DNA from: Nitrospirota bacterium
GTDB lineage: Bacteria; Nitrospirota; Leptospirillia; Leptospirillales; Leptospirillaceae
Assembly (NCBI GenBank): GCA_023481175.1
Contig: JAMCWM010000024.1
Coordinates: 1-64,000, forward strand
DNA length: 64,000 bases
Direction of reading: 5' to 3'
Within the stretch, counting starts at the first letter, position 1, and the number at the start of each line of letters is the position of its first letter. A model generated the notes under the pieces. The model did not search any database. It worked only from the letters and a program-made list of their open reading frames with translations, and was not told where the DNA came from. The translations under genes were made by a program, and so were the position numbers. Positions 1-64,000 of the stretch are shown here, piece after piece.

Positions 1-138
1 GAAATTGCAAACGATTCATAGGCATGGCAGTCCTCCGACTACAGGTGGACATAGAGTATGCGCCTTCTGGTTGAGAAATATCGGAATCGGGCGGAGCCGG
101 GCGGAACAATCGTGCTAATCAGGTAATCTTTTACCCCC
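1..138 (-). mobile_element. Partial IS1595/ISXO2-like insertion sequence, transposase 5' end
   Basis: On the minus strand an ATG at 25-23 opens a reading frame that runs off the window and begins MPMNRLQF. This is the usual opening of IS1595-family (ISXO2-like) transposases. Upstream of it, reading the minus strand from about 138, the DNA begins GGGGGTAAAAG and contains CTGATTAGCA, which fits a terminal inverted repeat. Beyond 138 composition changes abruptly to AT-rich. Only eight residues are visible, so the family call rests on a short match. The exact IS end and any target duplication cannot be confirmed without the other end. Confidence 0.5.
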
Positions 139-605
139 AATTATTAGCAGAATCCTCGATAAATGTTAATAATTTAATCAAATTACCATGAAGAATAAAA
201 TTAATACTTCATTTATCTTATTTCAAATATAACAAGAAATTTTATAAATAAAATCCAACTAAAGTTTGCTTTTTCATTTTTTTTATAATTTTTATAAAAT
301 TGGTAAAATTTTTTCTGTCTATCTCTGGACAAGATCATGGAAATAGCGATGGATCCCATAATTTTTTCGGCGGGATTCTTTGTCCGGCCATAAAAAGCTG
401 CGCATTGGCGGGAAGCCGTCGGGTCCCGATCGAGTCCCAAGATTGATCTGACGGGGGTGATCTGGTATGGTAAGGAAATGCCGATCAGCAATTTTGGGGA
501 ATTGTTTTCTTTGTCTCCGGAATCTTCTGCAGGAACAGTCTTTAGATTCCTGACGCCTGATTCTTTCCATTCAGGTGCCCGTCTTATCCCAAACCAGGAA
601 TATTG
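139..605. other. Gene-free stretch between IS edge and purQ
   Basis: No convincing gene is seen on either strand. Bases 139-320 are strongly AT-rich with long A and T runs, unlike the surrounding chromosome. Bases 320-605 return to normal composition and should hold the pur promoter and leader. Small inverted repeats are visible in the leader (CAATT/AATTG near 489-504 and CCTGA/TCAGG near 567-586). No known purine riboswitch consensus was recognised, and no purS-like reading frame was found. Confidence 0.6.
443..471 (+). promoter_or_regulatory. Candidate sigma70 promoter for purQLF
   Basis: TTGATC at 443-448 and TATGGT at 466-471 are separated by exactly 17 bases, and the -10 is preceded by TGG, an extended -10 signature. 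It would give a leader of about 125 nt before the purQ ATG. Assignment is by consensus only. Confidence 0.4.
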
Positions 606-1313
606 ATGACGTCTCGCCATCGTGTTGGAATCGTCCGATTTCCCGGAACGAACTGCGACCTGGATACTTGGGAGGCGCTCTCCCTCGTCCCCGGGCTTGA
701 ACCGCTCTGGCTCTCCCATAAAGAAAAGAATGCCGGAGATCTTGAGGCCATCATCCTTCCAGGAGGCTTCTCGTATGGAGACTATCTCCGTACCGGGGCC
801 ATTGCCGCTCGCGCCCCTGTCATGGATCTGGTGGGGGACTTCGCAGAAAAAGGCCACCCCGTCCTGGGAATCTGCAACGGCTTCCAGATCCTTGCCGAGG
901 CCGGGATCCTTCCCGGGACCCTCCTTCCCAATCGCGGCCGTACCTTTCTCTGCCAGGACGAATCCCTTGTAATGGAAAACTGCCGGACGCCATTCACTGC
1001 CTTTTTTGACCCCGGAACTCCGATCACTCTTCCGATTGCCCACCAGGAAGGCCGTTTTTTTATCGATTCCGACCAGCTGCAGGAAATCGAAAAGAAAGGC
1101 CAGGTTCTTCTCCGTTATCAGAAAAATCCTAACGGGTCACTTCGGGAGATTGCAGGGTTGGCAAACGAGAGAGGAAATGTCGTCGGACTTATGCCCCATC
1201 CGGAAAGACGGGCCTTCTCCCTTTTCGGAAAAAATGACGGTCTTTTGTTTTTCAGATCCCTTGCCCTCGCACTCGATCGCCAGAGTCTTCCGACTTCTTC
1301 CCCGGTGCACTGA
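606..1313 (+). CDS. purQ: Phosphoribosylformylglycinamidine synthase, glutaminase subunit PurQ
   Basis: PurQ releases ammonia from glutamine for the FGAM synthase step of de novo purine synthesis. The 235-residue protein is a single class I glutamine amidotransferase domain of normal length. The nucleophile is visible in GICNGFQ (Cys90) and the catalytic pair in MPHPE (His198, Glu200). The ATG at 606 is preceded by AGGA; a TTG immediately before it at 603 is a less likely start. It is first in a tight purQ-purL-purF operon (19 nt to purL). In the small-PurL system PurQ works in a complex with PurL and PurS, and no purS lies next to it here. Confidence 0.95.
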   Translation: MTSRHRVGIVRFPGTNCDLDTWEALSLVPGLEPLWLSHKEKNAGDLEAIILPGGFSYGDYLRTGAIAARAPVMDLVGDFAEKGHPVLGICNGFQILAEAGILPGTLLPNRGRTFLCQDESLVMENCRTPFTAFFDPGTPITLPIAHQEGRFFIDSDQLQEIEKKGQVLLRYQKNPNGSLREIAGLANERGNVVGLMPHPERRAFSLFGKNDGLLFFRSLALALDRQSLPTSSPVH

Positions 1314-1332
1314 ACTTTATCCAAGAGAACGC

Positions 1333-3558
1333 ATGACTGCCGACATTGTCTCCCGATTCAGAATACCTGCCCCTGAAATGGATCGGATCCGGGCCCTTCT
1401 CGGGCGGGATCCGAACCTGACCGAAGAGGCTGTTTTTTCAGCACTCTGGAGCGAACACTGCAGCTACAAGTCCAGCCGGATCCATCTTAGAAAATTTTCT
1501 TCGAAGGGACCCCGTGTCCTCATGGGGCCCGGCGAAAATGCCGGGGTCGTCAGAGTGACCTCCCGAACCGGGATCGCATTCAAGATGGAGAGCCACAACC
1601 ACCCGAGCTACATCGAACCCTTCCAGGGAGCGGCCACAGGGGTTGGCGGCATCCTCCGGGACATCTTCGCGATGGGCGCCCGTCCCGTCGCCCTGACGAA
1701 CAGCCTCGTCTTCGGATCCCTCCGCCAGCCGCGGCAGATGACCTTGTTCCGGCGCGTCGTGGCCGGGATCGCCGCCTACGGAAATTCCATCGGCGTTCCC
1801 ACACTGGGCGGGGAGGTCTGGTTTGACGAACGGTACGCGAAGAACATCCTTGTCAACGCCTTTGCCCTTGGACTGGTCGCCGAAGACGGGATCATGAGCG
1901 CGGTTCCCCCTCCGAAGCCCCTCCTCGCCGTCTATCTTGGAAACAAGACTGGCAGGGACGGTGTCTCTGGCGCGGCCATGGCTTCTCGCAGCTTTTCGGA
2001 CGGTGACTCCGATCTTCGCCCCCAGGTCCAGGTCGCCGATCCCTTTGTCGGGAAAAAGGTGATGGAGGCCACCCTGACCATTATCCGGGAAGGATTGGCC
2101 GGCGCCATTCAGGACATGGGAGCGGCCGGGCTGACCAGCTCTTCTGTAGAAATGGCCTCCAAGGCCGGACTGGGAATCGAGATCGACGTGGCCAGGGTCC
2201 CTCTCCGGGACTCCTCCATGGAGCCCTGGGAGATCCTTCTCTCAGAATCCCAGGAGCGCATGCTCCTTCTGGTGGAGGAGTCGCGCGTGGGCAGGATCCT
2301 CGATATTGCCAGGGACAGCCAGGTTTCGGCTGCCGTCGTCGGCCGGATCATTTCAGAGCCGGTCTTCCGGGTCAAAAAGGGGGAGGCGGTCTTCGCCGAG
2401 GTCCCAGTCCCCTTTCTGACCGACGAGGCTCCTCTCTATGACAGGCCAACCCGGCCCCATGACCTCTCCCCTTCCCGTCCGGCACATCACCCTCCCTCCG
2501 AAGCCGGGCGCCATTCCATTGCAGAACTCTTCCATCGGCTTCTCGATCACCCCAACGGGGGATCGGCCGACTGGATTTTCCGACAGTTCGATTTCGAGGT
2601 GGGAACCCGGACCCTTCTCCCTCCGGGGAGCGATGTGGCGGTCGTGGACCTCCGGGAGGAAAACCATGCCGTGGCGATCTCCATGGCAGGATTCTCCCAC
2701 CCCCTCTCCCGTGATCCCGGCCGGGGTGCCATGCTCCTGGTGGCGAAATGCGTCACCGATCTTGCCGCCGTCGGGGCCTGGCCGGTCGGACTGACCGATT
2801 GCCTGAATTTTGGAAATCCCGAGCGTCCCGAAACCATGTCGGACTTCATCGCCGCAGTCACCGGAATCGCCGACGCCACCAAACGCCTGGGGATTCCCGT
2901 CGTTTCTGGAAATGTGAGTTTTTACAATGAAACCGACGGACTTTCCATACCGCCGACTCCTATCCTGGCCACTTGCGGACTTCTTTCGGATCGCAGGAAT
3001 CTTGTACCCGGAAAAACGGCCAGCCCCGGACTTTCCCTGGCCCTGGCCGGAACCTCCCGGGATCTTTTCCTGGGAGGCTCCTATCTCGACTGGATTCTGG
3101 ACGAGCCGGAGCCGGAGCCCGTGCCGCAGGTGGACTGGGAGACCCTTGCGCGTCTCCAGCCTTTCATGAGCGTCCTCTTGGCCGCCCGGAGAATCCGTGC
3201 TTCCCGGGCCATCGGCCGGGGAGGACTCCTCCGCTCCCTGCTTCAGATCGTCTCGGGAGGAGAGACCCTGGGGGTGGCGCTTTCTCTTCCAAGGCTTGAG
3301 AGCCCTCTCCAGGCCTTTTTTTCGGAAGCGCCCGGACGAATCCTTCTCGCCTTCGAGCCGGACCACGAACGGTTCCTCGAACAGACGGCGCGGGAATTCG
3401 GAGTTCCCTTCCGGACGATCGGGATGACGGCTCCCCATCTCTGGAACATTCGCTACCAGGACCGCGAGGGCCGATCGAAAGAGCTCTCCGACTCTCCTGA
3501 ACAACTCAAGAAGCGTTATGCAGCATCCCTTGCCGGCCAGATGGAGGATCTTCCCTGA
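1333..3558 (+). CDS. purL: Phosphoribosylformylglycinamidine synthase subunit PurL (small type)
   Basis: The synthase subunit converts FGAR, ATP and ammonia to FGAM. From the ATG at 1333 it has 741 residues, the size of the small PurL found in PurLQS complexes rather than the ~1,300-residue single-chain enzyme. The ATP/substrate segment SHNHPSYIEPFQGAATGVGG is intact near residue 86, and two AIR-synthase-like halves are visible, with a GRGGLL motif near residue 620. The reading frame is open far upstream into purQ, but homology starts only at about 1333. Its TGA overlaps the purF ATG (TGATG), suggesting translational coupling. A PurS partner would be expected elsewhere in the genome. Confidence 0.95.
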   Translation: MTADIVSRFRIPAPEMDRIRALLGRDPNLTEEAVFSALWSEHCSYKSSRIHLRKFSSKGPRVLMGPGENAGVVRVTSRTGIAFKMESHNHPSYIEPFQGAATGVGGILRDIFAMGARPVALTNSLVFGSLRQPRQMTLFRRVVAGIAAYGNSIGVPTLGGEVWFDERYAKNILVNAFALGLVAEDGIMSAVPPPKPLLAVYLGNKTGRDGVSGAAMASRSFSDGDSDLRPQVQVADPFVGKKVMEATLTIIREGLAGAIQDMGAAGLTSSSVEMASKAGLGIEIDVARVPLRDSSMEPWEILLSESQERMLLLVEESRVGRILDIARDSQVSAAVVGRIISEPVFRVKKGEAVFAEVPVPFLTDEAPLYDRPTRPHDLSPSRPAHHPPSEAGRHSIAELFHRLLDHPNGGSADWIFRQFDFEVGTRTLLPPGSDVAVVDLREENHAVAISMAGFSHPLSRDPGRGAMLLVAKCVTDLAAVGAWPVGLTDCLNFGNPERPETMSDFIAAVTGIADATKRLGIPVVSGNVSFYNETDGLSIPPTPILATCGLLSDRRNLVPGKTASPGLSLALAGTSRDLFLGGSYLDWILDEPEPEPVPQVDWETLARLQPFMSVLLAARRIRASRAIGRGGLLRSLLQIVSGGETLGVALSLPRLESPLQAFFSEAPGRILLAFEPDHERFLEQTAREFGVPFRTIGMTAPHLWNIRYQDREGRSKELSDSPEQLKKRYAASLAGQMEDLP

Positions 3559-5030
3559 TGGACTCGTCCCCGGAGTCCGCGCATTCGGACTCACCCTTTG
3601 ACGAACTCAACGAAAAATGTGCCGTATTCGGAATTTACAATCATTCCGAAGCCGGAAATCTCACCTACCTGGGACTTTATGCTCTTCAGCACCGGGGCCA
3701 GGAAGGATGCGGGATCGCCACCATGGACAACGGTCGCATGATCATCCGCAAGGGCGAAGGACTTGTCTCGGAATTTTTTCGTGAGTCGGTGATCAGCGAA
3801 CTGAAAGGACGATCGGCGATCGGCCATAACCGGTATTCCACGGCCGGTTCGGACTCACAGAGGAATCTCCAGCCGCTTTCCGCCTACTTCAGCGACGCCT
3901 CGATGGCCCTCGTCCACAACGGAAATCTGACGAATGCCATGGAACTCCGGAGAGTTCTGGAAGAAGAAGGCGCCCTCTTCACGACAGATGTCGACACGGA
4001 GGTTCTGGTCCATATGATCGCCAGAAGCCGAGGGGAAGATATCGTCTCCCGCATGGAGTCGGCCCTGGCCACGGTCAAAGGCTCCTATTCCCTGCTCGCC
4101 CTTCTTCCCCATGCACTGATCGGCATTCGCGATCCGCACGGCTTCCGTCCCCTCTCCATCGGAAAGCTGGGGGAGTCCTATGTCCTGGCCTCCGAAACCT
4201 GCGCCTTCGATCTGATCGGTGCCAAATACGTCCGAGATGTCGAGCCAGGAGAGATGGTTGTCATTAACGACTCGGGAATCGAGTCTTTCCGTCTCTTTCC
4301 AAAAATTCCGAGCGCGGCCTGCATATTCGAGCTGATCTACTTTGCCCGTCCCGACAGCCGGGTCTTCGGTATCCCTGTCTACCAGGCAAGAAAGCGCCTT
4401 GGACGACGTCTGGCCAAGGACGCTCCTGTCGAGGCCGATCTTGTCGTCCCCGTCCCCGATTCGGGACTCGCCCCGGCCCTCGGCTATTCCGAGCAGTCGG
4501 GCATTCCGATCGACATGGGGCTGATCCGAAACCACTATGTGGGACGAACCTTCATCGAACCCCAGCAGTCAATCCGGCATTTCGGGGTCAAGATCAAGCT
4601 CAACGCCGTTCCGGAACTTCTTGCCGGAAAAAGGGTCGTGGTTATCGACGACTCCATCGTGCGCGGAACGACCAGCCGGAAGATCGTTTCCATGCTCAGG
4701 GAAGCTGGAGCGCGCGAAATTCATATGCGGATCACTTCGGCTCCGATCCACTTCCCCTGCTTTTACGGGATCGATACGCCCAACCGGGGCGAACTGATCG
4801 CCTCCACCCATTCCCTGGACGAGATTCGCCGCTACCTCAAGGCCGATTCCCTGGCCTATCTCTCCATCGAGGCCATGGAGGAAGAGGTCGTTTGCAGCCG
4901 GACTTTCCGGGAGGGGGAGCCGCGAACGGCGGGGTCCTACTGCAAGGCCTGTTTCGATGGCAACTATCCCATCGCCTTCACCCAGGAAGAGCGTATCCAG
5001 CACGGCTTGTTCGACCGCCCGGTCCGCTAG
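3558..5030 (+). CDS. purF: Amidophosphoribosyltransferase
   Basis: PurF makes phosphoribosylamine from PRPP and glutamine, the committed step of purine synthesis. The 490-residue protein starts with a short propeptide; the N-terminal nucleophile after processing would be Cys21 in EKCAVFGI (class II glutaminase). The PRPP loop is clear as VVVIDDSIVRGTTS near residue 362. Cysteines in AACIFEL, FPCFYG and SYCKACF match the four ligands of the Fe-S cluster of the Bacillus-type enzyme, so this is an iron-sulphur PurF. It overlaps purL by one base and ends the purine operon. Confidence 0.95.
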   Translation: MDSSPESAHSDSPFDELNEKCAVFGIYNHSEAGNLTYLGLYALQHRGQEGCGIATMDNGRMIIRKGEGLVSEFFRESVISELKGRSAIGHNRYSTAGSDSQRNLQPLSAYFSDASMALVHNGNLTNAMELRRVLEEEGALFTTDVDTEVLVHMIARSRGEDIVSRMESALATVKGSYSLLALLPHALIGIRDPHGFRPLSIGKLGESYVLASETCAFDLIGAKYVRDVEPGEMVVINDSGIESFRLFPKIPSAACIFELIYFARPDSRVFGIPVYQARKRLGRRLAKDAPVEADLVVPVPDSGLAPALGYSEQSGIPIDMGLIRNHYVGRTFIEPQQSIRHFGVKIKLNAVPELLAGKRVVVIDDSIVRGTTSRKIVSMLREAGAREIHMRITSAPIHFPCFYGIDTPNRGELIASTHSLDEIRRYLKADSLAYLSIEAMEEEVVCSRTFREGEPRTAGSYCKACFDGNYPIAFTQEERIQHGLFDRPVR

Positions 5031-5072
5031 ATTTCCGGACCCGCCGGCGGGGAAGACAGGCAGGAGTCAAAA

Positions 5073-5729
5073 TTGAAGATTCTTCCCTCCCGAACCGGCA
5101 GAAATCCCGTCTCCCCTCCCTTAAGAAGCGCCTGGAGCATGATCGAAGAGACCTTAGGCCAGGTCAGGGGGGTCGTCTTTCCGAGGATCGAATGGTTCAG
5201 GGTATGGTTCAGGCTCAGGAGAGTCGCCCGGAGAAAGGCCCACCTGCTCGCCCGTCTGGGGGAGTTTGCCGCGGGGACGGGCCTTGCGGATTATTGGCCC
5301 AATACCGGCAATCATCATCCGAAGATGGCGGCCCTGACCGAACGGATCAGGGAAACAGAACGTCTTGAAACCCATCTGAGAGACTGGATGGAATATCTCG
5401 AGGACCGGGAAGCCTCCGGCCTCATGGCCCGTCTTCAGGAAGACCTCTCCCGTCGGACGGTCTTTCCGCAGACGATCGTGGTCACCCCCGACTCTCCCTA
5501 TCTGGGACTCTCCATCAACGACATCCGGAAGACAGCCACCGCCGAAGGGAGCATTCCCCTCACCGCCCTCCGAGGGAATCTGTCGGTCGAGCTTGGCCCC
5601 CGTCTCCCCCTCATGGCGGGAGACAGGCTCGTCCTGCTCTCGGCCTGGAAAAAACTTCGGGAAATTCCCCCTTCTTCCGGACTTTTAAAGCTCGACGGCT
5701 CCCCCGACGTTGGTAGCGGTCTGTCCTGA
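5073..5729 (+). CDS. Hypothetical protein with C-terminal TrkA_C-like domain
   Basis: A 218-residue protein with a TTG start preceded by AGGAG, 42 nt after purF. The N-terminal ~110 residues are helical and basic with no family I recognise. Residues ~135-205 (TIVVTPDSPYLGLSINDIR, then AGDRLVLLSAWKKLREI) resemble the RCK C-terminal (TrkA_C) fold that binds small ligands in potassium transport regulators. No NAD-binding RCK_N half or membrane segment is present, so a stand-alone regulatory role is only a guess. Its last 45 nt overlap the convergent Fic gene, so the C-terminal tail may have been altered when that island arrived. Confidence 0.6.
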   Translation: MKILPSRTGRNPVSPPLRSAWSMIEETLGQVRGVVFPRIEWFRVWFRLRRVARRKAHLLARLGEFAAGTGLADYWPNTGNHHPKMAALTERIRETERLETHLRDWMEYLEDREASGLMARLQEDLSRRTVFPQTIVVTPDSPYLGLSINDIRKTATAEGSIPLTALRGNLSVELGPRLPLMAGDRLVLLSAWKKLREIPPSSGLLKLDGSPDVGSGLS

Positions 5730-7298
5730 TATCTCTTTTTGCGGGGGAGACACCATTTCCTGGGCAAGGAATTCAGCAAACAGACCGACTCCCCCCTCCT
5801 TGTCTGTGGAGGCTGCTTCCAGCGCCGATAAATAGCGCGTTCGATTCGTCTGGTGAACAACGGTCCATGGGTACCCGGAAGAAACGAGCACAGAATTCAT
5901 AAGGAATCGAGCCAAACGCCCGTTTCCGTCAATATAAGGGTGGATATGTCCAAACAGAAAATGCCCCATAACCGCCTGGACGGCAGGATTCGGCTCCTGT
6001 TTCATAAGGTCGAATACTTTCTCCATGAGTTCTGGAACAACTTCGTCGCTTGGAGGAACATGGGCCGAAGTTCGTAGGTATACAGGGTGCGTTCGGTACC
6101 CAAGAAGTTTGTCTTGCTGTAATAATCCTGCCAAAACAGAACGGCCGAACAGGGCCTGGTGCCAATTTTGGTGCTCCTTCCAAAGAGCCTCCGCAATCTG
6201 GGATTGTGGTTTGCCATATAAGGGTTTGGTCGTGGCCAACACGGCATTGAATGCCTCTCGATACCCTTTTGCGGCGAGGGCCGCTTCCAGTTCCTTGTCC
6301 TCCGAAGAGGCGTCAGGGTTCCATTTCCCGTCACGCACCTTGGCAATCAAGTCCGGGGGAACAGAAAACCCTTCTATGGAAAGAGAATTGTAGGCGTCTT
6401 CGACAAACCGATCGAGAATCTTTGCGGAAACCTTATCCCAAGTCTCGAAATGTCTCACGTTGTCCGTTATGGGCGCGAAAACTGCCTCGATTGTTGAGCG
6501 GTGTTTACCCCACAAACTCTCCAGCCGAGCCACGTACGGCGAGGAAACACGCCCTCCGGTTAAAGTCGGAGGGCGATCAAAAGGATCTGACACTGGTATG
6601 ATTTGCCCAAGCGCTTTGAAATATTTGTAGATTCTGTCGCTGAATTCCCGGTTTCCTATGTGTCTGTACGCCCCGACAATCCTGCCCGCGTTTCGAGCAG
6701 AACCCACTTTGTCCAGCGCCCGAATCAAGGTGTTTGGGTCTTTTACCAGAGACAACGCGATTTCCATGGTGGTAGGAGAACTTCTGAACAGATTTACGGG
6801 GGCTCGCACAATTGCGTCCTCTATCCCCATAACTGGAACTCCCTTCCAATTCGCAATTTTATCGGGAGCATTTTTCTCGTCCTTGTAAATCAAAAAAGAA
6901 TTCCCTTGTGGCGCAGTGTTGGTGGGGAGTTTTAGCGTTACGGTCCGCGTACCGCCAGTCTTTGACAGAACAACCATGTGCTCTGGGATTGTTGTCTCCC
7001 CTGTCAGAAGCCGCAGAGACCACTCGGAAGACAAGCAGATATCCTCGCCAATGTCCCGCAAGTAGCGCCCGACAAACGTCCAAAAATTTCCTGCCCAGAA
7101 GACTTTGATAGAGGCTTCGTCCTTGGGTTGCGTAACGAAATACCAACCGCGCATAATTTCTCTTAGGAAGCCTGCGTTTTCCAATCGCTCCCGATGATTT
7201 CGGGATATATCGGAGGACTTGATTATGCACTCTTTTGCCCCAGGTGTCTTTTGAAGCTCTTCAAGGGATTGTGCCAACAACTTGTTCGGCGGTATCAT
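5685..7298 (-). CDS. Fic-domain protein with N-terminal AbiEi-like regulatory region
   Basis: Fic enzymes transfer AMP or a similar moiety to target proteins. The catalytic motif HPYIDGNGRLAR lies at about residues 453-464 of 537 and is complete (His, Asp/Asn, Gly, Arg). An N-terminal inhibitory-helix motif of the S/T-x-x-x-E-G type is visible as SLSIEG at about 305-310, so the enzyme should be self-inhibited. Residues 1-200 look like a winged-helix AbiEi-type antitoxin region (ENAGFLREIMRGWYFV). The start is the ATG at 7298 because GGAAAG sits six bases upstream; a TTG at 7340 has no such site. A candidate operator-promoter lies at 7366-7410. It overlaps the convergent upstream gene and has lower GC than its surroundings, consistent with acquisition. 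Target and trigger are unknown. Confidence 0.85.
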   Translation of the reverse strand: MIPPNKLLAQSLEELQKTPGAKECIIKSSDISRNHRERLENAGFLREIMRGWYFVTQPKDEASIKVFWAGNFWTFVGRYLRDIGEDICLSSEWSLRLLTGETTIPEHMVVLSKTGGTRTVTLKLPTNTAPQGNSFLIYKDEKNAPDKIANWKGVPVMGIEDAIVRAPVNLFRSSPTTMEIALSLVKDPNTLIRALDKVGSARNAGRIVGAYRHIGNREFSDRIYKYFKALGQIIPVSDPFDRPPTLTGGRVSSPYVARLESLWGKHRSTIEAVFAPITDNVRHFETWDKVSAKILDRFVEDAYNSLSIEGFSVPPDLIAKVRDGKWNPDASSEDKELEAALAAKGYREAFNAVLATTKPLYGKPQSQIAEALWKEHQNWHQALFGRSVLAGLLQQDKLLGYRTHPVYLRTSAHVPPSDEVVPELMEKVFDLMKQEPNPAVQAVMGHFLFGHIHPYIDGNGRLARFLMNSVLVSSGYPWTVVHQTNRTRYLSALEAASTDKEGGVGLFAEFLAQEMVSPPQKEISGQTATNVGGAVEL

Positions 7299-7365
7299 AA
7301 ACTTTCCTTTTTTTTGCGCGAATGCGCTAATCCGAAACAAAATGCCCTAGTCAAATCAGGAAACT

Positions 7366-7410
7366 TTACTTTAGTGATTTCACTTTACTATTAGTAATTG
7401 CGAAATGCAA
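7366..7410 (-). promoter_or_regulatory. Candidate promoter overlapped by two palindromes, upstream of the Fic gene
   Basis: On the minus strand TTGCAT (7410-7405) and TAAAGT (7387-7382) are spaced by 17 bases, giving a sigma70-type promoter about 75 nt upstream of the Fic start. A perfect palindrome TTACTA-T-TAGTAA (7385-7397) covers the spacer and -10. A second imperfect copy (TTACTTTAGTGA, 7366-7377) sits at the expected start point about two helical turns away. This arrangement fits repression by a dimeric DNA-binding protein, plausibly the AbiEi-like N-terminus of the gene itself. Confidence 0.5.
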
Positions 7411-7513
7411 GAAAAATAGGCCGAAAAAAGACTGGTCTTATCCATCAAATTATCTTGATCAAAAGAAAAATATAGACGCCGGAAAACTTTAACTTGGTGT
7501 AAGCGCAACAGAT

Positions 7514-8161
7514 TTGTCAAACGTCTCTCCTCCAGGCTTTGCGTCAACTCTCCTGCCGACGATCCTGCCGGCGATTCCGTTTCCAAGCGACCGTTTGGCC
7601 TGGACTCTCAGGAATCTAAACAACGCCAAGACAAACGTCAGCCCCTCGAGGGCGGGAATTCGGGACGCCGACTTATCCAAGGAGACAGCGGCGTATGTTA
7701 CCAATTGGTTGTCAGCAAACTGGGCAATTCTCGTTCTCGTGGATCGCGACGAAGGTGATTGTCTGGCGCTGGAGCGGGACTTGGAAAAAATGGTAGCGGA
7801 TGCCGGATTGGTCAGTATGACCGCAGGAGGTAATGCCGATCATTTTCAGGTGGCTAACCAAATCGTCGTCGAGGAGCTGGAAGTGTGGTTCTTTGGCGAC
7901 TGGCGGGCGGTGCCGATTGCCTATCCCCTTGTGCTCGCTACAATTCCCCAAAAAGTTGGTTTTCGTGATCCTGATGCCATCTCTGGCGGAAAATGGGAGG
8001 CATTGGAACGTGTGTTGAAAAAAGCCGGATATTTCAAAACCGGGTTACGCAAGATGGAGTGCGCGCGAGCTGTATCGCGGCACATGGAACCGGCGAGAAA
8101 AACTTCTAATAGTTTTCAAGCACTCCATGGAGCGGTGTCTGCTTTTTTGAAAATGACTTAA
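7514..8161 (+). CDS. Orphan DUF4276-family protein, probably 5'-truncated
   Basis: From about residue 60 to the end the 215-residue product matches the DUF4276 pattern: AILVLVDRDEGDC, then VVEELEVWFFGD, then a C-terminal ARKTSNSFQALHGAV-like tail. DUF4276 proteins are usually encoded beside an AAA/OLD-like ATPase in putative defence pairs and appear TOPRIM-like (inference). Here no ATPase gene is adjacent. The first ~45 residues do not look like the family and the expected opening strand with its acidic residue is absent. An in-frame stop (7490) lies just upstream and the only start is a TTG without a ribosome site. It is probably a decayed remnant. Confidence 0.6.
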   Translation: MSNVSPPGFASTLLPTILPAIPFPSDRLAWTLRNLNNAKTNVSPSRAGIRDADLSKETAAYVTNWLSANWAILVLVDRDEGDCLALERDLEKMVADAGLVSMTAGGNADHFQVANQIVVEELEVWFFGDWRAVPIAYPLVLATIPQKVGFRDPDAISGGKWEALERVLKKAGYFKTGLRKMECARAVSRHMEPARKTSNSFQALHGAVSAFLKMT

Positions 8162-8366
8162 TAGTCTCTTGACGTAACCTTTCGCTGAAGCCTTGAGAGT
8201 CCGTCTGGAGGGGCTATGGGGGAAGAAAGGATCTGGCGGAAGTCTTTCCGGAGAGGGTAGAGCAGGATTTCCTTAAGGGAAGAGCGTATTGCTTGAAGAC
8301 ATCCTTCTTTCCCCGGCCCTGCGTCAACCCGACGGAGTTCCAATGGAGGCGAAATTCAGGTTGCCT

Positions 8367-9716
8367 TTAGGAAATCACCCCCTCGAGCCCCGCCTTCGTG
8401 CAGGAACGGACCATGACAGAAACGATCTCTCCCGGTTCCGGAAGTGGCCGGTCTGACGACCTTCCGGCCCGGACGTGGCGGAATTGGGGAGATCGGCCCG
8501 ACACTCGTCCCATCGTGGAATCGACCCGCTCCACGAGGATTTCCTGAAGACGTCCTACCTGGCTCCTGTTCTTTTCGAGAATCAGGGCGTCGAGACGTTC
8601 TTCAAGTCGACGGAAGCGGGTCACCGAGACCTCCCGGGGAGGCATGTCAGTCCAGCCGTGGGCCGGTGTCCCGGGCCTGGGGGAGTATATGAAACAGAAG
8701 GCGCCGTCGAAGCGGAATTCTTCCACCACCCGGAGGGTCGCCTCGAAATCCTCCTCCGTTTCTCCGCAGAACCCGACAATCAGATCGGTGGTCAGGGCCA
8801 CGTGGGGGACGGCGTTCCGCAATCGTGAGATCCAGGTCCGATAGAGGTCGAGGGAATACCCCCGGTCCATCCGGGACAGGAGGGCATCCGAACCGGACTG
8901 CACCGGCAGATGGAGATGAGGCATGACCTTTTCGCACTCTTTCATCGCCGCGATCATTCCCTCGTCCATATCGGAAGGATGGGAGGTGGTGAAGCGGATT
9001 CTCCGGAGACCCTCCACGGCATTGACGGCCCGAAGAAGGTCTCCGAAGGACTCTCCCGATCCGGAATTTTTTCCGTACCCGTTGACATTCTGGCCAAGGA
9101 GTGTGACCTCCCGATATCCCGCCGCCACAAGCTCCCGGATCTCCTCCACGATTGCGGCGACCGGACGGCTCCGTTCCCGTCCGCGCGTCCGGGGCACGAC
9201 GCAGTAGGCGCAGGTCTTGTCGCAGCCCTCCTGCACGGTCACGAGGGCCGTGACCCCCGGGGGCCTTATGGCCGGTGGGGTCGTCATCTCGGGGAGATCA
9301 TAGCTCCGTCCCAGGAGAACACCCTTGGCCCCCGCTCTGGATCGAATGTCTCCCAGCATAAGAATCAGGTTCCTGACCTGCGAAGGACCTGCGATCAGAT
9401 CTATTTCCGGCATGAGCCGGTGGAGGTTCTCCTGTTCCCGTTCGGCCATGCATCCGGTGACCGCGAGCACCACCGATCCGTTCTCTTTTTTGTGCTGTCG
9501 CAATCGTCCGAGATCGGAGAGCGCTTTCTGATCGGCCTTGTCCCGGACCGTGCAGGTATTGACCAGGATCACCGAGGCCAGGGCGGGATCATCGACGGGC
9601 CGAAATCCCGCTTCGGCCATGAGACCGGACATTCGTTCCGAGTCGTGGACATTCATCTGGCATCCGAAGGTGCGGATATAATAAGTATCGGAAAGGAGGC
9701 GGGATTCGTCGGCCAT
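8367..9716 (-). CDS. miaB: tRNA-2-methylthio-N6-dimethylallyladenosine synthase
   Basis: MiaB methylthiolates i6A37 of tRNAs using two Fe-S clusters and SAM. The 449-residue protein has the N-terminal UPF0004 cysteines (FGCQMN, NTCTVR, TGCMAE), the radical-SAM triad CDKTCAYC near residue 150, and a C-terminal TRAM-like segment, all in normal order and length. The ATG at 9716 has AAGGAAGA eight bases upstream; the open frame continues 90 codons further but carries no homology. It lies downstream of a DUF5069 gene on the same strand (43 nt). Confidence 0.93.
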   Translation of the reverse strand: MADESRLLSDTYYIRTFGCQMNVHDSERMSGLMAEAGFRPVDDPALASVILVNTCTVRDKADQKALSDLGRLRQHKKENGSVVLAVTGCMAEREQENLHRLMPEIDLIAGPSQVRNLILMLGDIRSRAGAKGVLLGRSYDLPEMTTPPAIRPPGVTALVTVQEGCDKTCAYCVVPRTRGRERSRPVAAIVEEIRELVAAGYREVTLLGQNVNGYGKNSGSGESFGDLLRAVNAVEGLRRIRFTTSHPSDMDEGMIAAMKECEKVMPHLHLPVQSGSDALLSRMDRGYSLDLYRTWISRLRNAVPHVALTTDLIVGFCGETEEDFEATLRVVEEFRFDGAFCFIYSPRPGTPAHGWTDMPPREVSVTRFRRLEERLDALILEKNRSQVGRLQEILVERVDSTMGRVSGRSPQFRHVRAGRSSDRPLPEPGEIVSVMVRSCTKAGLEGVIS

Positions 9717-9759
9717 CAATCGGTCTTCCTTTGAAAGTGTGGAGTTTGTGACCTCATGG

Positions 9760-10110
9760 TCAGAGGCGTCCCTCGTCCCTGTCCTGGTCGTCCAAAAGCC
9801 GGCTGTGTCGGACCAGGAAGACGTCGAATCCCATCCAGTCTCCGGGTCCCAGGGACGAGATTTTAAGTGAAAGGATTCGGAGAACGTCCTCGTCCCCGGA
9901 TGCGGTCGCAAGAATTTCGAGAAACTCTCCCGGGGAGAGATCGAGTCTCCGCAGAATCTCCTCGTCCATCGGGCAGGGAAAGACATACTCCCCCAACGTG
10001 CCGGAAAGCCGCATCCGGGCCTTGTCCATCGCCCGGGCGAGCCAGGGAATTCCCATCAGAAGTGTCCGCCCGCTCCGCGGAAGAGTGGGAGCGCCTGTCT
10101 TGCCGCTCAA
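9760..10110 (-). CDS. DUF5069 domain protein
   Basis: A 116-residue protein matching the DUF5069 pattern: LARAMDKARMRLSGTLGEYVFPCPMDEE is split here across residues 24-51, followed by LDLSPGEFLEILA. The family is small, cytoplasmic and of unknown function. Its start codon overlaps the stop of the upstream methyltransferase (ATGA), so the two are probably co-translated. No membrane or signal segment is seen. Confidence 0.75.
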   Translation of the reverse strand: MSGKTGAPTLPRSGRTLLMGIPWLARAMDKARMRLSGTLGEYVFPCPMDEEILRRLDLSPGEFLEILATASGDEDVLRILSLKISSLGPGDWMGFDVFLVRHSRLLDDQDRDEGRL

Positions 10111-10730
10111 TCCGTCAGTGCCTCCACCACATAATGATAGGGATAGAGGTCGTGGGAGCGGATCCTCGTGAATCCTGCATCGATCAGAAGGTCATAGAGT
10201 GACACTTCGGACGCCCGCTCGTCACCCGGCGGTCCCACAGGTGTCTCCTCCTTTTTCCAGTCGATGACAAAAAACTGACCCGCGGGCTCAAGAATCCGGA
10301 AGACCTCGCCGATCATCTCCCGGGGATGGGAGAGTTCGTGATAGACATTCGCCATCCAGACGAGAGAAATCGATCCGTTTGGAAGATCAATCCGATCTTT
10401 TGTCCCGACGATCGTCCGGACATGGAGATCCCGGCTCCGTTTTATTCGTTCAGACTCGAAGTGCTCGATCATCTCCGGCTGAAGCTCGATGGCGTGGCAG
10501 GTGCCTCGCCCGGAAAGGAATTCGCAGAGAGGAAAAAAGAAATACCCCGATCCCGTCCCGATCTCGGCCGCATCCCCGTGTTCATAGGAGCGGATCAGGG
10601 GGATGAGCCGGGCAGGATCCTGATAGGAAAGACGTTCGGGATCGTCAAGCTTTGCCACATGCCGATGGTCAAAGAGATGGGCCAAGAGGTCCTCCTTGAT
10701 GTTGGATATTCGCGGTCCCCTTCCTGTCAT
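10107..10730 (-). CDS. Class I SAM-dependent methyltransferase
   Basis: The 207-residue protein has the SAM-binding motif I AAEIGTGSGYFFFPL near residue 54, an acidic motif II (HAIELQPEM) and the post-motif VWMANVYHEL typical of Methyltransf_11/25 proteins. It is soluble with no extra domain, and the substrate cannot be told from sequence. It heads a small minus-strand unit with the DUF5069 gene and miaB, and is divergent from lptF (115 nt apart). Confidence 0.8.
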   Translation of the reverse strand: MTGRGPRISNIKEDLLAHLFDHRHVAKLDDPERLSYQDPARLIPLIRSYEHGDAAEIGTGSGYFFFPLCEFLSGRGTCHAIELQPEMIEHFESERIKRSRDLHVRTIVGTKDRIDLPNGSISLVWMANVYHELSHPREMIGEVFRILEPAGQFFVIDWKKEETPVGPPGDERASEVSLYDLLIDAGFTRIRSHDLYPYHYVVEALTD

Positions 10731-10845
10731 TCTACACCAAACCTTCGGCCCTGTTCACTCGGCAGGAAGAAGTCCCTGCAGAAGAAGCCTGATTTTGTGG
10801 TAAGATTTTCGGCTTGAGTTCACATTCTCTGACCCGGGGTCCACT

Positions 10846-11982
10846 ATGAAAATCATCCACAGATATCTCTTCCTTGAACTTCTGACCCCGTTCTTCCTGA
10901 GCCTGTTTGTCCTTGTGATCCTTCTTCTGACCCAGCAGGCCCTCATGATCATGAACCTTCTGGTCAACAAGGGGCTCTCCGTCGAGACGGTTTTCCGTCT
11001 TCTGGCGATGATTTTCCCGCAGTTCCTCAGCATGATCATTCCCGTCTCGGTCCTCACCGCCTCGACCGCCACCTTTCACAGGCTGGCTTCCGACGGAGAG
11101 ATCATCGCCTTCAAGGCCTCCGGAATCTCCCTCTCCCGCCTTCTCCTGCCGCTCCTTCTCTTTGCCGCCATCGGGTTTGGGACAAACTTCTACCTCTCTC
11201 TCAAGGCCATGGAAACCCAGGGACTCTCCCTCCAGGACCTTCTCGTGAGAGTCTTCCAGAAAAAGCTCTCCCTGGCCATCAAGCCCCAGTCCTTCAATAA
11301 TTTCATGGGGCGCTTCATCATCTATGTCGAGAAAATGCCCACGCTCTCCCATCTCGACGGGGTCTTCATTTATCAGAAAGGAAAAAGACCAGGAGCGAGC
11401 ACTGTCATCTTCTCCCGAGCCGGCGACCTGCTGAACGAACAGCATCCACCCGGCCTTCGCCTCAAGCTGTCGAACGGAACCCTCCTTCAGAAGGGAGCGG
11501 CTCTGCAATATATCCGTTTCGAATCCTACGACCTGACCATCCTTGGCAAACACACCGATGATCATATCCGGGTCAAGAGCATCGGCGAGATCCGGGCCGA
11601 GATCCGGGCCTCCCCCCACCCCGATCCCTCTCTCTTCCGGGCCCTGGAGGACCGCTACAAGAACTACACATACCCGTTTTCCTGCTTTTTCTTCGCCTTT
11701 CTGGGAATCCCCTACGGCATCTATACGATGCGCTCGGGCAGACTGGCCGGTTTCGTCTTCGCGACGGTCACCATCATCCTCTTTTACATGATGAACACCC
11801 TCGACGACCTGATGGTCGCCAAGGGTCTAATCTCCCCCGTTGCCGCCGCCGTGGCCCCGGATATTGTTCTGGCCCTCCTCATGGTCTTTCTGCTGACACT
11901 CGTCTTCCGCGAGGTGGACATCCGGGCCTATCTGCCGAGGATTTCCCTCACCGGACTCTTCAGGAGAGGAGGTCGCCCATGA
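10846..11982 (+). CDS. lptF: LPS export ABC transporter permease LptF
   Basis: A YjgP/YjgQ-family permease of the LptBFG complex, which extracts lipopolysaccharide from the inner membrane and feeds the Lpt bridge. The 378-residue protein begins MKIIHRYLFLELL, the usual LptF opening, with about three membrane helices at each end and a periplasmic jelly-roll region (about residues 130-260) between. Its stop overlaps the start of lptG by four bases. Its presence implies a diderm cell with LPS. Confidence 0.92.
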   Translation: MKIIHRYLFLELLTPFFLSLFVLVILLLTQQALMIMNLLVNKGLSVETVFRLLAMIFPQFLSMIIPVSVLTASTATFHRLASDGEIIAFKASGISLSRLLLPLLLFAAIGFGTNFYLSLKAMETQGLSLQDLLVRVFQKKLSLAIKPQSFNNFMGRFIIYVEKMPTLSHLDGVFIYQKGKRPGASTVIFSRAGDLLNEQHPPGLRLKLSNGTLLQKGAALQYIRFESYDLTILGKHTDDHIRVKSIGEIRAEIRASPHPDPSLFRALEDRYKNYTYPFSCFFFAFLGIPYGIYTMRSGRLAGFVFATVTIILFYMMNTLDDLMVAKGLISPVAAAVAPDIVLALLMVFLLTLVFREVDIRAYLPRISLTGLFRRGGRP

Positions 11983-13067
11983 GAATACTCACGCGACACC
12001 TTCTGGGAGAATACCTCAAGATCTATTTTCTCTCCCTTGTTTCGCTCGAAGCCATCTATCTCGTCATCGACTCGGTCGAAAAGATCAAGAATTTTCTTTC
12101 CCATCATGCTCCCTGGTCCTTGATGGGCGAGTTCTTCGCCTGGCGCTCGGTCGAAGTGGGCTTCCGGGTCATTCCCATGTCGGCACTTCTCGCCACCATT
12201 CTGGCCTTGGGAATTGCCTCAAAGAACCACGAAATCACGGCAATCAAGGCCGCCGGCATCAGCCTCAGGAGGGCAACCTTTCCCATCCTCCTGATCGGTC
12301 TTCTCCTTTCCGGGATCGAGCTTCTTCTCAATCTCTGGATGGTTCCTCACGCCTACCAGATGACGGACGTCATCATGGAGGAACGCATCAACCATGGAAG
12401 AAACTGGTCGAGCACCGTTCGAAAGAATGTCTGGTTCAGACACGGCTCCCGGGAAATCTTCCGGATCTCACAAATACGGGAAGGAGGACGGGCCCTGGAG
12501 GGCGTCACCATCTATCACCGGAACGCCCAGAACGAGCTTCACTGGTCGATTACCGCCAAAAGCCTCCGCTTCGAGGATGGACAATGGAACTTCCACCAAG
12601 GTGTGCGGACAGTCTTCCACACCGATGGAACGCTCACCGCCACTCCTTTTCCCCTCCGCCCCTTTCCGCTGGACCGGCGTCCGGAGGATTTCTTCATCCG
12701 CAAAACCCACCTCTCCCACCTGACCTTCTCCGAACTCGGACGGTACATCGATCTCATGCGCGCCAACCGTCTTCCCCATACCAACTTCACCGTCCTGCGC
12801 GATGGAGTCATCGCCTTTCCGGCCGCTTCCTTCCTGATGGTTCTCTTTGCCATCCCTTTCGGGATCAGGGAGGGGCGCCAGGTCGGAATCGCCCGGGGAT
12901 TCGGGGTGGCGCTTCTCCTCTCTCTGGCCTACTGGACCCTCTACTCCATGGGACTTGCCCTGGGGAGGGGAGGAGTCGTCCCTCCTCTCCTCGCGGCCTG
13001 GTTTGCCAATATCGTCGTTCTTATGGTAGGTCTGGGACTTCTCTCCTCCATGAACCGGGTTTCGTAA
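11979..13067 (+). CDS. lptG: LPS export ABC transporter permease LptG
   Basis: The second permease of the LptBFG extractor, 362 residues, with the same architecture as LptF: N-terminal helices, a periplasmic domain (about 130-250) and C-terminal helices containing FAIPFGIREGRQ. It overlaps lptF by ATGA, so the two subunits are probably made in equal amounts. The genes for LptB and the bridge proteins are not in the window. Confidence 0.9.
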   Translation: MRILTRHLLGEYLKIYFLSLVSLEAIYLVIDSVEKIKNFLSHHAPWSLMGEFFAWRSVEVGFRVIPMSALLATILALGIASKNHEITAIKAAGISLRRATFPILLIGLLLSGIELLLNLWMVPHAYQMTDVIMEERINHGRNWSSTVRKNVWFRHGSREIFRISQIREGGRALEGVTIYHRNAQNELHWSITAKSLRFEDGQWNFHQGVRTVFHTDGTLTATPFPLRPFPLDRRPEDFFIRKTHLSHLTFSELGRYIDLMRANRLPHTNFTVLRDGVIAFPAASFLMVLFAIPFGIREGRQVGIARGFGVALLLSLAYWTLYSMGLALGRGGVVPPLLAAWFANIVVLMVGLGLLSSMNRVS

Positions 13068-13192
13068 CCAGGATTGGCCCTTGGGGTTCCCGGATGTCTT
13101 GACGGAACCGGAAACGCCATGCAAGGATCGGAACAGGACCCGGACCAGAGAAGAAATCCTCTCTGGCGCGGACACAGACAGACGGAGGATCG

Positions 13193-14251
13193 ATGCCGGA
13201 CAGAAAACGCGTTGCCGTTCTACTTTTCAATCTCGGAGGCCCCGAAACTCAGGATGACGTCGAACCTTTCCTGGTGAATCTTTTTTCCGATCCGGACATC
13301 ATGGACCTCCCCCCCCTTCTCGGACGTTTTCTCCCAAGGCTGATCGCCCGGCGGCGGGCTCCCAGGAGCCGAGGATATTACGCGGCGATCGGGGGGGGAT
13401 CCCCGCTTCGCTCCATCACCGAAGAACAGTCCCGCCTCCTGGAGAAAAGATTGAGCAGAGGCCGATCCGAACGGGACTATCGGGTCTTTCTCGCCATGAG
13501 ATACGCTCCACCGCGCCTTTCCGAGATCAAGGATGACCTGCTCGCTTTCCGTCCGGACCGCATGGTTCTCCTACCTCTCTACCCTCAAAGATCCACAACC
13601 ACCACGCGCTCCTCTTTCCGGGAGTTTCAGTCCCAACTCGCCGGATTGCTTCCCCTCACGGACGATCGCCTCTGTGTCGTTTCGGCCTTTCCCGACTATC
13701 CGCCCTACATCGAGGCTCTCGGCGAGACAGTCATAAAGGCCATCAACGCCCTCCCTCCCAACGAGCATCCGGTGGACATCCTTTTTTCGGCCCACGGCAT
13801 CCCCGAATCCAGGATCAGAAAGGGAGATCCCTACCAGAAGGATACGGAAAGGACGGTGGAGGCGGTCAGAAAATTACTTGAACGGGAGGTGTCCGACCGT
13901 GCCTTAAGGATTCATCTGGCCTACCAGAGTCGGGTCGGACCACTCAAGTGGCTGGGTCCGGAAACGAAAAAGACGATCGGGAAGCTGGCTGTCCGAAACC
14001 GGTGCATCAACCTCGTTCTCGTCCCCGTGAGCTTCGTCTCCGACCACCAGGAGACTCTTTACGAAATGGACATCACCTATCGGGACCTGGCTCGATCCTC
14101 ACACATCCTCCACTTCGAGCGGGCTCCGGCTCTCAACATTCAGGATTCATTCATCGAGTCCCTTGCACGCCTTACGGAGGATTCTCTGGAGAACGCTCCT
14201 CCCTCGGGAGCTCCCTGTCATTGCCGGTGCGGGGTCTGTCCTGAGAAGTGA
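13193..14251 (+). CDS. hemH: Ferrochelatase
   Basis: HemH inserts ferrous iron into protoporphyrin IX in the last step of haem synthesis. The 352-residue protein opens with VAVLLFNLGGPE, has the conserved catalytic His in FSAHGIPES near residue 203, and ends in a cysteine-rich tail (CHCRCGVC). The tail cysteines resemble those binding a [2Fe-2S] cluster in some ferrochelatases, but this is inference. GGAGG lies just before the ATG. Transcription ends at the hairpin at 14277-14304. Confidence 0.93.
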   Translation: MPDRKRVAVLLFNLGGPETQDDVEPFLVNLFSDPDIMDLPPLLGRFLPRLIARRRAPRSRGYYAAIGGGSPLRSITEEQSRLLEKRLSRGRSERDYRVFLAMRYAPPRLSEIKDDLLAFRPDRMVLLPLYPQRSTTTTRSSFREFQSQLAGLLPLTDDRLCVVSAFPDYPPYIEALGETVIKAINALPPNEHPVDILFSAHGIPESRIRKGDPYQKDTERTVEAVRKLLEREVSDRALRIHLAYQSRVGPLKWLGPETKKTIGKLAVRNRCINLVLVPVSFVSDHQETLYEMDITYRDLARSSHILHFERAPALNIQDSFIESLARLTEDSLENAPPSGAPCHCRCGVCPEK

Positions 14252-14276
14252 AAAAACGAGAGAAAAAGGCAAAAAA

Positions 14277-14304
14277 AAAGGGAGCCCGAAGGCTCCCTTT
14301 TTTT
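14277..14304. terminator. Bidirectional rho-independent terminator
   Basis: AAAGGGAGCC (14277-14286) and GGCTCCCTTT (14291-14300) form a 10-bp stem with a CGAA loop, followed by more T on the plus strand and preceded by a run of A. It can stop both hemH (plus) and the NHL gene (minus). Confidence 0.92.
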
Positions 14305-14317
14305 GTTTCTTGGGAAA

Positions 14318-15439
14318 TTAGAGCTTGAGCATCCGGATGGTTTCGGCTGGAACGTCGGAGATATAGAGAACGCCGTTCTGATAAACGATCGCCCCGGTGT
14401 ACTGGAAGCGGGCTTCGGAAACATCCCCGTCTTCTTTTCCGGAAATCGGAATCCCTCCCGTCGCCTTGACACCGCCGGCGATGGTGGTCACCGCATTGCT
14501 TGAGAGATCGATCGCCCGGATGGAGGCATTGGAGGAATCACCCACATACAGGGTGTTTCCGTTGAGAGCCAGTGTCACGGGCTGGTTGAAGTAGGCAGAG
14601 CTTCCCGCGCCGTCATCCGTTCCGGGGAAGCCGGGGTGGCCGGCCAGTGTCGAAACGGCATTAGTGGCGAGGATGATCTTGCGGATCAGGCTGTTCTTGG
14701 TGTCGGCCACATAGAGGATCGACCCGTCGGGAGTAATGGCCAGGCCGCGGGGTTCCCGGAAGCTCGCGGCCACGCCGATTCCGTCATCGGAACCGGAAGC
14801 CAGGGCGCCCTTTCCGGCGACGGTCGAGACGGTCCCGGTCGCGAGATCAATTTTGCGGATCATGTTGTTGCCGGAATCGGAAACATAAAGAGTCTTGCCA
14901 TCCGGTGAAAGGGCCACGGCCTTGGGAGCATAGAAGCCGGCAGCCGTTCCGACTCCGTCATTGGATCCGGGAAAGGCGCGACCGGCAACGGTGCTCACAG
15001 CGTTGGTCGTGAGATCCATCTTCCGGATCCGGTTGTTTCGGGAATCGGCGATGTAGAGGGTTTTCCCGTCGGAGGTGATGGCGAGACCTTCGGGATTGTT
15101 GAATCGCGCCGCCGTCCCGACTCCATCGCGCCAGCGCGCATGGTGGTTGACACCGGCGATGGTGACGACGGTCGCTGACCCGCCACTCACGGTGACCTTG
15201 CGGATCATGTCGTTGCCGGTATCCGCCACATAAAGAGTTCCATCCGGAGCCCCGACCATGCCCTGAGCATACTCGAAACGGACCTGACTTCCGGTTCCGT
15301 CGACAGCCCCACGCTCATGGAAGGCACCGGCGATTGTGGAAACGCTCGCTGCACCGGCATGGCCCGCCATGCCCACAAGCAGACCTGCCGTTACTCCCAG
15401 AGCCATCACTGCTTTTTTCGAAGACTTCTTGCCTGTCAT
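14318..15439 (-). CDS. Secreted NHL-repeat beta-propeller protein
   Basis: From the ATG at 15439 the 373-residue protein has a Sec signal peptide (basic MTGKKSSKK, hydrophobic core, cleavage near GHAGA-ASV). It then carries about six NHL repeats of ~50-57 residues. Each has a LYVADTGNDMIRK-like core followed by VSTVAG and a D-G-x-G-x-x-A-x-F motif. NHL propellers bind proteins, sugars or RNA; here it is presumably periplasmic or surface-exposed, function unknown. The frame is open 33 codons further up but without signal-peptide sense. It has a promoter of its own at 15632-15660 and shares the terminator at 14277-14304. Confidence 0.85.
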   Translation of the reverse strand: MTGKKSSKKAVMALGVTAGLLVGMAGHAGAASVSTIAGAFHERGAVDGTGSQVRFEYAQGMVGAPDGTLYVADTGNDMIRKVTVSGGSATVVTIAGVNHHARWRDGVGTAARFNNPEGLAITSDGKTLYIADSRNNRIRKMDLTTNAVSTVAGRAFPGSNDGVGTAAGFYAPKAVALSPDGKTLYVSDSGNNMIRKIDLATGTVSTVAGKGALASGSDDGIGVAASFREPRGLAITPDGSILYVADTKNSLIRKIILATNAVSTLAGHPGFPGTDDGAGSSAYFNQPVTLALNGNTLYVGDSSNASIRAIDLSSNAVTTIAGGVKATGGIPISGKEDGDVSEARFQYTGAIVYQNGVLYISDVPAETIRMLKL

Positions 15440-15631
15440 CTTTCCGCCCTGCTGTCCTTTGTGCAACAAAGTGTCCTCCTTCGGAAGGTCTGCCCGGGGT
15501 CCGGAAACCACGCGGAACAGATGAAACCGTACATCCAACTAACGGGCAGCGCTGGGGAGCCTTATACGCTGAAAGCATGAAGGAGATAATAATGGCACAC
15601 GGCCCCCGCACCCATTGTCTCGATCGCTCAA

Positions 15632-15660
15632 TGTATACACCCAATTCCGTCAAATTGCAA
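15632..15660 (-). promoter_or_regulatory. Candidate sigma70 promoter for the NHL-repeat gene
   Basis: On the minus strand TTGCAA (15660-15655) and TATACA (15637-15632) have a 17-base spacer, and the -10 is followed by T. The implied leader is about 185 nt long. Confidence 0.55.
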
Positions 15661-15709
15661 GCTAGGAAAAGCGGATTCCTGAAGAGGAAAAAAAGAGGGG
15701 AAACAGCAG

Positions 15710-16198
15710 CTATCGGGGAGAAATCCGGCCATGGAACACTCCGTCGTTTTCGGGGTCCCATTCAAAGAAAAGGCCAGCGGCCTTTTTTAGGCCGGAAGAA
15801 GGGGGGGTCCGAAAATGATCCGGAGCGAGAAGATGGGCAAGGGTCAAAAGTTCAGGCTCGTGACCGACAAGAATGAGTGTTTCGGGGAAGGATTCGGAGA
15901 GAAAGGATCGGAAGGTCTCCTTCCCGAAGGAGGCGGGAAGAAAATCCGAGGCGAGTTCGATCCGACATTCCACCTGGCGAACAGGATGTTTTTTTCTGAG
16001 GGAACATAAAAGGATCTCCGCCGTCTGGACGGCCCGAGTCAGCGGACTCGCAATGATTCGGTCAACGACAAGATCGAGGGAGGCGATCTCCCGGGCCAGC
16101 CTCTTCACGCTCTTGCGGCCCGCGGTACTCAAGGGGCGAAGGACCTCGGGAAAGGGGTCGTCTTCCGCCTCTCCGTGACGGACCAGAATGACTCTCAT
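15710..16198 (-). CDS. sixA: SixA-like phosphohistidine phosphatase
   Basis: A 162-residue histidine-phosphatase family protein. It has the catalytic RHG motif at the N-terminus (VILVRHGEAEDD), SPLTRAVQTAEIL with the second conserved Arg, and LVGHEPEL with the second His. Size and motifs match SixA, which dephosphorylates His residues of phosphorelay or phosphotransferase proteins. The start overlaps the dnaB stop (ATGA), so it is the last gene of the hisZ-dnaB-sixA unit. The actual substrate is unknown. Confidence 0.85.
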   Translation of the reverse strand: MRVILVRHGEAEDDPFPEVLRPLSTAGRKSVKRLAREIASLDLVVDRIIASPLTRAVQTAEILLCSLRKKHPVRQVECRIELASDFLPASFGKETFRSFLSESFPETLILVGHEPELLTLAHLLAPDHFRTPPSSGLKKAAGLFFEWDPENDGVFHGRISPR

Positions 16199-17598
16199 CC
16201 ATAACCCTCCGGGGCCATATCGTCGTACCCGATCGCAAGGTTTTCAAAACGTGTGCAAAAACCCTGGTAGGCAAGCATGACGGAGCCGATCGGCCCGTTT
16301 CGCTGTTTTCCGATGATGATCTCGGCCTTTCCCTTCGAGTCGAGATTGTCGGGATGATAGACCTCATCCCTATAAATGAAGAGCACGATGTCGGCATCCT
16401 GTTCGATGGCTCCCGATTCGCGAAGGTCCGACAAGGTCGGCTTTTTGAGTCCGGGGCGATTTTCGACGGCACGCGAAAGCTGGGCCAGCGCGATGACAGG
16501 GATCTGGAGTTCTTTTGCCAATGCCTTGAGGGAACGAGAAATTTCGGATATCTCCTGCTCCCGGTTGTCCGTGCGCTGGGATCCCCTGACGAGCTGGAGA
16601 TAGTCGACGGCAATCATGGCAAGGTCTTTCCGTTGTTTTTTGAGCCTTCGGGCACGGGTGCGAAGCTCGAAAATGGTGAGGTCTCCCGAATCGTCGATAA
16701 AAATGGGAACCTCGCTGGCGTCTCCAAAGGCCTGCATGACGCTGTCCCATTCCTCGGAATTCAGATGGCCGGTCCGGAGATTCTTCGAATTGACACGGGC
16801 CTGGGCGCTGATGAGACGGAGAAAAAGTTGCTCCTTGGGCATCTCCAGACTGAAGATCCCGACGGGCTTTCTGAGGTCAAAGGCCACGTGCTGGGCAATG
16901 GAGAGGACGAAGGCCGTCTTCCCCATGGCGGGTCTTCCCGCCACAATGACGAGTTCGGAAGGATTGAATCCTGTCGTGAGATGGTCGAGATCGACGAACC
17001 CGCTGGGAAGGCCGGTGACAATATCTTTTATTTCCCTGTTTTTCAGATCTTCGAGCCGCTTGAACTGGGCATCGAGGTAGGAAAGATCTCCGATCTGGGC
17101 AAATTCCGAGCGGGAGCGCCGGGCTCCCACATCCATGATCTTTCTTTCGGCGTAGTCGAGGACCTCGTCCGTATCGAGGGTGGAATCGTAGCCCTTCTGG
17201 GCGATCTCCTCGGAGACGAGGATCAATTTTCGGAAGATCCCCTTTTCGACGATCAGGCGGGCATAGTGGACGGCATTGGCGGCTGTGGGGACAATTTCGG
17301 CCAACTCATAGATGTTTTCCGGGGCTCCGGTGATCCCGGCCCAGTCCTTTTTCGCCAGGAAGTCCGAGAGGGTCAGGCTGTCGATGGGAATATGACGATC
17401 GGCCATTTCCTTCATCGCCATGAAAATCCGCCGATTGGATTCGAGGAGAAAATCATCGTCCTGGAGCATGTCCCCGACAGTCGTCAGAACTTCGTTGTTG
17501 AGAAGAATGGATCCGAGCAGGGACTTTTCGGCTTCGATGGTCTGGGGGAGATTTTTCCGCGATTCGCGTGAAGAGCGCGATTTCATCGGAGAACTCAT
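16195..17598 (-). CDS. dnaB: Replicative DNA helicase DnaB
   Basis: The hexameric helicase that unwinds DNA at the replication fork. The 467-residue protein has the N-terminal DnaB domain (EAEKSLLGSIL near residue 22) and the RecA-like core. The Walker A is GRPAMGKTAF near residue 220, the Walker B is LAMIAVDYLQL, and the arginine-containing tail is LSDLRESGAIEQDAD. No intein or extra domain is seen. It overlaps hisZ and sixA by four bases on each side. Confidence 0.95.
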   Translation of the reverse strand: MSSPMKSRSSRESRKNLPQTIEAEKSLLGSILLNNEVLTTVGDMLQDDDFLLESNRRIFMAMKEMADRHIPIDSLTLSDFLAKKDWAGITGAPENIYELAEIVPTAANAVHYARLIVEKGIFRKLILVSEEIAQKGYDSTLDTDEVLDYAERKIMDVGARRSRSEFAQIGDLSYLDAQFKRLEDLKNREIKDIVTGLPSGFVDLDHLTTGFNPSELVIVAGRPAMGKTAFVLSIAQHVAFDLRKPVGIFSLEMPKEQLFLRLISAQARVNSKNLRTGHLNSEEWDSVMQAFGDASEVPIFIDDSGDLTIFELRTRARRLKKQRKDLAMIAVDYLQLVRGSQRTDNREQEISEISRSLKALAKELQIPVIALAQLSRAVENRPGLKKPTLSDLRESGAIEQDADIVLFIYRDEVYHPDNLDSKGKAEIIIGKQRNGPIGSVMLAYQGFCTRFENLAIGYDDMAPEGYG

Positions 17599-18929
17599 GG
17601 GAGGTCGCCTGAGAGGACGAATCCGGCGATCTCCCCGATCGAACTGGCCGTCCGGAAAAACTTTTTCCGCCCTGTCAGAGTCCAGACCCCGTTGGCCGGA
17701 TCATAAAGGACGACGCCCGCGATTTCGGCGTGATCGGCAAGAATCGATGAAGCGGCAAGCGGGAGCCCGCTGTCGGAGGAGGGATCGGGGGCTGTCATGA
17801 CCGGCCGTCCCGAACGCCGGAGTGTCCGGGCAAAGTCCTGGACGGGCCCGGCTAGGCCTGGCGGGTGGCAGGCCAGGAGGAGGGCGGAGAACTCCTCAGG
17901 CCCTTCCTGTTTCCTGAGCGCTTCCTCGATATGGGTGATGTGGAAGGCAAAACCGACAGCGGGAAGATCGTGGCCAAAGGCTTGGCCCAAATGGTCGTAA
18001 CGTCCGCCGGACGCAAGATGGGTTGGCGAATCCTCGGCAAACATCTGGAAGAACATGCCCGTATAGTAGGGGCCGGGCGGAGAAAGGGCAAAATCCACCC
18101 GGACCGAGGAGGCGTAAGGGGATCGTGCAAGGAGATCCAGAAGATCAAGAAAGCTTTTTGTCTCCCGGCAAACCTCCGTCCCCTCCTCTGCCGGAAGCTC
18201 TTTCAGAAGGGTCTGGCATTCGCGGATACCCAGGACCTTTCCGGCAAGGAGTGCCAGTATTCTTGAACAAGAGTTCCTGGTCCGAGAGGAAAGAAAGGAA
18301 AGAAACCGATCGGAATTCCGGGAATGAAAGGCCAAACGAAGGTCTTTCATTCGTTCCGGCCCCCCGGCCACCTGTTTCAGAAGGGCCTCCTGAAGTCCGG
18401 AATGGGAGAGCATGAGAAGAGGTTTCTTCAGGGGAAAGATCTCGGCTCCGGACAAACAGAGGTCGAGAATTTCCCCGTCGGAAACGACGGAAGGATCTCC
18501 GATGAGCTCAAGGCCGGTCTGTTGCAGCTCCCTCTGAAGGGAGGCCGGGTGATTTTCATCCCGGAAGACGGAGGTGCTGTAACAGAAGCGAAGCGGAAGC
18601 TGGCGGTCACGGAAGGACTGGGTCGTCAGGCGGGCGATCTGGGCCGTGGCATCCGGACGGAGGACGAGAACCTGACCGGATCCACGGTCCTGCATGAGAT
18701 ATAACTTCGTCAGCAGAGAAGGATCAAGGCCGGGAGAAATGGCATCGAGGTACTCGAAGGAGGGAAGAATGATCTCCCTGTAACCCCAGAGAAAAAAGTG
18801 ACCGAGAAGCCGATGGGTGGTCTCCCTGCGGAATCGAGCGGTCCGGGAAAATACCGGTGAGACCCCCGTCGGCGTTGTTTTAGAAGGAGGCCGGACACTT
18901 TCCCCGGCCCCTTTTTTTCTTTTTTCCAT
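17595..18929 (-). CDS. hisZ: ATP phosphoribosyltransferase regulatory subunit HisZ
   Basis: HisZ is a histidyl-tRNA synthetase paralogue that pairs with short HisG to give an active, histidine-regulated first enzyme of histidine synthesis. The 444-residue protein has the class II synthetase core (GYREIILPSFEYLD, VLRPDATAQIARL, RDENHPASLQRELQQTG) and HLASGGRYDHLG. It lacks a clear anticodon-binding domain, which separates it from HisS. It implies a short-form HisG elsewhere. It lies 16 nt after serA and overlaps dnaB by ATGA. Confidence 0.85.
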   Translation of the reverse strand: MEKRKKGAGESVRPPSKTTPTGVSPVFSRTARFRRETTHRLLGHFFLWGYREIILPSFEYLDAISPGLDPSLLTKLYLMQDRGSGQVLVLRPDATAQIARLTTQSFRDRQLPLRFCYSTSVFRDENHPASLQRELQQTGLELIGDPSVVSDGEILDLCLSGAEIFPLKKPLLMLSHSGLQEALLKQVAGGPERMKDLRLAFHSRNSDRFLSFLSSRTRNSCSRILALLAGKVLGIRECQTLLKELPAEEGTEVCRETKSFLDLLDLLARSPYASSVRVDFALSPPGPYYTGMFFQMFAEDSPTHLASGGRYDHLGQAFGHDLPAVGFAFHITHIEEALRKQEGPEEFSALLLACHPPGLAGPVQDFARTLRRSGRPVMTAPDPSSDSGLPLAASSILADHAEIAGVVLYDPANGVWTLTGRKKFFRTASSIGEIAGFVLSGDLP

Positions 18930-18945
18930 TGATGTCAGAGATCCG

Positions 18946-20625
18946 CTATCTCGAAAGGGAGGGTAGTCTCAAAAGCTTGAGAGCAATGATTTTCGGATTT
19001 TTCCGTATCTCGTCGAGAACGGCCTGGGCGGGCTCGGTATCGAGACCGATCAGGGAAATGGCCTTTCCGCCAGGAAAATCCCTTCCGAACTGCATCCGGG
19101 CGATATTGACGCCATGGGATCCCAGGAGGCTTCCGACCAGACCGACGACTCCCGGTTGGTCCTGATTTGTGAGAAAGAGCATGATCGGATCCGGAACGAC
19201 CTCCACCGGAAGGTTGTCGAGGGAGACGATCCGGAAATCTTTTTTCTGGAAAATGGACCCCGCAACCTGGTGGGTTCCATGGGCCGTCGTGGCGCGAAGC
19301 GTGAGAAGGCCGACGTAATCACCCTGTTGGGAAGAACGGGACTCGACAACCTCAAGCCCCCGTTCCTTGGCCAGGATGGGAGCGTTGACCTCGTTGACGC
19401 GTGCCGCAAGAATGGGGGCCAGGACTCCCTTGATCGCAGAAATCGTCACAATCGATGTCGGAAGTGTCGCGGCTTCTCCGCTAAATTCGACCGCAATTTT
19501 TGAAATGGGCTCGGTGGTGATCTGAGAGAGGATCCCCCCCATGACTTCGGCCAGTTGCTGATAAGGGGCCACCCGGGCCGCCTCTTCCGGAGGAATGGAG
19601 GGAAGATTTGCGGCATACCGGATCACACCCTTGGCCAGGTAGTCGACCATCTGGTCGGCCACGGCCAGGGCCACATTCTCCTGGGCCTCTTTCGTCGCCG
19701 CCCCGATATGGGGGGTGGAGATGAAGTTGTCGAGCTTCAGGAGCGGATGGTCCTGCGGGGGGGGCTCCTGGACGAAAACATCGAAGGCGGCACCCGCCAC
19801 ATGGCCATTGGCCAGGGCTTCGGCCAGATCATTTTCGTTGATCACCCCACCCCGAGCACAATTCACCAGATAAACGCCTTTCTTCATCCTGGCGATCGTG
19901 GCTTTGGAAATGAGATTTGTGGTTTCGGAGGTCAGAGGAGTGTGGACGGTGATGACATCGGACTTGGTGAACAGCTCTTCGAGCGTCACGGGGGTCACAC
20001 CATGCTTTTCGGCGGCCTCAGGGGTGAGAAAGGGATCGTAGGCGATCACGTTCATCAGGAGTCCCTGCGCCACATGAGCCACATGGGAGCCGATTTTTCC
20101 CATACCGAGAATCCCGAGGGTCTTGTGGGAAAGCTCCATTCCCATGAACTTGGACTTCTCCCACTTCCCGGCGCGGTTGGAGGCATTGGCCTGAGGAATC
20201 TTCCGGACCATCGACATCATCATCGAGATGGTGTGTTCCGCCGTCGTGATCGTGTTACCGCCCGGAGTATTCATGACAACGATGCCCCGGTTTGTGGCAG
20301 CCGCCAGGTCCACGTTGTCGAGCCCTGCTCCGGCGCGTCCGATCACCTTCAGGCGAGTGGCTCCCTCGAGAACCTCCGCCGTCACCCTGGTCCCGCTTCG
20401 GATGACCAGGCCATCGTAGGCAGAGAGCTCCTTTTTCAGCTCTTCTGGAGGAAGTTTTGTTTTGACGGTGACTTCGAAGCCCGCGTTTCTGAATATATCC
20501 AGACCTTCCTCTGAAATCGGATCGCTCACAAGGATCCGGACCGGCCCTGTACTCAACACATCCTCCACATGAATAGTCATCGAACCTGGTTGGGGCTCCG
20601 GACAAGACGCCTCTTCCGGAGCCAT
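18946..20625 (-). CDS. serA: D-3-phosphoglycerate dehydrogenase
   Basis: SerA oxidises 3-phosphoglycerate to 3-phosphohydroxypyruvate, the first step of serine synthesis. The long form is present: catalytic and NAD domains ([30 protein letters not shown]; catalytic His in STPHIGAAT), an intervening substrate-binding (ASB) domain, and a C-terminal ACT domain ([18 protein letters not shown]). The start at 20625 has AGGGA overlapping the preceding stop; an ATG at 20580 is an alternative that drops 15 non-conserved residues. It lies five bases after a class V aminotransferase, suggesting a joint serine pathway. Confidence 0.92.
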
Positions 20626-20630
20626 GGGTC

Positions 20631-21776
20631 TTATCCCTGAATCAGAACTTCCTGGGCTTTGGCGACGCCCGCTCCGAGAGGAGCTCCCTTGTAACCCATG
20701 CGGGCAAGAACCATCTCGATTCCGCTGATGGCGGTGATGATGTCGAAGGTGTCGGAATACCCCATGTGGGAGACCCTGAAGACCTTTCCCTTCAGCTGGT
20801 CCTGCCCTCCGGCGCCCGTGATTCCATACTGATTCCGGAGATTCTTGTAGATCAGCTCTCCGTCAAAGCCTTCGGGGGCCACAATGGCAGTCAGGGCGTC
20901 CGAAGGAGTCTGCCTGGCAAAAACTGAAAGACCGAATCCCCGGACGCCTTCCCGGGTGGCCCGGGCCAGAAGACGGTGACGGGCGAAAAGCTTGTCGAGT
21001 CCTTCCGCCTGCATCATTTCGAGCGACTTTGCCAGGCCTATCCAGAGGGAGACAGCCGGGGTCCAGGCGTTGGAGTCCTTCAGAATGTTGTCCTTCTCTC
21101 GCTTCAGGTCGAGGTAGAATCGTGGGCATTTGGCAGACTGGTTGAGGGTCCAGGCCTTCTCCGACACTGCGATGCAGGCAAGTCCGGGAGGAAGCATGAG
21201 CGCCTTCTGAGACCCTGTGATCAAAACATCGATTCCCCACTGGTCCATCGGAATGTTCACCACTCCCAGGGCCGTAATGGCATCGACCACCAGGATCGTC
21301 TGTTCGCGGCCGGCTGTGAGACGGGCCAGACCCTGAATGTCATGCCAGACCCCGGTGGAGGTTTCGCTGGCCTGGACGTAGACAGCCTTGATGGAAGGGT
21401 CACCGGCAAGGATCTTCTCGACCTGGGAGAGATCGACAGAGTCTCCCCAGGGAACAGCCACCTCGATGGCCGCCACACCATAGGCTTTGGCAATCTTGAG
21501 CCAGCGCTCTCCGAACTTGCCTCCGTTTATGGCGATGACCTTGTCTCCGGGACTGAGAAAATTCGTCATCGAGGCCTCCATGCCGGCGGTCCCGCTTCCG
21601 GCGACGGTGATGACCTCCTGTGTCGTCTGGAAGAGCCATTTGAGGCCGGCACGCACCTTCTGGATCACCGGAATGAAGTCCGGAGAGCGATGGTGGATCA
21701 TGGGGGCCGACATGGCCAGAAGGACCTCCGGTGGAACGGGGGTGGGACCGGGAGCCAAGAGGTATTGTTTCTTCAT
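20631..21776 (-). CDS. Class V aminotransferase (alanine-glyoxylate/serine-pyruvate type)
   Basis: A PLP enzyme of 381 residues starting MKKQYLLAPGPTPVPPEVL. The PLP lysine is visible in ITGSQKALMLPPG near residue 193 and an acidic PLP-contact segment in VVDAITALGV. The start at 21776 is supported by AAGGAGAT nine bases upstream. Family members use alanine, serine or phosphoserine with glyoxylate, pyruvate or hydroxypyruvate. Adjacency to serA suggests it serves as the phosphoserine or serine aminotransferase; this is context inference. Confidence 0.88.
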   Translation of the reverse strand: MKKQYLLAPGPTPVPPEVLLAMSAPMIHHRSPDFIPVIQKVRAGLKWLFQTTQEVITVAGSGTAGMEASMTNFLSPGDKVIAINGGKFGERWLKIAKAYGVAAIEVAVPWGDSVDLSQVEKILAGDPSIKAVYVQASETSTGVWHDIQGLARLTAGREQTILVVDAITALGVVNIPMDQWGIDVLITGSQKALMLPPGLACIAVSEKAWTLNQSAKCPRFYLDLKREKDNILKDSNAWTPAVSLWIGLAKSLEMMQAEGLDKLFARHRLLARATREGVRGFGLSVFARQTPSDALTAIVAPEGFDGELIYKNLRNQYGITGAGGQDQLKGKVFRVSHMGYSDTFDIITAISGIEMVLARMGYKGAPLGAGVAKAQEVLIQG

Positions 21777-22149
21777 CGAGAAAGATCTCCTTGAATCAGG
21801 GTGATCCCAAAGGGACGGATTGGGAGGATGAAACTCACGGGATCCAGCCATCGAGCCGGTCTAGAGCACCTCGGTTCTCCTGGAAGTGGGACCGGGCCGG
21901 AAACGGGCCGTCTTTGGCCGATTTCACTCTGGCAGGACCATCAGGCATTCGCAAACGGTCCAGATACTTCCCGCCTTCGGACGGGAACGGTCAAGACACC
22001 ATCCAAACTGCTCAACTTTACAACAAGAGAGGCAGCGGTGACAAGACGAACCGGGGGGAGATTTTCCGCAGGAAAAGCCGTCCCCGCCCCTCCGTTCCCG
22101 TCTGAAGCGCTCCCCCCATCTGGCCGCCTTTGACCCTGTCGAAGAAGGA
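21777..22149. other. Intergenic stretch, no gene recognised
   Basis: About 370 bases between the class V aminotransferase start and the ankyrin gene stop. Reading frames here have no homology sense. An inverted repeat TTCCCG/CGGGAA is present near 21978-21997. It presumably holds the promoter of the aminotransferase-serA-hisZ-dnaB-sixA unit, but no convincing -35/-10 pair was found. Confidence 0.4.
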
Positions 22150-22983
22150 TCAGTGGACCGCCCGGTATCCCTTGAGGTTTTTCGCGATTTCCTCGATGGC
22201 CCTTCTCCGCCAGAGAGGTTCCTTCCCGTTTCCTCCGAAGCGTGAAGTGCGCGCTTCGATGTCCGCTTCTGTCGCTTCCTTGACGAAGGAGTGCCGGGTT
22301 TTCCAGGGAGCAGTCAGGAGTCCGGGAGGAAGGGCGTAGGGAAGGGATCCCGTTGCGAGAAGAGGCCCCTTCTCCAGACGGAGACGTTGCGACGGAGGAA
22401 CGAGATTCAGGAAAAGAGGGAGCTTTCTGAGGAGATAGCGGCGCCGGATCCGGGTCCAATGCTTGAGAATTTCTACAATCTTCTCGTGTTTGTTGGCGAT
22501 TGCCCATTCCAGGGGCGATCCTTCTCCGTCCCTGCGATTCGGATCGGCCCCGTGGGCAAGGAGGAGGCGAACGATCTCGGTGTATCCGTTCGATGCCGCC
22601 TGGTACAGGGGGGTCTTTCCGGAAATGTCGGGATGGTCCGGGCTTGCGCCATAGTGAAGGAGAAGCCGGACCATGCGGGTCTCCCCTCTTGAGGCCGCCA
22701 TAAACAGAAGACTCTTCCCGTTTCGGTCGGTTTCGTCCGGATCGGCACCCTGATCAAGTTTTTCACGGACGACAGACACGGCATCGCCGTTGACGTCCGC
22801 ATCGGAGACCCGGGGAGCGGACCAGGCCGGTGGTTGATCCGTTAAGAAAAAAAACGTCGTCCAGACCATCAGAAACAGAAAGCAAGGACGAATGAAAGCC
22901 CCCCTTCCCTGCCCGTTCTTCCTTGCGGGCGAAGGCGAGAGAGTCACGCGGTCCTCCTCCCCCGGGGCTGTCGTTTGTGGCAT
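22150..22983 (-). CDS. Exported ankyrin-repeat protein
   Basis: The start at 22983 is fixed by AGGAGGGAAGT just upstream. The 277-residue protein has a basic N-terminus, a hydrophobic segment at about 34-50 ending WSAP (signal peptide or anchor), then three to four ankyrin repeats at about 60-160 (GKSLLFMAASRGETRMVRLL; GKTPLYQAASNGYTEIVRLL; GSPLEWAIANKHEKIVEIL). The C-terminal ~110 residues are not recognised. Ankyrin repeats mediate protein contacts; the partner is unknown, and it is probably periplasmic. It is divergent from the phosphotransacetylase-like gene with about 60 nt between starts. Confidence 0.75.
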   Translation of the reverse strand: MPQTTAPGEEDRVTLSPSPARKNGQGRGAFIRPCFLFLMVWTTFFFLTDQPPAWSAPRVSDADVNGDAVSVVREKLDQGADPDETDRNGKSLLFMAASRGETRMVRLLLHYGASPDHPDISGKTPLYQAASNGYTEIVRLLLAHGADPNRRDGEGSPLEWAIANKHEKIVEILKHWTRIRRRYLLRKLPLFLNLVPPSQRLRLEKGPLLATGSLPYALPPGLLTAPWKTRHSFVKEATEADIEARTSRFGGNGKEPLWRRRAIEEIAKNLKGYRAVH

Positions 22984-23042
22984 ACTTCCCTCCTGTATGG
23001 CAGGATGTCTATGCCCATGTTTTCCCTGATCGGAGGTTTGCC

Positions 23043-23954
23043 GTGAATACCCCCCTTTTCGACGCACTGGTCTCCCGCGCACGAATCCTTCCGCCTCTCT
23101 CCGTCGCCATCGTGGACGCGGGAGAACGCACGGTCCTTGAAGGGGCGGCCCTTCTCGTCAGGGAAAAGATCGCAACCCCTGTCCTGATCGGAAATCCGGA
23201 AAGGATCAGGGCGATCGCCGGAGAGGTCGGGCTTTCTGACGCCATTTCCATCGTTCCCGCCCATTCGGTGGAGGAATCCGCCCGGGAAGGTGTCCGCATG
23301 GTCGCAGAAGGCCGGGTCCAGGCCCTCATGAAGGGGCATCTCCATAGCGACACCTTTCTCCATCCCGTCCTTGAAGGGCTCCGGGACAGGAAACGTCTTT
23401 CCCATGTCTTCCTGGCCGAGATTTCAAGCTACGACCGGCTTCTCTTCATCACCGACGCGGCCATGAACATCACCCCCGACCTCGAAGCGAAGGCCGAAAT
23501 TCTCCAGAACGCCATCGACATGGCCCATGCCCTGGGAAACCCCGAACCGAAGGTGGCCATCCTTTCCGCCATCGAGACGGTCAACCCCCGCATCGTCTCG
23601 ACGATCGATGCCGCATGCCTGGCCAAGATGGCCGACAGGCGACAGATCACGGGAGCCGTCGTCGACGGGCCCCTGGCCTTCGACAACGCCATTTCCCGGG
23701 AGGCCGCCCGGACCAAGGACCTCCGCAGTCCGGTCTCCGGATCGGCCGACATCCTGCTCGTTCCCGATCTCGTCTCGGGAAACATCCTGGCCAAGGATCT
23801 GGAATATCTGGCCGGAGCCACCCTGGCCGGACTCATCCTCGGGGCCCGGGTCCCGATCATTCTGACCTCCCGGAGCGATCCTCCCCGCTCCCGTTTCCTG
23901 TCCGCCTGCCTGGCCACGCTCCTCTATCACGCCGGAGCCACCTCCGTCCCCTGA
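23043..23954 (+). CDS. Phosphate acetyl/butyryltransferase family protein
   Basis: A 303-residue enzyme of the Pta/Ptb family, which moves acyl groups between CoA and phosphate. Recognisable segments are the ALMKGHLHSDTFLHPVL region, KVAILSAIETVNPR, GAVVDGPLAFDNAIS and DILLVPDLVSGNIL, in family order. The GTG at 23043 is chosen because GGAGG lies six bases upstream; the frame runs 40 codons further but only across the divergent ankyrin promoter. Length matches Ptb rather than long Pta. No acetate or butyrate kinase gene is next to it. Confidence 0.82.
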   Translation: MNTPLFDALVSRARILPPLSVAIVDAGERTVLEGAALLVREKIATPVLIGNPERIRAIAGEVGLSDAISIVPAHSVEESAREGVRMVAEGRVQALMKGHLHSDTFLHPVLEGLRDRKRLSHVFLAEISSYDRLLFITDAAMNITPDLEAKAEILQNAIDMAHALGNPEPKVAILSAIETVNPRIVSTIDAACLAKMADRRQITGAVVDGPLAFDNAISREAARTKDLRSPVSGSADILLVPDLVSGNILAKDLEYLAGATLAGLILGARVPIILTSRSDPPRSRFLSACLATLLYHAGATSVP

Positions 23955-23958
23955 GGCC

Positions 23959-24567
23959 TCAGACGCTCACGGGAGTCTCCGGTTCGTGACGAAGGGATCC
24001 CCGGCACCGTCCGCAGACAAGATACCCGGGATTTTTGGCGAGCCGTTCATGGCGAACGACTCCCAGCCTGTACTCCCGATTGCAGCCGGCACACCGGTAT
24101 CCATAAAGCTTTCGGCGTCTTGCGGGGGTGACCGGATAGGAATGGCAACGATCCGGGGAATGGCCGAAGAGCCGCATCAGGGAACTCCAGATCTCACCGT
24201 GGGGACGGAAGTCGTCCCTTCGGAAGGCCTTTCTCCCGGCATTTTGGCCCAGGACGAACACCACGGCGTGAGCGTATTCGTGCGCAATGGTCGGAAGAAA
24301 ATCCTCTTCTCCCACCCGGTCGATGATTCCTCCGTTGAATCGCAGGGACATCTGGGCCGCGTCCAAAGCCCCCGAAAGCCGGACCGAGAAGAGTCCGGCT
24401 CTAAGTCCTTTCAGATCGAAACGGAGGGTTCCGGCCCGTCCATCCGAAAATGTCAGATCAAGGCCCGTTTCTTCCCGAACAAGCCCTTCCGCTCTTTGAA
24501 GTTCCCGCCAAAGAAGGGGGTGGGACGGAGAACGGGAGAAAACAGAAATGGGGGAGAAGTCACTCAT
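23959..24567 (-). CDS. SprT-like zinc metallopeptidase
   Basis: The 202-residue protein has the SprT pattern: metal-binding HEYAH near residue 94, a downstream HGEIW supplying the third ligand, and a C-terminal zinc ribbon (YRCAGC ... LVCGRC). SprT/Spartan proteins are metallopeptidases; bacterial members are poorly characterised. It overlaps the upstream 442-residue gene by eight bases, so the two are probably co-translated. Confidence 0.85.
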   Translation of the reverse strand: MSDFSPISVFSRSPSHPLLWRELQRAEGLVREETGLDLTFSDGRAGTLRFDLKGLRAGLFSVRLSGALDAAQMSLRFNGGIIDRVGEEDFLPTIAHEYAHAVVFVLGQNAGRKAFRRDDFRPHGEIWSSLMRLFGHSPDRCHSYPVTPARRRKLYGYRCAGCNREYRLGVVRHERLAKNPGYLVCGRCRGSLRHEPETPVSV

Positions 24568-25888
24568 GCGTTTTTTTCCCTTTCAGGGCGGGGGCAATCC
24601 CTTGGCTGGCCAGGTATTCCCTGAGCGAGACGACCCCGTCGAGATTCTGCTCGCTCATTCCTTCGATCCGGAGAATCCGTGGAAAGACGCTGGCCTTCGC
24701 CTGTTCCGGAGGACAATATCTGAGATGAAGGTAGAGCCGGCCAGGCTTCCGGGAATTCCGGAACAGAAGGTCGGCGGGGCGAAGCCTTTCCTCGACCTGC
24801 TTCCGGTATCCATCGGAGGGAAGGATCAGGGTTACGAAGGCATCCTCCAGAACGGAAGGGTCCAGAAGCGCCGGGAGCTCTCCGAGCAGGGCCAGGTCGA
24901 AACACTCGGCCTCCGGAACCCAGAAATCAAGGATCGAAAGCCGGCCTGGATAGAGAAGATGGCGGTAAAGGGAGTGGAGGGCGAGAGCCCTGGCCCTCCG
25001 GAGTTTTACCAGGAAGTCCGGAATATCGAAGTTCCGGACGATTCCTGACGGGAAGAGGACAGTGCCCAGCGAAAACAGCCCCCAGAGATTCACGGGAACC
25101 TCCAGGCTGGCTCCCCGCTCCCCGGCCCCCGCCCGGATCTGAAGAGGCCGGGGATCCTTTTTCCGGGTCTCCGTCCGGAGGGTGCGGGTCCAGCCTTCGC
25201 CGGGACTTTTCCAGTAGTCTCCCTCGAGGACCATCTCCTTCTCTCCCTCCCCGCCGGGTGTGACAGGCAGAGGAACGGTCCTTCTCCATTCGGGGGAGGC
25301 TGATCCGCGAAGGGGGGTGAACCGGGGAGGGATATTGGCGAGAATCCGGCTCCAGAAGACTTCGAGGGTCGCATCCAGCATCCACCGGTCGAGAAGCGCC
25401 CGGAGCAGGCCCTCGATCTCTCCGGCCCTTTCCCGGAAGGAGGCAAGATCCTGTTCGGAATGTCCTTCCGGGTAGGTTCTAAGAACGACCACCCGTCCCC
25501 AATCGAACCGGCCAGTCCAGACAAAGAGACTGGCCGCCCGGGCGATCCGGTCCGGCAGGAGAGGCCAGACGCCGAAAAAAAATGGCGCCTCTCCCCCGCA
25601 ACCGGCTCTGAATTCGGAGCGCCCGACCAGGACGATCGCTTCCTCCACGTACTCGGCCAGATACTCCCAGGACACCTCCGGGAGAACCTTGGGAAAGATC
25701 GTCCGGGAGTCGGCGTTCTGGAGAAGGAGCCCCAGTTCCCGGTGAAAAACATAAAGGCCCACCCCCCCGCTTCCCGAAGGAGCGGACGATTTTTCCGGAG
25801 CGAAGATCTTCTCCAGAGCTTGGCGCACGAACGGGGAGAGCATGGATTCAAAGAAGGCATCGTCGAGTCTGGTCTCAATCCATTCCAA
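24560..25888 (-). CDS. Conserved-looking hypothetical protein, 442 residues
   Basis: I do not recognise this family. The product is soluble with no signal peptide or clear membrane helix. It is rich in aromatic and arginine residues, with a central segment around residues 160-180 (RALLDRWMLDATLEVFWSRI) and a C-terminal part with LHLRYCPPEQAKASVFPRI. No nucleotide-binding or metal motif is evident. Coding is supported by length, codon use like its neighbours, and the eight-base overlap with the SprT-like gene. It could be a partner or substrate of that peptidase, which is guesswork. Confidence 0.6.
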   Translation of the reverse strand: MEWIETRLDDAFFESMLSPFVRQALEKIFAPEKSSAPSGSGGVGLYVFHRELGLLLQNADSRTIFPKVLPEVSWEYLAEYVEEAIVLVGRSEFRAGCGGEAPFFFGVWPLLPDRIARAASLFVWTGRFDWGRVVVLRTYPEGHSEQDLASFRERAGEIEGLLRALLDRWMLDATLEVFWSRILANIPPRFTPLRGSASPEWRRTVPLPVTPGGEGEKEMVLEGDYWKSPGEGWTRTLRTETRKKDPRPLQIRAGAGERGASLEVPVNLWGLFSLGTVLFPSGIVRNFDIPDFLVKLRRARALALHSLYRHLLYPGRLSILDFWVPEAECFDLALLGELPALLDPSVLEDAFVTLILPSDGYRKQVEERLRPADLLFRNSRKPGRLYLHLRYCPPEQAKASVFPRILRIEGMSEQNLDGVVSLREYLASQGIAPALKGKKTHE

Positions 25889-26134
25889 AGGGTTCTCCCC
25901 CCTTCAGGATTCGAATCGCCGGCTTCCGTTTTCCGGCCGGGACCTTCGGAAGAGACAACGAGAAAAGTTTTTCTCCCGGATTCTATCAGGATTTCTCCCA
26001 AAGCTTCCACCGGACGTTCCGATGGCCCTCGAGACGCTGGATCTCTTACAGGGCCAGGGGACTGGGGCAGGAAGGGGGGAAGGGTCAAGGAGAAGCCCCC
26101 TTTTTTCCGGCTCCTCCCGGGCTCGTCCCCAGAC

Positions 26135-26827
26135 CTACTTTCCTGACTCCGGAGGAATCGGCGATTCAGACAGGAGGGCCTGGACCCGGTCATGGACGCG
26201 TCCGACCAGTCTCAGACTTTCGGCTTTTTTCGAGGCGGGATCGGACGGGACGGGAACCGGCCATTCGGGAGGACCGAAGGTGACGGTCATCCTCGCAGGT
26301 CGCGGAAGGGAGGTTCCCGGAGGAAGGCTCACGTCCGTTCCTGCGATCGCGGCCGGCACGATGGGAACTCCCGCTCCCATGGCCAGAAGGGCCACTCCCC
26401 GGTGAAACGTGCGGAGGGAGCCGTCGCGGGACCGGGTCCCTTCGGGAAAGAGTCCCAAAACCCCCCCATCACGAAGAACCTGCTCGGAAAAGGAAAGGGC
26501 CTTGCGGTCCCCTTCCCCCCGGGCGATGGGGAATCCCCCGAGAGAGAGGAGAAATCGGGCCAGGAGAACGTTCGCGAAAAGCTCGGGCTTGGCGGGAAAG
26601 CGGGATTCCCGGGGGATGGCATACCCCAGGAGGGGAACATCGAGGAGGGAGAGATGGTTGGCGGCCACGATCACCCCTCCTGTGGACGGGAGATGCTCTC
26701 TTCCACGGACGGTGACGGGAAACCAGGTGTGGAAGATCCCTCCGGCCATGATCCGGACGACACGATAGAAGGGACGGGTCCAGATTGCGCCCGGAGGGGG
26801 AATCAGCGGTAGCGGTCGACGATCCAT
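26135..26827 (-). CDS. plsC: 1-acylglycerol-3-phosphate O-acyltransferase
   Basis: PlsC acylates lysophosphatidate to phosphatidate in phospholipid synthesis. The 230-residue protein has all acyltransferase blocks: NHLSLLD (HX4D) near residue 57, the GFPIARGEGDRK region, FPEGTRSRDG, and VPIVPAAIAGT. A hydrophobic N-terminal segment should hold it at the inner membrane. It is the last gene of the pheA-aroF-tyrA-aroA-cmk series and overlaps cmk by 25 bases. Confidence 0.9.
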   Translation of the reverse strand: MDRRPLPLIPPPGAIWTRPFYRVVRIMAGGIFHTWFPVTVRGREHLPSTGGVIVAANHLSLLDVPLLGYAIPRESRFPAKPELFANVLLARFLLSLGGFPIARGEGDRKALSFSEQVLRDGGVLGLFPEGTRSRDGSLRTFHRGVALLAMGAGVPIVPAAIAGTDVSLPPGTSLPRPARMTVTFGPPEWPVPVPSDPASKKAESLRLVGRVHDRVQALLSESPIPPESGK

Positions 26828-27477
26828 GTCACCGCTTCATCGATGGAGAGACGGGTCGTGTCGAGAAGCAAGGCGTCCGGAGCCTGGATCAGCGGGGAGA
26901 CCGGACGCTCCCTGTCCCGGCGGTCCCGTTCGAGGATATCGGCCAGGACGGTCTCCAGAGGCCGGCTGTCTCCCTGTGACTCCAGGTCCTTCTGGCGCCT
27001 GCGGGCCCGGGTCTCCGGGTCTGCCACCAGGAAGATCTTGAGGCGCGCCTCCGGCAGAATCACCGTTCCGATATCCCGGCCGTCCATCACAATCCGCCCC
27101 GCCAGAGCAAGTCTCCTCTGGAGCTCGAAGAGAGCCATGCGAACCTTGGGCCATGCCGATATCCGGGAAGCCAGGGCCCCCACCTCCTCGGTCCGGAGTT
27201 GGTCCGTCACATCGAGTCCCCCCAGGGAAATCCGGGCTCCAGTCGGTCCGGGAGTCACGGCAATGTCGAGGGAGGAGAGGATCCGGGCGACCGAGGGATC
27301 TTCCTCGACAAAACGGGAGACCCCGGCGGAAAGAAAGGCCAGAGCCACAGCCCGATAAAGGGAACCGGTATCCAGAAAGACAAAGCCGAGCCGCCGGGCA
27401 ACCTCCCGGGCCAGTGTGGACTTTCCGGAACTCGCGGGACCGTCGATTGCGATGGCGTCGATCCTGGCTCCGCTCAC
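26803..27477 (-). CDS. cmk: Cytidylate kinase
   Basis: Cmk phosphorylates CMP and dCMP. The 224-residue protein starts with the P-loop IDGPASSGKSTLAREVA and has LDTGSLYRAVAL, VMDGRDIGTVILPEA and the LID-region RARRRQKDL typical of bacterial Cmk. It overlaps aroA by ATGA and plsC by 25 bases. An aroA-cmk pairing is common in bacteria. Confidence 0.95.
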   Translation of the reverse strand: MSGARIDAIAIDGPASSGKSTLAREVARRLGFVFLDTGSLYRAVALAFLSAGVSRFVEEDPSVARILSSLDIAVTPGPTGARISLGGLDVTDQLRTEEVGALASRISAWPKVRMALFELQRRLALAGRIVMDGRDIGTVILPEARLKIFLVADPETRARRRQKDLESQGDSRPLETVLADILERDRRDRERPVSPLIQAPDALLLDTTRLSIDEAVTWIVDRYR

Positions 27478-28814
27478 GGACGGGCCACCGAATTGAAAAG
27501 GGACGGGAATCCCGGGAAAGAGGTCTCCACGAAGTCCGTCCCCGTGATGACGAGGGAGTCTCCCGGCGGAAGACGGGTGGCGAGGACGGCCATGGCCATC
27601 GCGATCCTGTGATCGTGACGGCTGTCGATACGGCCACCACGGAGTCTCCTGTCGGGTCCTTCCCCAAAGACCGCCAGTCCGTCGGGGTATTCCTCGACTC
27701 CGACACCCACCGTCCGGAGGGCGGCGACCATTGCGGCGATCCGGTCGGACTCCTTGACCCGGAGTTCTCCCGCCCCGCGTATTTCGGTCGTTCCCTCCGC
27801 AAAGGCCGCAAGAACGGCCAGGATGGGAATCTCGTCGATGGCGGAGGGAATCATCGCCAGGGGAACGGAGACCCCCTTGAGGGTCCCGAAGGACACGTCG
27901 AGGGTTCCGAAGGGTTCGCTCCCTGTCCCGGCGGGATCGGGCGAAAGTCCGATCCTGGCTCCCATGAGCGAGAGGATTTCAAGGAATGCGGTCCGGGTCG
28001 GGTTGAGTCCCACATTGGATAGAAGAAGTCGGGATCCGGGAACGAGAAGGGCCATCGCAATGAAGAAGGCTGCAGAGGAGATGTCTCCCGGAACGGAGAT
28101 TTCTGTGCCGAAAAGCTCGGAGGGCCAGACCGTAACCCGGTTCTGCCCGATCTCGACCCTTCCCCCGAAACGGGGCAGAAGGCGCTCGGTATGGTCGCGG
28201 GTCTGGAGCGGCTCCAGGACGGTGGTCGGCCCATTTGCGGAGAGCCCCGCAAGAAGAATGGCCGACTTGACCTGGGCCGAGCGGTGATGATTGTCGTATT
28301 CGATGGGACAAAGCGGCCCCCCCCGGACAGCCAGGGGAAGGAGGCTTCCCGCGTTCCGGCCATCGATGGTCGCCCCCATGCGGGAGAGCGGTTCGGTGAC
28401 ACGGCGCATCGGACGGGTGCGGAGGCTCGCATCTCCCGTCAGCACCCGAAATCCCAAGACCCCGGAAAGAAGACCGGTCATGAGCCGGACGGCTGTTCCG
28501 GAATTGCCGAAGTCAAGGATATCCGGAGGTTCGGTAAGATTTCGGAGTCCGGGACTTTCGAGAATCAGGTGATGGGGAGAGAGCCGTTCGGCCCGGACTC
28601 CCATGGAAAGAAAGGCCCGGAGAGTTCCTTCGCAATCGGCCGAGTCCAGAAAGCCCGTGATTTCCGTCTTCCCTGAGGCGATGCTTCCGAAAATCACGGC
28701 CCTGTGGGAGACCGACTTGTCCCCCGGTGGTCTGATCTCTCCGGAGACAGAGGTCGCGCGTTCCACCCGATAGGTCCCGTGAAGGGCTCCGCCCCGGCTT
28801 TCCGACAGGATCAT
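27474..28814 (-). CDS. aroA: 3-phosphoshikimate 1-carboxyvinyltransferase (EPSP synthase)
   Basis: AroA adds enolpyruvate to shikimate-3-phosphate in the chorismate pathway. From the ATG at 28814 it has 446 residues with RPPGDKSVSHRAVIFGS, LDFGNSGTAVRLMTGLL, and SDRIAAMVAALRTVG near the C-terminus, giving the two-lobed fold. The start is chosen because ATG overlaps the tyrA stop (ATGA); an ORF start 11 codons upstream lies inside tyrA. Confidence 0.95.
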   Translation of the reverse strand: MILSESRGGALHGTYRVERATSVSGEIRPPGDKSVSHRAVIFGSIASGKTEITGFLDSADCEGTLRAFLSMGVRAERLSPHHLILESPGLRNLTEPPDILDFGNSGTAVRLMTGLLSGVLGFRVLTGDASLRTRPMRRVTEPLSRMGATIDGRNAGSLLPLAVRGGPLCPIEYDNHHRSAQVKSAILLAGLSANGPTTVLEPLQTRDHTERLLPRFGGRVEIGQNRVTVWPSELFGTEISVPGDISSAAFFIAMALLVPGSRLLLSNVGLNPTRTAFLEILSLMGARIGLSPDPAGTGSEPFGTLDVSFGTLKGVSVPLAMIPSAIDEIPILAVLAAFAEGTTEIRGAGELRVKESDRIAAMVAALRTVGVGVEEYPDGLAVFGEGPDRRLRGGRIDSRHDHRIAMAMAVLATRLPPGDSLVITGTDFVETSFPGFPSLFNSVARP

Positions 28815-29701
28815 GGGGGATTGCCCCCCGAAAGAGGGGCGGTCCATTCGGACAGGAGTCGCACCAGGGTTCCGGGTTCCCCCCGGCGCAAGGTCTCCCG
28901 GAGAACCCCCATTTCACGGTCAAAGCTTTCGATGGCATCGAGGATGGCGGTACGATTCTGGAAGAAGATGTCGGCCCACAGCTCCGGAGAGCTTTTGGCT
29001 ATCCGGAGGATATCGGAGAAACTCCCCCCTTTCTGGGTCTTCCAGTCGAACCCCGGATACCGGTTCTCCTGGCGGACTTTTTCGGCAAGGTTCAGGAGAC
29101 AGTAGGAAAGGGCATGGGGGAGATGGCTGATATGGGCCACGATTCCGTCGTGATCGGCGGGCGATACCGGAACGGTATTCGCCCCCAGTGCCTGCCACAG
29201 GCGGACCAGTGGCAGAAGAGTGTTCTTCTCGGAGCCAAAGGGTGTCAAAAAAACTGTCCGGCCGGAAAACAGGTCCGACCTGGCGGAGGCGATCCCGGTC
29301 CGTTCGCTCCCGGCCATCGGATGAGAACTTGTGTAAAGAGGAAGAAGGGCGGAGAAGCTCGTTCTGTAGAGTTCATACAGGCTTCCCTTCACCGAGGAAA
29401 GGTCGGTCACGATCGCCGAAGGAGGGAGGGGGCCTACGATCTCGCCCCAGACCCGCGGAACAGCCTGAGGAGGAACGGCAATCACCGCCAGATCGACTCC
29501 CGCCACCGCCGATTCGTTGCTGTCGGCAAAGCGGTCGACCCACCCCCGTTCCAGGGCCAGGACCCTGTCGTCGGAACTGACGGTAGTCCCGATCACTTCC
29601 GGTGGGACCGGCAGGGCCTTGAGGGCTCCCGCTAGGGAGCCGCCCATCAATCCCGTTCCAAGAATGGCGACCTTCCTGAAGGGAAAGTCCCCCGAAAGCA
29701 T
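28811..29701 (-). CDS. tyrA: Prephenate dehydrogenase
   Basis: TyrA converts prephenate to 4-hydroxyphenylpyruvate for tyrosine. The 296-residue protein has the NAD motif VAILGTGLMGGSLAGAL at the N-terminus, TDLSSVKG, the catalytic His region SSHPMAGSERTG, and the all-helical C-terminal part HISHLPHALSYCLL. No chorismate mutase or ACT domain is fused. The ATG at 29701 overlaps the aroF stop (ATGA). Confidence 0.93.
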   Translation of the reverse strand: MLSGDFPFRKVAILGTGLMGGSLAGALKALPVPPEVIGTTVSSDDRVLALERGWVDRFADSNESAVAGVDLAVIAVPPQAVPRVWGEIVGPLPPSAIVTDLSSVKGSLYELYRTSFSALLPLYTSSHPMAGSERTGIASARSDLFSGRTVFLTPFGSEKNTLLPLVRLWQALGANTVPVSPADHDGIVAHISHLPHALSYCLLNLAEKVRQENRYPGFDWKTQKGGSFSDILRIAKSSPELWADIFFQNRTAILDAIESFDREMGVLRETLRRGEPGTLVRLLSEWTAPLSGGNPP

Positions 29702-30720
29702 CAGGAGACGGACCGTCCGACCGCCGCGGCCACCCTGCGGACCTCGGCCATCAGCTGGTCGAACTTGTCGGGGATGAGCGATTCCTCTCCGTCGGAAAAA
29801 GCCTGTTCCGGATTGTTGTGGACTTCGACCATGAGAGCGTCGCATCCGGCGGCAACACCGGCCCGGGCCATGGGGATGACGAGGTCCCATCGCCCGGTCC
29901 CATGGCTCGGGTCGACCAGGACCGGAAGATGGGTCAGGCTTTTGAGAACGGGGACGGCGTTCAAATCCAGGGTGTTGCGCGTCATGGTCTCGAAGGTCCG
30001 GATTCCGCGTTCGCAGAGAATGATTTCCTGGTTTCCCCGGGACGCGATGTACTCCGCCGCCATCAGAAACTCCTTGATCGTGGCCGAAAGGCCGCGTTTC
30101 AGGAGAACCGGCTTGCTGACCTCCCCCACCTCGAAAAGGAGGCGAAAGTTCTGCATGTTGCGGGCGCCGATCTGGATGATGTCGGCATATTTCATCATCG
30201 AGGGAAGATCCCGGGGATCCATGAGTTCGGTGATGACCAAAAGTCCCGTCTTCTCCCGGGCCTTGGCCAGGTGCTCGAGACCTTCTTCTCCCAGACCCTG
30301 GAAAGTATAGGGGCTGGTCCGGGGCTTGAAGGCCCCTCCACGGAGGATCTTGGCGCCGGCCTTTTTCACCCGTTCGGCCACGTAGAGAAGCTGTTCTTCC
30401 GATTCGACCGCGCATGGGCCCGCCATGACCTGAATCTCCGGCCCTCCGATCGTCACCCCATTCGGGAAGGTGATGAGGGTGTCCTGCTTGCGGAACTCCC
30501 GGCTGACCAGCTTGAAGGGCTGGAGAATCTTGTGGACCGACTCGACCCCCGGGAAAGCGCCGAGAGGAACCTCCGCCAGTACGCGCTCGTCTCCGATGGC
30601 CCCCAGAACGGTTCTCTCCTTCCCGCGTGAAACATTGACTCCCAGTCCCTTGGCCTTGATGGCGTCAGAGACGCGTTCGAGATCCTGGGGAGTGGCCTCG
30701 GGTTTCATTACGATGATCAT
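29701..30720 (-). CDS. aroF: 3-deoxy-7-phosphoheptulonate (DAHP) synthase, type I beta
   Basis: This enzyme condenses PEP and erythrose-4-phosphate, the entry to aromatic synthesis. The 339-residue protein has an N-terminal ~70-residue ferredoxin-like (ACT-type) regulatory region ([18 protein letters not shown]). The synthase barrel follows, with [39 protein letters not shown] and [10 protein letters not shown]. The regulatory extension suggests feedback by tyrosine or phenylalanine, as in Thermotoga-type enzymes. The start at 30720 has AAGGAGAAGTC directly upstream. It is flanked by pheA and tyrA. Confidence 0.93.
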
Positions 30721-30752
30721 GACTTCTCCTTCAGCGATGGCCTTTGAGGACT

Positions 30753-31895
30753 TCAGCACCGGTCACCGGAAATGCCGGCGGTCCGTCCATATCCCGACTT
30801 TCTCTTTTCTTCCGAGACCGGGTATGATCCAAGAATCTTAACATAAGGGCAGAGGTCTTGTAATTTCCCGAGAAGGGCCTGAATGTGGGGATCTTTCTGA
30901 TGCCCTTCGAGATCCATGAAAAAAATGTAGTCCCAGGCCTTTTTTCTGGAGGGCCGGCTTTCGAGTCGCGTAAGGTTCACATTATGGGCCGCGATGAGCT
31001 CGAGGATGGAGGAGAGAGCCCCGACGCGATCGATAACCGAGACCATGAGGGAGGTCTGGTCGTGGGCTGTCGGGTCTGGCGTCCCCTCCCCGATGACAAG
31101 AAATCGGGTCTGGTTGTCCTGCTGGTCCTCGATATGCCGGCGCAGGATTGGAACATTGTAGACATCGGCCGCCATTTCTCCGGCGATCGCCGCGGACTGG
31201 AGTTCGTCCTGAAGAGAGATCTCGACGGCCCGCGTATTGCTTGTCGTCTCCACCGTGGGAACATTGGGCAAATAGTGGGACAGAAATCCACGACACTGGG
31301 CCAGCGCCTGCGGATGGGCGAAGACGGTCCGGATCTGGTCGATTCCGGAAGCCCGGGACAGAAGACAGTGGTGGATGGGAAGAATGACCTCGCCATTTAT
31401 CTTGAGGTCGGTCTCGACCAGGGTGTCTAGCGTGTAATTTACCATGCCCTCGGTAGAATTCTCGATAGGCACCACACCGTAGGTGGCCTCCTTGCGCTCG
31501 ACGCACCGAAAGACTTCTCGGACGGTGGACATGGAGAGATGCCTCGATGAGGAGCCGAAGTATTTGAGGGAGGCCTGGTGAGTGTAGGAGGCGGGGGGAC
31601 CGAGATAGGCCACGACCAGTGGTTCTTCAAGCGAGAGGCAGGCCGAGAGGATCTCCCGGAAGATATGTTTCAGGACAGGCCGGGGAAAGGGGGCAATCTC
31701 CACCCGTTCCAGCCGGTCGAAAATTTCCTGCTCTCGGGAGATGACGTGGAAGGGGAGTCCCCGATCCTTCTTGTAGACGCCCACCTGATTCGCAATCTTT
31801 GCCCGCTCCCGGAGAAGAGAGACGATCTGATGATCGATGGCGTCGATACCCTGGCGCAATTCATTGATGTCGTTGGGATTTTCAGGGAAGGACAT
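30753..31895 (-). CDS. pheA: Bifunctional chorismate mutase/prephenate dehydratase (P-protein)
   Basis: PheA rearranges chorismate and dehydrates prephenate to phenylpyruvate. The 380-residue protein has an N-terminal AroQ mutase ([20 protein letters not shown]), the dehydratase domain ([35 protein letters not shown] with the conserved Thr region, [11 protein letters not shown]), and a C-terminal ACT domain ([19 protein letters not shown]). Feedback by phenylalanine through the ACT domain is expected. The start is the ATG at about 31895, a few bases after yebC. Confidence 0.95.
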
Positions 31896-31902
31896 GGAGA
31901 GC

Positions 31903-32658
31903 TCAGGCCCCTTGGGAGAGGGATTCGAGCACCTCGCCGGGAATATCGAAGTTGGCGTAAACATGCTGGACGTCGTCATGGTCTTCGAGGGCCTCCATGA
32001 GACGGACCATTGTTTGGGCATCCTTCCCTTCGAGAGGAACGGTGACCTGGGGAATCATTGTCACCTCGGCAAAGGGGGTTGCGAGACCGGCCGCGTGCAT
32101 GGCATCGAGCACCTTCTGAAAATCCTGCGGTTGCGTCACGACCTCGAAGGAGTCTTCCTCCTGGCGAACGTCCTCGGCCCCCGCGTTGAGGACAATCTCC
32201 ATCAGGCGCTCCTCGGAGACACCGGTGGCGGGCGTTGTGATCAGCCCCCTCTGGTCGAACATCCAGGCGACACACCCGTTTTCCCCGAGAGCCCCTCCGT
32301 TTTTCGAAAAAATGGAGCGAATTTCCGGAATGGTTCGGTTCTTGTTGTCGGTCGTGACCTTCAAAAGGATGGCGACGCCCTTTGGACCATGGCCTTCATA
32401 CTGGAGTTCCTCGTACACCGCCCCCGGAATTTCCCCCGTTCCCTTCTGGATGGCTTTCTTGATATTGTCCATAGGCATGTTTTCTTCCCGGGCCTTGGAA
32501 ATGGCAGTCCGCAACCTGGGATTTCCGTCCGGATCTCCTCCGCCCAGGCGGGCGGCGATCGAAATCTCCTTGGAGAGCCGGGTGAAGACCTTCCCTCTCT
32601 TGGAGTCGATCAGGGCTTTCTTATGCTTTGTGGTCGCCCACTTCGAATGTCCCGACAA
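31903..32658 (-). CDS. yebC: YebC/PmpR-family protein
   Basis: The 251-residue protein starts SGHSKWATTKHKKALIDSKR and carries DNIKKAIQKGTGE and YEGHGPKGVAIL, hallmark segments of the family. Members act as transcription regulators or as ribosome-associated factors that relieve proline stalling. The start is a TTG with AAAGGA eight bases upstream. A candidate promoter at 32700-32728 would drive it together with the whole aromatic operon downstream. Confidence 0.93.
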   Translation of the reverse strand: MSGHSKWATTKHKKALIDSKRGKVFTRLSKEISIAARLGGGDPDGNPRLRTAISKAREENMPMDNIKKAIQKGTGEIPGAVYEELQYEGHGPKGVAILLKVTTDNKNRTIPEIRSIFSKNGGALGENGCVAWMFDQRGLITTPATGVSEERLMEIVLNAGAEDVRQEEDSFEVVTQPQDFQKVLDAMHAAGLATPFAEVTMIPQVTVPLEGKDAQTMVRLMEALEDHDDVQHVYANFDIPGEVLESLSQGA

Positions 32659-32699
32659 AATGCGTCCTTTCCAGGAATGGCCTTGAGGGTCTTTTGATT

Positions 32700-32728
32700 A
32701 TCCTAAGAAAAAATCCCTTTTTTTTCAA
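32700..32728 (-). promoter_or_regulatory. Candidate sigma70 promoter for the yebC-pheA-aroF-tyrA-aroA-cmk-plsC operon
   Basis: On the minus strand TTGAAA (32728-32723) and TAGGAT (32705-32700) are 17 bases apart, about 42 bases upstream of the yebC start, within an AT-rich patch. Confidence 0.5.
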
Positions 32729-32823
32729 TCCGTGCGATCGCCCAGGCTCCGACATGGAAATGTCTTTGCACCCCTCGGCGGATTTTCGAAGTGATTTTTC
32801 TATGCGACGTGACGTAAGGCACG

Positions 32824-32923
32824 CGCTCGCGAAGCGGGCAACGAGGGCAGGAACTGTCCGAGGTCAAAGCCTCCGTGCGATCCCTGCCATCCCGACAAGA
32901 CCCAAAGGTCCAAAGGACGTTGC
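32824..32923 (-). other. Structured intergenic element, possible small RNA
   Basis: Between the efflux operon and yebC (320 bases without a gene) lies a set of nested complementary segments. They are GCAACG/CGTTGC (32838-32843 with 32918-32923), GGCAGG/CCTGCC (32846-32851 with 32883-32888), GAGG/CCTC inside it, GACC/GGTC (32899-32910), and an adjoining CGCT/AGCG hairpin (32824-32836). The second stem extends by a G-U pair only if read on the minus strand, which favours that strand. No known RNA family was recognised. An 84-codon frame overlaps it on the minus strand but looks non-coding. Confidence 0.3.
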
Positions 32924-32978
32924 GCATCCTCGGCGAAAATATAGAGTGATCATTCATTTTAGGGCGCCTGAGCCGGAA

Positions 32979-33860
32979 TCAGGGATGGGGCGTCCGGTCG
33001 ATGATGGTGGCCGTCTGTCCCGCCACCAGAGTGATCCGGGCGGGAAGAGTTTCCAGTCGGATTCGAACAGGGATCCTCTGGGCCAGCCGGACCCAGCTGA
33101 AGGTCGGATTGACGCGAGGGACGGTCCCCGGACGATCGCTCCGCTCAAAATCCGAGATCCCTCGGGAAATCGTTTCCACCCGTCCGAACAGAGGGGGCGA
33201 GACCCCCATCAGCCGGATTTCCATGCGGTCCCCCACCCGGATGGCCGGAAGCTTTGTCTCCTCGAAGTACCCGTCGACGTAGAAGGAATCGCTGTCCACA
33301 AGCGCAACGACCCCCTTCCCCCGGGTCACGAAGTCACCGGGTCTGAGATGCATGTTGGTGACGTAGCCGTTGACCCGGGCCCTGACAGGGGAACGGGAGA
33401 GGTCGAGCTGGGCTTTCATCATCCTGGACAAGGCCTTGCGATAAAGGGCCGAGGCCTCGATGGCCCGTGTCCGCATGTTTTCAGCCTTTTCCTCCGTGGC
33501 GTTTCCAGTCCTTAAAAGCCGATCGTACCTCCGGGCGTCATGGAGAGCATTCCCCATGGCTGCGTAGCGTTCCATCCAGTCAGCCCTGGCGGCCGCCAGG
33601 GCGATGGAAAAGCGCCGGGGATCGATCCGGAAGAGCACATCCCCTCTGGAGACCTTCTGGTTGTCACGAACATCGACCTCTGTCACGAGCCCGGAAACAT
33701 CCGGAGCCACCGAGACCCAGTCAGCCCGGACGCGTCCATCCCGGGTCCAGGGAGTGATACGGTCGTAGTGCCAGAGAGCATACCCCGAGACGATGGCAAG
33801 AAGGGAGAGAAAAAGAGTGACTCCCGGTCGGAGAAGACGGAGGAGGAAGGGATTTTTCAC
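32979..33860 (-). CDS. HlyD-type membrane fusion protein, AaeA-like
   Basis: A periplasmic adaptor linking an inner-membrane pump to an outer-membrane channel. The 293-residue protein has an N-terminal anchor (about residues 10-30), the lipoyl/barrel-sandwich halves (VAPDVSGLVTEVDVRDNQ and VRARVNGYVTNMHLRPGDFV) around a coiled hairpin, and a beta-barrel segment (LVDSDSFYVDGYFEETKL). It overlaps the DUF1656 gene by ATGA, giving the aaeB-aaeX-aaeA layout of aromatic-acid efflux systems. The substrate is unproven. Confidence 0.88.
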   Translation of the reverse strand: MKNPFLLRLLRPGVTLFLSLLAIVSGYALWHYDRITPWTRDGRVRADWVSVAPDVSGLVTEVDVRDNQKVSRGDVLFRIDPRRFSIALAAARADWMERYAAMGNALHDARRYDRLLRTGNATEEKAENMRTRAIEASALYRKALSRMMKAQLDLSRSPVRARVNGYVTNMHLRPGDFVTRGKGVVALVDSDSFYVDGYFEETKLPAIRVGDRMEIRLMGVSPPLFGRVETISRGISDFERSDRPGTVPRVNPTFSWVRLAQRIPVRIRLETLPARITLVAGQTATIIDRTPHP

Positions 33861-34063
33861 TCAGACAGACTCCAGGCGATTGAGACGAGAATTGCGAAGA
33901 TGAGGAGATAAAGGGAAAGATCGAAAAGGGGCCTGTGCCAGACATGGGCATAGAATCCTGATCGGTCGAGCAGGGCACGGACCAGAAGAAGGGTAAAAAA
34001 GGCCAAGGTTCCCCAGAGAAGAAAGGGAGAGAGAAAGACCCCGAAGAGGTCCACCTCCTTCAC
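33857..34063 (-). CDS. DUF1656 small membrane protein, AaeX-like
   Basis: A 68-residue protein with two predicted membrane helices (about residues 10-28 and 46-64) and the family motif VRALLDRSGFYAHVWHRPLF. It sits between the FUSC pump and the HlyD adaptor, overlapping both by four bases. This is the usual position of AaeX/DUF1656 proteins, whose role in the pump is unknown. Confidence 0.88.
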   Translation of the reverse strand: MKEVDLFGVFLSPFLLWGTLAFFTLLLVRALLDRSGFYAHVWHRPLFDLSLYLLIFAILVSIAWSLSE

Positions 34064-36054
34064 GTCGCTCCTCCGGTGCGGACATGGAAGGGATCCAGGA
34101 TTACCGAACCGGGAGGAGCCAGGATTTCAAGCTCCGACAGAAGCGGCAGGATCTCCGATTCACCTGTCGCCCTCCGGGGAGTCTGCTCAAGCAGTTGCGA
34201 TTCTGGCGACCAGTGGACCGGGGATATACGCTCCCCCCGGGAGCGCAGGAAGAAAAATCGAGAAAAGCTCGCACGGAGGCGGGCCACATCCCGGCCGATC
34301 GGGCCGGAAAGAATTTTTTCCTCCCGAGCCATGTGGAATAGGGTTCGGGCCAGTCCGGCATGGAGAAATGTTTCTCCGTAGATCGCCCGTTGTCCGGGTG
34401 GAAGGGTCTGGAGACGGAGGGCCAGCTGGGCTGTCCGGTCATTGATCCGGGCCAGGGCCCCGGAGAGGGAAGCGGTAGGTTCCATGGCAGCGATTCCTGC
34501 CAGATCCCGAAGGTCGGCACGATAGAGCCGCCGGACACTGACATTGGCCCCGACCGAACGGACAAGGCGGGTCAGGATGGCGGCCATGAAGACGCCAAGA
34601 CTCTGTGCGATCGCCGCGTTGAGAGAGGCCATGAAATTGGCATGATAGGTCGAGGAGAGGGCGATCAGACCGCCGAAGCCGATGGAAAAGGCCAGGACGG
34701 TTATTGTCGTTTCGGGACGTCCGATAAAGATCCCCGCCGGGATCAGAACGAGTGCCAGAAGAAGAGCCAAGGTCAGGAAGTCCTGCGCCATCGGAAGAAG
34801 GGCGTAAAGGAAGAAGATACCGGTAACCGATCCAAGGGTCAGAAAAATCATGAAACGAAGAATAGCCGGGGCCGGATCGTCCTGGGAGGCGAAAAAGGAG
34901 GTGGCTACTGCTGCCATCATGGTTGCCGTAGCCCCATCGGGCCACTCGCTCAGGATCCAGAAGGAAGAGACCGAAACGATAGTCAGCAAAATGGCAAAGG
35001 CCGACAGTGCGGCCAGAAGGTGGTCCCGGTGGGGGGGCTCTTCCGGAATCTCTTCCCGCGTCTCGGGAATGCGCTGGTCCGTCTGGAGACGGATACAGTC
35101 AGACAGGATGAGACAAAACTCCCGAAGTCGGGATGAGAGATTCAGGACGGCCAAATCTCCCGGCATGAGTCTTCCCCCACGGGCTCCTTCATCGGGGAAG
35201 ACCGGCATGGGGAGCGACCCCGACCTTTTTAGGCAATCCCGGGACTGATCCAGAAGGCGTTGTGATGCTTCCTGGTGTTCGGGATACTCCTCGATGATCC
35301 GTTCGAGGTGGCGAACGATCTCCGAGAGGACGGGGAGAAGATGCGCCATCTTGTAGCGGAGAAGTTCGATGGCCTTGAGACGGGTCTGATTTCCGGTGTC
35401 GTAGGAGGCAAAGAGAGACAGAGGGGAGAGGGCCACCAGTTCAACGGAAAGCCGTCCGCGGGTTGATTCGAGGAGCTTCGTTCCGGGGAGGCTTGAGAAA
35501 ATTCCCTCTGCCAATTGCCTGATCCGTTCCAGAAGGAGGGACGCCCGCCCAAAATAAAGGCTCACCGCCGATCTTGGAAAAAAAAGTTCGTTGATGACAA
35601 ATGTCGAAAGGATGCCGAGGGAGACCTCCTCCACGCGTGAAAGAGCCGTACCAAAGATCCCGCCAGGGTGAAGCACGCTCGGAAACCCGATGAGAGCCAC
35701 GGTGTAACCCGCGAGAATATAGGCATAGCTTCTTGGAGTCCCGTCGATCAGGGAGAGATAGAGACAAAGGGCGATCCAGAGACCGAGCGCCATCACAAGA
35801 AGCAACGGAAGATTGACGAGATTCGGAACGAGGAGGATGGCCATTCCAGCCCCGACTAGCGTTCCTACGAACCGGTAGAGCGCCTTGGAGCGGACCATCC
35901 CGGTATAGGGCTGCGCGACGATGAGAACGGTCAGCATAGCCCAGTAAGGCTGGGGAAGATTCCAGAGAAAGGCGATCCAGAGAGCGACCAGGGCCGCAGC
36001 AAAAGTCTTCAGGGAAAAAAGAAGCTCGCCTGCCGTGACAGGAAAAATTTTCAA
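34060..36054 (-). CDS. FUSC-family efflux pump subunit, AaeB-like
   Basis: A 664-residue inner-membrane protein with two blocks of membrane helices (about residues 10-170 and 350-480) separated and followed by soluble regions, the FUSC/AaeB architecture. Recognisable text includes LPQPYWAMLTVLIVAQPYTG near the N-terminus. Family members export aromatic acids or similar compounds. The start is a TTG with GAAGGA upstream. The neighbouring aromatic amino-acid operon makes an aromatic substrate attractive but unproven. Confidence 0.85.
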   Translation of the reverse strand: MKIFPVTAGELLFSLKTFAAALVALWIAFLWNLPQPYWAMLTVLIVAQPYTGMVRSKALYRFVGTLVGAGMAILLVPNLVNLPLLLVMALGLWIALCLYLSLIDGTPRSYAYILAGYTVALIGFPSVLHPGGIFGTALSRVEEVSLGILSTFVINELFFPRSAVSLYFGRASLLLERIRQLAEGIFSSLPGTKLLESTRGRLSVELVALSPLSLFASYDTGNQTRLKAIELLRYKMAHLLPVLSEIVRHLERIIEEYPEHQEASQRLLDQSRDCLKRSGSLPMPVFPDEGARGGRLMPGDLAVLNLSSRLREFCLILSDCIRLQTDQRIPETREEIPEEPPHRDHLLAALSAFAILLTIVSVSSFWILSEWPDGATATMMAAVATSFFASQDDPAPAILRFMIFLTLGSVTGIFFLYALLPMAQDFLTLALLLALVLIPAGIFIGRPETTITVLAFSIGFGGLIALSSTYHANFMASLNAAIAQSLGVFMAAILTRLVRSVGANVSVRRLYRADLRDLAGIAAMEPTASLSGALARINDRTAQLALRLQTLPPGQRAIYGETFLHAGLARTLFHMAREEKILSGPIGRDVARLRASFSRFFFLRSRGERISPVHWSPESQLLEQTPRRATGESEILPLLSELEILAPPGSVILDPFHVRTGGAT

Positions 36055-36119
36055 CCATTATCCTTCGGGATCTTTCCGACCGTTGCGACAGAGAGTCTGG
36101 GATCGTGTCCCCATTTTAT

Positions 36120-37097
36120 CTATGCAAGCCGGAAAAGTGCGTTGACGATCGCCACCGCGACCGTCGACCCTCCCTTGGGTCCGCGGGTCACGATCCAGGG
36201 AACGGTGTTCTGGCGGGCGATTATGATCTTCGACTCCCGGGCCCCGACAAATCCTACGGGAACCCCGACCACCAGTGCCGGACGGACGCCCTCCGACCGG
36301 ATCAGCCGATCGACCTCGAAGAGAGCGGTAGGGGCGTTGCCCACCGCAACAACCGCACCGTCCATGCGAGACCGGGCCTTGCGCATAGCGACGGTCGAGC
36401 GGGTCTCCCCAGTTCGCCGGGCCTCCTCTGCCACATCGGAGTCTCCCACATGGCAGAGAAGGTCATTATTGAATTTTTCCCGGAAAGGGCGGCTGATCCC
36501 CGATTCCACCATCTGGACATCGACGATGAGTGGAGCTCCTTTCCGGAGGGCGGCGATTCCCCGGTCGATCGCATCCGGATGGCGGTCCATCAGATCGATC
36601 ATATCGAAGTCGGCCACGGCGTGGACGGCTCGCCGGACCACCTGGTGCCATCCCTGGTCGAAGGCCATGCCGGACAACCTCTCGTCGATGATCCGGAAAC
36701 TCTCCGCCTCAATCTCCTCCGGAAGACGAGGAACCTGGCGCACCTCCTCGTCCGGAGGAAGAAAGAGGTCATGGATCCGGTCGGCCAGGACACGGATGAA
36801 GGAGGGATGGGTCTGATAGCCGAACATAAAGCGCAGGTTGGGCGAATCGACCCCCGCCTTCGAGCGGAGATTCTCGAATTCTTCCATGAGGCTGGCCGGC
36901 TCAGGATCTGCCACAACGACCGCAATCTCTCCATGGATGAAAGTCTCGTCACTCCAGAGATCCCTCAGGCCCTCCACACCGCGGTTCAAGCTGAAGAGGC
37001 ACACCCGGCGGAAGCCTCCCCGGGTGAGCAGGAAGGAACGGATTCCTTCGAGGGCTCTGTCGGGTGTTTTCGAAACCATCAGAACATTGATTCCCAT
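36120..37097 (-). CDS. cbiC: Precorrin-8X methylmutase (CbiC/CobH) with extra N-terminal domain
   Basis: The C-terminal ~205 residues are CbiC/CobH, which shifts a methyl group to form hydrogenobyrinate/cobyrinate. They contain EIEAESFRIIDERL, the catalytic His in RRAVHAVADFDMID, GAPLIVDVQMVESGI and VGVPVGFVGARESK. The protein is 325 residues, about 115 longer than usual. The extra N-terminal part (residues 1-118) includes FGYQTHPSFIRVLADRIHD, faintly like the HP-x(n)-LADRI segment of CbiX chelatases, so it may be a CbiX-derived domain. It lies in a cobC-cbiA-cbiC series on the minus strand. Confidence 0.85.
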   Translation of the reverse strand: MGINVLMVSKTPDRALEGIRSFLLTRGGFRRVCLFSLNRGVEGLRDLWSDETFIHGEIAVVVADPEPASLMEEFENLRSKAGVDSPNLRFMFGYQTHPSFIRVLADRIHDLFLPPDEEVRQVPRLPEEIEAESFRIIDERLSGMAFDQGWHQVVRRAVHAVADFDMIDLMDRHPDAIDRGIAALRKGAPLIVDVQMVESGISRPFREKFNNDLLCHVGDSDVAEEARRTGETRSTVAMRKARSRMDGAVVAVGNAPTALFEVDRLIRSEGVRPALVVGVPVGFVGARESKIIIARQNTVPWIVTRGPKGGSTVAVAIVNALFRLA

Positions 37098-37138
37098 CGT
37101 GGTTGATCCTTTCGGGCAAAAAGGCCGATTATGAAAGT

Positions 37139-38563
37139 TCAGTCATTCCTTCCTTTTTCGAGGGCCCGTGCCAGGGCCTCCCCCCACAGGGGATTGGAAG
37201 GAAAAAAGAGATGGAGATAGGAGGCGACCACCCCATTCATGGCAAATCCCTCCGATGTGCCATCAGAGGTATGGAGGAAGGCCCCCTGGAGGTCGGTTCC
37301 CCCCCCCGACAGACGGCTATAGTGAAAGAGATGGCCGCGGACCGATCCGGGTGCCTCGGAGAAAAAACCTTTTCCGGCTGTGACTTCCGCATACCCAAGC
37401 CTCTTCAGCCGGTCTCCCATAGAGTATCGGAGCGGAAAAATTCCGGCAAGGCGGGACTCTTCTCCTGCCTCCTCCTGGAGAGGGCCCTCCGTCAGGTAGA
37501 GCAACCCCCCGCATTCGGCATAGACCGGCCGACCCGAGGCGCAAAATTGCCGGACTTCCCCGATCATTTTCCGGTTTAAGGCCAGTTCACGGAAAAATCG
37601 CTCCGGGTATCCTCCGCCCAGATAGAGTCCGTCGCAGTTCGGAGGAAGCCTCCGGTCCTTGAGAAGAGAGAAAAAGACAATGTCAATGCCGCATTTTTCA
37701 AAAAGCTCCCAATTCTCAGGGTAATAGAACCAAAAGGCCTCGTCCAGTACGACTCCCAGACGGAGAAAACGGCGAACCCTGGAGGAGGAATGGAAAGGAG
37801 TCGTGTTTCTTGTTCGCCAGGCTCTCGTAAAATCCGTACACTCCTCCCCGGACTCACGGAACTCCGGTGCCGGGACGGAAGGGGGAGAGAAGGCCGAAAG
37901 AATCCTTGACCAGTCCAGGGCATCGGCGGCGCAGGAGAGCGCCTGACGCAAACGGACAGCCTCCTCCGTCCCCTGCTCTCCGGGAGCGCAAAGCCCCAGA
38001 TGGCGCTCGGGAAGAGACAGGGCTTCGTCCCGGGGCAGGACGCCCAGAAGAGGCGGAAGACCCTCTGCGGCCAAGGCGTCCGCAATCAGTTTCCGGTGTC
38101 GGTCTGAGCCTGTCCGGGTGGCGATCACGCCCAGAAAGTGCGGACCTTCCCTGTGGAGGACAATCCCCCGGACGAGGGCCGCCAAAGTTTCGGCCATCCC
38201 CTGGGCGGAAAGGACCAGGATGACCGGGAGTTCGAGCGCCCGGGCGATGTCCCACGTCGAAGATCCCCGGGCCAATCCATCAAAAAGGCCCATGACCCCT
38301 TCCACGACGCCACCGGAGGATCCGGCCACCTGGCGGTCAAAGCGTTCCCTCAACCCTGACGGCTCCGAAAAGTGGAGATCGAGATTTCCTGAAGGGATCC
38401 GGGCAATCCATTCGTGGTGACGGGGGTCTATGAAATCGGGGCCGCACTTGAAGGGGTGGACGGAAAATCCCCTTTGGGCGAGACCCCAAAGAAGCGCCAT
38501 GGTCACCAGGGTCTTTCCCGATCCCGATCCGGCGCCTGCCACTACAACCCCGCGCGCGGTCAC
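37139..38563 (-). CDS. cbiA: Cobyrinate a,c-diamide synthase
   Basis: CbiA amidates the a and c side chains of cobyrinate with glutamine and ATP. The 474-residue protein has the N-terminal P-loop-like domain (VVVAGAGSGSGKTLVT, PFKCGPDFIDPRHH) and a C-terminal class I glutaminase-like domain (GLYLGGGYPERF, nucleophile Cys in YAECGGLLYL, C-terminal YLHLFF). The GTG start overlaps the stop of the upstream phosphatase gene (GTGA). Confidence 0.92.
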   Translation of the reverse strand: MTARGVVVAGAGSGSGKTLVTMALLWGLAQRGFSVHPFKCGPDFIDPRHHEWIARIPSGNLDLHFSEPSGLRERFDRQVAGSSGGVVEGVMGLFDGLARGSSTWDIARALELPVILVLSAQGMAETLAALVRGIVLHREGPHFLGVIATRTGSDRHRKLIADALAAEGLPPLLGVLPRDEALSLPERHLGLCAPGEQGTEEAVRLRQALSCAADALDWSRILSAFSPPSVPAPEFRESGEECTDFTRAWRTRNTTPFHSSSRVRRFLRLGVVLDEAFWFYYPENWELFEKCGIDIVFFSLLKDRRLPPNCDGLYLGGGYPERFFRELALNRKMIGEVRQFCASGRPVYAECGGLLYLTEGPLQEEAGEESRLAGIFPLRYSMGDRLKRLGYAEVTAGKGFFSEAPGSVRGHLFHYSRLSGGGTDLQGAFLHTSDGTSEGFAMNGVVASYLHLFFPSNPLWGEALARALEKGRND

Positions 38564-39204
38564 AGGAGATCTTCCGGGGGATGGTTCAGGAGGAGGACCG
38601 TCGGTTCCCCCCCCTCGGTATAATCGATGACATTCAAAGCCCCGTAGGTTTGGGTGAGACGGAAATAGCGGGACAGGTCGGCGCCCAGGGCCTCAAGGAG
38701 GAGGATCCTGTTCACGCCGGAATGGGCGACAAGGATCGCGTTGTGCCCGTATCCTTCCTCCAGAATCAGCTCCTCCATGGCACGATTGATCCGGTCCCGG
38801 AAATTCAGAAGGCTCTCGCCGCCAGAAGGGGCGAAGGAACGATCGAGGTTCTGCCAGCGGGCATAGCCCGCGGGATCTTCCAGGGCAATCTCCGGCCGCG
38901 TCTTCCCTTCCCAGGAGCCGAAGGAGCGCTCCCGGAATCTATCGAGAGCTCTCGGAACCAGGGATGGCCGGGAGCGGGCCAGGGGTTCCAGACTCTGTCG
39001 GGTTCTTAAGAGGGAGCTCGACAGGAGAAGGGTCGCCGGGACACCGGCAAGATCCTTGGCCCGCTGCTCCATCTGGAATCGCCCCCGGGGCGAGAGGGAC
39101 ACATCGGCCTGTCCGTTGATCGCCCCATGATCGGAATTTTCTAGATGCCCGTGGCGCAGGAGAAAGAGACGGAATCTCCCGGGAACGGGCGCATCGGGAA
39201 ACAT
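38560..39204 (-). CDS. cobC: Histidine phosphatase, probable alpha-ribazole phosphatase
   Basis: The 214-residue protein has the phosphatase motif FLLRHGHLENSD at the N-terminus, a second Arg in SSLLRTRQSLEPL, a conserved Glu in RFRERSFGSWEGK, and the second His in ILVAHSGVNRILL. The specific call rests on context, because it overlaps cbiA. By sequence alone a phosphoglycerate-mutase-like phosphatase cannot be excluded. Confidence 0.75.
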   Translation of the reverse strand: MFPDAPVPGRFRLFLLRHGHLENSDHGAINGQADVSLSPRGRFQMEQRAKDLAGVPATLLLSSSLLRTRQSLEPLARSRPSLVPRALDRFRERSFGSWEGKTRPEIALEDPAGYARWQNLDRSFAPSGGESLLNFRDRINRAMEELILEEGYGHNAILVAHSGVNRILLLEALGADLSRYFRLTQTYGALNVIDYTEGGEPTVLLLNHPPEDLL

Positions 39205-39252
39205 GCAGGCTCACTCCCTCTGGGTTCGGGCGGAAAAAAGCTTCCCGCCTGT

Positions 39253-39281
39253 TTGTCCGGAATTGCCACCTGTGTTAGCAT
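39253..39281 (+). promoter_or_regulatory. Candidate sigma70 promoter for the aldo/keto reductase gene
   Basis: TTGTCC (39253-39258) and TAGCAT (39276-39281) with a 17-base spacer lie about 57 bases upstream of the first possible start. Confidence 0.4.
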
Positions 39282-39337
39282 AATGCCATTCAAACCTTCG
39301 TTCAAACATTTCACTCCTTTCAACGCGGAAAGGCAGG

Positions 39338-40339
39338 GTGGACTCGAAGATGGAAGAGCGATATCTGGGGCGAAGCGGCCTCAAGGTCTCCGCCATGGGT
39401 CTGGGTTGCATGGGGATGTCCGAATTTTACGGGACGGCCGACCCGAATGATTCGATCGCCACGATTCAACGCGCGATCGAACTGGGGATTACCTTTTTTG
39501 ATACCGCCGACATGTACGGCCATGGGGCAAATGAAGAACTGCTCGGAAAGGCCATCGCCGGAAAACGGGCCCAGGTTGTCCTGGCGACGAAATTCGGAAT
39601 CGTTCGTGATCCTTCCGATCCTTCGAAACGGGGAGTCAACGGCCACCCCGACTATGTCCGGAAATCCTGCGAAGCCTCCCTCCGGCGTCTGGGGGTCGAG
39701 ACCATCGACCTCTATTACCAGCACCGGGTCGATCCCTCTGTCCCGATCGAGGATACGGTCGGGGCAATGGCGGAACTCGTCAGGGAAGGAAAGGTTCGCT
39801 ACATCGGCCTTTCCGAGCCGGGAGCGGAAACCTTGCGCCGGGCCCACAGGATCCACCCGGTAGCGGCGGTCCAGAGCGAATACTCTCTCTGGTCTCGGGA
39901 TCCGGAAACGGAAATTCTCCCGGCCTGCCGCCAGCTGGGAGTCGGATTCGTTCCCTACAGTCCTCTTGGCCGGGGTTTTCTGACCTCCCGCATCCGATCG
40001 GTCGAGGACCTTCCCCCGGGAGATTACCGCGCCCGGACTCCCCGCTTTCAAAAGGACAATCTGGAGAAAAACAGCAAGTTGCTCGAGACCCTCGAAGAGA
40101 TCGCCAGAAAGCATCAGATGACACCCGCCCAGGTCGCCCTGGCCTGGATCTACGCCCAGGGTCCGGAGATCGTCCCCATTCCAGGAGCCAAGACCATCGC
40201 GCATCTCGAGGAAAATGCCGCCACGTTCAAACACCCCGTTTCATTCATCGATGTCGTCCGCCTGGCCCAGGCCTTCCCTCCGGGATCGGCGGCCGGAGAC
40301 CGCTATCCCGAGGAGATGATGTCGCTGGTGGGCCGCTGA
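39338..40339 (+). CDS. Aldo/keto reductase (AKR13-like)
   Basis: An NADPH-dependent TIM-barrel oxidoreductase of 333 residues. The catalytic Asp/Tyr are in [16 protein letters not shown], the Lys in VVLATKFGI, the His in [10 protein letters not shown], and the cofactor tail in [14 protein letters not shown]. Motif spacing matches the AKR13 group. Start is either GTG 39338 (AAAGG upstream) or ATG 39350, which would begin [14 protein letters not shown]. The physiological carbonyl substrate is unknown. Convergent with trpS. Confidence 0.88.
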
Positions 40340-40396
40340 CTCTCTTCTCCTGGTCCGGTCCACAGCCCTTTCCAGATCCTCCCTTCCCCTGCCCGC

Positions 40397-41401
40397 TCAG
40401 GAAATTTTCATGGCCTCCCGGACCTGTTCCATCGTGAGGTCCGCTTCCCCCGCGGCCTTGACACGGCCGTTCTCGAGAACTTCGAGCAAGAACCCCGGAC
40501 GGCTCTCGATCTCCCTTCGGCGTTCCCGGGCAGGAGCCAGCAGGACTTCGATGCCGGTCGCCAGGATCTTCTTGCAATCGATGCATCCGATGGCCGCTGT
40601 CCGGCAGTCCCGGTCGATCTCCCTCTGGATTGGCAGGGGCGTAAAGACCTGGTGGAGGGAGAAGACCGGACAGTCCTCGGGGTTGCCGGGGTCGTTTCGC
40701 CGCTTCCGGCGCTCGTCGGTCTTCATTGTCCGGAGTTTTTCCCATATCGTCTCGGCCGGATCGGAGACAAAGAGGCAGTTGTCGTAGCTCTTGCTCATCT
40801 TCCGTCCGTCGAGTCCCGGAAGTTTCGGGGTCTCGGTCAAGAGAGGAAGGGGTTCGGGAAATACCTCTCCGTAAAGCGCATGGAAACGCCGGACGATCTC
40901 CCGGGCCAGCTCGAGGTGGGGAACCTGGTCCTGACCTACGGGAACGTGGGTGGCGCGGTACAGCACGATGTCTGCGGTCATGAGGACCGGGTATCCCAGA
41001 AATCCGTACATGGCAAGATCCCTGTTCTCGATCTGGACCATCTGGTCTTTGTAGGTGGGATTCCTGAGAAGCCAGGCCACGGGGGTCATCATCCCGAGCA
41101 GAAGATAGAGCTCGGCATGTTCAGTCACATGAGATTGCTGAAAAAGGGTGCAACGACCCGGATCGAGGCCCAGGGAGAGCCAGTCCAGAAGCATCTCCAT
41201 CACATGGCTCCGCAGGCGGTCCGTCCGTTCGTAGTTTGTCGAAAGGGCATGCCAGTCGGCGATGAAAAAGAAGCAGTCATGGCGTTCCTGGAGTTCGATC
41301 CAGTTCCGGACGGCTCCCATGTAGTTTCCGAGATGAAGCCTGCCGGAGGGCTGGATGCCGCTGACAATGCGGCCGATGATCGACGGGGCGGGACGTTCCA
41401 A
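40397..41401 (-). CDS. trpS: Tryptophanyl-tRNA synthetase
   Basis: A class I synthetase charging tRNA-Trp. The 334-residue protein has the HIGH-type motif in GRLHLGNYMGAVRNW, the Trp-binding region DIVLYRATHVPVGQDQ, and the KMSKS loop in DGRKMSKSYDN near residue 203. Length and domain order are normal. It is the last gene of the LppC-like, site-2-protease, trpS series on the minus strand. Confidence 0.95.
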   Translation of the reverse strand: MERPAPSIIGRIVSGIQPSGRLHLGNYMGAVRNWIELQERHDCFFFIADWHALSTNYERTDRLRSHVMEMLLDWLSLGLDPGRCTLFQQSHVTEHAELYLLLGMMTPVAWLLRNPTYKDQMVQIENRDLAMYGFLGYPVLMTADIVLYRATHVPVGQDQVPHLELAREIVRRFHALYGEVFPEPLPLLTETPKLPGLDGRKMSKSYDNCLFVSDPAETIWEKLRTMKTDERRKRRNDPGNPEDCPVFSLHQVFTPLPIQREIDRDCRTAAIGCIDCKKILATGIEVLLAPARERRREIESRPGFLLEVLENGRVKAAGEADLTMEQVREAMKIS

Positions 41402-41422
41402 GAAGTCTCCTTGTGTAAGGTC

Positions 41423-42130
41423 TCAGGATGTGGCCAATGACAGGATCCAGGATGAGAGAGCTCCCATGACGGGCCAGACAAACCGGGACATGAATCCGAG
41501 ATAGGGATCGAGGATGATGAGGCCCATGATGATCAGGACCCCGTACGGCTCGATCCGGGAAAGGCTCCGGGCGGCCGCGGCCGGGAGAAGGCCCGACAGG
41601 ACTCGTCCGCCGTCGAGAGGTGGAAGCGGGATCAGATTGAAGACGAGAAGAACGACATTGAGCTCGATTCCCATCCGGAAAATCTGGTCCAGAAGGGAAG
41701 GGAACCCTCCGCCCCCCGAAACAGGAATGCCCTGGGAGAGAAGGATATGGAGCATGGACATATAGAGAAAAGCCTGAAGAAGGTTCGAAATTGGACCTGC
41801 GGCAGCGACAAGCATCATGTCCCGCCGGGGGTTCGGGAGATTTTTCTCGACGATGGGAACCGGCTTGGCATAGCCGAAGAGGAATCCCGTATGGAGGAGG
41901 ATCAGCGCAAGAGGCAGGAGAATGGTGCCAAAGGGATCGATGTGGGCCAGAGGATTGAGGGTGAGGCGCCCCATGAAACGGGCCGTTGGATCCCCCAGTC
42001 TGTCTGCGACAAGTCCATGGGCAATTTCGTGAAGAGTGACGGCAAAAAGGAGCGGAAGTCCAATGATCAGGATTTCAGCTCCGACCTGGCGAAGCCAGTC
42101 CATTCCCGAATGAAAATGAAAATGTTCCAA
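41423..42130 (-). CDS. Site-2 protease family (M50) membrane metallopeptidase
   Basis: The 235-residue protein is almost entirely membrane-embedded. The zinc motif HEIAHG is near residue 34, and the distal Asp motif is in FNLIPLPPLDGGRVLSG near residue 170. No PDZ domain is present, so it is the minimal Rip-like form rather than RseP. Such proteases cleave membrane-bound regulators; the substrate is not indicated. It lies 24 nt after the LppC-like gene and 21 nt before trpS. Confidence 0.9.
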   Translation of the reverse strand: MEHFHFHSGMDWLRQVGAEILIIGLPLLFAVTLHEIAHGLVADRLGDPTARFMGRLTLNPLAHIDPFGTILLPLALILLHTGFLFGYAKPVPIVEKNLPNPRRDMMLVAAAGPISNLLQAFLYMSMLHILLSQGIPVSGGGGFPSLLDQIFRMGIELNVVLLVFNLIPLPPLDGGRVLSGLLPAAAARSLSRIEPYGVLIIMGLIILDPYLGFMSRFVWPVMGALSSWILSLATS

Positions 42131-42154
42131 ACTTCTGGCGCTCCGATCACGATA

Positions 42155-44335
42155 TTAGTGGCGGACTCCCCCGATGGAGACCATCTGCGTCGACACCATC
42201 TTCCAGTCCCCGCCGGAGAAGCGATAAAGGGTATAGACACGGGACATCGCACCATCCGGCCCCCAGGAAACCGGCCCCGAAAGACCATTGTAGGACTTTT
42301 TGGCCAGCGCCGTCACCCCGAGGTGGTAGCGGGTCCGAAAGCCCTCCCTGAAGAGGGTGGAGAGAAAGGCTGCGCAATCATAGGACTCTATTTCCAGCAA
42401 GTCCGGACTTCGGCCGGTCACCTGAATCAGTCGGTGATAGGCTTCCCGGAGGACGCTGTCCCGGGAATTCCCCTTCGCCGCATGAAAAAGATTGACGGGT
42501 GCCACGCTGTAAAGGGGGTTGTGGATATCGGAGACCATGTCCCATTGGCGGCGGACCATCATCAGGGACTCGTTCCCCAGGACATCCACATTCTGGATAT
42601 CTTTGTAGACAAGCTCGTCCAGAACCTTGAACGGGTGCCGGGAGTCGTTCGGAAAGGCGATGATATCGAAATCCGGTTTGAAAAAGAAGGGGACAGGGCG
42701 ACTCCCGGGCGTCTTGTCAGGAGGGTAGACGAGATAATAGGACTTTCCGGCGTAGGTGACAAAGTCCCCGGATCGCCCGGTGATCCCGTCATCGTATGGC
42801 CCTTTCGGGGGAACTGTCACATCCTGTCCGAACCTCCGGAGGCGCAGGACGGCTGCCTGACGTTTCCCCCGGATGGGTGGAAGCGGTATGGCGGCGGTCA
42901 CCTTGCCTCCGGAGGAACGAAGGGCTTTCACAAAAGAATCCCGGACCCGCTTCCCGTAATAATCGGTCGGGTACAGGATTGCCACGCGGGGTTTGGGAAA
43001 AAGAGTGAGGGAAAAGGCGGAGAGTGCCCGGGCGACCATTTCGGGGGAGCTGGCCATGCTGATCATGAAACGGACACCCGGATCGGCAGGAAGGGTGGGA
43101 GTCACCGCGAGAATCTGATCGGGGACCAGCCTGGAACGGACGGATGCCAGGTCCTTGGCTAGAAAGGGGCCCAGAATGGCCCCGACCCTCTCCCTCTCCA
43201 CCAGATTCCCGTACCAGCGGCCATAGGTGTCCCGTCCGGTCACAAAGCGGACAATCAGTCCCGGGGTCCCGGGTGTTCCGTCCGGAAGCCCCAGGACGGC
43301 CCCTGCCAGGATGGACCGCATGTAGGGTCCAAGCGCTCCCCGGGAAAGGTCGGGAAGAATGAGACCGACGGAGGGGGCCTTCCCTCCCATCGAGAGGCTG
43401 TTGAGAAGATGTTCGGCTTCTGAGACATAAAGGGATTCCGGATAGTAAAGGAGCATCCGAAGGAGCATCCGTTCGGACTTCCGGGGGTGACCGGACCGTG
43501 CCTCGAGCAGAGCGAGCCGATAGGCCGCATAGTCCCCCGGAAAGTCCCTGGGAAAGACGGAAAGGATTTTCATGAGTCCTCCCTCGTCCCTGACCGAGTT
43601 GAAGATCAGGTCGATCGTCCGGGTCATGACGACCTTCTGGTCGGGAGGGGCGAGACGGTTCAGGGCTTGTCCCATGAGAATTCCGCCGGAGACCGGGTCG
43701 GAACTTTTCCAGTGGTCGAGGAGGACTCCGGTTGCATGCCGGATTCTGGAGGAGCGGGTCAGGTCCGGGAACACGGGAAGGAGCTGGTGGACGGCTCCCC
43801 TGAGATTGTCCTTGTCCCGGTCGGCCATCGCCAGTTCGTAGCGGACTCGACGAAGGAGAACGGAATTGAGAGGTCCGGCGGATCCCTTCCCTCCCAGAAG
43901 AGGGAGAAGAAGGGCGATGGCTCTCCCCGGATGGCCGATCCGGCGATTGGAGGAGGCCAGTTCCAGGATCGCTTCAGGTGGAAGCCGGGACGGCCCCGAA
44001 TCAAGAAGGGCCTCCTCGATGAGATCGTGAGTCCTCCTGTAGTCACCAGACCGGAAGGCTTCCCTCCCTTCGGTGATGAGATCCTCCTGGGAGAGAGCGG
44101 AAGGAGTGGCGGGAGCAGACGAGGAGGTCGATGGCGGAAGGACGGGAGGGGAGATGGTCGGTGGCGGGGAGCTCGCAGGGGGAGGGATTCCCGGAGTCGT
44201 ACCCGGAAGAGCCTGTGTCGTGGATAGAAAAAAAAGGAATATCGCAAGCAGAAAATCAAGAGAAACTTTTCGCAAGGGGGTTTCTTCCTTTTCCGATTTC
44301 GGAGACCTCCGGCTCCCTGGCCGCTCCTCTGCCAT
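42155..44335 (-). CDS. LppC/PBP-activator-like protein with ABC-type binding fold
   Basis: From the ATG at 44335 (GGAGGGG just upstream) the product has about 726 residues. It has a signal anchor at about 25-42, a proline/serine-rich linker, a helical TPR-like region (about 80-320), and a C-terminal periplasmic-binding type I fold (VGLILPDLSRGALGPYMRSI; AILGPFLAKDLASV; RVAILYPTDYYGKRVRDSF). This layout matches LppC/LpoA-type and YraM-like proteins that act in the periplasm, in LpoA by stimulating a penicillin-binding protein. No lipobox Cys is seen, unlike classical LpoA. Confidence 0.75.
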   Translation of the reverse strand: MAEERPGSRRSPKSEKEETPLRKVSLDFLLAIFLFFLSTTQALPGTTPGIPPPASSPPPTISPPVLPPSTSSSAPATPSALSQEDLITEGREAFRSGDYRRTHDLIEEALLDSGPSRLPPEAILELASSNRRIGHPGRAIALLLPLLGGKGSAGPLNSVLLRRVRYELAMADRDKDNLRGAVHQLLPVFPDLTRSSRIRHATGVLLDHWKSSDPVSGGILMGQALNRLAPPDQKVVMTRTIDLIFNSVRDEGGLMKILSVFPRDFPGDYAAYRLALLEARSGHPRKSERMLLRMLLYYPESLYVSEAEHLLNSLSMGGKAPSVGLILPDLSRGALGPYMRSILAGAVLGLPDGTPGTPGLIVRFVTGRDTYGRWYGNLVERERVGAILGPFLAKDLASVRSRLVPDQILAVTPTLPADPGVRFMISMASSPEMVARALSAFSLTLFPKPRVAILYPTDYYGKRVRDSFVKALRSSGGKVTAAIPLPPIRGKRQAAVLRLRRFGQDVTVPPKGPYDDGITGRSGDFVTYAGKSYYLVYPPDKTPGSRPVPFFFKPDFDIIAFPNDSRHPFKVLDELVYKDIQNVDVLGNESLMMVRRQWDMVSDIHNPLYSVAPVNLFHAAKGNSRDSVLREAYHRLIQVTGRSPDLLEIESYDCAAFLSTLFREGFRTRYHLGVTALAKKSYNGLSGPVSWGPDGAMSRVYTLYRFSGGDWKMVSTQMVSIGGVRH

Positions 44336-44470
44336 CGACCCCTCCGCCCGCTCCGGTCCGCACTGACTCCTTCCAGAAGGATCAAGGATCGGGGTCATCA
44401 CGATGCCCACAAGGTGACATTACACAAAAAAGGCAGAAGATGCGAGCCTCACCCATTCTCAAAAAAATAG

Positions 44471-44498
44471 TTGATCTTTCATGGAAAGTTCGTAGAAT
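44471..44498 (+). promoter_or_regulatory. Candidate sigma70 promoter for the amidase-fthC-folE unit
   Basis: TTGATC (44471-44476) and TAGAAT (44493-44498) are 16 bases apart in AT-rich DNA, about 50 bases before the amidase start. Confidence 0.5.
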
Positions 44499-44553
44499 AA
44501 AAACAACGGATGTCTTCTCTCCACAAAATCATTTATAAAATGAGAGTCCCGGG

Positions 44554-45948
44554 ATGCCGACGCACAAGGACATATCTGAGAATCGTTTTAGACAGGCCCT
44601 GCCAGCTTTGGGAATTCTCCTGTTATCTGTCCTCTTTATCCTTGTTTCCGGTCATCTTGCCGAGGCCGACAACCTCTCCTTTATCGAGAAGGTTCGGGTC
44701 GGCCTTCACCCGGATACTGTGAGGATTGTCCTCACTGTCGACCGCACTCCGGTCCTGCCGGACCTGACCCGGACAACGACCGCCCTTCATTCGGTCAGTC
44801 TTGTCGGGGTCATGCCCGGAGCGGGAGTTCACCGCTCCCTCGTCGTCCGGACCCCCTCGTTCCGGAAGTATCTCTCCAGGATCCGGATCACCTATGACCC
44901 TTCTGCACGAACGACCCGGCTTTCCGTACGCTTCGTCCACCCGGTTCCTCCGCCGAAGCTCTTTCTTCTCTCCCATCCCCACCGCATCGTCATGGATTTT
45001 CGGATTGCCGGCGAAAAAAGTCCCCCTCCTGTCGCCGGGTCCTCTTCCGGCAAGCACCGGCGCCGCATCGTGATCCCCGGCAAAGCTCTTCCCGAGACTC
45101 CGGCCCCGGCGTCCGCCTCTCCCTCTCCCCATTCGGCCCCGTCGGGATCCGGCCCATCGCTCAACATCTCTCGCCCCCCTGTCCTGACGGCGGTTTTTTC
45201 CTCTCCGGTCCGGCCGTTCCGAGTCGTTCTCGATGCCGGACACGGCGGAAAGGATTGCGGAACAACGTCTTTGAGCGGCGTCTGTGAAAAAACGCTGGTC
45301 CTCGATATCGTGAAGCGGCTCCGGCGGATCCTGATCCGAGATTCCCGCTTCCGGGTCATTTTGACCCGGAGTGACGACCATTTCGTCTCCCTCTCCGATC
45401 GAACCCGCATTGCCAACGAAAGCCACGGAGATCTGTTCCTTTCCGTCCACGCCAATGCCGATCCGGACCGGAATATTCGCGGTCTCGAGACCTTTCTTCT
45501 GAACCTTCATTCCAGCGATGCCAAGGCCCAGAGAATCGCCCAGAGGGAAAACAGCGCCCTGGGAGTCTCCCGGGGAGACCTGTCGGCGATTCTTTTGACC
45601 CTCAAGATCAACCACAAAAAGAAGCGCTCCTGGGAGCTCGCCCAGGAGATCGACGACAATCTGGCACACACCCTGGGGGCCAACTATCCCGTCCGGAACC
45701 TGGGGATCCGCCAGGCCCCCTTCTACGTCATCATGGGAACGACGATGCCCGCCGTCCTGACTGAGGTCAACTTCCTCTCCAATCGGACCGACGCACGCCT
45801 GATGGATTCCTCACGCTTTCGCGAAGAGACCGCCCTTGCCCTTTACCGGGGAATCGTGGCCTATTACGCGAATGTCCACCCGGAATCGAGGATTCCGGAT
45901 GCATCGGCCAGCCTCGCGCATCAGGAGATCTCCTCCCGTGAGCCCTGA
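44554..45948 (+). CDS. amiC: N-acetylmuramoyl-L-alanine amidase (AMIN + Amidase_3)
   Basis: A periplasmic zinc amidase that cuts the peptide from MurNAc during cell separation. The 464-residue protein has a signal/anchor (about 15-35), an AMIN-type targeting domain (about 40-145), a Pro/Ser-rich linker and the Amidase_3 domain. Zinc and catalytic residues are visible in VVLDAGHGGKDCGT near residue 227, in FLSVHANAD, and in the Glu of AVLTEVNFLSN. The symbol amiC reflects AMIN architecture, not proven orthology. The fthC start lies inside its 3' end. Confidence 0.9.
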   Translation: MPTHKDISENRFRQALPALGILLLSVLFILVSGHLAEADNLSFIEKVRVGLHPDTVRIVLTVDRTPVLPDLTRTTTALHSVSLVGVMPGAGVHRSLVVRTPSFRKYLSRIRITYDPSARTTRLSVRFVHPVPPPKLFLLSHPHRIVMDFRIAGEKSPPPVAGSSSGKHRRRIVIPGKALPETPAPASASPSPHSAPSGSGPSLNISRPPVLTAVFSSPVRPFRVVLDAGHGGKDCGTTSLSGVCEKTLVLDIVKRLRRILIRDSRFRVILTRSDDHFVSLSDRTRIANESHGDLFLSVHANADPDRNIRGLETFLLNLHSSDAKAQRIAQRENSALGVSRGDLSAILLTLKINHKKKRSWELAQEIDDNLAHTLGANYPVRNLGIRQAPFYVIMGTTMPAVLTEVNFLSNRTDARLMDSSRFREETALALYRGIVAYYANVHPESRIPDASASLAHQEISSREP

Positions 45949-46567
45949 AGATTTTTTATTGACCCGAGAATCCCTGCTGGTACGCGAAAAAAAGGAGATG
46001 CGACGGGGGCTCGTGGCACGCCGCGACGCGCTTCCGAAAGAGGAACGGAAACGCCACTCCCTGACGGCGGGAAACCATGCCCTCTCCCTGATCCGGAAAG
46101 TCCGCCTGGAAAGGGAAGGATCATTCGCCCTCGTCATTTTTCTCTCCTTCGGGAGCGAAATCGATACCCGTCCCGTCATCTCGGGGCTGTTTGCGGAAAA
46201 TTCTCCGGACCTTCTCCTCCTTCTGCCCTCCCTCCGCCGGTCGAAGGAGATCGTCCTCCGTCCCTGGAGAAAAGATGATCCCCTGACTCCGGGTCCTTTC
46301 GGAATTCTGGAGCCTGAGACCCGGGAATCCGTTTCCCCTGGGGAGGTGGATCTTTTTATTCTTCCTGGAGTGGGCTTCGACCGGGCCGGGCACCGGCTCG
46401 GGTACGGAAGGGGATATTACGACAGGCTGCTCTCCCGGAGCGGAGTCGGAGGACTCCGGGCAGGCCTCGCCTTTTCGGAACAGGTGGTTCCGGAGATCCC
46501 GTCCGGACCCGGCGATATTCCCGTCCAGTATCTTGTGACCGAGAAGGGATGGGTCGCCTGTGGTTGA
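45938..46567 (+). CDS. 5-formyltetrahydrofolate cyclo-ligase
   Basis: Converts 5-formyl-THF to 5,10-methenyl-THF with ATP. From the GTG at 45938 the product has 209 residues with FLSFGSEIDTRPVI, the loop VDLFILPGVGFDR, and the signature RLGYGRGYYDRLLS. The GTG has AGGAGAT upstream and lies within the amidase 3' end; an ATG at 45998 would also keep the fold. It overlaps folE by eight bases, building a folate operon. Confidence 0.88.
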   Translation: MSPEDFLLTRESLLVREKKEMRRGLVARRDALPKEERKRHSLTAGNHALSLIRKVRLEREGSFALVIFLSFGSEIDTRPVISGLFAENSPDLLLLLPSLRRSKEIVLRPWRKDDPLTPGPFGILEPETRESVSPGEVDLFILPGVGFDRAGHRLGYGRGYYDRLLSRSGVGGLRAGLAFSEQVVPEIPSGPGDIPVQYLVTEKGWVACG

Positions 46568-47123
46568 TCAGGACAAGATCGAGGCCGGGTTCCGGATGGT
46601 CCTCGAAGGGCTCGGGGAAGACCTGGAGCGCCCGGGACTCAGGGAGACTCCCAGAAGGATCGCCGTCCTTTTTGCCGATCTTTTTTCAGGTTTGTCTCAG
46701 ACTCCTTCGGAGAGCCTCTCTCTGATCGAGGGTGAGAGCTTCGACGAGATGATCGTTCTGAAAAAACTTCCTTTCTACTCGATGTGCGAACACCATTTCC
46801 TTCCTTTTTTCGGCCATGCGAGCATCGGATATATTCCCGACAACGGACGGATGACCGGACTCTCTGATCTTGGACGCGTGGTGGAGATCTTTGCGCGCCG
46901 GGCTCAGATCCAGGAGCGGATGACAAGCCAGATCGCCGACTGCCTTATGGAGACCCTGACGCCCCAGGGAGCCATGGTCATCCTCGAGGCGGAGCACCTC
47001 TGCCTTTCGATGCGCGGGCTCAAGAAACCCGGAGTTCCAGTCGTCACCAGCGCGGTCCGGGGCATTTTCCTGAAAAACGCCAAGACGAGACAGGAACTTC
47101 TCTCCCTTATTCGCTCTTCCTGA
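46560..47123 (+). CDS. folE: GTP cyclohydrolase I
   Basis: FolE turns GTP into dihydroneopterin triphosphate, the entry to folate. The 187-residue protein has a GTG start overlapping the previous gene. Zinc ligands are Cys76 and His79 in MCEHHFLPFFGHAS and Cys148 in [11 protein letters not shown]; the GTP pocket is complete. It is full-length despite a 248-base duplication of its 3' end (from Arg114 to past the stop) that reappears at 48695. In the ancestral order its stop should have faced the EamA gene directly. Confidence 0.95.
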   Translation: MVDQDKIEAGFRMVLEGLGEDLERPGLRETPRRIAVLFADLFSGLSQTPSESLSLIEGESFDEMIVLKKLPFYSMCEHHFLPFFGHASIGYIPDNGRMTGLSDLGRVVEIFARRAQIQERMTSQIADCLMETLTPQGAMVILEAEHLCLSMRGLKKPGVPVVTSAVRGIFLKNAKTRQELLSLIRSS

Positions 47124-47144
47124 GCTGGCCTTTTTCCCCTCCGA
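46897..47144. repeat. 248-bp direct repeat, copy A (folE 3' end)
   Basis: Bases 46897-47144 are identical to 48695-48942 by direct comparison (constant offset 1,798). The identity begins at GCCGGGCTC and ends at CCCTCCGA; on each side the sequences differ at once. This copy belongs to the intact folE gene. Confidence 0.97.
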
Positions 47145-47305
47145 TGGAAGGCTTTTTCTCCGCAAAAGAATTTTGTCAGCGTCCCAAGTATTATAAGTAT
47201 TGCGGTGTCTGGTTCAATATGGGTGCACTAGAGGAGGATTGGATTCTCGAAAGCGACAGGCCAAACCCTTTGACAGAAATAGAGAAGAGGGACAACGATG
47301 GATGA
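47144..47305 (+). pseudogene. 3' remnant of an unknown gene upstream of the ATPase
   Basis: A frame open from the repeat junction reads MEGFFSAKEFCQRPKYYKYC and on to a TGA at 47303-47305 (53 codons from an ATG at the junction). The ATG has no ribosome site, and its first base is the last base of the folE repeat, so this is more likely the tail of a longer gene cut at the junction than a small protein. The stop overlaps the ATPase start (ATGGATGA), as expected for two co-translated genes. Aromatic- and lysine-rich text with two Cys, then an acidic tail; family not recognised. Confidence 0.5.
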
Positions 47306-48512
47306 ATCGAGCAAAAACAAGAGTCCTTTTTATCCGGGGCAACCTGTCCCTGCAGAACTTTTTACTGGTCGCCAAGAAGTGATTGAACGAATTTTGACGC
47401 GAGGAGCTGGCCAAGTCGTTCAAGGGAAACCTATGTCATTTTTTATTCAGGGAGAATATGGCATTGGAAAGAGTTCTCTTGCTAGCTACCTTCAAAACAT
47501 AGTGGAGAAAGAATATTCATTACACAGCATATATGTTTCACTAAGTGGGGTGCATGATCTCCAGGGTGTTTCCGAAGCCATCTTACAAGCAACAGTCCGA
47601 TCAGGCGCACTCGACCCCCGTATATCCGAGAAGATTAATAGTTGGTTGTCGAAGTATATTGGAAAACAGCAGTTATTCGGCTTGACCCTTAATCTGGAAG
47701 CTTTGAAAAAAGATAACCCTTCGGTAACCTCATATTTAGGAATCCTTGATTTTTTGAGGGAAACTCTCTCGAAAATGAGGGACTTAGGCACCAAGGGACT
47801 TTTTCTTGTATTTGATGAAATCAACGGAATAGCCTCTCAGCCTGAGTTCGCGAGTTTCCTCAAGGGATTGGTGGACCAGAACGCTCTTTCAAAAAAACCC
47901 TTGCCCATTCTACTCATGCTTTGCAGTACCGAAGATCGCCGAGTCGAACTCATAAAAAGCTCCGAACCTTTGGGAAGAATTTTCGATGTCATTACGATTA
48001 AACCCATGACGGAAAAAGAAATGGAGGATTTTTTCAACAAAGCCTTCAATTCTGTGCATATGACAGTCGAAAAGGATGCTCTTTCCATCCTCACATATTA
48101 TTCAGCGGGGTTTCCAAAGATTATGCATTTAGTGGGAGATATGGCCTATTGGATTGACAAAGACCAAATTGTTGATATGAAAGATACACATGACGCTGTC
48201 ATTGCTGCCGCTGAAGACTTTGGGAAAAAATATGTCAATGCTCAGATATATGATGCACTCAAAAGCGAAGATTATAGAAGTATATTGGCAAAGATTGGAA
48301 AGGAAGGTCCCGACAGTATGAGTTTCAAAAAATCGGACATCGGAAATCTTTTGACAGAACAGGAGAAGAAGAAGTTCCACAATTTCTTACAAAAGATGAA
48401 GCGATTGAATGTTCTACATTCAGGAAACGAACGTGGAGAATACATATTTAATTTACGAATGGTGAGATTGTATATCTGGCTTCAAACAACAATCGAGTCA
48501 AAGGGTCGATAG
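47298..48512 (+). CDS. Orc1/Cdc6-like AAA+ ATPase with C-terminal winged helix
   Basis: A 404-residue ATPase with Walker [10 protein letters not shown] at 52-60, Walker B LFLVFDE at 168-174, a sensor-like [10 protein letters not shown] near 204-213, and a C-terminal winged-helix-like part (about 330-400). The overall plan resembles AAA_16/ATPase_2 proteins of the Orc1/Cdc6-STAND group. Base composition is clearly lower in GC than its neighbours, and it lies between two copies of the folE 3' end, so it was acquired. The upstream partner gene is truncated. Similar lone ATPases occur in mobile or defence loci, but no function can be assigned. Confidence 0.8.
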
Positions 48513-48517
48513 AAAAC

Positions 48518-48694
48518 GGGTGCGTGTTAGATTTTTGAGATCGCGCAGAAGACCGCCCATGACCGATCTTCACGCACATCTCCTTGCTGTACGCTGCTCG
48601 AAGAAGGCTTCGAGTCTTCCGCTAAGTTTTGCATATCGAAGCGCGATGATGGCATTGGCCCCCCTGAGGGTCCAGTGCATGCCGGACTGTTTGA
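48518..48694 (-). mobile_element. Right-end remnant of an ISKra4-family insertion sequence
   Basis: On the minus strand the frame from the repeat junction (48694) to TGA at 48570 reads [20 protein letters not shown] and continues [13 protein letters not shown]. This is the characteristic C-terminus of ISKra4-family transposases. The ~50 bases after the stop, ending GGG at 48518-48520, fit the IS right end, which would lie five bases from the ATPase stop. The rest of the transposase is missing, cut exactly where the folE repeat starts. Confidence 0.75.
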
Positions 48695-48921
48695 GCCGGG
48701 CTCAGATCCAGGAGCGGATGACAAGCCAGATCGCCGACTGCCTTATGGAGACCCTGACGCCCCAGGGAGCCATGGTCATCCTCGAGGCGGAGCACCTCTG
48801 CCTTTCGATGCGCGGGCTCAAGAAACCCGGAGTTCCAGTCGTCACCAGCGCGGTCCGGGGCATTTTCCTGAAAAACGCCAAGACGAGACAGGAACTTCTC
48901 TCCCTTATTCGCTCTTCCTGA
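48695..48921 (+). pseudogene. Duplicated folE 3' fragment
   Basis: The last ~74 codons of GTP cyclohydrolase I (from ARG114 on) without the N-terminal half, so it lacks the Cys76/His79 zinc ligands and cannot be active. An open frame reaches it from the IS remnant, giving a chimeric 133-codon ORF that should not be annotated as a gene. Confidence 0.9.
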
Positions 48922-48942
48922 GCTGGCCTTTTTCCCCTCCGA
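48695..48942. repeat. 248-bp direct repeat, copy B (folE 3' end)
   Basis: Perfect copy of 46897-47144. It joins directly to the truncated ISKra4 transposase on the left and runs into the EamA transporter gene on the right. The last codons of that transporter are encoded inside this repeat on the minus strand, so copy B marks the ancestral folE/EamA junction. Confidence 0.97.
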
Positions 48943-49870
48943 AGGCGACCATTCCCACTCCCAGAATGATCAGAAACGCCCCGGCCCCTTCACGGACATC
49001 CATTCTCTCTCCCAGGAAGATCGCCGCCATGACGAGCGTGACCACCGGCCCGAAAAACGACAGCAGTGCGGCGCGGCTTGCCCCGATGAGAGAGATTCCC
49101 GCGGTCATGAAAAAGGTGGGAAGAGCCGTCGAAAAGATTCCCATGATCCCGATCAGGAACAGAGCTCGCCCGTTCGCCTGGCCGGGATGGAAGGTTCCGG
49201 AAAAAATGGCCTGAAAGACAATGGCAGAAGTGGCGACCACCATCACAAGGGAGGTCAGATAGAGGGGATCCACCCTCCGGACAACTCTCTCCACCCCCAC
49301 AAGATAGACGGCATAGAAGATGCCGCTTCCGAGGACAAGAAGAACCCCCGCCCGCTCTCCCGCGTCGGATGCGACATGACCGCCCGTGATGACGAGGAGA
49401 CCTCCATAGGCCAGAAGGGATGAAAGAATTTCCCGAAGACCGATCCCCCTCCGCTTCATGAGGGCCGACAAAAAGATGACGAAGGTGGGATAGAGGAAGA
49501 GAACGAGGCGTTCGAGTCCCGCCCCGATCCGCAGGAGTCCGTCGAAGTCGAGAACGGCCGACAGGTCAAATCCCAGAAGCCCGAGAAGGACAACCTTCCA
49601 GAAGTCGGGATGCCGGAGGTCGGGACGCAGTCCTGGTCCTCTCCGCCCGAACCACACGAGGCCTGAAAGGTAGACGGGAAGGACCGACAGCATGCGCATG
49701 GAGAGGACGGTGGAGGGATTGAGCCCTTCCCCGTAGGCCATCTTGGCCAGGATTCCCTTGGCCGCAAAACCCGTTGCCGAGAGGAGGACAAGGATGATTC
49801 CCAGGGAAATGCGGGAGGGGAAGAGCCTTGTGGTTTGCCTGGGATTTCCGGACTCTTGAGAGAAGGACAT
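48905..49870 (-). CDS. EamA/DMT-superfamily transporter
   Basis: A 321-residue inner-membrane protein with ten predicted helices in two EamA repeats ([20 protein letters not shown] near the start; [21 protein letters not shown] in the second half). The first repeat of such proteins usually faces an unknown small metabolite exported or exchanged by proton coupling. It ends inside repeat copy B and would converge on folE by a 19-base overlap in the ancestral arrangement. Confidence 0.88.
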
Positions 49871-49945
49871 GGCTCCATTCTAACATTCTCCTTTGCACCG
49901 GAGAAGTCGTCCCGCTTTTCATTCGCTTCCTGCATGGGACCAACC

Positions 49946-49975
49946 TTGAACAAAAGGGGCCGGATGGGCTATTCT
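49946..49975 (+). promoter_or_regulatory. Candidate sigma70 promoter for folD-metF-panB
   Basis: TTGAAC (49946-49951) and TATTCT (49970-49975) are spaced by 18 bases, about 50 bases ahead of the folD start. Confidence 0.5.
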
Positions 49976-50026
49976 GAGCGGGGAAATCAGGAATGGCAAA
50001 AGGACCAGGAGAAAGGACAGACGACG

Positions 50027-50887
50027 ATGGCAGACATTCTTGACGGGAAGGCCCTTGCGGCGACAATACACGGCGAGCAGGCGGAAAAGGTCGCCTTCCT
50101 GTCAAAAAAGGTCGGAAGGCCGCCGGGGCTTGCCGTCATTCTCGTGGGTGACGATCCGGCCAGCCACACCTATGTCGCCAACAAACGGAAGGCCTGCCAC
50201 CGGGTCGGGATCTATGCCCCGGACATCAACCTTCCCGCCTCGGCCACGACGGATGCGATCCTCGAGGCGATCGACACCTTCAACCGGGATCCGGCCATCG
50301 ACGGCATCCTCGTCCAGCTTCCCCTGCCCTCCCATGTGGCCAAAGACAAGGTTCTCCTCCGAATCTCTCCCGACAAGGACGTGGACGGCTTCCATCCCGC
50401 CAACCTCGGCCTTCTCGTGGCCGGAGAACCCGGTCTGGTGGCCTGCACCCCCCGGGGAGTCATAACCCTCCTCGACCGATTCAAAATCCCCATCGCCGGA
50501 AAGCATGCCGTCGTCATCGGCCGGAGCCTGATTGTGGGGAAACCCATGGCTCTTCTTCTGCTGAACCGGGACGCCACCGTGACCATATGTCACAGCAAGA
50601 CCTCAGACCTTGCCGCCCAGGCGCGCCAGGCGGACATTCTTGTCGCCGCTCTCGGCCGCCCGGAGATGATCGGCCGGGACTATATCAAGCCGGGGGCGAC
50701 GGTGATCGATGTCGGCATCTCGCGCGGGACCGACGGCAAGCTCAAGGGAGACGTCCTCTTCGAGGAGGTCCGGCAGATCGCGGGGGCGATTACCCCGGTT
50801 CCGGGAGGAATCGGCCCCATGACCATCGCCACCCTGCTCGACAACACCATTGATGCCTACCGGTTCCATGCCGGGCTCACCGCTTAA
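50027..50887 (+). CDS. folD: Methylene-THF dehydrogenase/methenyl-THF cyclohydrolase
   Basis: FolD interconverts 5,10-methylene-, methenyl- and 10-formyl-THF. The 286-residue protein has the catalytic Tyr/Lys region ASHTYVANKRKAC near residue 43, DGILVQLPLPSHV, KDVDGFHPAN, and the NADP-domain motif AVVIGRSLIVGKPMALLL. The ATG at 50027 follows AAAGGA. It is first in a plus-strand C1/pantothenate group with metF 15 nt downstream. Confidence 0.95.
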   Translation: MADILDGKALAATIHGEQAEKVAFLSKKVGRPPGLAVILVGDDPASHTYVANKRKACHRVGIYAPDINLPASATTDAILEAIDTFNRDPAIDGILVQLPLPSHVAKDKVLLRISPDKDVDGFHPANLGLLVAGEPGLVACTPRGVITLLDRFKIPIAGKHAVVIGRSLIVGKPMALLLLNRDATVTICHSKTSDLAAQARQADILVAALGRPEMIGRDYIKPGATVIDVGISRGTDGKLKGDVLFEEVRQIAGAITPVPGGIGPMTIATLLDNTIDAYRFHAGLTA

Positions 50888-50902
50888 CCCGAGGAGACTC
50901 CC

Positions 50903-51772
50903 TTGACCTTTCGCCAGGCACTGGCAGAACGTCGCTTCCTGATCACCGCCGAGTGCTCCCCCCCCAAGGGAACGGAGACAGGCGATCTTCTGCGCAAGCT
51001 CCTTCCCCTCAAGGGCCGGATCCACGCCATGAATGTCACCGACAACCAAACGGCCGTGATGCGGATGTGCCCTTTCGCCATGGGACTCCACCTCAAGACC
51101 ATCGGAATCGATCCCATCGTCCAGCTTACCCTACGGGACAGGAACCGCCTGGCCCTCCAGTCGGACATCATCGGGATGTCCTCCCTCGGGATCCGCCAGG
51201 TCCTCTGTCTTTCGGGAGACCCGGCCGCCATCGGGGACCACCCGGAAACCAAGCCGGTCTTCGACCTCACCTCGCCGGAGCTCATCCGGGCCATCACACT
51301 TTTGAACGGAGGAAGCGATCTCGCCGGCAAGGATCTGTCCGGAGCGACAGATCTCCTTCCCGGAGCGGCCACCTCCCCCGAAGGGGATCTGTCGACAGAG
51401 AAGAAAAGGTTCGAGGAGAAGTTCGACGCCGGCGCCCGCTTCTTCCAGACCCAGGTCGTCTTCGACACGGACAGGCTTGACCGGTTCATGGAGTTTGCCC
51501 GACCCTTCGGCGTTCCGGTCATCTGCGGGATCATCCTTCTCAAATCTCCCGCCATGGCGCGCTATCTGAACGAAAAAGTTCCCGGCATCCGGGTTCCGGA
51601 TTCCCTGATCGCTCGACTCGAGACCTGTTCCCGAGAGGAACGGATCGAGGAGGGAATCCGGATTGCCGCCGAAACGATCAAGTCCGTCTCTTCCCTGGTC
51701 AACGGAGTCCACATCATGACAGTGGGAGCGGAGGAACAGATCCCCGCCATTCTCGATCTGGCCGGGATCTGA
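50903..51772 (+). CDS. metF: Methylenetetrahydrofolate reductase family protein
   Basis: Reduces 5,10-methylene-THF to 5-methyl-THF. The 289-residue TIM-barrel protein has AECSPPKGTETG near the N-terminus, the flavin/folate region MNVTDNQTAVMRM, LQLTLRDRNR-like text around residue 73, LCLSGDP, and the Gln-containing FFQTQVVFDTDR. The TTG start is supported by GAGGAGA. Adjacent to folD, consistent with methyl-THF supply for methionine. Confidence 0.88.
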   Translation: MTFRQALAERRFLITAECSPPKGTETGDLLRKLLPLKGRIHAMNVTDNQTAVMRMCPFAMGLHLKTIGIDPIVQLTLRDRNRLALQSDIIGMSSLGIRQVLCLSGDPAAIGDHPETKPVFDLTSPELIRAITLLNGGSDLAGKDLSGATDLLPGAATSPEGDLSTEKKRFEEKFDAGARFFQTQVVFDTDRLDRFMEFARPFGVPVICGIILLKSPAMARYLNEKVPGIRVPDSLIARLETCSREERIEEGIRIAAETIKSVSSLVNGVHIMTVGAEEQIPAILDLAGI

Positions 51773-51780
51773 CGGCCCCG

Positions 51781-52629
51781 GTGGACTCTCCTTCTCCTCC
51801 CACGATCCCGGGACTTCTCCGGAGAAAGAAAACCGGTCCCCCTATTTCCATGGTGACCGCCTATGACGCCTTCCACGGACGTCTTCTCCGGGAGGCCGGA
51901 ATCGACATTGCCCTGGTCGGGGACTCGCTGGGAATGGTGGTCCAGGGGCATGACTCCACCCTTCCCGTAACCGTCTCCGAGATGGTCTATCATACCCGGA
52001 TGGTGGCCCGTGGCCTAAAGGGGGCCTCCCTCCTGGTCAGCGACATGCCGTTCCTCTCCTATCAGCCCTCAATCGAAACCGCCATCCGGGAAGCCGGACG
52101 CCTGATCAAGGAAGGAGGAGCCCAAGCCGTCAAGCTCGAGGGAGGCAAGGACTTCGTCCCAACCGTGCGGGCCCTCGTTTCGGCCATGATCCCGGTCATG
52201 GGCCATGTCGGGCTTCTGCCCCAGAAGATCCACGCCATGGGGGGGTTCAGGCTGCAGGGACGGGAATCCGCGGAAGGGGAGGCCATACTGGCCGATGCCC
52301 GGGCCCTTTCGCAGGCGGGTGTGTTCGCCCTGGTGGTGGAAGGGATCCCCGGAGAACTGGCCAAGAGGATCGCCTCGGAGGTTCCCGTTCCGGTGATCGG
52401 AATCGGGGCAGGTCCCCACACGGACGGTCAGGTCCTTGTCATCCATGACCTCATGGGCTGGACCCCCGCGGAGCGTCTGCCCAAATTCGTCCGCCCCTTT
52501 TCCCGGGGAGGCGAGGAGGCTGTCCGGGCTCTTTCGGAGTTTCGCCGTATGGTTGAAGCAGGACAATTCCACAAGACAGAAGGACACGATACGAAAGAGG
52601 GCCCCGATGCCCCTGTCCGCTCACAATAA
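51781..52629 (+). CDS. panB: 3-methyl-2-oxobutanoate hydroxymethyltransferase
   Basis: PanB transfers a C1 unit from methylene-THF to ketoisovalerate in pantothenate synthesis. The 282-residue protein has MVTAYDAFHGRLLREAG, the metal-binding GDSLGMVVQGHDSTLPVT, LVSDMPFLSY, VKLEGG and GHVGLLPQ, all in family order. The start is a GTG eight bases after metF with no strong ribosome site, suggesting coupling. Sharing methylene-THF with folD and metF explains the neighbourhood. Confidence 0.93.
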   Translation: MDSPSPPTIPGLLRRKKTGPPISMVTAYDAFHGRLLREAGIDIALVGDSLGMVVQGHDSTLPVTVSEMVYHTRMVARGLKGASLLVSDMPFLSYQPSIETAIREAGRLIKEGGAQAVKLEGGKDFVPTVRALVSAMIPVMGHVGLLPQKIHAMGGFRLQGRESAEGEAILADARALSQAGVFALVVEGIPGELAKRIASEVPVPVIGIGAGPHTDGQVLVIHDLMGWTPAERLPKFVRPFSRGGEEAVRALSEFRRMVEAGQFHKTEGHDTKEGPDAPVRSQ

Positions 52630-52668
52630 CCATATCGACATGGCCTGACAGGGCCGACTGGAGGAACA

Positions 52669-53214
52669 ATGGCGTGGATTTTCACTTATGATCAATTGAT
52701 GTGGGACTTCCCCTACACATTCCAGTCAAGGCAAAAGGCCCTCCTGGAGGAGCATCACCGGGCCTTCAACTATTTTCTCACAGACCGGTATGGTTCTCCC
52801 GAAGCGCCTTCACCGGGGCTCGGTCTCGAAACGGCCGGCGACTGCACCGGAATCGCCTATCTGGTCCCCGAAGAGGAGGAAGACGAGATTCTGGACTCGC
52901 TTACCCGGCGCCACGAAGCGCATTTCCTTCTCCGGGAAAGCACCATCATCGTCAATGGCCAGTCGGCCGAAGAGGCCTATTTTTTCATCTCCGACCGGAA
53001 CCATCCCGACTATATCGGAAAGATCGTTCCTCAGGAAGTCGTGAAGATCGCGCAAAACGGCAAGGGCCCCCTGGGCTCCGGCGTCGAGTTCATTCTCCTC
53101 CTGTCCGAGAAAATGACAGAACTTGGCATCATGGATCTGGCCGTCGATGCGGCCACCAGCCTTCTCAAGTGGCACGGGTTCGGCAACCAGCAGACCCACC
53201 GGACCCATTTCTAG
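52669..53214 (+). CDS. ChaC-like gamma-glutamylcyclotransferase family protein
   Basis: The 181-residue protein follows the ChaC plan: WIFTYDQLMWDFPY at the N-terminus, HHRAFNYFLTDRYGSPEAPS with a glycine-rich continuation, GIAYLVPEEEEDEIL, and RRHEAHFL containing the candidate catalytic Glu. ChaC enzymes split glutathione to 5-oxoproline and Cys-Gly. The usual Y-G-S-L-M-W motif is Y-D-Q-L-M-W here, so substrate binding may differ. It has no signal peptide and lies between panB and xth on the same strand. Confidence 0.7.
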   Translation: MAWIFTYDQLMWDFPYTFQSRQKALLEEHHRAFNYFLTDRYGSPEAPSPGLGLETAGDCTGIAYLVPEEEEDEILDSLTRRHEAHFLLRESTIIVNGQSAEEAYFFISDRNHPDYIGKIVPQEVVKIAQNGKGPLGSGVEFILLLSEKMTELGIMDLAVDAATSLLKWHGFGNQQTHRTHF

Positions 53215-53229
53215 ACCGGAGGGACCGGC

Positions 53230-54000
53230 GTGAAGGTCGCCACATGGAACGTGAACTCCCTTCCGGTCCGCCTTCCCCAGGTCATGGACTGGATCAGGGA
53301 GCGGAATCCGGACATTCTCTGCCTCCAGGAAACCAAGGTCGTCGACGGCCGCTTTCCCGAGGAGGAGTTCCGAAAGGCCGGATACCGGGCTCTCTTCCGG
53401 GGACAACCCACCTACAATGGGGTGGCCATTCTGTCACGGGTCCCTGCCTCCGACCCGCTTCGGGGATTTGATGGATGGGAGGATCCCGAGTGTCGCCTTC
53501 TCGGGGCCACGGTGGGAGATCTTCGCGTCATCAATGTTTATGTTCCCAACGGTCAGGAACTGGGCACAGACAAATACCGCTACAAGCTCCTCTGGCTCTC
53601 CCATCTCGCCCGCGTTGTCGAGGAGGAGCGGACGCGCCATTCCCGGATCGCCATTCTGGGAGACTTCAATATCGCGCCAGAGGACCGGGACGCCTGGGAT
53701 CCGGCCCTGGCCGGCCAGATCTTTCTCTCGCCCGACGAACGCGCCGCACTCTCCGCCCTCATGAACGACCATTTCGACGATGCCTTTCGGCTTTTGCATC
53801 CGGAAGGAGGACATTTCAGCTGGTGGGACTACCGGCAAGGAATGTTTCGCCGGAACATGGGGCTCCGGATAGATCTCGTCCTGATCTCCCGCTCCCTTGG
53901 CCCCTTTCTCAGAGAGGCCGGGATCGACCGTCACATCCGCAAGAATGAACGCCCCTCCGATCACGCCCCGGTCTGGATCGACCTCCAGATCCCTTCCTGA
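53230..54000 (+). CDS. xth: Exodeoxyribonuclease III (AP endonuclease)
   Basis: ExoIII cuts at abasic sites in base-excision repair. The 256-residue protein has KVATWNVNSLPVRLPQ, the catalytic Glu in CLQETKVVDG, the Tyr/Asn region NVYVPNGQE, ILGDFNIAPEDRD, and the terminal Asp-His in RPSDHAPVWIDL. The start is a GTG 16 bases after the previous gene with GGAGGGA upstream. Convergent with bioD. Confidence 0.93.
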   Translation: MKVATWNVNSLPVRLPQVMDWIRERNPDILCLQETKVVDGRFPEEEFRKAGYRALFRGQPTYNGVAILSRVPASDPLRGFDGWEDPECRLLGATVGDLRVINVYVPNGQELGTDKYRYKLLWLSHLARVVEEERTRHSRIAILGDFNIAPEDRDAWDPALAGQIFLSPDERAALSALMNDHFDDAFRLLHPEGGHFSWWDYRQGMFRRNMGLRIDLVLISRSLGPFLREAGIDRHIRKNERPSDHAPVWIDLQIPS

Positions 54001-54111
54001 CGGAGTCCTGCCCCCTTCATCCCTCCAAAACTGTTGCTCGCCCTTGTCCTCTTTCGCTCAAAAGAGAAAGAGAGACATCCTGGAGGTCTCCCTCTCTCCG
54101 TCAGAAGACGG

Positions 54112-54798
54112 CTAATCCCGAGGTTCAGGCGAAAGCTGAATGACCGTCAAAGGGAAGAGAAGGGTTCTGAGGGTCCCGGGATTGACCTCTGAGGCCTTAT
54201 CCCTCACCGCCGGCCGGGTGCAGAGCACCAGAAGTCGAGGAGAAAGCCCCTCCTCCCCGAGAATCCGGACTGCGGCCAGTGTCGTGGAAAGGGTCCCCAA
54301 ATGAGGATGAGAGACAAGAAGGACCGAGAGAGGACGGTCAAGGCGACTTGCGATGGAAAGAATACCGGAGCCGTCGGAAAAAAAGGGGCTCAGGATGCCT
54401 CCCGACCCTTCGACGATCACCCGGTATCCTTCGTCGTGAAAAGCCCGAATCCGTTTGAGCAGATAGTCCGGATCGACGGAGCGGCCTTCGAAGCGGGCGG
54501 CGGTCATCGGATCAAGGGGTCGGGCAAAGGAATACCCTTCCCAGACCTCGTCATGGGAGGCTCCCGCCCGGAGATATCGATCAAGGTCCCGCTCTTCTCC
54601 AGGCTCTCCCACCCCGGTCTGTGCCGCTTTGACTATTCGGAGCCTCGCCCGGGCGGGGGCGCTCCGGATCAGCGACTCCACGAGTTTGGTCTTTCCGACT
54701 CCGGTATCCGTTCCCATCACGAACAGGACCCCTTCGGAGGGAATAAGACTATCGTCCCACAAAGGCGCGAACCGCGTCGATGACCCTTTCCTGCTCAT
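54112..54798 (-). CDS. bioD: Dethiobiotin synthetase
   Basis: BioD carboxylates diaminopelargonate in biotin synthesis. The 228-residue protein has the P-loop-like MGTDTGVGKTKLVESL near residue 28, KAAQTGVGEPGEERDLD, and EGSGGILSPF. The first ~20 residues are not conserved, so the true start may be internal. Its 5' end overlaps the DegT-like gene by 50 bases. No other biotin gene is in the window. Confidence 0.85.
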   Translation of the reverse strand: MSRKGSSTRFAPLWDDSLIPSEGVLFVMGTDTGVGKTKLVESLIRSAPARARLRIVKAAQTGVGEPGEERDLDRYLRAGASHDEVWEGYSFARPLDPMTAARFEGRSVDPDYLLKRIRAFHDEGYRVIVEGSGGILSPFFSDGSGILSIASRLDRPLSVLLVSHPHLGTLSTTLAAVRILGEEGLSPRLLVLCTRPAVRDKASEVNPGTLRTLLFPLTVIQLSPEPRD

Positions 54799-55918
54799 TG
54801 TCGAAAAGCTCCGGAAAGACCGGGAGGGAAATCACCTCACGGGAGAGTCGCTCGGAAATCGGAAGAGGAGGCGTCCCCGGCAGGAGGGCGGCAAAGGCTT
54901 CCTGACGATGCAGGGGGATCGGATAATAGACTTCAGTGCCGATCCCCCGTTCGGAAAGGAGGTTCCGTAACGCGTCCCGGCGACCTTCCCCTTCGATCCG
55001 GAGGGTGTATTGATGGTAGACATGGAAGCATTCAGGGAGGGACACGGGCGGGATAACTCCCGGGAGGTCCCGGAAGGCCTCGTTGTAGCGCCTTGCCAGC
55101 TCCCGTCGTCTCTCCGTCCACTCCCCCAGACGGGGAAGCTTGACCGAAAGAACCCGTGCCTGAAGGGCATCGAGCCGGGCATTGTATCCCATCTCTTCGT
55201 GTTCGTAGCGCTTGCGGCTACCGTGAACGCGCAGACGGAGAAGATGCTCCGCGAAGGCGGGATTTTCCGTCGTCACCATTCCTCCGTCACCGGCCCCGCC
55301 AAGATTCTTGGTGGGGAAAAAAGAATAGGCGGCCGCGTTGCTGAAAAGTCCCGGAGGGCGGTCGGCATGGCGAGCCCCGACCGACTGGCAGGCATCCTCG
55401 ACGATCCAGAGCCCATGGGAGCGGGCCACCCGGTACAATCCCTCCATATCCACCATCTGGCCATAAAGGTGAACCGCCATGACGCCCGCAAGCGGATGGT
55501 TTCCATGGCGGGTCAGAGGGCGGTCACCCGGACCGGGACGGGTCTCCTCACGCAAAAATCGATCGAGAATCTCCGGTGTCAGGAGGAAAGAGGACGGCTC
55601 CACGTCGAGGAAGACGGGAACCCCCCCCGCCAGGGAGATGGCGCTGGCGGAAGCAAAAAAAGTGAAAGAGGGAACCAGGACCCCCTGCCCCGGCAAGAGT
55701 CCAGAGGCGATCAGGGAGAGAACGAGGGCATCGGTTCCGGAGGAGACACCCACCGCCCGGGAGAGGCCGAATGTGCTGGCAAACTGACTTTCGAACTCGG
55801 AGACGGCCGGTCCGAGAATGAATTGCTGGCTTTTGAAAAGAGGAAGAGCGGCATCGAGAACCTCTTTTTCCATCGTGGCATACTGGCGGGTAAGATCGAA
55901 AAAGGGAACAGGAATCAT
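54749..55918 (-). CDS. DegT/DnrJ/EryC1-family aminotransferase
   Basis: A PLP-dependent sugar aminotransferase-type protein, 389 residues. The PLP lysine is in AYSFFPTKNLGGAGDGGM near residue 195, the Asp-containing VEDACQSVGARHAD precedes it, and GVSSGTDALVLSLIA is near the N-terminus. Such enzymes aminate keto-sugars for surface polysaccharides or antibiotics. It lies two bases after the TPR/LysM lipoprotein gene and overlaps bioD, an unusual combination with no other sugar genes nearby. Confidence 0.88.
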   Translation of the reverse strand: MIPVPFFDLTRQYATMEKEVLDAALPLFKSQQFILGPAVSEFESQFASTFGLSRAVGVSSGTDALVLSLIASGLLPGQGVLVPSFTFFASASAISLAGGVPVFLDVEPSSFLLTPEILDRFLREETRPGPGDRPLTRHGNHPLAGVMAVHLYGQMVDMEGLYRVARSHGLWIVEDACQSVGARHADRPPGLFSNAAAYSFFPTKNLGGAGDGGMVTTENPAFAEHLLRLRVHGSRKRYEHEEMGYNARLDALQARVLSVKLPRLGEWTERRRELARRYNEAFRDLPGVIPPVSLPECFHVYHQYTLRIEGEGRRDALRNLLSERGIGTEVYYPIPLHRQEAFAALLPGTPPLPISERLSREVISLPVFPELFDNEQERVIDAVRAFVGR

Positions 55919-55920
55919 GG

Positions 55921-58197
55921 TCAGGCGGCATCCGTGTCATAAGGGTGGATATTCCGGGTGAGGCCGGGAAAGAGAATCTCCCCCGACGGAAGCGTCGAAG
56001 CTCCGCGGGGGGATTTCCGGACAGTTCTCTGGGACGGGGAGAAGTGAGGAATCGTCAGGATCGCCCCCCACGGAAGGTCATTCGGGTTTTTTACGATCGC
56101 ACGGTTGGCCTTCTCGAGGAGGCGCCAGTATCGTGGAGACCCGTAGACCGACGCCTTGGCTGCAATGGACTGGAGCGTGTCCCCCGACTCCACCCGATAA
56201 AGCCTGAGGGGACCCGAAGGAGGGTGAAGAGTGACCCAGAGGCGGACCGCCTTCCTGAGATCGGCGATGAAGGCCGGATCCTCCCTAAGATACCAGGCCA
56301 GGTAGCGAAGAACCCTCTTGTGGCGAAGAGGATGGATCATGATGGATTCCCGCATATGGGCCTTCGAGCGGGAAAGGAGATAATCCGGAAGAGATCCGGA
56401 AGGAGGAGATGCGCCCTTGGGGAGAAGGAAGGAAAGCAGGAGAGTCTTTCTGTCGGAAGAAAGAGAATGATTTTCGATATCCATGGCCAGATGATGTTCG
56501 ATACGCCCTTCGTGGTCGAGGACGGTGGGGTCGTGCGGCATGGAGGTGAGGGCCCGGGTTTCTTCCCGGATCGCCTTCAGGAAATGGCCCTGACGGTCAT
56601 ACAGCCAGCCCAGGCTGTCCCGGTAGGCCCCGTTTTTCGGGTCGAGGGTCAGGGCATGGAGAATCATGTATCGGGCCTTGACCAGGTCGCCGTGCTCGAT
56701 GACCTCGGTGTAGCCAAGATAATTCAGTGCATCGGCAAATCCTTTATCGATGGCAAGGGTCTTTTTCAGAAGGGCGACGACACGAGGCAGATAACGCTTG
56801 TGATCCCACTGGTCGTAGAGGATGGCCTTGTTGAATATCAGGATCGGGTTCCTGGCCGAAAGCCGTTCGGCCCTCTCTAGGGCCTTCAGGGCTTCGGGAA
56901 ACTTTTTCTGGTCCATATAGGCCAGGGCGATGGAAAAGGAAATTTCCCAGCGTTCCGGAGAGAGGCTCTTCGCATCCTTGAGATATAAAAGGGCTTTGGG
57001 GCTGTTGTCCAGTCTCCTGTAGAGGTCACCGAGATCATAGGCCCCCTCGTAGAGATTGGGAAACCTGCGGATCATCAGGCGGTAGGTGGCGATCGCCCGG
57101 GTGAAATGAAGCGACTTCTCATAGACCGAACCCAGGAAAGAGAGAAGACGCGGATCTTCCGGATGGCTTCGAAGAATCTCCTCGATCTGCCGGATCGCCT
57201 CGTCATACCGGCTTTCCTGAACAAGAAGGGAGGAGAGAATCAGGGGAAGACGGCTGTTCTGGGGGTGTTCCCCGATGGCTCTTTTCAGAAGGAGAACGGC
57301 CTCCGGGTATTTTTCGAGGGAAAAATACGTCTTGAGAAGCTTGACCTCGAGATCGATGCGTCCGACTTCCTGCAGGGAAAGAAGCCTTTCGTAGTTTTCC
57401 CGGGCATTCTCCCATTCCCCCTTTCGGGAGTAGATGTCTCCGAGTGACTCGAGGGCGGGAGCGAAGCGGGGGTTCCGAGAGAGGGAGAGCTTGTAGAGGG
57501 AAATCGCCTTGGAGTCGTCCCCAGCCCGTTCATAACGAAAGCCGAGATAAAAGGGAAGATAGGCGGACCGGGAGCTTTTCTTCACGCCCTCCTCCAGGAC
57601 CGCCATCGACTTCTGATTGTCTCCCAGCTTCGAATAGATGTCTGAGAGAGCGATATAGGCCTCGTCCTTCAGCGGATCCAGTTCGAGAACATGATCCCTG
57701 TAAACCGGAACGATTTTTTTGAGAAACGACTTCTGAATCGAGGGGTCTGTCTCCTTCAGGGCCTCTAGCTGGAGCAGTGTTCCCAGGAGAAGCCATGGCT
57801 TGAGGCGGTTCGGATGGGCGTGAGCGAGATCCTCCGCAGCCTTTGTGGCCGCGGAAAGATTTCCCGTCTTGGCGAGGACCCTGGCCTCGAGAAGACCAAG
57901 ATAGACTGACCTTGGCTTGTAGGCCAGGGCCTTTCGAACTTCGTCCAGGGCCAGGAAAGGGTTGCCGAGAGTCAGGGCAATATCGGCCTGGACTTCATGG
58001 TAATAGGCCTGCCAGGGGTAAGGAGGGTCGAGATGGCCGACCTTTCCCATCCCGATTCTGGTTTCCTGTCGGACCCCGGCCTTTGTCCCGGTTGCGGCGG
58101 ATTCGTCCGGTCGGGGGTGTCCGGCCGTCTGGCAGGAGGCCAAAAGAAGGCATGCCGCCATGGCGAGATATCCTCGAAAAAAAAGGGACCGGATCAT
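55921..58197 (-). CDS. TPR-repeat lipoprotein with C-terminal LysM domain
   Basis: From the ATG at 58197 (GAGG upstream) the 758-residue product has a lipoprotein signal (MAACLLLASCQTAG, lipid Cys at about 19), about twelve tetratricopeptide repeats over residues ~90-570, and a LysM peptidoglycan-binding domain near the C-terminus (YRVESGDTLQSIAAKASVYG). It is probably anchored in the outer membrane facing the periplasm and touching the wall, as an assembly scaffold. Co-transcribed with a DegT-type aminotransferase and bioD. Confidence 0.85.
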   Translation of the reverse strand: MIRSLFFRGYLAMAACLLLASCQTAGHPRPDESAATGTKAGVRQETRIGMGKVGHLDPPYPWQAYYHEVQADIALTLGNPFLALDEVRKALAYKPRSVYLGLLEARVLAKTGNLSAATKAAEDLAHAHPNRLKPWLLLGTLLQLEALKETDPSIQKSFLKKIVPVYRDHVLELDPLKDEAYIALSDIYSKLGDNQKSMAVLEEGVKKSSRSAYLPFYLGFRYERAGDDSKAISLYKLSLSRNPRFAPALESLGDIYSRKGEWENARENYERLLSLQEVGRIDLEVKLLKTYFSLEKYPEAVLLLKRAIGEHPQNSRLPLILSSLLVQESRYDEAIRQIEEILRSHPEDPRLLSFLGSVYEKSLHFTRAIATYRLMIRRFPNLYEGAYDLGDLYRRLDNSPKALLYLKDAKSLSPERWEISFSIALAYMDQKKFPEALKALERAERLSARNPILIFNKAILYDQWDHKRYLPRVVALLKKTLAIDKGFADALNYLGYTEVIEHGDLVKARYMILHALTLDPKNGAYRDSLGWLYDRQGHFLKAIREETRALTSMPHDPTVLDHEGRIEHHLAMDIENHSLSSDRKTLLLSFLLPKGASPPSGSLPDYLLSRSKAHMRESIMIHPLRHKRVLRYLAWYLREDPAFIADLRKAVRLWVTLHPPSGPLRLYRVESGDTLQSIAAKASVYGSPRYWRLLEKANRAIVKNPNDLPWGAILTIPHFSPSQRTVRKSPRGASTLPSGEILFPGLTRNIHPYDTDAA

Positions 58198-58261
58198 TGA
58201 AACCTCATTAGGTTGAGGCCGGCAAAAACCGGCAGACGTCAGGACTGACAGACATTCCGGT

Positions 58262-58918
58262 CTAGCGTACGGGAGAGGCTGGTCGCGTCTGGACCTCTCG
58301 CATGTCACCTCCCAGGACCGCCCCCGGAACATAGTCGTAAACCTTTTCGGTGACGACGGGACGGACTGTCACTGTCGCCGAAGCGTAGGCAAACCCCACA
58401 ACTTTCTGAGAGGCATTCAGAAGGCCTGCCAGGGATCCGGGCCAAGTCGCCTGGACCGAAACAACGGAAAAGAAATTGCCAAGGTCGTTTCTTGCCGTGA
58501 CCATTCCTCCCCGGCAGTCGAGAAAGGGGATCGACTTTCTGACAGGAAGCCTGAACCCCGTGGAAATCGTGAGAAACACCCCCTCCTGAACGCTCTGTTC
58601 GAAGAGGTAGACATTGCGATGTCCCTCCCTGACGAGACGATACCTCAGAGGAAGGGACGGCTCCGATGAAGTTGTCCAGAACCCCCTCGCCCCGTTCCAT
58701 TCCCCGTATCCAGGAAGAAGGGTCATCAGGGCTTTCTTGCTGTCCTGTAGCAGAATATGGATTCCTCCCAGGGACCTGGAAGAACTTCCTGGAACCGCAA
58801 GAATCCTTCCGGATCTGAATCCCAGACGCTGACGACATCCCTCGATCGGAAGAAGATAGAGCAGGAGAAAGGCATTCTGGTTCACGGTCCCGCCATTCTT
58901 AAAGGCTCTTCGTGACAT
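58262..58918 (-). CDS. Hypothetical protein, 218 residues
   Basis: Not recognised. A short hydrophobic stretch (NAFLLLYLLPIEGC) near residues 16-29 could be a signal peptide or lipobox-like end. The rest is beta-rich with no catalytic motif visible. Starts are ambiguous: TTG 58927, ATG 58918 (used; GGAG twelve bases upstream) or GTG 58885. Same strand as the TPR lipoprotein 64 nt downstream, so a shared envelope role is plausible. Confidence 0.5.
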   Translation of the reverse strand: MSRRAFKNGGTVNQNAFLLLYLLPIEGCRQRLGFRSGRILAVPGSSSRSLGGIHILLQDSKKALMTLLPGYGEWNGARGFWTTSSEPSLPLRYRLVREGHRNVYLFEQSVQEGVFLTISTGFRLPVRKSIPFLDCRGGMVTARNDLGNFFSVVSVQATWPGSLAGLLNASQKVVGFAYASATVTVRPVVTEKVYDYVPGAVLGGDMREVQTRPASPVR

Positions 58919-59059
58919 TTGCCGCAACAGCTCCGAGAAATCATTCTATCACAATGGTCCCCATCGAGAGAATCTTTCTCTGCCTCCCCGGCAGGGGATC
59001 AATGGAGACGGGGCCCAGGGAAGGCATGATGTCCGATTCTCTCCGTCAGGAAGTTTCTG

Positions 59060-59737
59060 TCATTTGTTCCGGGCGATCTGCCCCCTGTACCGGGAGAGAA
59101 AAAGATTCATCTTTATCCTGTCCAGGATAGAAAGCGGAAGAATCCGGCGCCAGGCCAGAAGAACGATCGGATCCTTGAAGCGGGATTTCACCAGGATCAC
59201 GGCATATCCGATCTTTTGCTGCTGAAGAAATCCCTCGGAAGAAGCGTCATTGCTGGCAATACCGTGCAGTGTCCCGATTGTCGGGGAAGATGTCCGCGAT
59301 GGATCATAAAATATAATAATATTTCCCCGATGAATCACGTTCACGATCGTGCAGGGGGAAAGAGAAGCGTACTCGAGATCGTTCCTTGGAATATAGGTCT
59401 CCGTCATCAGTCCCGAGGTGGGAGGGTTCGAGTTGTAACGGAAGCCTCGACATTGCTCAGGGTCGATAGTCACCTGATGTCCCTGTTCGGGATATCGGAG
59501 GATTCCGGAGCGGATTGGCTTGAATGGCTGATTGCTTCCTCCCCCGAAGGCCCCCATCATCGGCATGAAAGGGGTTCCTCCCGGATTCGCCCCGTTTGAG
59601 CTGTCCGCCCACAGAGGATGCGGGGCCTTGAAAAAAAAGAAAAGAAGCGATAGGAATAAAGGGATGAACAGACCTGATCGTTTCTCCCTCCGTTTTTGAC
59701 CGGCCTTGGCAGGCAAAAAACGGAAGAAAAAACCCAT
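59060..59737 (-). CDS. Hypothetical exported protein
   Basis: Not recognised. From the ATG at 59737 the 225-residue product has a long basic N-terminus, a hydrophobic core (IPLFLSLLFFFF) and a cleavage-like HPLWA-DS. A glycine/methionine-rich patch (PFMPMMGAFGGGS) follows, then a compact domain with two cysteines (EQCRGFRYN; SPCTIVNVI). No ribosome site supports the ATG. The start abuts the divergent gene at 59739 with no room for promoters, so at least one of the two starts is wrong. Confidence 0.5.
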   Translation of the reverse strand: MGFFFRFLPAKAGQKRREKRSGLFIPLFLSLLFFFFKAPHPLWADSSNGANPGGTPFMPMMGAFGGGSNQPFKPIRSGILRYPEQGHQVTIDPEQCRGFRYNSNPPTSGLMTETYIPRNDLEYASLSPCTIVNVIHRGNIIIFYDPSRTSSPTIGTLHGIASNDASSEGFLQQQKIGYAVILVKSRFKDPIVLLAWRRILPLSILDRIKMNLFLSRYRGQIARNK

Positions 59738-59738
59738 C

Positions 59739-60281
59739 TTGAAGGAGCCTCTCATCAAGAGATCGTTCATTCTCCGAAGTCTTCTTGCCATCGTTCTTCT
59801 TGCCTCCCTTCTTCTCCCAAATGGTCCCGGGAATTCGACAGGATTTGCCGATGCCCTTCCCGATATCTTTGGTGAGTATATACCGGGGGCGGTCCCGGGT
59901 TCCAATGCCCCCTATTCTTTCGGCCAGGGGTGGGGAGGCGGGGTCGATTGGAACGCTTTCGTAACCGGCTCTCTTTTTGTTCGCGGTGGCGTCCAGGTTG
60001 TCAATTTCGTCGCACCCGGGATCTTTCTCCTTCCCATTTCTGCAGGAGCCGGATACCGCTTCACGGAAGGGTCGCCAGGAGACTTTTATGGCGTGGCAGA
60101 TATCGGGGTTGCCCCGGCTTTCTACCCTGGGGGCTCCTCGACCCAATCCTACTACGACATAGGCGTCGGATATTCCTTTACTCGCGTCTTCGCAGAATTC
60201 AAGTTGGCCATCCTTCCCGGAACGAACTATGGAAACGGAACCTTTCTTTACTTTCCCCTGACCCTCGGGATCCACCTGTAA
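59739..60281 (+). CDS. Predicted small outer-membrane beta-barrel protein
   Basis: A ~180-residue product with a signal peptide (basic start, hydrophobic RSLLAIVLLASLLLP, cleavage near GFADA). Alternating amphipathic strands follow (FVTGSLFVRGGVQVVNFV; SAGAGYRFTEG; YYDIGVGYSFTRVFAEFKLA) up to a C-terminal LTLGIHL, the pattern of small outer-membrane barrels. The start is uncertain: the TTG at 59739 lacks a ribosome site, while AAGGAG at 59742-59747 is followed six bases later by ATC rather than a usual start. Family unknown. Confidence 0.6.
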   Translation: MKEPLIKRSFILRSLLAIVLLASLLLPNGPGNSTGFADALPDIFGEYIPGAVPGSNAPYSFGQGWGGGVDWNAFVTGSLFVRGGVQVVNFVAPGIFLLPISAGAGYRFTEGSPGDFYGVADIGVAPAFYPGGSSTQSYYDIGVGYSFTRVFAEFKLAILPGTNYGNGTFLYFPLTLGIHL

Positions 60282-60400
60282 TCCACCCCTCCCCGATATC
60301 CTGGCCTCCCGTAAATCCACACCCTATAAAACATAAAAAATATTAATATATTAAAAAGGAAGGCATGGGAAGGGGTGGCTAAAGAACAACGGAAAATCAC

Positions 60401-60423
60401 TTCACGCGCGTGATGCGCGTGAA
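60401..60423. repeat. Perfect 9-bp inverted repeat, possible operator
   Basis: TTCACGCGC (60401-60409) and GCGCGTGAA (60415-60423) are perfectly complementary with a five-base loop. No T-run follows on either strand, so it is not a classical terminator. It lies in the 374-base gene-free gap before the zinc-ribbon gene, which otherwise holds an AT-rich patch at 60320-60360. Confidence 0.5.
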
Positions 60424-60595
60424 CCAGAAGGACGTTCTCTCCCCTCCCCTGATTTCCGGGGCCCTTCGAAGAAGATGCCCGTGGATCCTAAAAATCCAGG
60501 ACATTTTCTGATGACCGGGACCAGGACATCCCTCCTTCCACCTCCAAGCGTCCTGCAGTTTTGGTCAGAGGCCGCTCACAAAAATGCAGGCGCAT

Positions 60596-60625
60596 TTGAC
60601 AGACTCAATTCTTCCCCGATAAAAT
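60596..60625 (+). promoter_or_regulatory. Sigma70 promoter for the zinc-ribbon gene
   Basis: TTGACA (60596-60601) and TAAAAT (60620-60625) with an 18-base spacer, about 30 bases before the start codon. A near-consensus promoter. Confidence 0.65.
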
Positions 60626-60655
60626 ATACTCTGCACCAAAGAAAGCGAGGCGTTT

Positions 60656-60835
60656 ATGCAAAATGCAAAAACGTTCCTTGTCGAGTGCGAGATTTGTGAC
60701 CGGGTTTCAACTGTAACGTCCAGTCGGGAAGCGGGCCTTTATATATGCTCGTCCTGCTGGAATGACTTCAAAAATCTGGCGCACCACACCCCCAAGGAAC
60801 ACAATCCCCAATCCGGCCACCCCGAACGTTCCTAG
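60656..60835 (+). CDS. Small zinc-ribbon protein, 59 residues
   Basis: A short gene reading MQNAKTFLVECEICDRVSTV with CEIC at residues 11-14 and CSSC at 31-34, the two knuckles of a zinc ribbon, then a His/Pro-rich tail (HHTPKEHNPQ). Supported by a strong promoter at 60596-60625 and GAGG nine bases before the ATG. It ends four bases into the convergent pseudopilin gene. Such mini-ribbons often bind nucleic acid or serve as small regulators; nothing more can be said. Confidence 0.65.
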   Translation: MQNAKTFLVECEICDRVSTVTSSREAGLYICSSCWNDFKNLAHHTPKEHNPQSGHPERS

Positions 60836-61563
60836 TTCCCGGTGGACCCGGATCCTTCCGGGATCTGATTTCCCCCTCCCTGATTCTGGTTCAGAGTTGA
60901 TTGCGGAATCTGAACCTCTTCAAAAAAATTCTCTTTTTTTCCTTTTTCGTCCATGACAACGATGTCAAATCTCGCCAGAAGCGGAAGGGCATGGCTTTGA
61001 ACGGAATTCCAGCGGTCTGTCCAGAGCATCCCGTCAAAATACCGGATTCTGAGAGACCAGACGTGGCCAAGAAGCTTTTCGGGGATGACTGCCTGCGTTC
61101 CATAGGAAAGAAGATTGGTGTTCTGTTCATGCACAAGAGTAAATAAAGAAGATCCGGCCCGTTTGAACAGCAGATATTGGACCCCTTCAAGATGGGAGAC
61201 TGGCGAGGACTGGCTGAGCCTCGTTTGGGCAAGCGTCGTGAAAAGGAGTGAGTCCGTATCCCTGTTGTGCATATGATTGGGAAATCCGATAAAGTTCGTC
61301 AGTGGATCATTCGGATTCAGATAGGCGCCCAGGAGTTCTTCTCGCAGGAGATACCTGATAATTTCCATTTTTTTTTCAAAGCGGCTTCCTGATTCGACCG
61401 AGGTGATCGTCTGTTCGGTCTGTCGGATTGCCACGAAAAGAAGACCCAGGATCACCGAAAGGATTCCGAAGGCGACCAATACCTCCATCAGCGTAAATCC
61501 AGCGTCGGAATGGGAGGGCGAGGCAGAATCCCCAGGGGAAGTCTCAGGGGATATTCGAAACAT
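60832..61563 (-). CDS. GspJ-like minor pseudopilin
   Basis: A 243-residue protein with a type IV prepilin signal DAGFTLMEVLVAFGIL around residue 21, cut after Gly by prepilin peptidase, followed by a hydrophobic helix and a globular domain. Position after an I-like and an H-like gene and its size suggest the J subunit of a type II secretion or type IV pilus tip. It overlaps the preceding gene by 20 bases. No secretion ATPase or secretin is in view. Confidence 0.78.
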   Translation of the reverse strand: MFRISPETSPGDSASPSHSDAGFTLMEVLVAFGILSVILGLLFVAIRQTEQTITSVESGSRFEKKMEIIRYLLREELLGAYLNPNDPLTNFIGFPNHMHNRDTDSLLFTTLAQTRLSQSSPVSHLEGVQYLLFKRAGSSLFTLVHEQNTNLLSYGTQAVIPEKLLGHVWSLRIRYFDGMLWTDRWNSVQSHALPLLARFDIVVMDEKGKKENFFEEVQIPQSTLNQNQGGGNQIPEGSGSTGN

Positions 61564-61918
61564 AGGTCACCAGCGAAAAGGAACGGGCTTCGGAGTTTTT
61601 TCCGTGCCGGACTGTAAGTCGGACCTGCCGGACGATGGGGATGGGAGACGGAGAGACCTCCTCGATCCACCGGTAGTTATGGTAGGGAGCCTTGAATCGT
61701 CCCGACAGGGTTCCTGGTGGAGCAAATCCGCGGGCTACGATTTCTGCCAGCTTCATGTTTGCAAGATCGACCATACGGAGCCTGAGTCGAACCTCCTCGT
61801 TCATACGGACCGTCTGGGAACGGGCGGCGAGCAAAGTCAGCGCAGCTACGGAAAAGATAAACAAGGCAACCATAACCTCAATCAACGTAAATCCCGCCTC
61901 CCTCCTCCTCTTTCCCAT
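61544..61918 (-). CDS. GspI-like minor pseudopilin
   Basis: The ATG at 61918 has AGGGAG directly upstream. The 124-residue product begins MGKRRREAGFTLIEVMVALF, a textbook prepilin leader with the +5 Glu, and keeps the short length of GspI. It lies seven bases after the H-like gene and overlaps the J-like gene. An open frame reaches 35 codons further up but only through the preceding gene. Confidence 0.8.
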   Translation of the reverse strand: MGKRRREAGFTLIEVMVALFIFSVAALTLLAARSQTVRMNEEVRLRLRMVDLANMKLAEIVARGFAPPGTLSGRFKAPYHNYRWIEEVSPSPIPIVRQVRLTVRHGKNSEARSFSLVTYVSNIP

Positions 61919-61925
61919 CCGCTCC

Positions 61926-62504
61926 CTACTGATCAAGGGCATCCTCCAGAGACGGGATTTCCCCGGAGGGAGGCCCATAAAATGGGGGCATCTTTTCCGC
62001 ACGGTATTCCCCGGGATAGACATGGATCCGACCCGTAAGGGGCCGGATCACGATCGTCATGCGGTCACCACGAGGTCCGCTCAAAAAAATCGTGGTGGAC
62101 TCCACCGCTCCGCTGGGAAAAAATTGAGTAAAAGTTTTTCCATCGTGAACCTTCCCTTCGTGCAAAACCATGACCTCCGAAAGTGTGATTCCTTTCGGGA
62201 GGTCATGGGCTTTCAAACCCGCACCAACGAGAGAAATCAGATTTCCCGATGGAGCCACCTCGCTTGCAGAAATACGTCCCCGGTCCAGATCATAGTCAAG
62301 GCGAACCATGCGCTGAGTTGAAATGGCTCTCCACTGAAGCTCCCGAACTTCGCCCACGATCTCTCTTGTCGTTTTGGCAAGATCCCCGGGCTTGTGAAAG
62401 GAAAGCTTCGGACCAATGATGAGGGCCACGAGAGTAACAAGAAAGAGGACCACCATGATTTCGAGAAGAGTGAATCCTGAAGAAGGAGAAGGCCTTTCAA
62501 TCAT
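61926..62504 (-). CDS. GspH-like minor pseudopilin
   Basis: The 192-residue protein begins MIERPSPSSGFTLLEIMVVL, a prepilin leader with +5 Glu and hydrophobic helix, then a GspH/FimT-type C-terminal domain with ITLSEVMVLHEGKV and FFPSGAVESTTIFLSG. It is first in the H-I-J-like series and lies just after the terminator of the cold-shock gene, so it should have its own promoter near 62505-62530, not identified. Confidence 0.8.
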   Translation of the reverse strand: MIERPSPSSGFTLLEIMVVLFLVTLVALIIGPKLSFHKPGDLAKTTREIVGEVRELQWRAISTQRMVRLDYDLDRGRISASEVAPSGNLISLVGAGLKAHDLPKGITLSEVMVLHEGKVHDGKTFTQFFPSGAVESTTIFLSGPRGDRMTIVIRPLTGRIHVYPGEYRAEKMPPFYGPPSGEIPSLEDALDQ

Positions 62505-62531
62505 GGACTCTCCCCTATGGGATGAGGGACG

Positions 62532-62564
62532 AAAAAAAAGGAGAACTCCTTTCGGAGCTCTCCT
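62532..62564 (-). terminator. Rho-independent terminator downstream of the cold-shock gene
   Basis: On the minus strand AGGAGAGCTCC, a GAAA loop and GGAGTTCTCCT form an 11-bp stem (one wobble/mismatch), followed by eight T. It separates the cold-shock gene from the pseudopilin series. Confidence 0.85.
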
Positions 62565-62696
62565 CTGATGAAGGTATCATAAGAGTATGTATAATGACTT
62601 TTGATCCTAGCCGTTCTTTTCAACCTTAAGGTACTGTCATTACCTCGATGATAAAAGACGCCGCAGGAACATCAGTCTTACACTCCCCTAAGCAGC

Positions 62697-62897
62697 CTAA
62701 TCCTTGGTGACGTTGGCTGCCTGCGGTCCTTTGGGGCCCTGGGTGATTTCAAACTCCACAGCCTGCCCCTCGTCGAGGGTCTTGAAACCCTGCGTCTGGA
62801 TGGCGGAATAGTGGACAAAAATGTCTTCACCGTTTTCCTGAGAGATGAAACCGTAGCCCTTGTTGGCGTTGAACCACTTGACTTTACCTTTTGCCAT
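62697..62897 (-). CDS. cspA: Cold-shock domain protein
   Basis: A 66-residue single-stranded nucleic-acid-binding protein with RNP1 KGYGFI and RNP2 DIFVHYSAI, full length for the Csp family. GGAGG lies ahead of the ATG. A near-consensus promoter at 63037-63065 predicts a leader of about 130 nt, typical for csp messages that fold differently at low temperature. The gene symbol denotes family, not a specific paralogue. Confidence 0.95.
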
Positions 62898-63036
62898 GCG
62901 AATACCTCCGGTTGAAACAATGATTGTTACAAAACATGGGGATACGTCCTTTCTGCGATAGGCCTGAAGAAGGTTCCTTGAAGAAACTTCTTAAAGACAT
63001 CACCCCGGACATCCATTATGGGACCCCATGATCGGA

Positions 63037-63065
63037 ATTCTATCCCTTCTTCTCATCCTTGTCAA
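63037..63065 (-). promoter_or_regulatory. Strong sigma70 promoter with long leader for the cold-shock gene
   Basis: On the minus strand TTGACA (63065-63060) and TAGAAT (63042-63037) with a 17-base spacer. The leader of about 130 bases contains an AAGAAGTTTCTTC inverted segment near 62969-62990. Confidence 0.75.
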
Positions 63066-63130
63066 TAGAATCGCGACAGGTCCAAAGCTTAGAAAAAAAC
63101 GCCTCGAAAAGGACACCCTGAGATGAAAGC

Positions 63131-64000
63131 CTATCGTGAAGGGATCATGATATGATCGCCAACCCGGAGTATCCGGGAAGAGCGAAGATGGTTCTTCGCC
63201 AGAATCTCTTTCACGGAGGTCCGGTAATGATGGGCCAAGAGATAGAGTGAATCTCCCCTTCGAACACGATGGACAATCCATCCGGCCGGACGATGGTAAG
63301 AAATCATCCGGGTTGCCACCAGGTTCGAACGGGTATTTCCGGAAACCGGAATAACCAGCTTTTGGCGAAGCCGAAGATGGCGAGAGGAGAGACGATTGAC
63401 AGCGATGAGCTTGCCAAGCGGAACATGGAATCTGTGGGCGATTGACCAAAGGGAGTCTCCGGACTCGACGCGATACACCGGAACGTCCGGGTTGATGGCG
63501 GTCGAAGGAAGAGTCGCAAGGCGATTTGAAAAACCCTTCTCCGAATCAACGGGAACGTTGACAGTGACGGACGAGAGACGGGGAGGTGTCGCCCACCGGA
63601 TGAACTGGGGATTGTACACGAGAAATTCAGAAACAGACATGTTCATGGCTTTGGCCAGCTGGCGAATCTCGACTGAACGATGTATTTCTTTTTGGCGCAC
63701 AACGACCGCAGGGTGGTAGGCAAGATCAGTGAACCCATATTTGGCAGGATCTTTTGCAATCAACATGGCGGCGATCAGCTTGGGAACATAATTCCGTGTC
63801 TCCGAGGAAAATGCCCTGGTCTGGCGGAGCTTCCAGTAGTCCTTGGTTCCGATCCGAGACACGGCATTGGCCACCCTTCCCTCGCCGGCATTATAGGCGG
63901 CGAGAGCAAGCTCCCAGGAGTCGAATTCATCATGAAGGTCTTTCAGATATTGGGCCGCAGAGCGGGTCGCCAGGATCGGATCCCTCCGCTGATCGATCCA
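63131..64000 (-). CDS. mltD: MltD-type lytic transglycosylase with LysM domains (5' end outside window)
   Basis: The frame runs to the window edge, so the N-terminus is missing. At the edge it reads the end of an SLT lysozyme-like domain (WELALAAYNAGEGRVANAVS, YWKLRQTRAFSSETRNYVPK), which cuts glycan strands. Two LysM domains follow (VYRVESGDSLWSIAHRFHVP and VHRVRRGDSLYLLAHHYRT), giving the MltD layout. It is probably a periplasmic or outer-membrane wall-remodelling enzyme. Confidence 0.9.
   Translation of the reverse strand, partial: WIDQRRDPILATRSAAQYLKDLHDEFDSWELALAAYNAGEGRVANAVSRIGTKDYWKLRQTRAFSSETRNYVPKLIAAMLIAKDPAKYGFTDLAYHPAVVVRQKEIHRSVEIRQLAKAMNMSVSEFLVYNPQFIRWATPPRLSSVTVNVPVDSEKGFSNRLATLPSTAINPDVPVYRVESGDSLWSIAHRFHVPLGKLIAVNRLSSRHLRLRQKLVIPVSGNTRSNLVATRMISYHRPAGWIVHRVRRGDSLYLLAHHYRTSVKEILAKNHLRSSRILRVGDHIMIPSR

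Follow-up and report, generated by a model that had tools for sequence, protein, structure and literature searches.

The window analysed here, a 64,000-nt stretch of Nitrospirota DNA, carries an ATPase gene (47298-48512, + strand) that lies between the two copies of a long direct repeat and whose start is overlapped by a short open frame entering from the repeat junction. The first-pass annotation took this frame to be the clearly coding tail of a truncated gene, translationally coupled to the ATPase, and regarded the two as the remnant of a two-gene system. The locus raises the question of whether the ATPase gene is half of a broken operon or a unit of its own, and of how a piece of host sequence came to stand on both sides of it.

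The product, 404 aa in length, was classified as an Orc1/Cdc6-STAND-type AAA+ ATPase with a C-terminal winged helix from its AAA_16 match, AlphaFold2 model, Foldseek hits and dN/dS. Walker A (residues 52-60), Walker B (LFLVFDE, residues 168-174) and the winged helix are all present, as the first-pass annotation had described. In Pfam, AAA_16 matched with E 2.5e-9 and 38.3 bits (gathering score 32.6), and the BrxC_BrxD and nSTAND1 matches were weak, below or near the cut-off. The AlphaFold2 model, built with 51 homologues, reached a pLDDT of 88.7 and consists of an AAA+ core and the C-terminal winged helix. A search by sequence for a solved structure gave no meaningful match. Foldseek placed P. 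abyssi PABY2304 and archaeal Orc1/Cdc6 first among the solved folds (E 1e-8 to 1e-10 against 1w5s, 2qby and 2v1u), followed by RuvB and NB-ARC proteins.

The protein shares the AAA+ core and winged helix with archaeal Orc1/Cdc6 and PABY2304-type Walker ATPases (2qen, 1w5s, 2qby), whereas identity to them is 11-17%, the ATPase is a lone bacterial gene without replication context, and its score with TIGR02928, the family of Orc1/Cdc6 initiators, is 14.7 bits against a cut-off of 181.3. With BREX BrxC/BrxD and the STAND/nSTAND NTPases it has the P-loop core (AAA_16) in common, but no BREX genes are adjacent and the BREX BrxD equivalog scored 22.3 bits against 350; moreover, the 404 aa contain neither an effector domain nor the C-terminal sensor repeats of STAND immune NTPases (Avs/NLR-like). 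Judged by these family scores and domains, the ATPase is neither an Orc1/Cdc6 protein, nor a BREX component, nor an Avs/NLR-type STAND protein.

The nearest homologue, in a genome of the same genus (G002), is 93% identical in amino acids and 90% in nucleotides. Between the two copies dN is 0.036, dS 0.46 and dN/dS 0.08, with 92 of the 123 differences at third positions, and the ATPase is a functional gene. A leader common to both copies (47242-47297, + strand) precedes the gene, and a ribosome-binding site, GAGGG at 47287-47291 (+ strand; GAGGA in G002), is found 6 nt before the ATG.

Scanning GTDB gave 311 encoding stretches, of which the best 80 were kept; nearly all of these 80 are from metagenome assemblies, and they are spread over about 20 phyla with 36-93% identity. 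Of 296 Nitrospirota genomes, 11 carry the gene. Its copies in Leptospirillum-type genomes occupy different sites, and several are broken: that of G014 is frameshifted, another on its contig C9 is a fragment, and a remnant in G009 (locus L020, contig C62, about 9646-11134) is split by an apparent ParD/ParE-type toxin-antitoxin pair. Comparison of close copies at unrelated sites delimited what they have in common, namely the gene and no more than some 75 nt of flanking DNA at each end. The copies of the window and G002 share DNA only from -56 to +6, so that the transferred unit would start at 47242, a non-syntenic Nitrospirae/Nitrospinota pair with 83% nucleotide identity only from -70 to +8, and another close non-syntenic pair only from -48 to +76. 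Since such copies have little beyond the gene in common, the moving unit is one gene. When G014 was compared with G018, homology ended on both sides before the gene and no clean junction was obtained. In the family tree we counted 41 phylum changes (minimum 20, shuffled 47.9), a count inflated by paralogy and mis-binning; the evidence from close pairs is independent of the tree. Between the window genome and G002, the ATPase has a dS of 0.46 and folE one of 1.15, and the GC content of the gene is 41% versus 58% for the window. Solitary state and horizontal spread are plain from these comparisons, and we take the ATPase gene to be a solitary, horizontally mobile one, one without a housekeeping role and possibly associated with defence. 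This agrees with the first-pass view of an Orc1/Cdc6-like ATPase that has no obvious housekeeping role and could belong to a defence or mobile-element module. The closest copy, in G002 (L015, contig C38), is adjoined by DUF6398 and SEC-C genes (10642-12750) in a flagellar gene region, a site that looks like an accessory-gene hotspot.

In the window, the neighbours of the ATPase gene are folE and a DMT transporter gene. The former (GTP cyclohydrolase I; PF01227, E 4.5e-65; 46560-47123, + strand) is the intact host gene at the insertion site; in congeners it is single-copy and the DMT transporter gene follows directly. The repeat junction noted in the first pass is a perfect direct repeat of 251 bp with 100% identical copies on the + strand, and this pair is the only direct repeat of at least 30 bp reported in the 64 kb. 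The left copy (46897-47147), which is the native one, comprises the 3′ end of folE and about 24 bp beyond it, and the right copy (48695-48945) continues into the DMT transporter region. Between them lies an insert of 1547 bp (47148-48694, + strand), delimited by the repeat limits and absent from the folE-DMT junctions of congeners. Three relatives (G005, G007, G013) have the empty site, in which the sequence corresponding to 48695 and beyond leads without interruption from folE to the DMT gene. In two others (G001, G012) the DMT gene also comes after folE. Overall, the folE end is present once in 7 of 8 related (congener or family) loci.

The eighth locus, that of G009 (L124, contig C24, 6620-7320), has a rearrangement of its own, in which the folE 3′ end is duplicated as pieces of 89-93% identity with part deleted. 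Its insert of about 420 bp is without the ATPase, and the first codons read like the end of a zinc-ribbon transposase. We considered whether this duplication was an old ATPase insertion and rejected it, as the insert contains no trace of the gene. Given G009, the folE end may be prone to recombination by itself or be a recurrent place of insertion.

Inspection of the window insert revealed, besides the gene and its leader, no intact transposase or integrase and no defined ends. What it does contain, abutting the 3′ end of the ATPase gene, is a truncated IS (48517-48694, - strand) of which the terminal repeat and the final codons of a UPF0236-like transposase are left. This remnant is 86% and 84% identical to complete copies on contigs C54 and C46 of G000, whose transposase of 407 aa is UPF0236-like by a weak match (24.5 bits). 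By its content, the window feature is no transposon. The right end of the insert is the last 178 bp of an IS, joined to the folE copy at a 9-bp microhomology, GCCGGGCTC, common to both sequences; therefore, the ends of the insert are not the ends of an element here. The leftmost 94 bp of the insert gave no match.

To see how far this arrangement recurs, the two flanks of every ATPase homologue were compared with each other and the same test was performed on control open reading frames (ORFs). Of the 65 ATPase genes, 6 were flanked by tight direct repeats, compared with 3 of the 500 control ORFs (p = 1.2e-4) and none of 191 size-matched ORFs of the same loci. In the strict set the count is 4 of 65 (p = 0.004), so that the clean duplication cases are only four, taken from draft metagenome assemblies with mechanical ORF calls and one representative genome per species. 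Ten further ATPase loci were tested and none had repeats; hence the true rate is lower than 6/65, as would be expected if the repeats decay. Every strong repeat in the flanks is in direct orientation. That of L039 (68 bp, 98.5%) corresponds to the 3′ end, including the stop codon, of an ABC permease gene called wzm-like on the basis of its translation, and that of L101 (63 bp, 98%) comes from the 3′ end of an apparent host gene. In L056 the duplicated sequence (132 bp, 90%) belongs to the 5′ portion of a type III mod gene; a truncated piece of mod precedes the ATPase, and mod starts anew downstream of it. L060 and L068 were also positive, and their flanks are repeat-rich and less clean. The target is single in relatives for the wzm-like gene of L039 (7 loci) and for the mod of L056 (in G233).

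The locus is probably to be read as one mobile gene and not as half of an operon: a gene-sized unit inserted into host operons with duplication of the target. The unit of about 1.3 kb would comprise the AAA+ ATPase gene with its own leader and ribosome-binding site, and would be passed between distant bacteria; that of the window would measure 1.55 kb because the IS piece came along. Each insertion into a host operon would duplicate tens to hundreds of bp of the target, 251 bp of folE in this case, so that one side would keep the host gene and the other a fragment of it. We infer that the repeats arose during insertion as duplications of the target, through a staggered break or template switching, and the 9-bp microhomology at the right junction would fit this. 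Against this reading, repeats surround only 6 of 65 members, two of them in repeat-rich flanks; nearly all sequences are from metagenome assemblies; the window insert is larger than a minimal one would be, having a truncated IS end and, on the left, the unmatched 94 bp; no conserved end sequence and no recombinase were found in the inserts; and the folE-end duplication of G009 surrounds an insert without the ATPase.

Insertion of this kind has a precedent. According to reviews and papers of the Kobayashi group (PMC3874152, PMC3031569), some restriction-modification (R-M) systems are mobile without being linked to a mobile element, and their insertion is accompanied by long and variable duplications of the target, around 100 bp in size; the original Helicobacter pylori example is described in PMC1643837. 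These papers credit such insertions to Nobusato et al. (2000) and Furuta et al. (2010). The proposal that R-M genes move in this way dates from 2000, and the mechanism is left unexplained in all three papers (PMC3874152, PMC3031569, PMC1643837). The two cases resemble each other in being gene-sized and horizontally mobile, with no link to mobile elements and with long, variable direct target duplications (about 100 bp). In the ATPase family, host repeats surround the gene in the window (251 bp) and in three clean cases (63-132 bp), and the target occurs once in relatives for folE, the wzm-like gene and mod. They differ in that the cargo here is a single AAA+ ATPase, neither a methyltransferase nor a nuclease, and in that the R-M examples of these papers are from H. 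pylori whereas the ATPase family is found in unrelated bacterial groups. By analogy, the ATPase family would be a variant of the R-M type of insertion with a new, non-R-M gene as cargo. A second, unrelated gene family with the long-target-duplication signature, present in many phyla and about 1.3 kb in size, would offer a compact system for testing the mechanism, and a widespread uncharacterised ATPase is thereby nominated as a mobile, possibly defensive gene.

The gene could instead be defence cargo without any mobility of its own, taken up as random fragments by transformation and joined by illegitimate recombination, with selection keeping those inserts that carry the gene and spare the host gene. 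We regard this as a serious possibility, though rather the less probable account. The insert ends do vary, from -38 to -175 upstream and from +2 to +182 downstream; they are not conserved, and a k-mer scan of the members for end motifs or inverted repeats was no better than shuffled; one junction shows microhomology; and the gene recurs in type III-like restriction operons. However, such repeats are lacking around similarly sized genes of these loci, and the upstream edge of the insert lies 40, 39 and 38 nt before the ATG in L039, L056 and L101, three unrelated members, which hints at a defined 5′ end.

The neighbours bear on a role in defence. Immediate neighbours are mostly housekeeping genes, such as gatA/gatB, kds genes, EPSP synthase and others, and the ATPase gene is co-oriented with both neighbours in 34 of 62 cases (p = 5e-7 versus 25%). 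As most neighbours are housekeeping genes, they give no argument for defence. Five members (L033, L056, L081, L090 and G184) are part of type III-like R-M operons, of which that of G184 (L198, contig C58) has five genes in the order mod, ATPase, Schlafen/AlbA_2, res and TnsA-like nuclease; in the window, neither mod nor res adjoins the ATPase gene. Between L033 and G184, res is 91% and the nuclease 83% identical, but the ATPases are only 55% identical and nearest to different groups. Such near-identical operons with divergent ATPases indicate that the gene was probably recruited more than once. Recurrent recruitment suggests a shared function with the type III-like operons, which could alternatively be good landing places for the gene. 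A type III mod relative, as in L056, was rejected as a standing partner, the ATPase being absent beside the other 23 Nitrospirota mod matches. At L051 (6123-6893) and L064 (6526-7341), DUF5131 genes, PADLOC phage-defence candidates (PDC-M41B/M30B), come after the family member. None of the PADLOC families fits the ATPase itself, and this together with the housekeeping neighbours weighs against the defence part of the mobile-gene reading. A defence role is nevertheless plausible; more tentatively, the ATPase may bind DNA through its winged helix and act against foreign DNA, alone or with type III-like restriction enzymes.

For the window itself, the repeat might have arisen when a chromosome with the insert and one without it recombined unequally at GCCGGGCTC, or it might be an assembly chimera of two strains. 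Both repeat copies are 100% identical, the right junction falls exactly on the IS/folE microhomology, the source genome is a draft (2.32 Mb in 55 contigs, 89% complete, 6% contaminated), and G009 carries another rearranged folE end. The arrangement recurs, with repeats of 63-132 bp, around homologues from three or more further, unrelated assemblies, and control genes are without it. Exchange or chimera is possible for the window, if unlikely, and provides no explanation for the other loci.

A stronger form of the mobile-gene reading would make the ATPase gene a minimal self-acting element, in which a lone AAA+ protein directs its own insertion, leaves long variable target duplications and sometimes recruits or joins type III-like operons; this we consider distinctly improbable. 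Still more doubtful is a replication initiator that persisted after plasmids or viruses of archaeal type had integrated. Methanobrevibacter smithii tailed virus 1 (MSTV1) does encode a homologue annotated as putative Orc1/Cdc6, with 28% identity over 96% of the length, and the fold matches archaeal Orc1/Cdc6; unlike the ATPase gene, the viral one lies in a virus genome beside putative DNA-binding genes. The inserts contain no other plasmid or viral genes, a pattern search of 2.9 million viral contigs found no relative, and the TIGR02928 score is far under its cut-off. A viral origin was rejected on the lack of viral-contig relatives; a phage and a plasmid gave one weak match each.

There is indeed a 53-codon open frame (47144-47305, + strand) that enters from the junction and stops inside the ATPase start, overlapping it (47298) at ATGGATGA. 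Its ATG is a product of the repeat junction. Over 47148-47302 one of three frames is open in the window, and at least one is open in 17% of dinucleotide shuffles. In the 90%-identical leader of G002, two 1-nt indels disrupt the frame and the rest of the leader DNA is conserved. No homologue of the tail was found by tblastn in about 80 ATPase loci (the best 80 of 311), an outcome that the first-pass annotation had itself named as refuting the two-gene system, nor did the tail match Pfam, NCBIfam or PADLOC. An upstream gene overlapping the ATPase is rare in the family (3 of 51). The tail described as clearly coding is thus judged a chance reading frame and no gene remnant. The ribosome-binding site that the ATPase possesses makes coupling an unnecessary assumption, and with the chance frame, the G002 indels and the absence of a tblastn match, coupling to a lost partner is left unsupported. 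No constant operon partner emerged either: the neighbours differ across the 80 loci, save the five type III-like R-M loci and two DUF5131 genes. That the ATPase once followed, in translational coupling, a gene of which some 50 codons are left, with the open frame and its overlap as the signs of it, can on these grounds be set aside as extremely improbable.

Directly before gatB, members of different phyla are found at L018 (4464-5693) and L072 (3520-4701), and in G055 the gene sits between gatA and gatB with hardly any gap. A truncated first gene, wrongly proposed for the window, is nearly right for L056, where the truncated mod fragment would have been made by the insertion itself.
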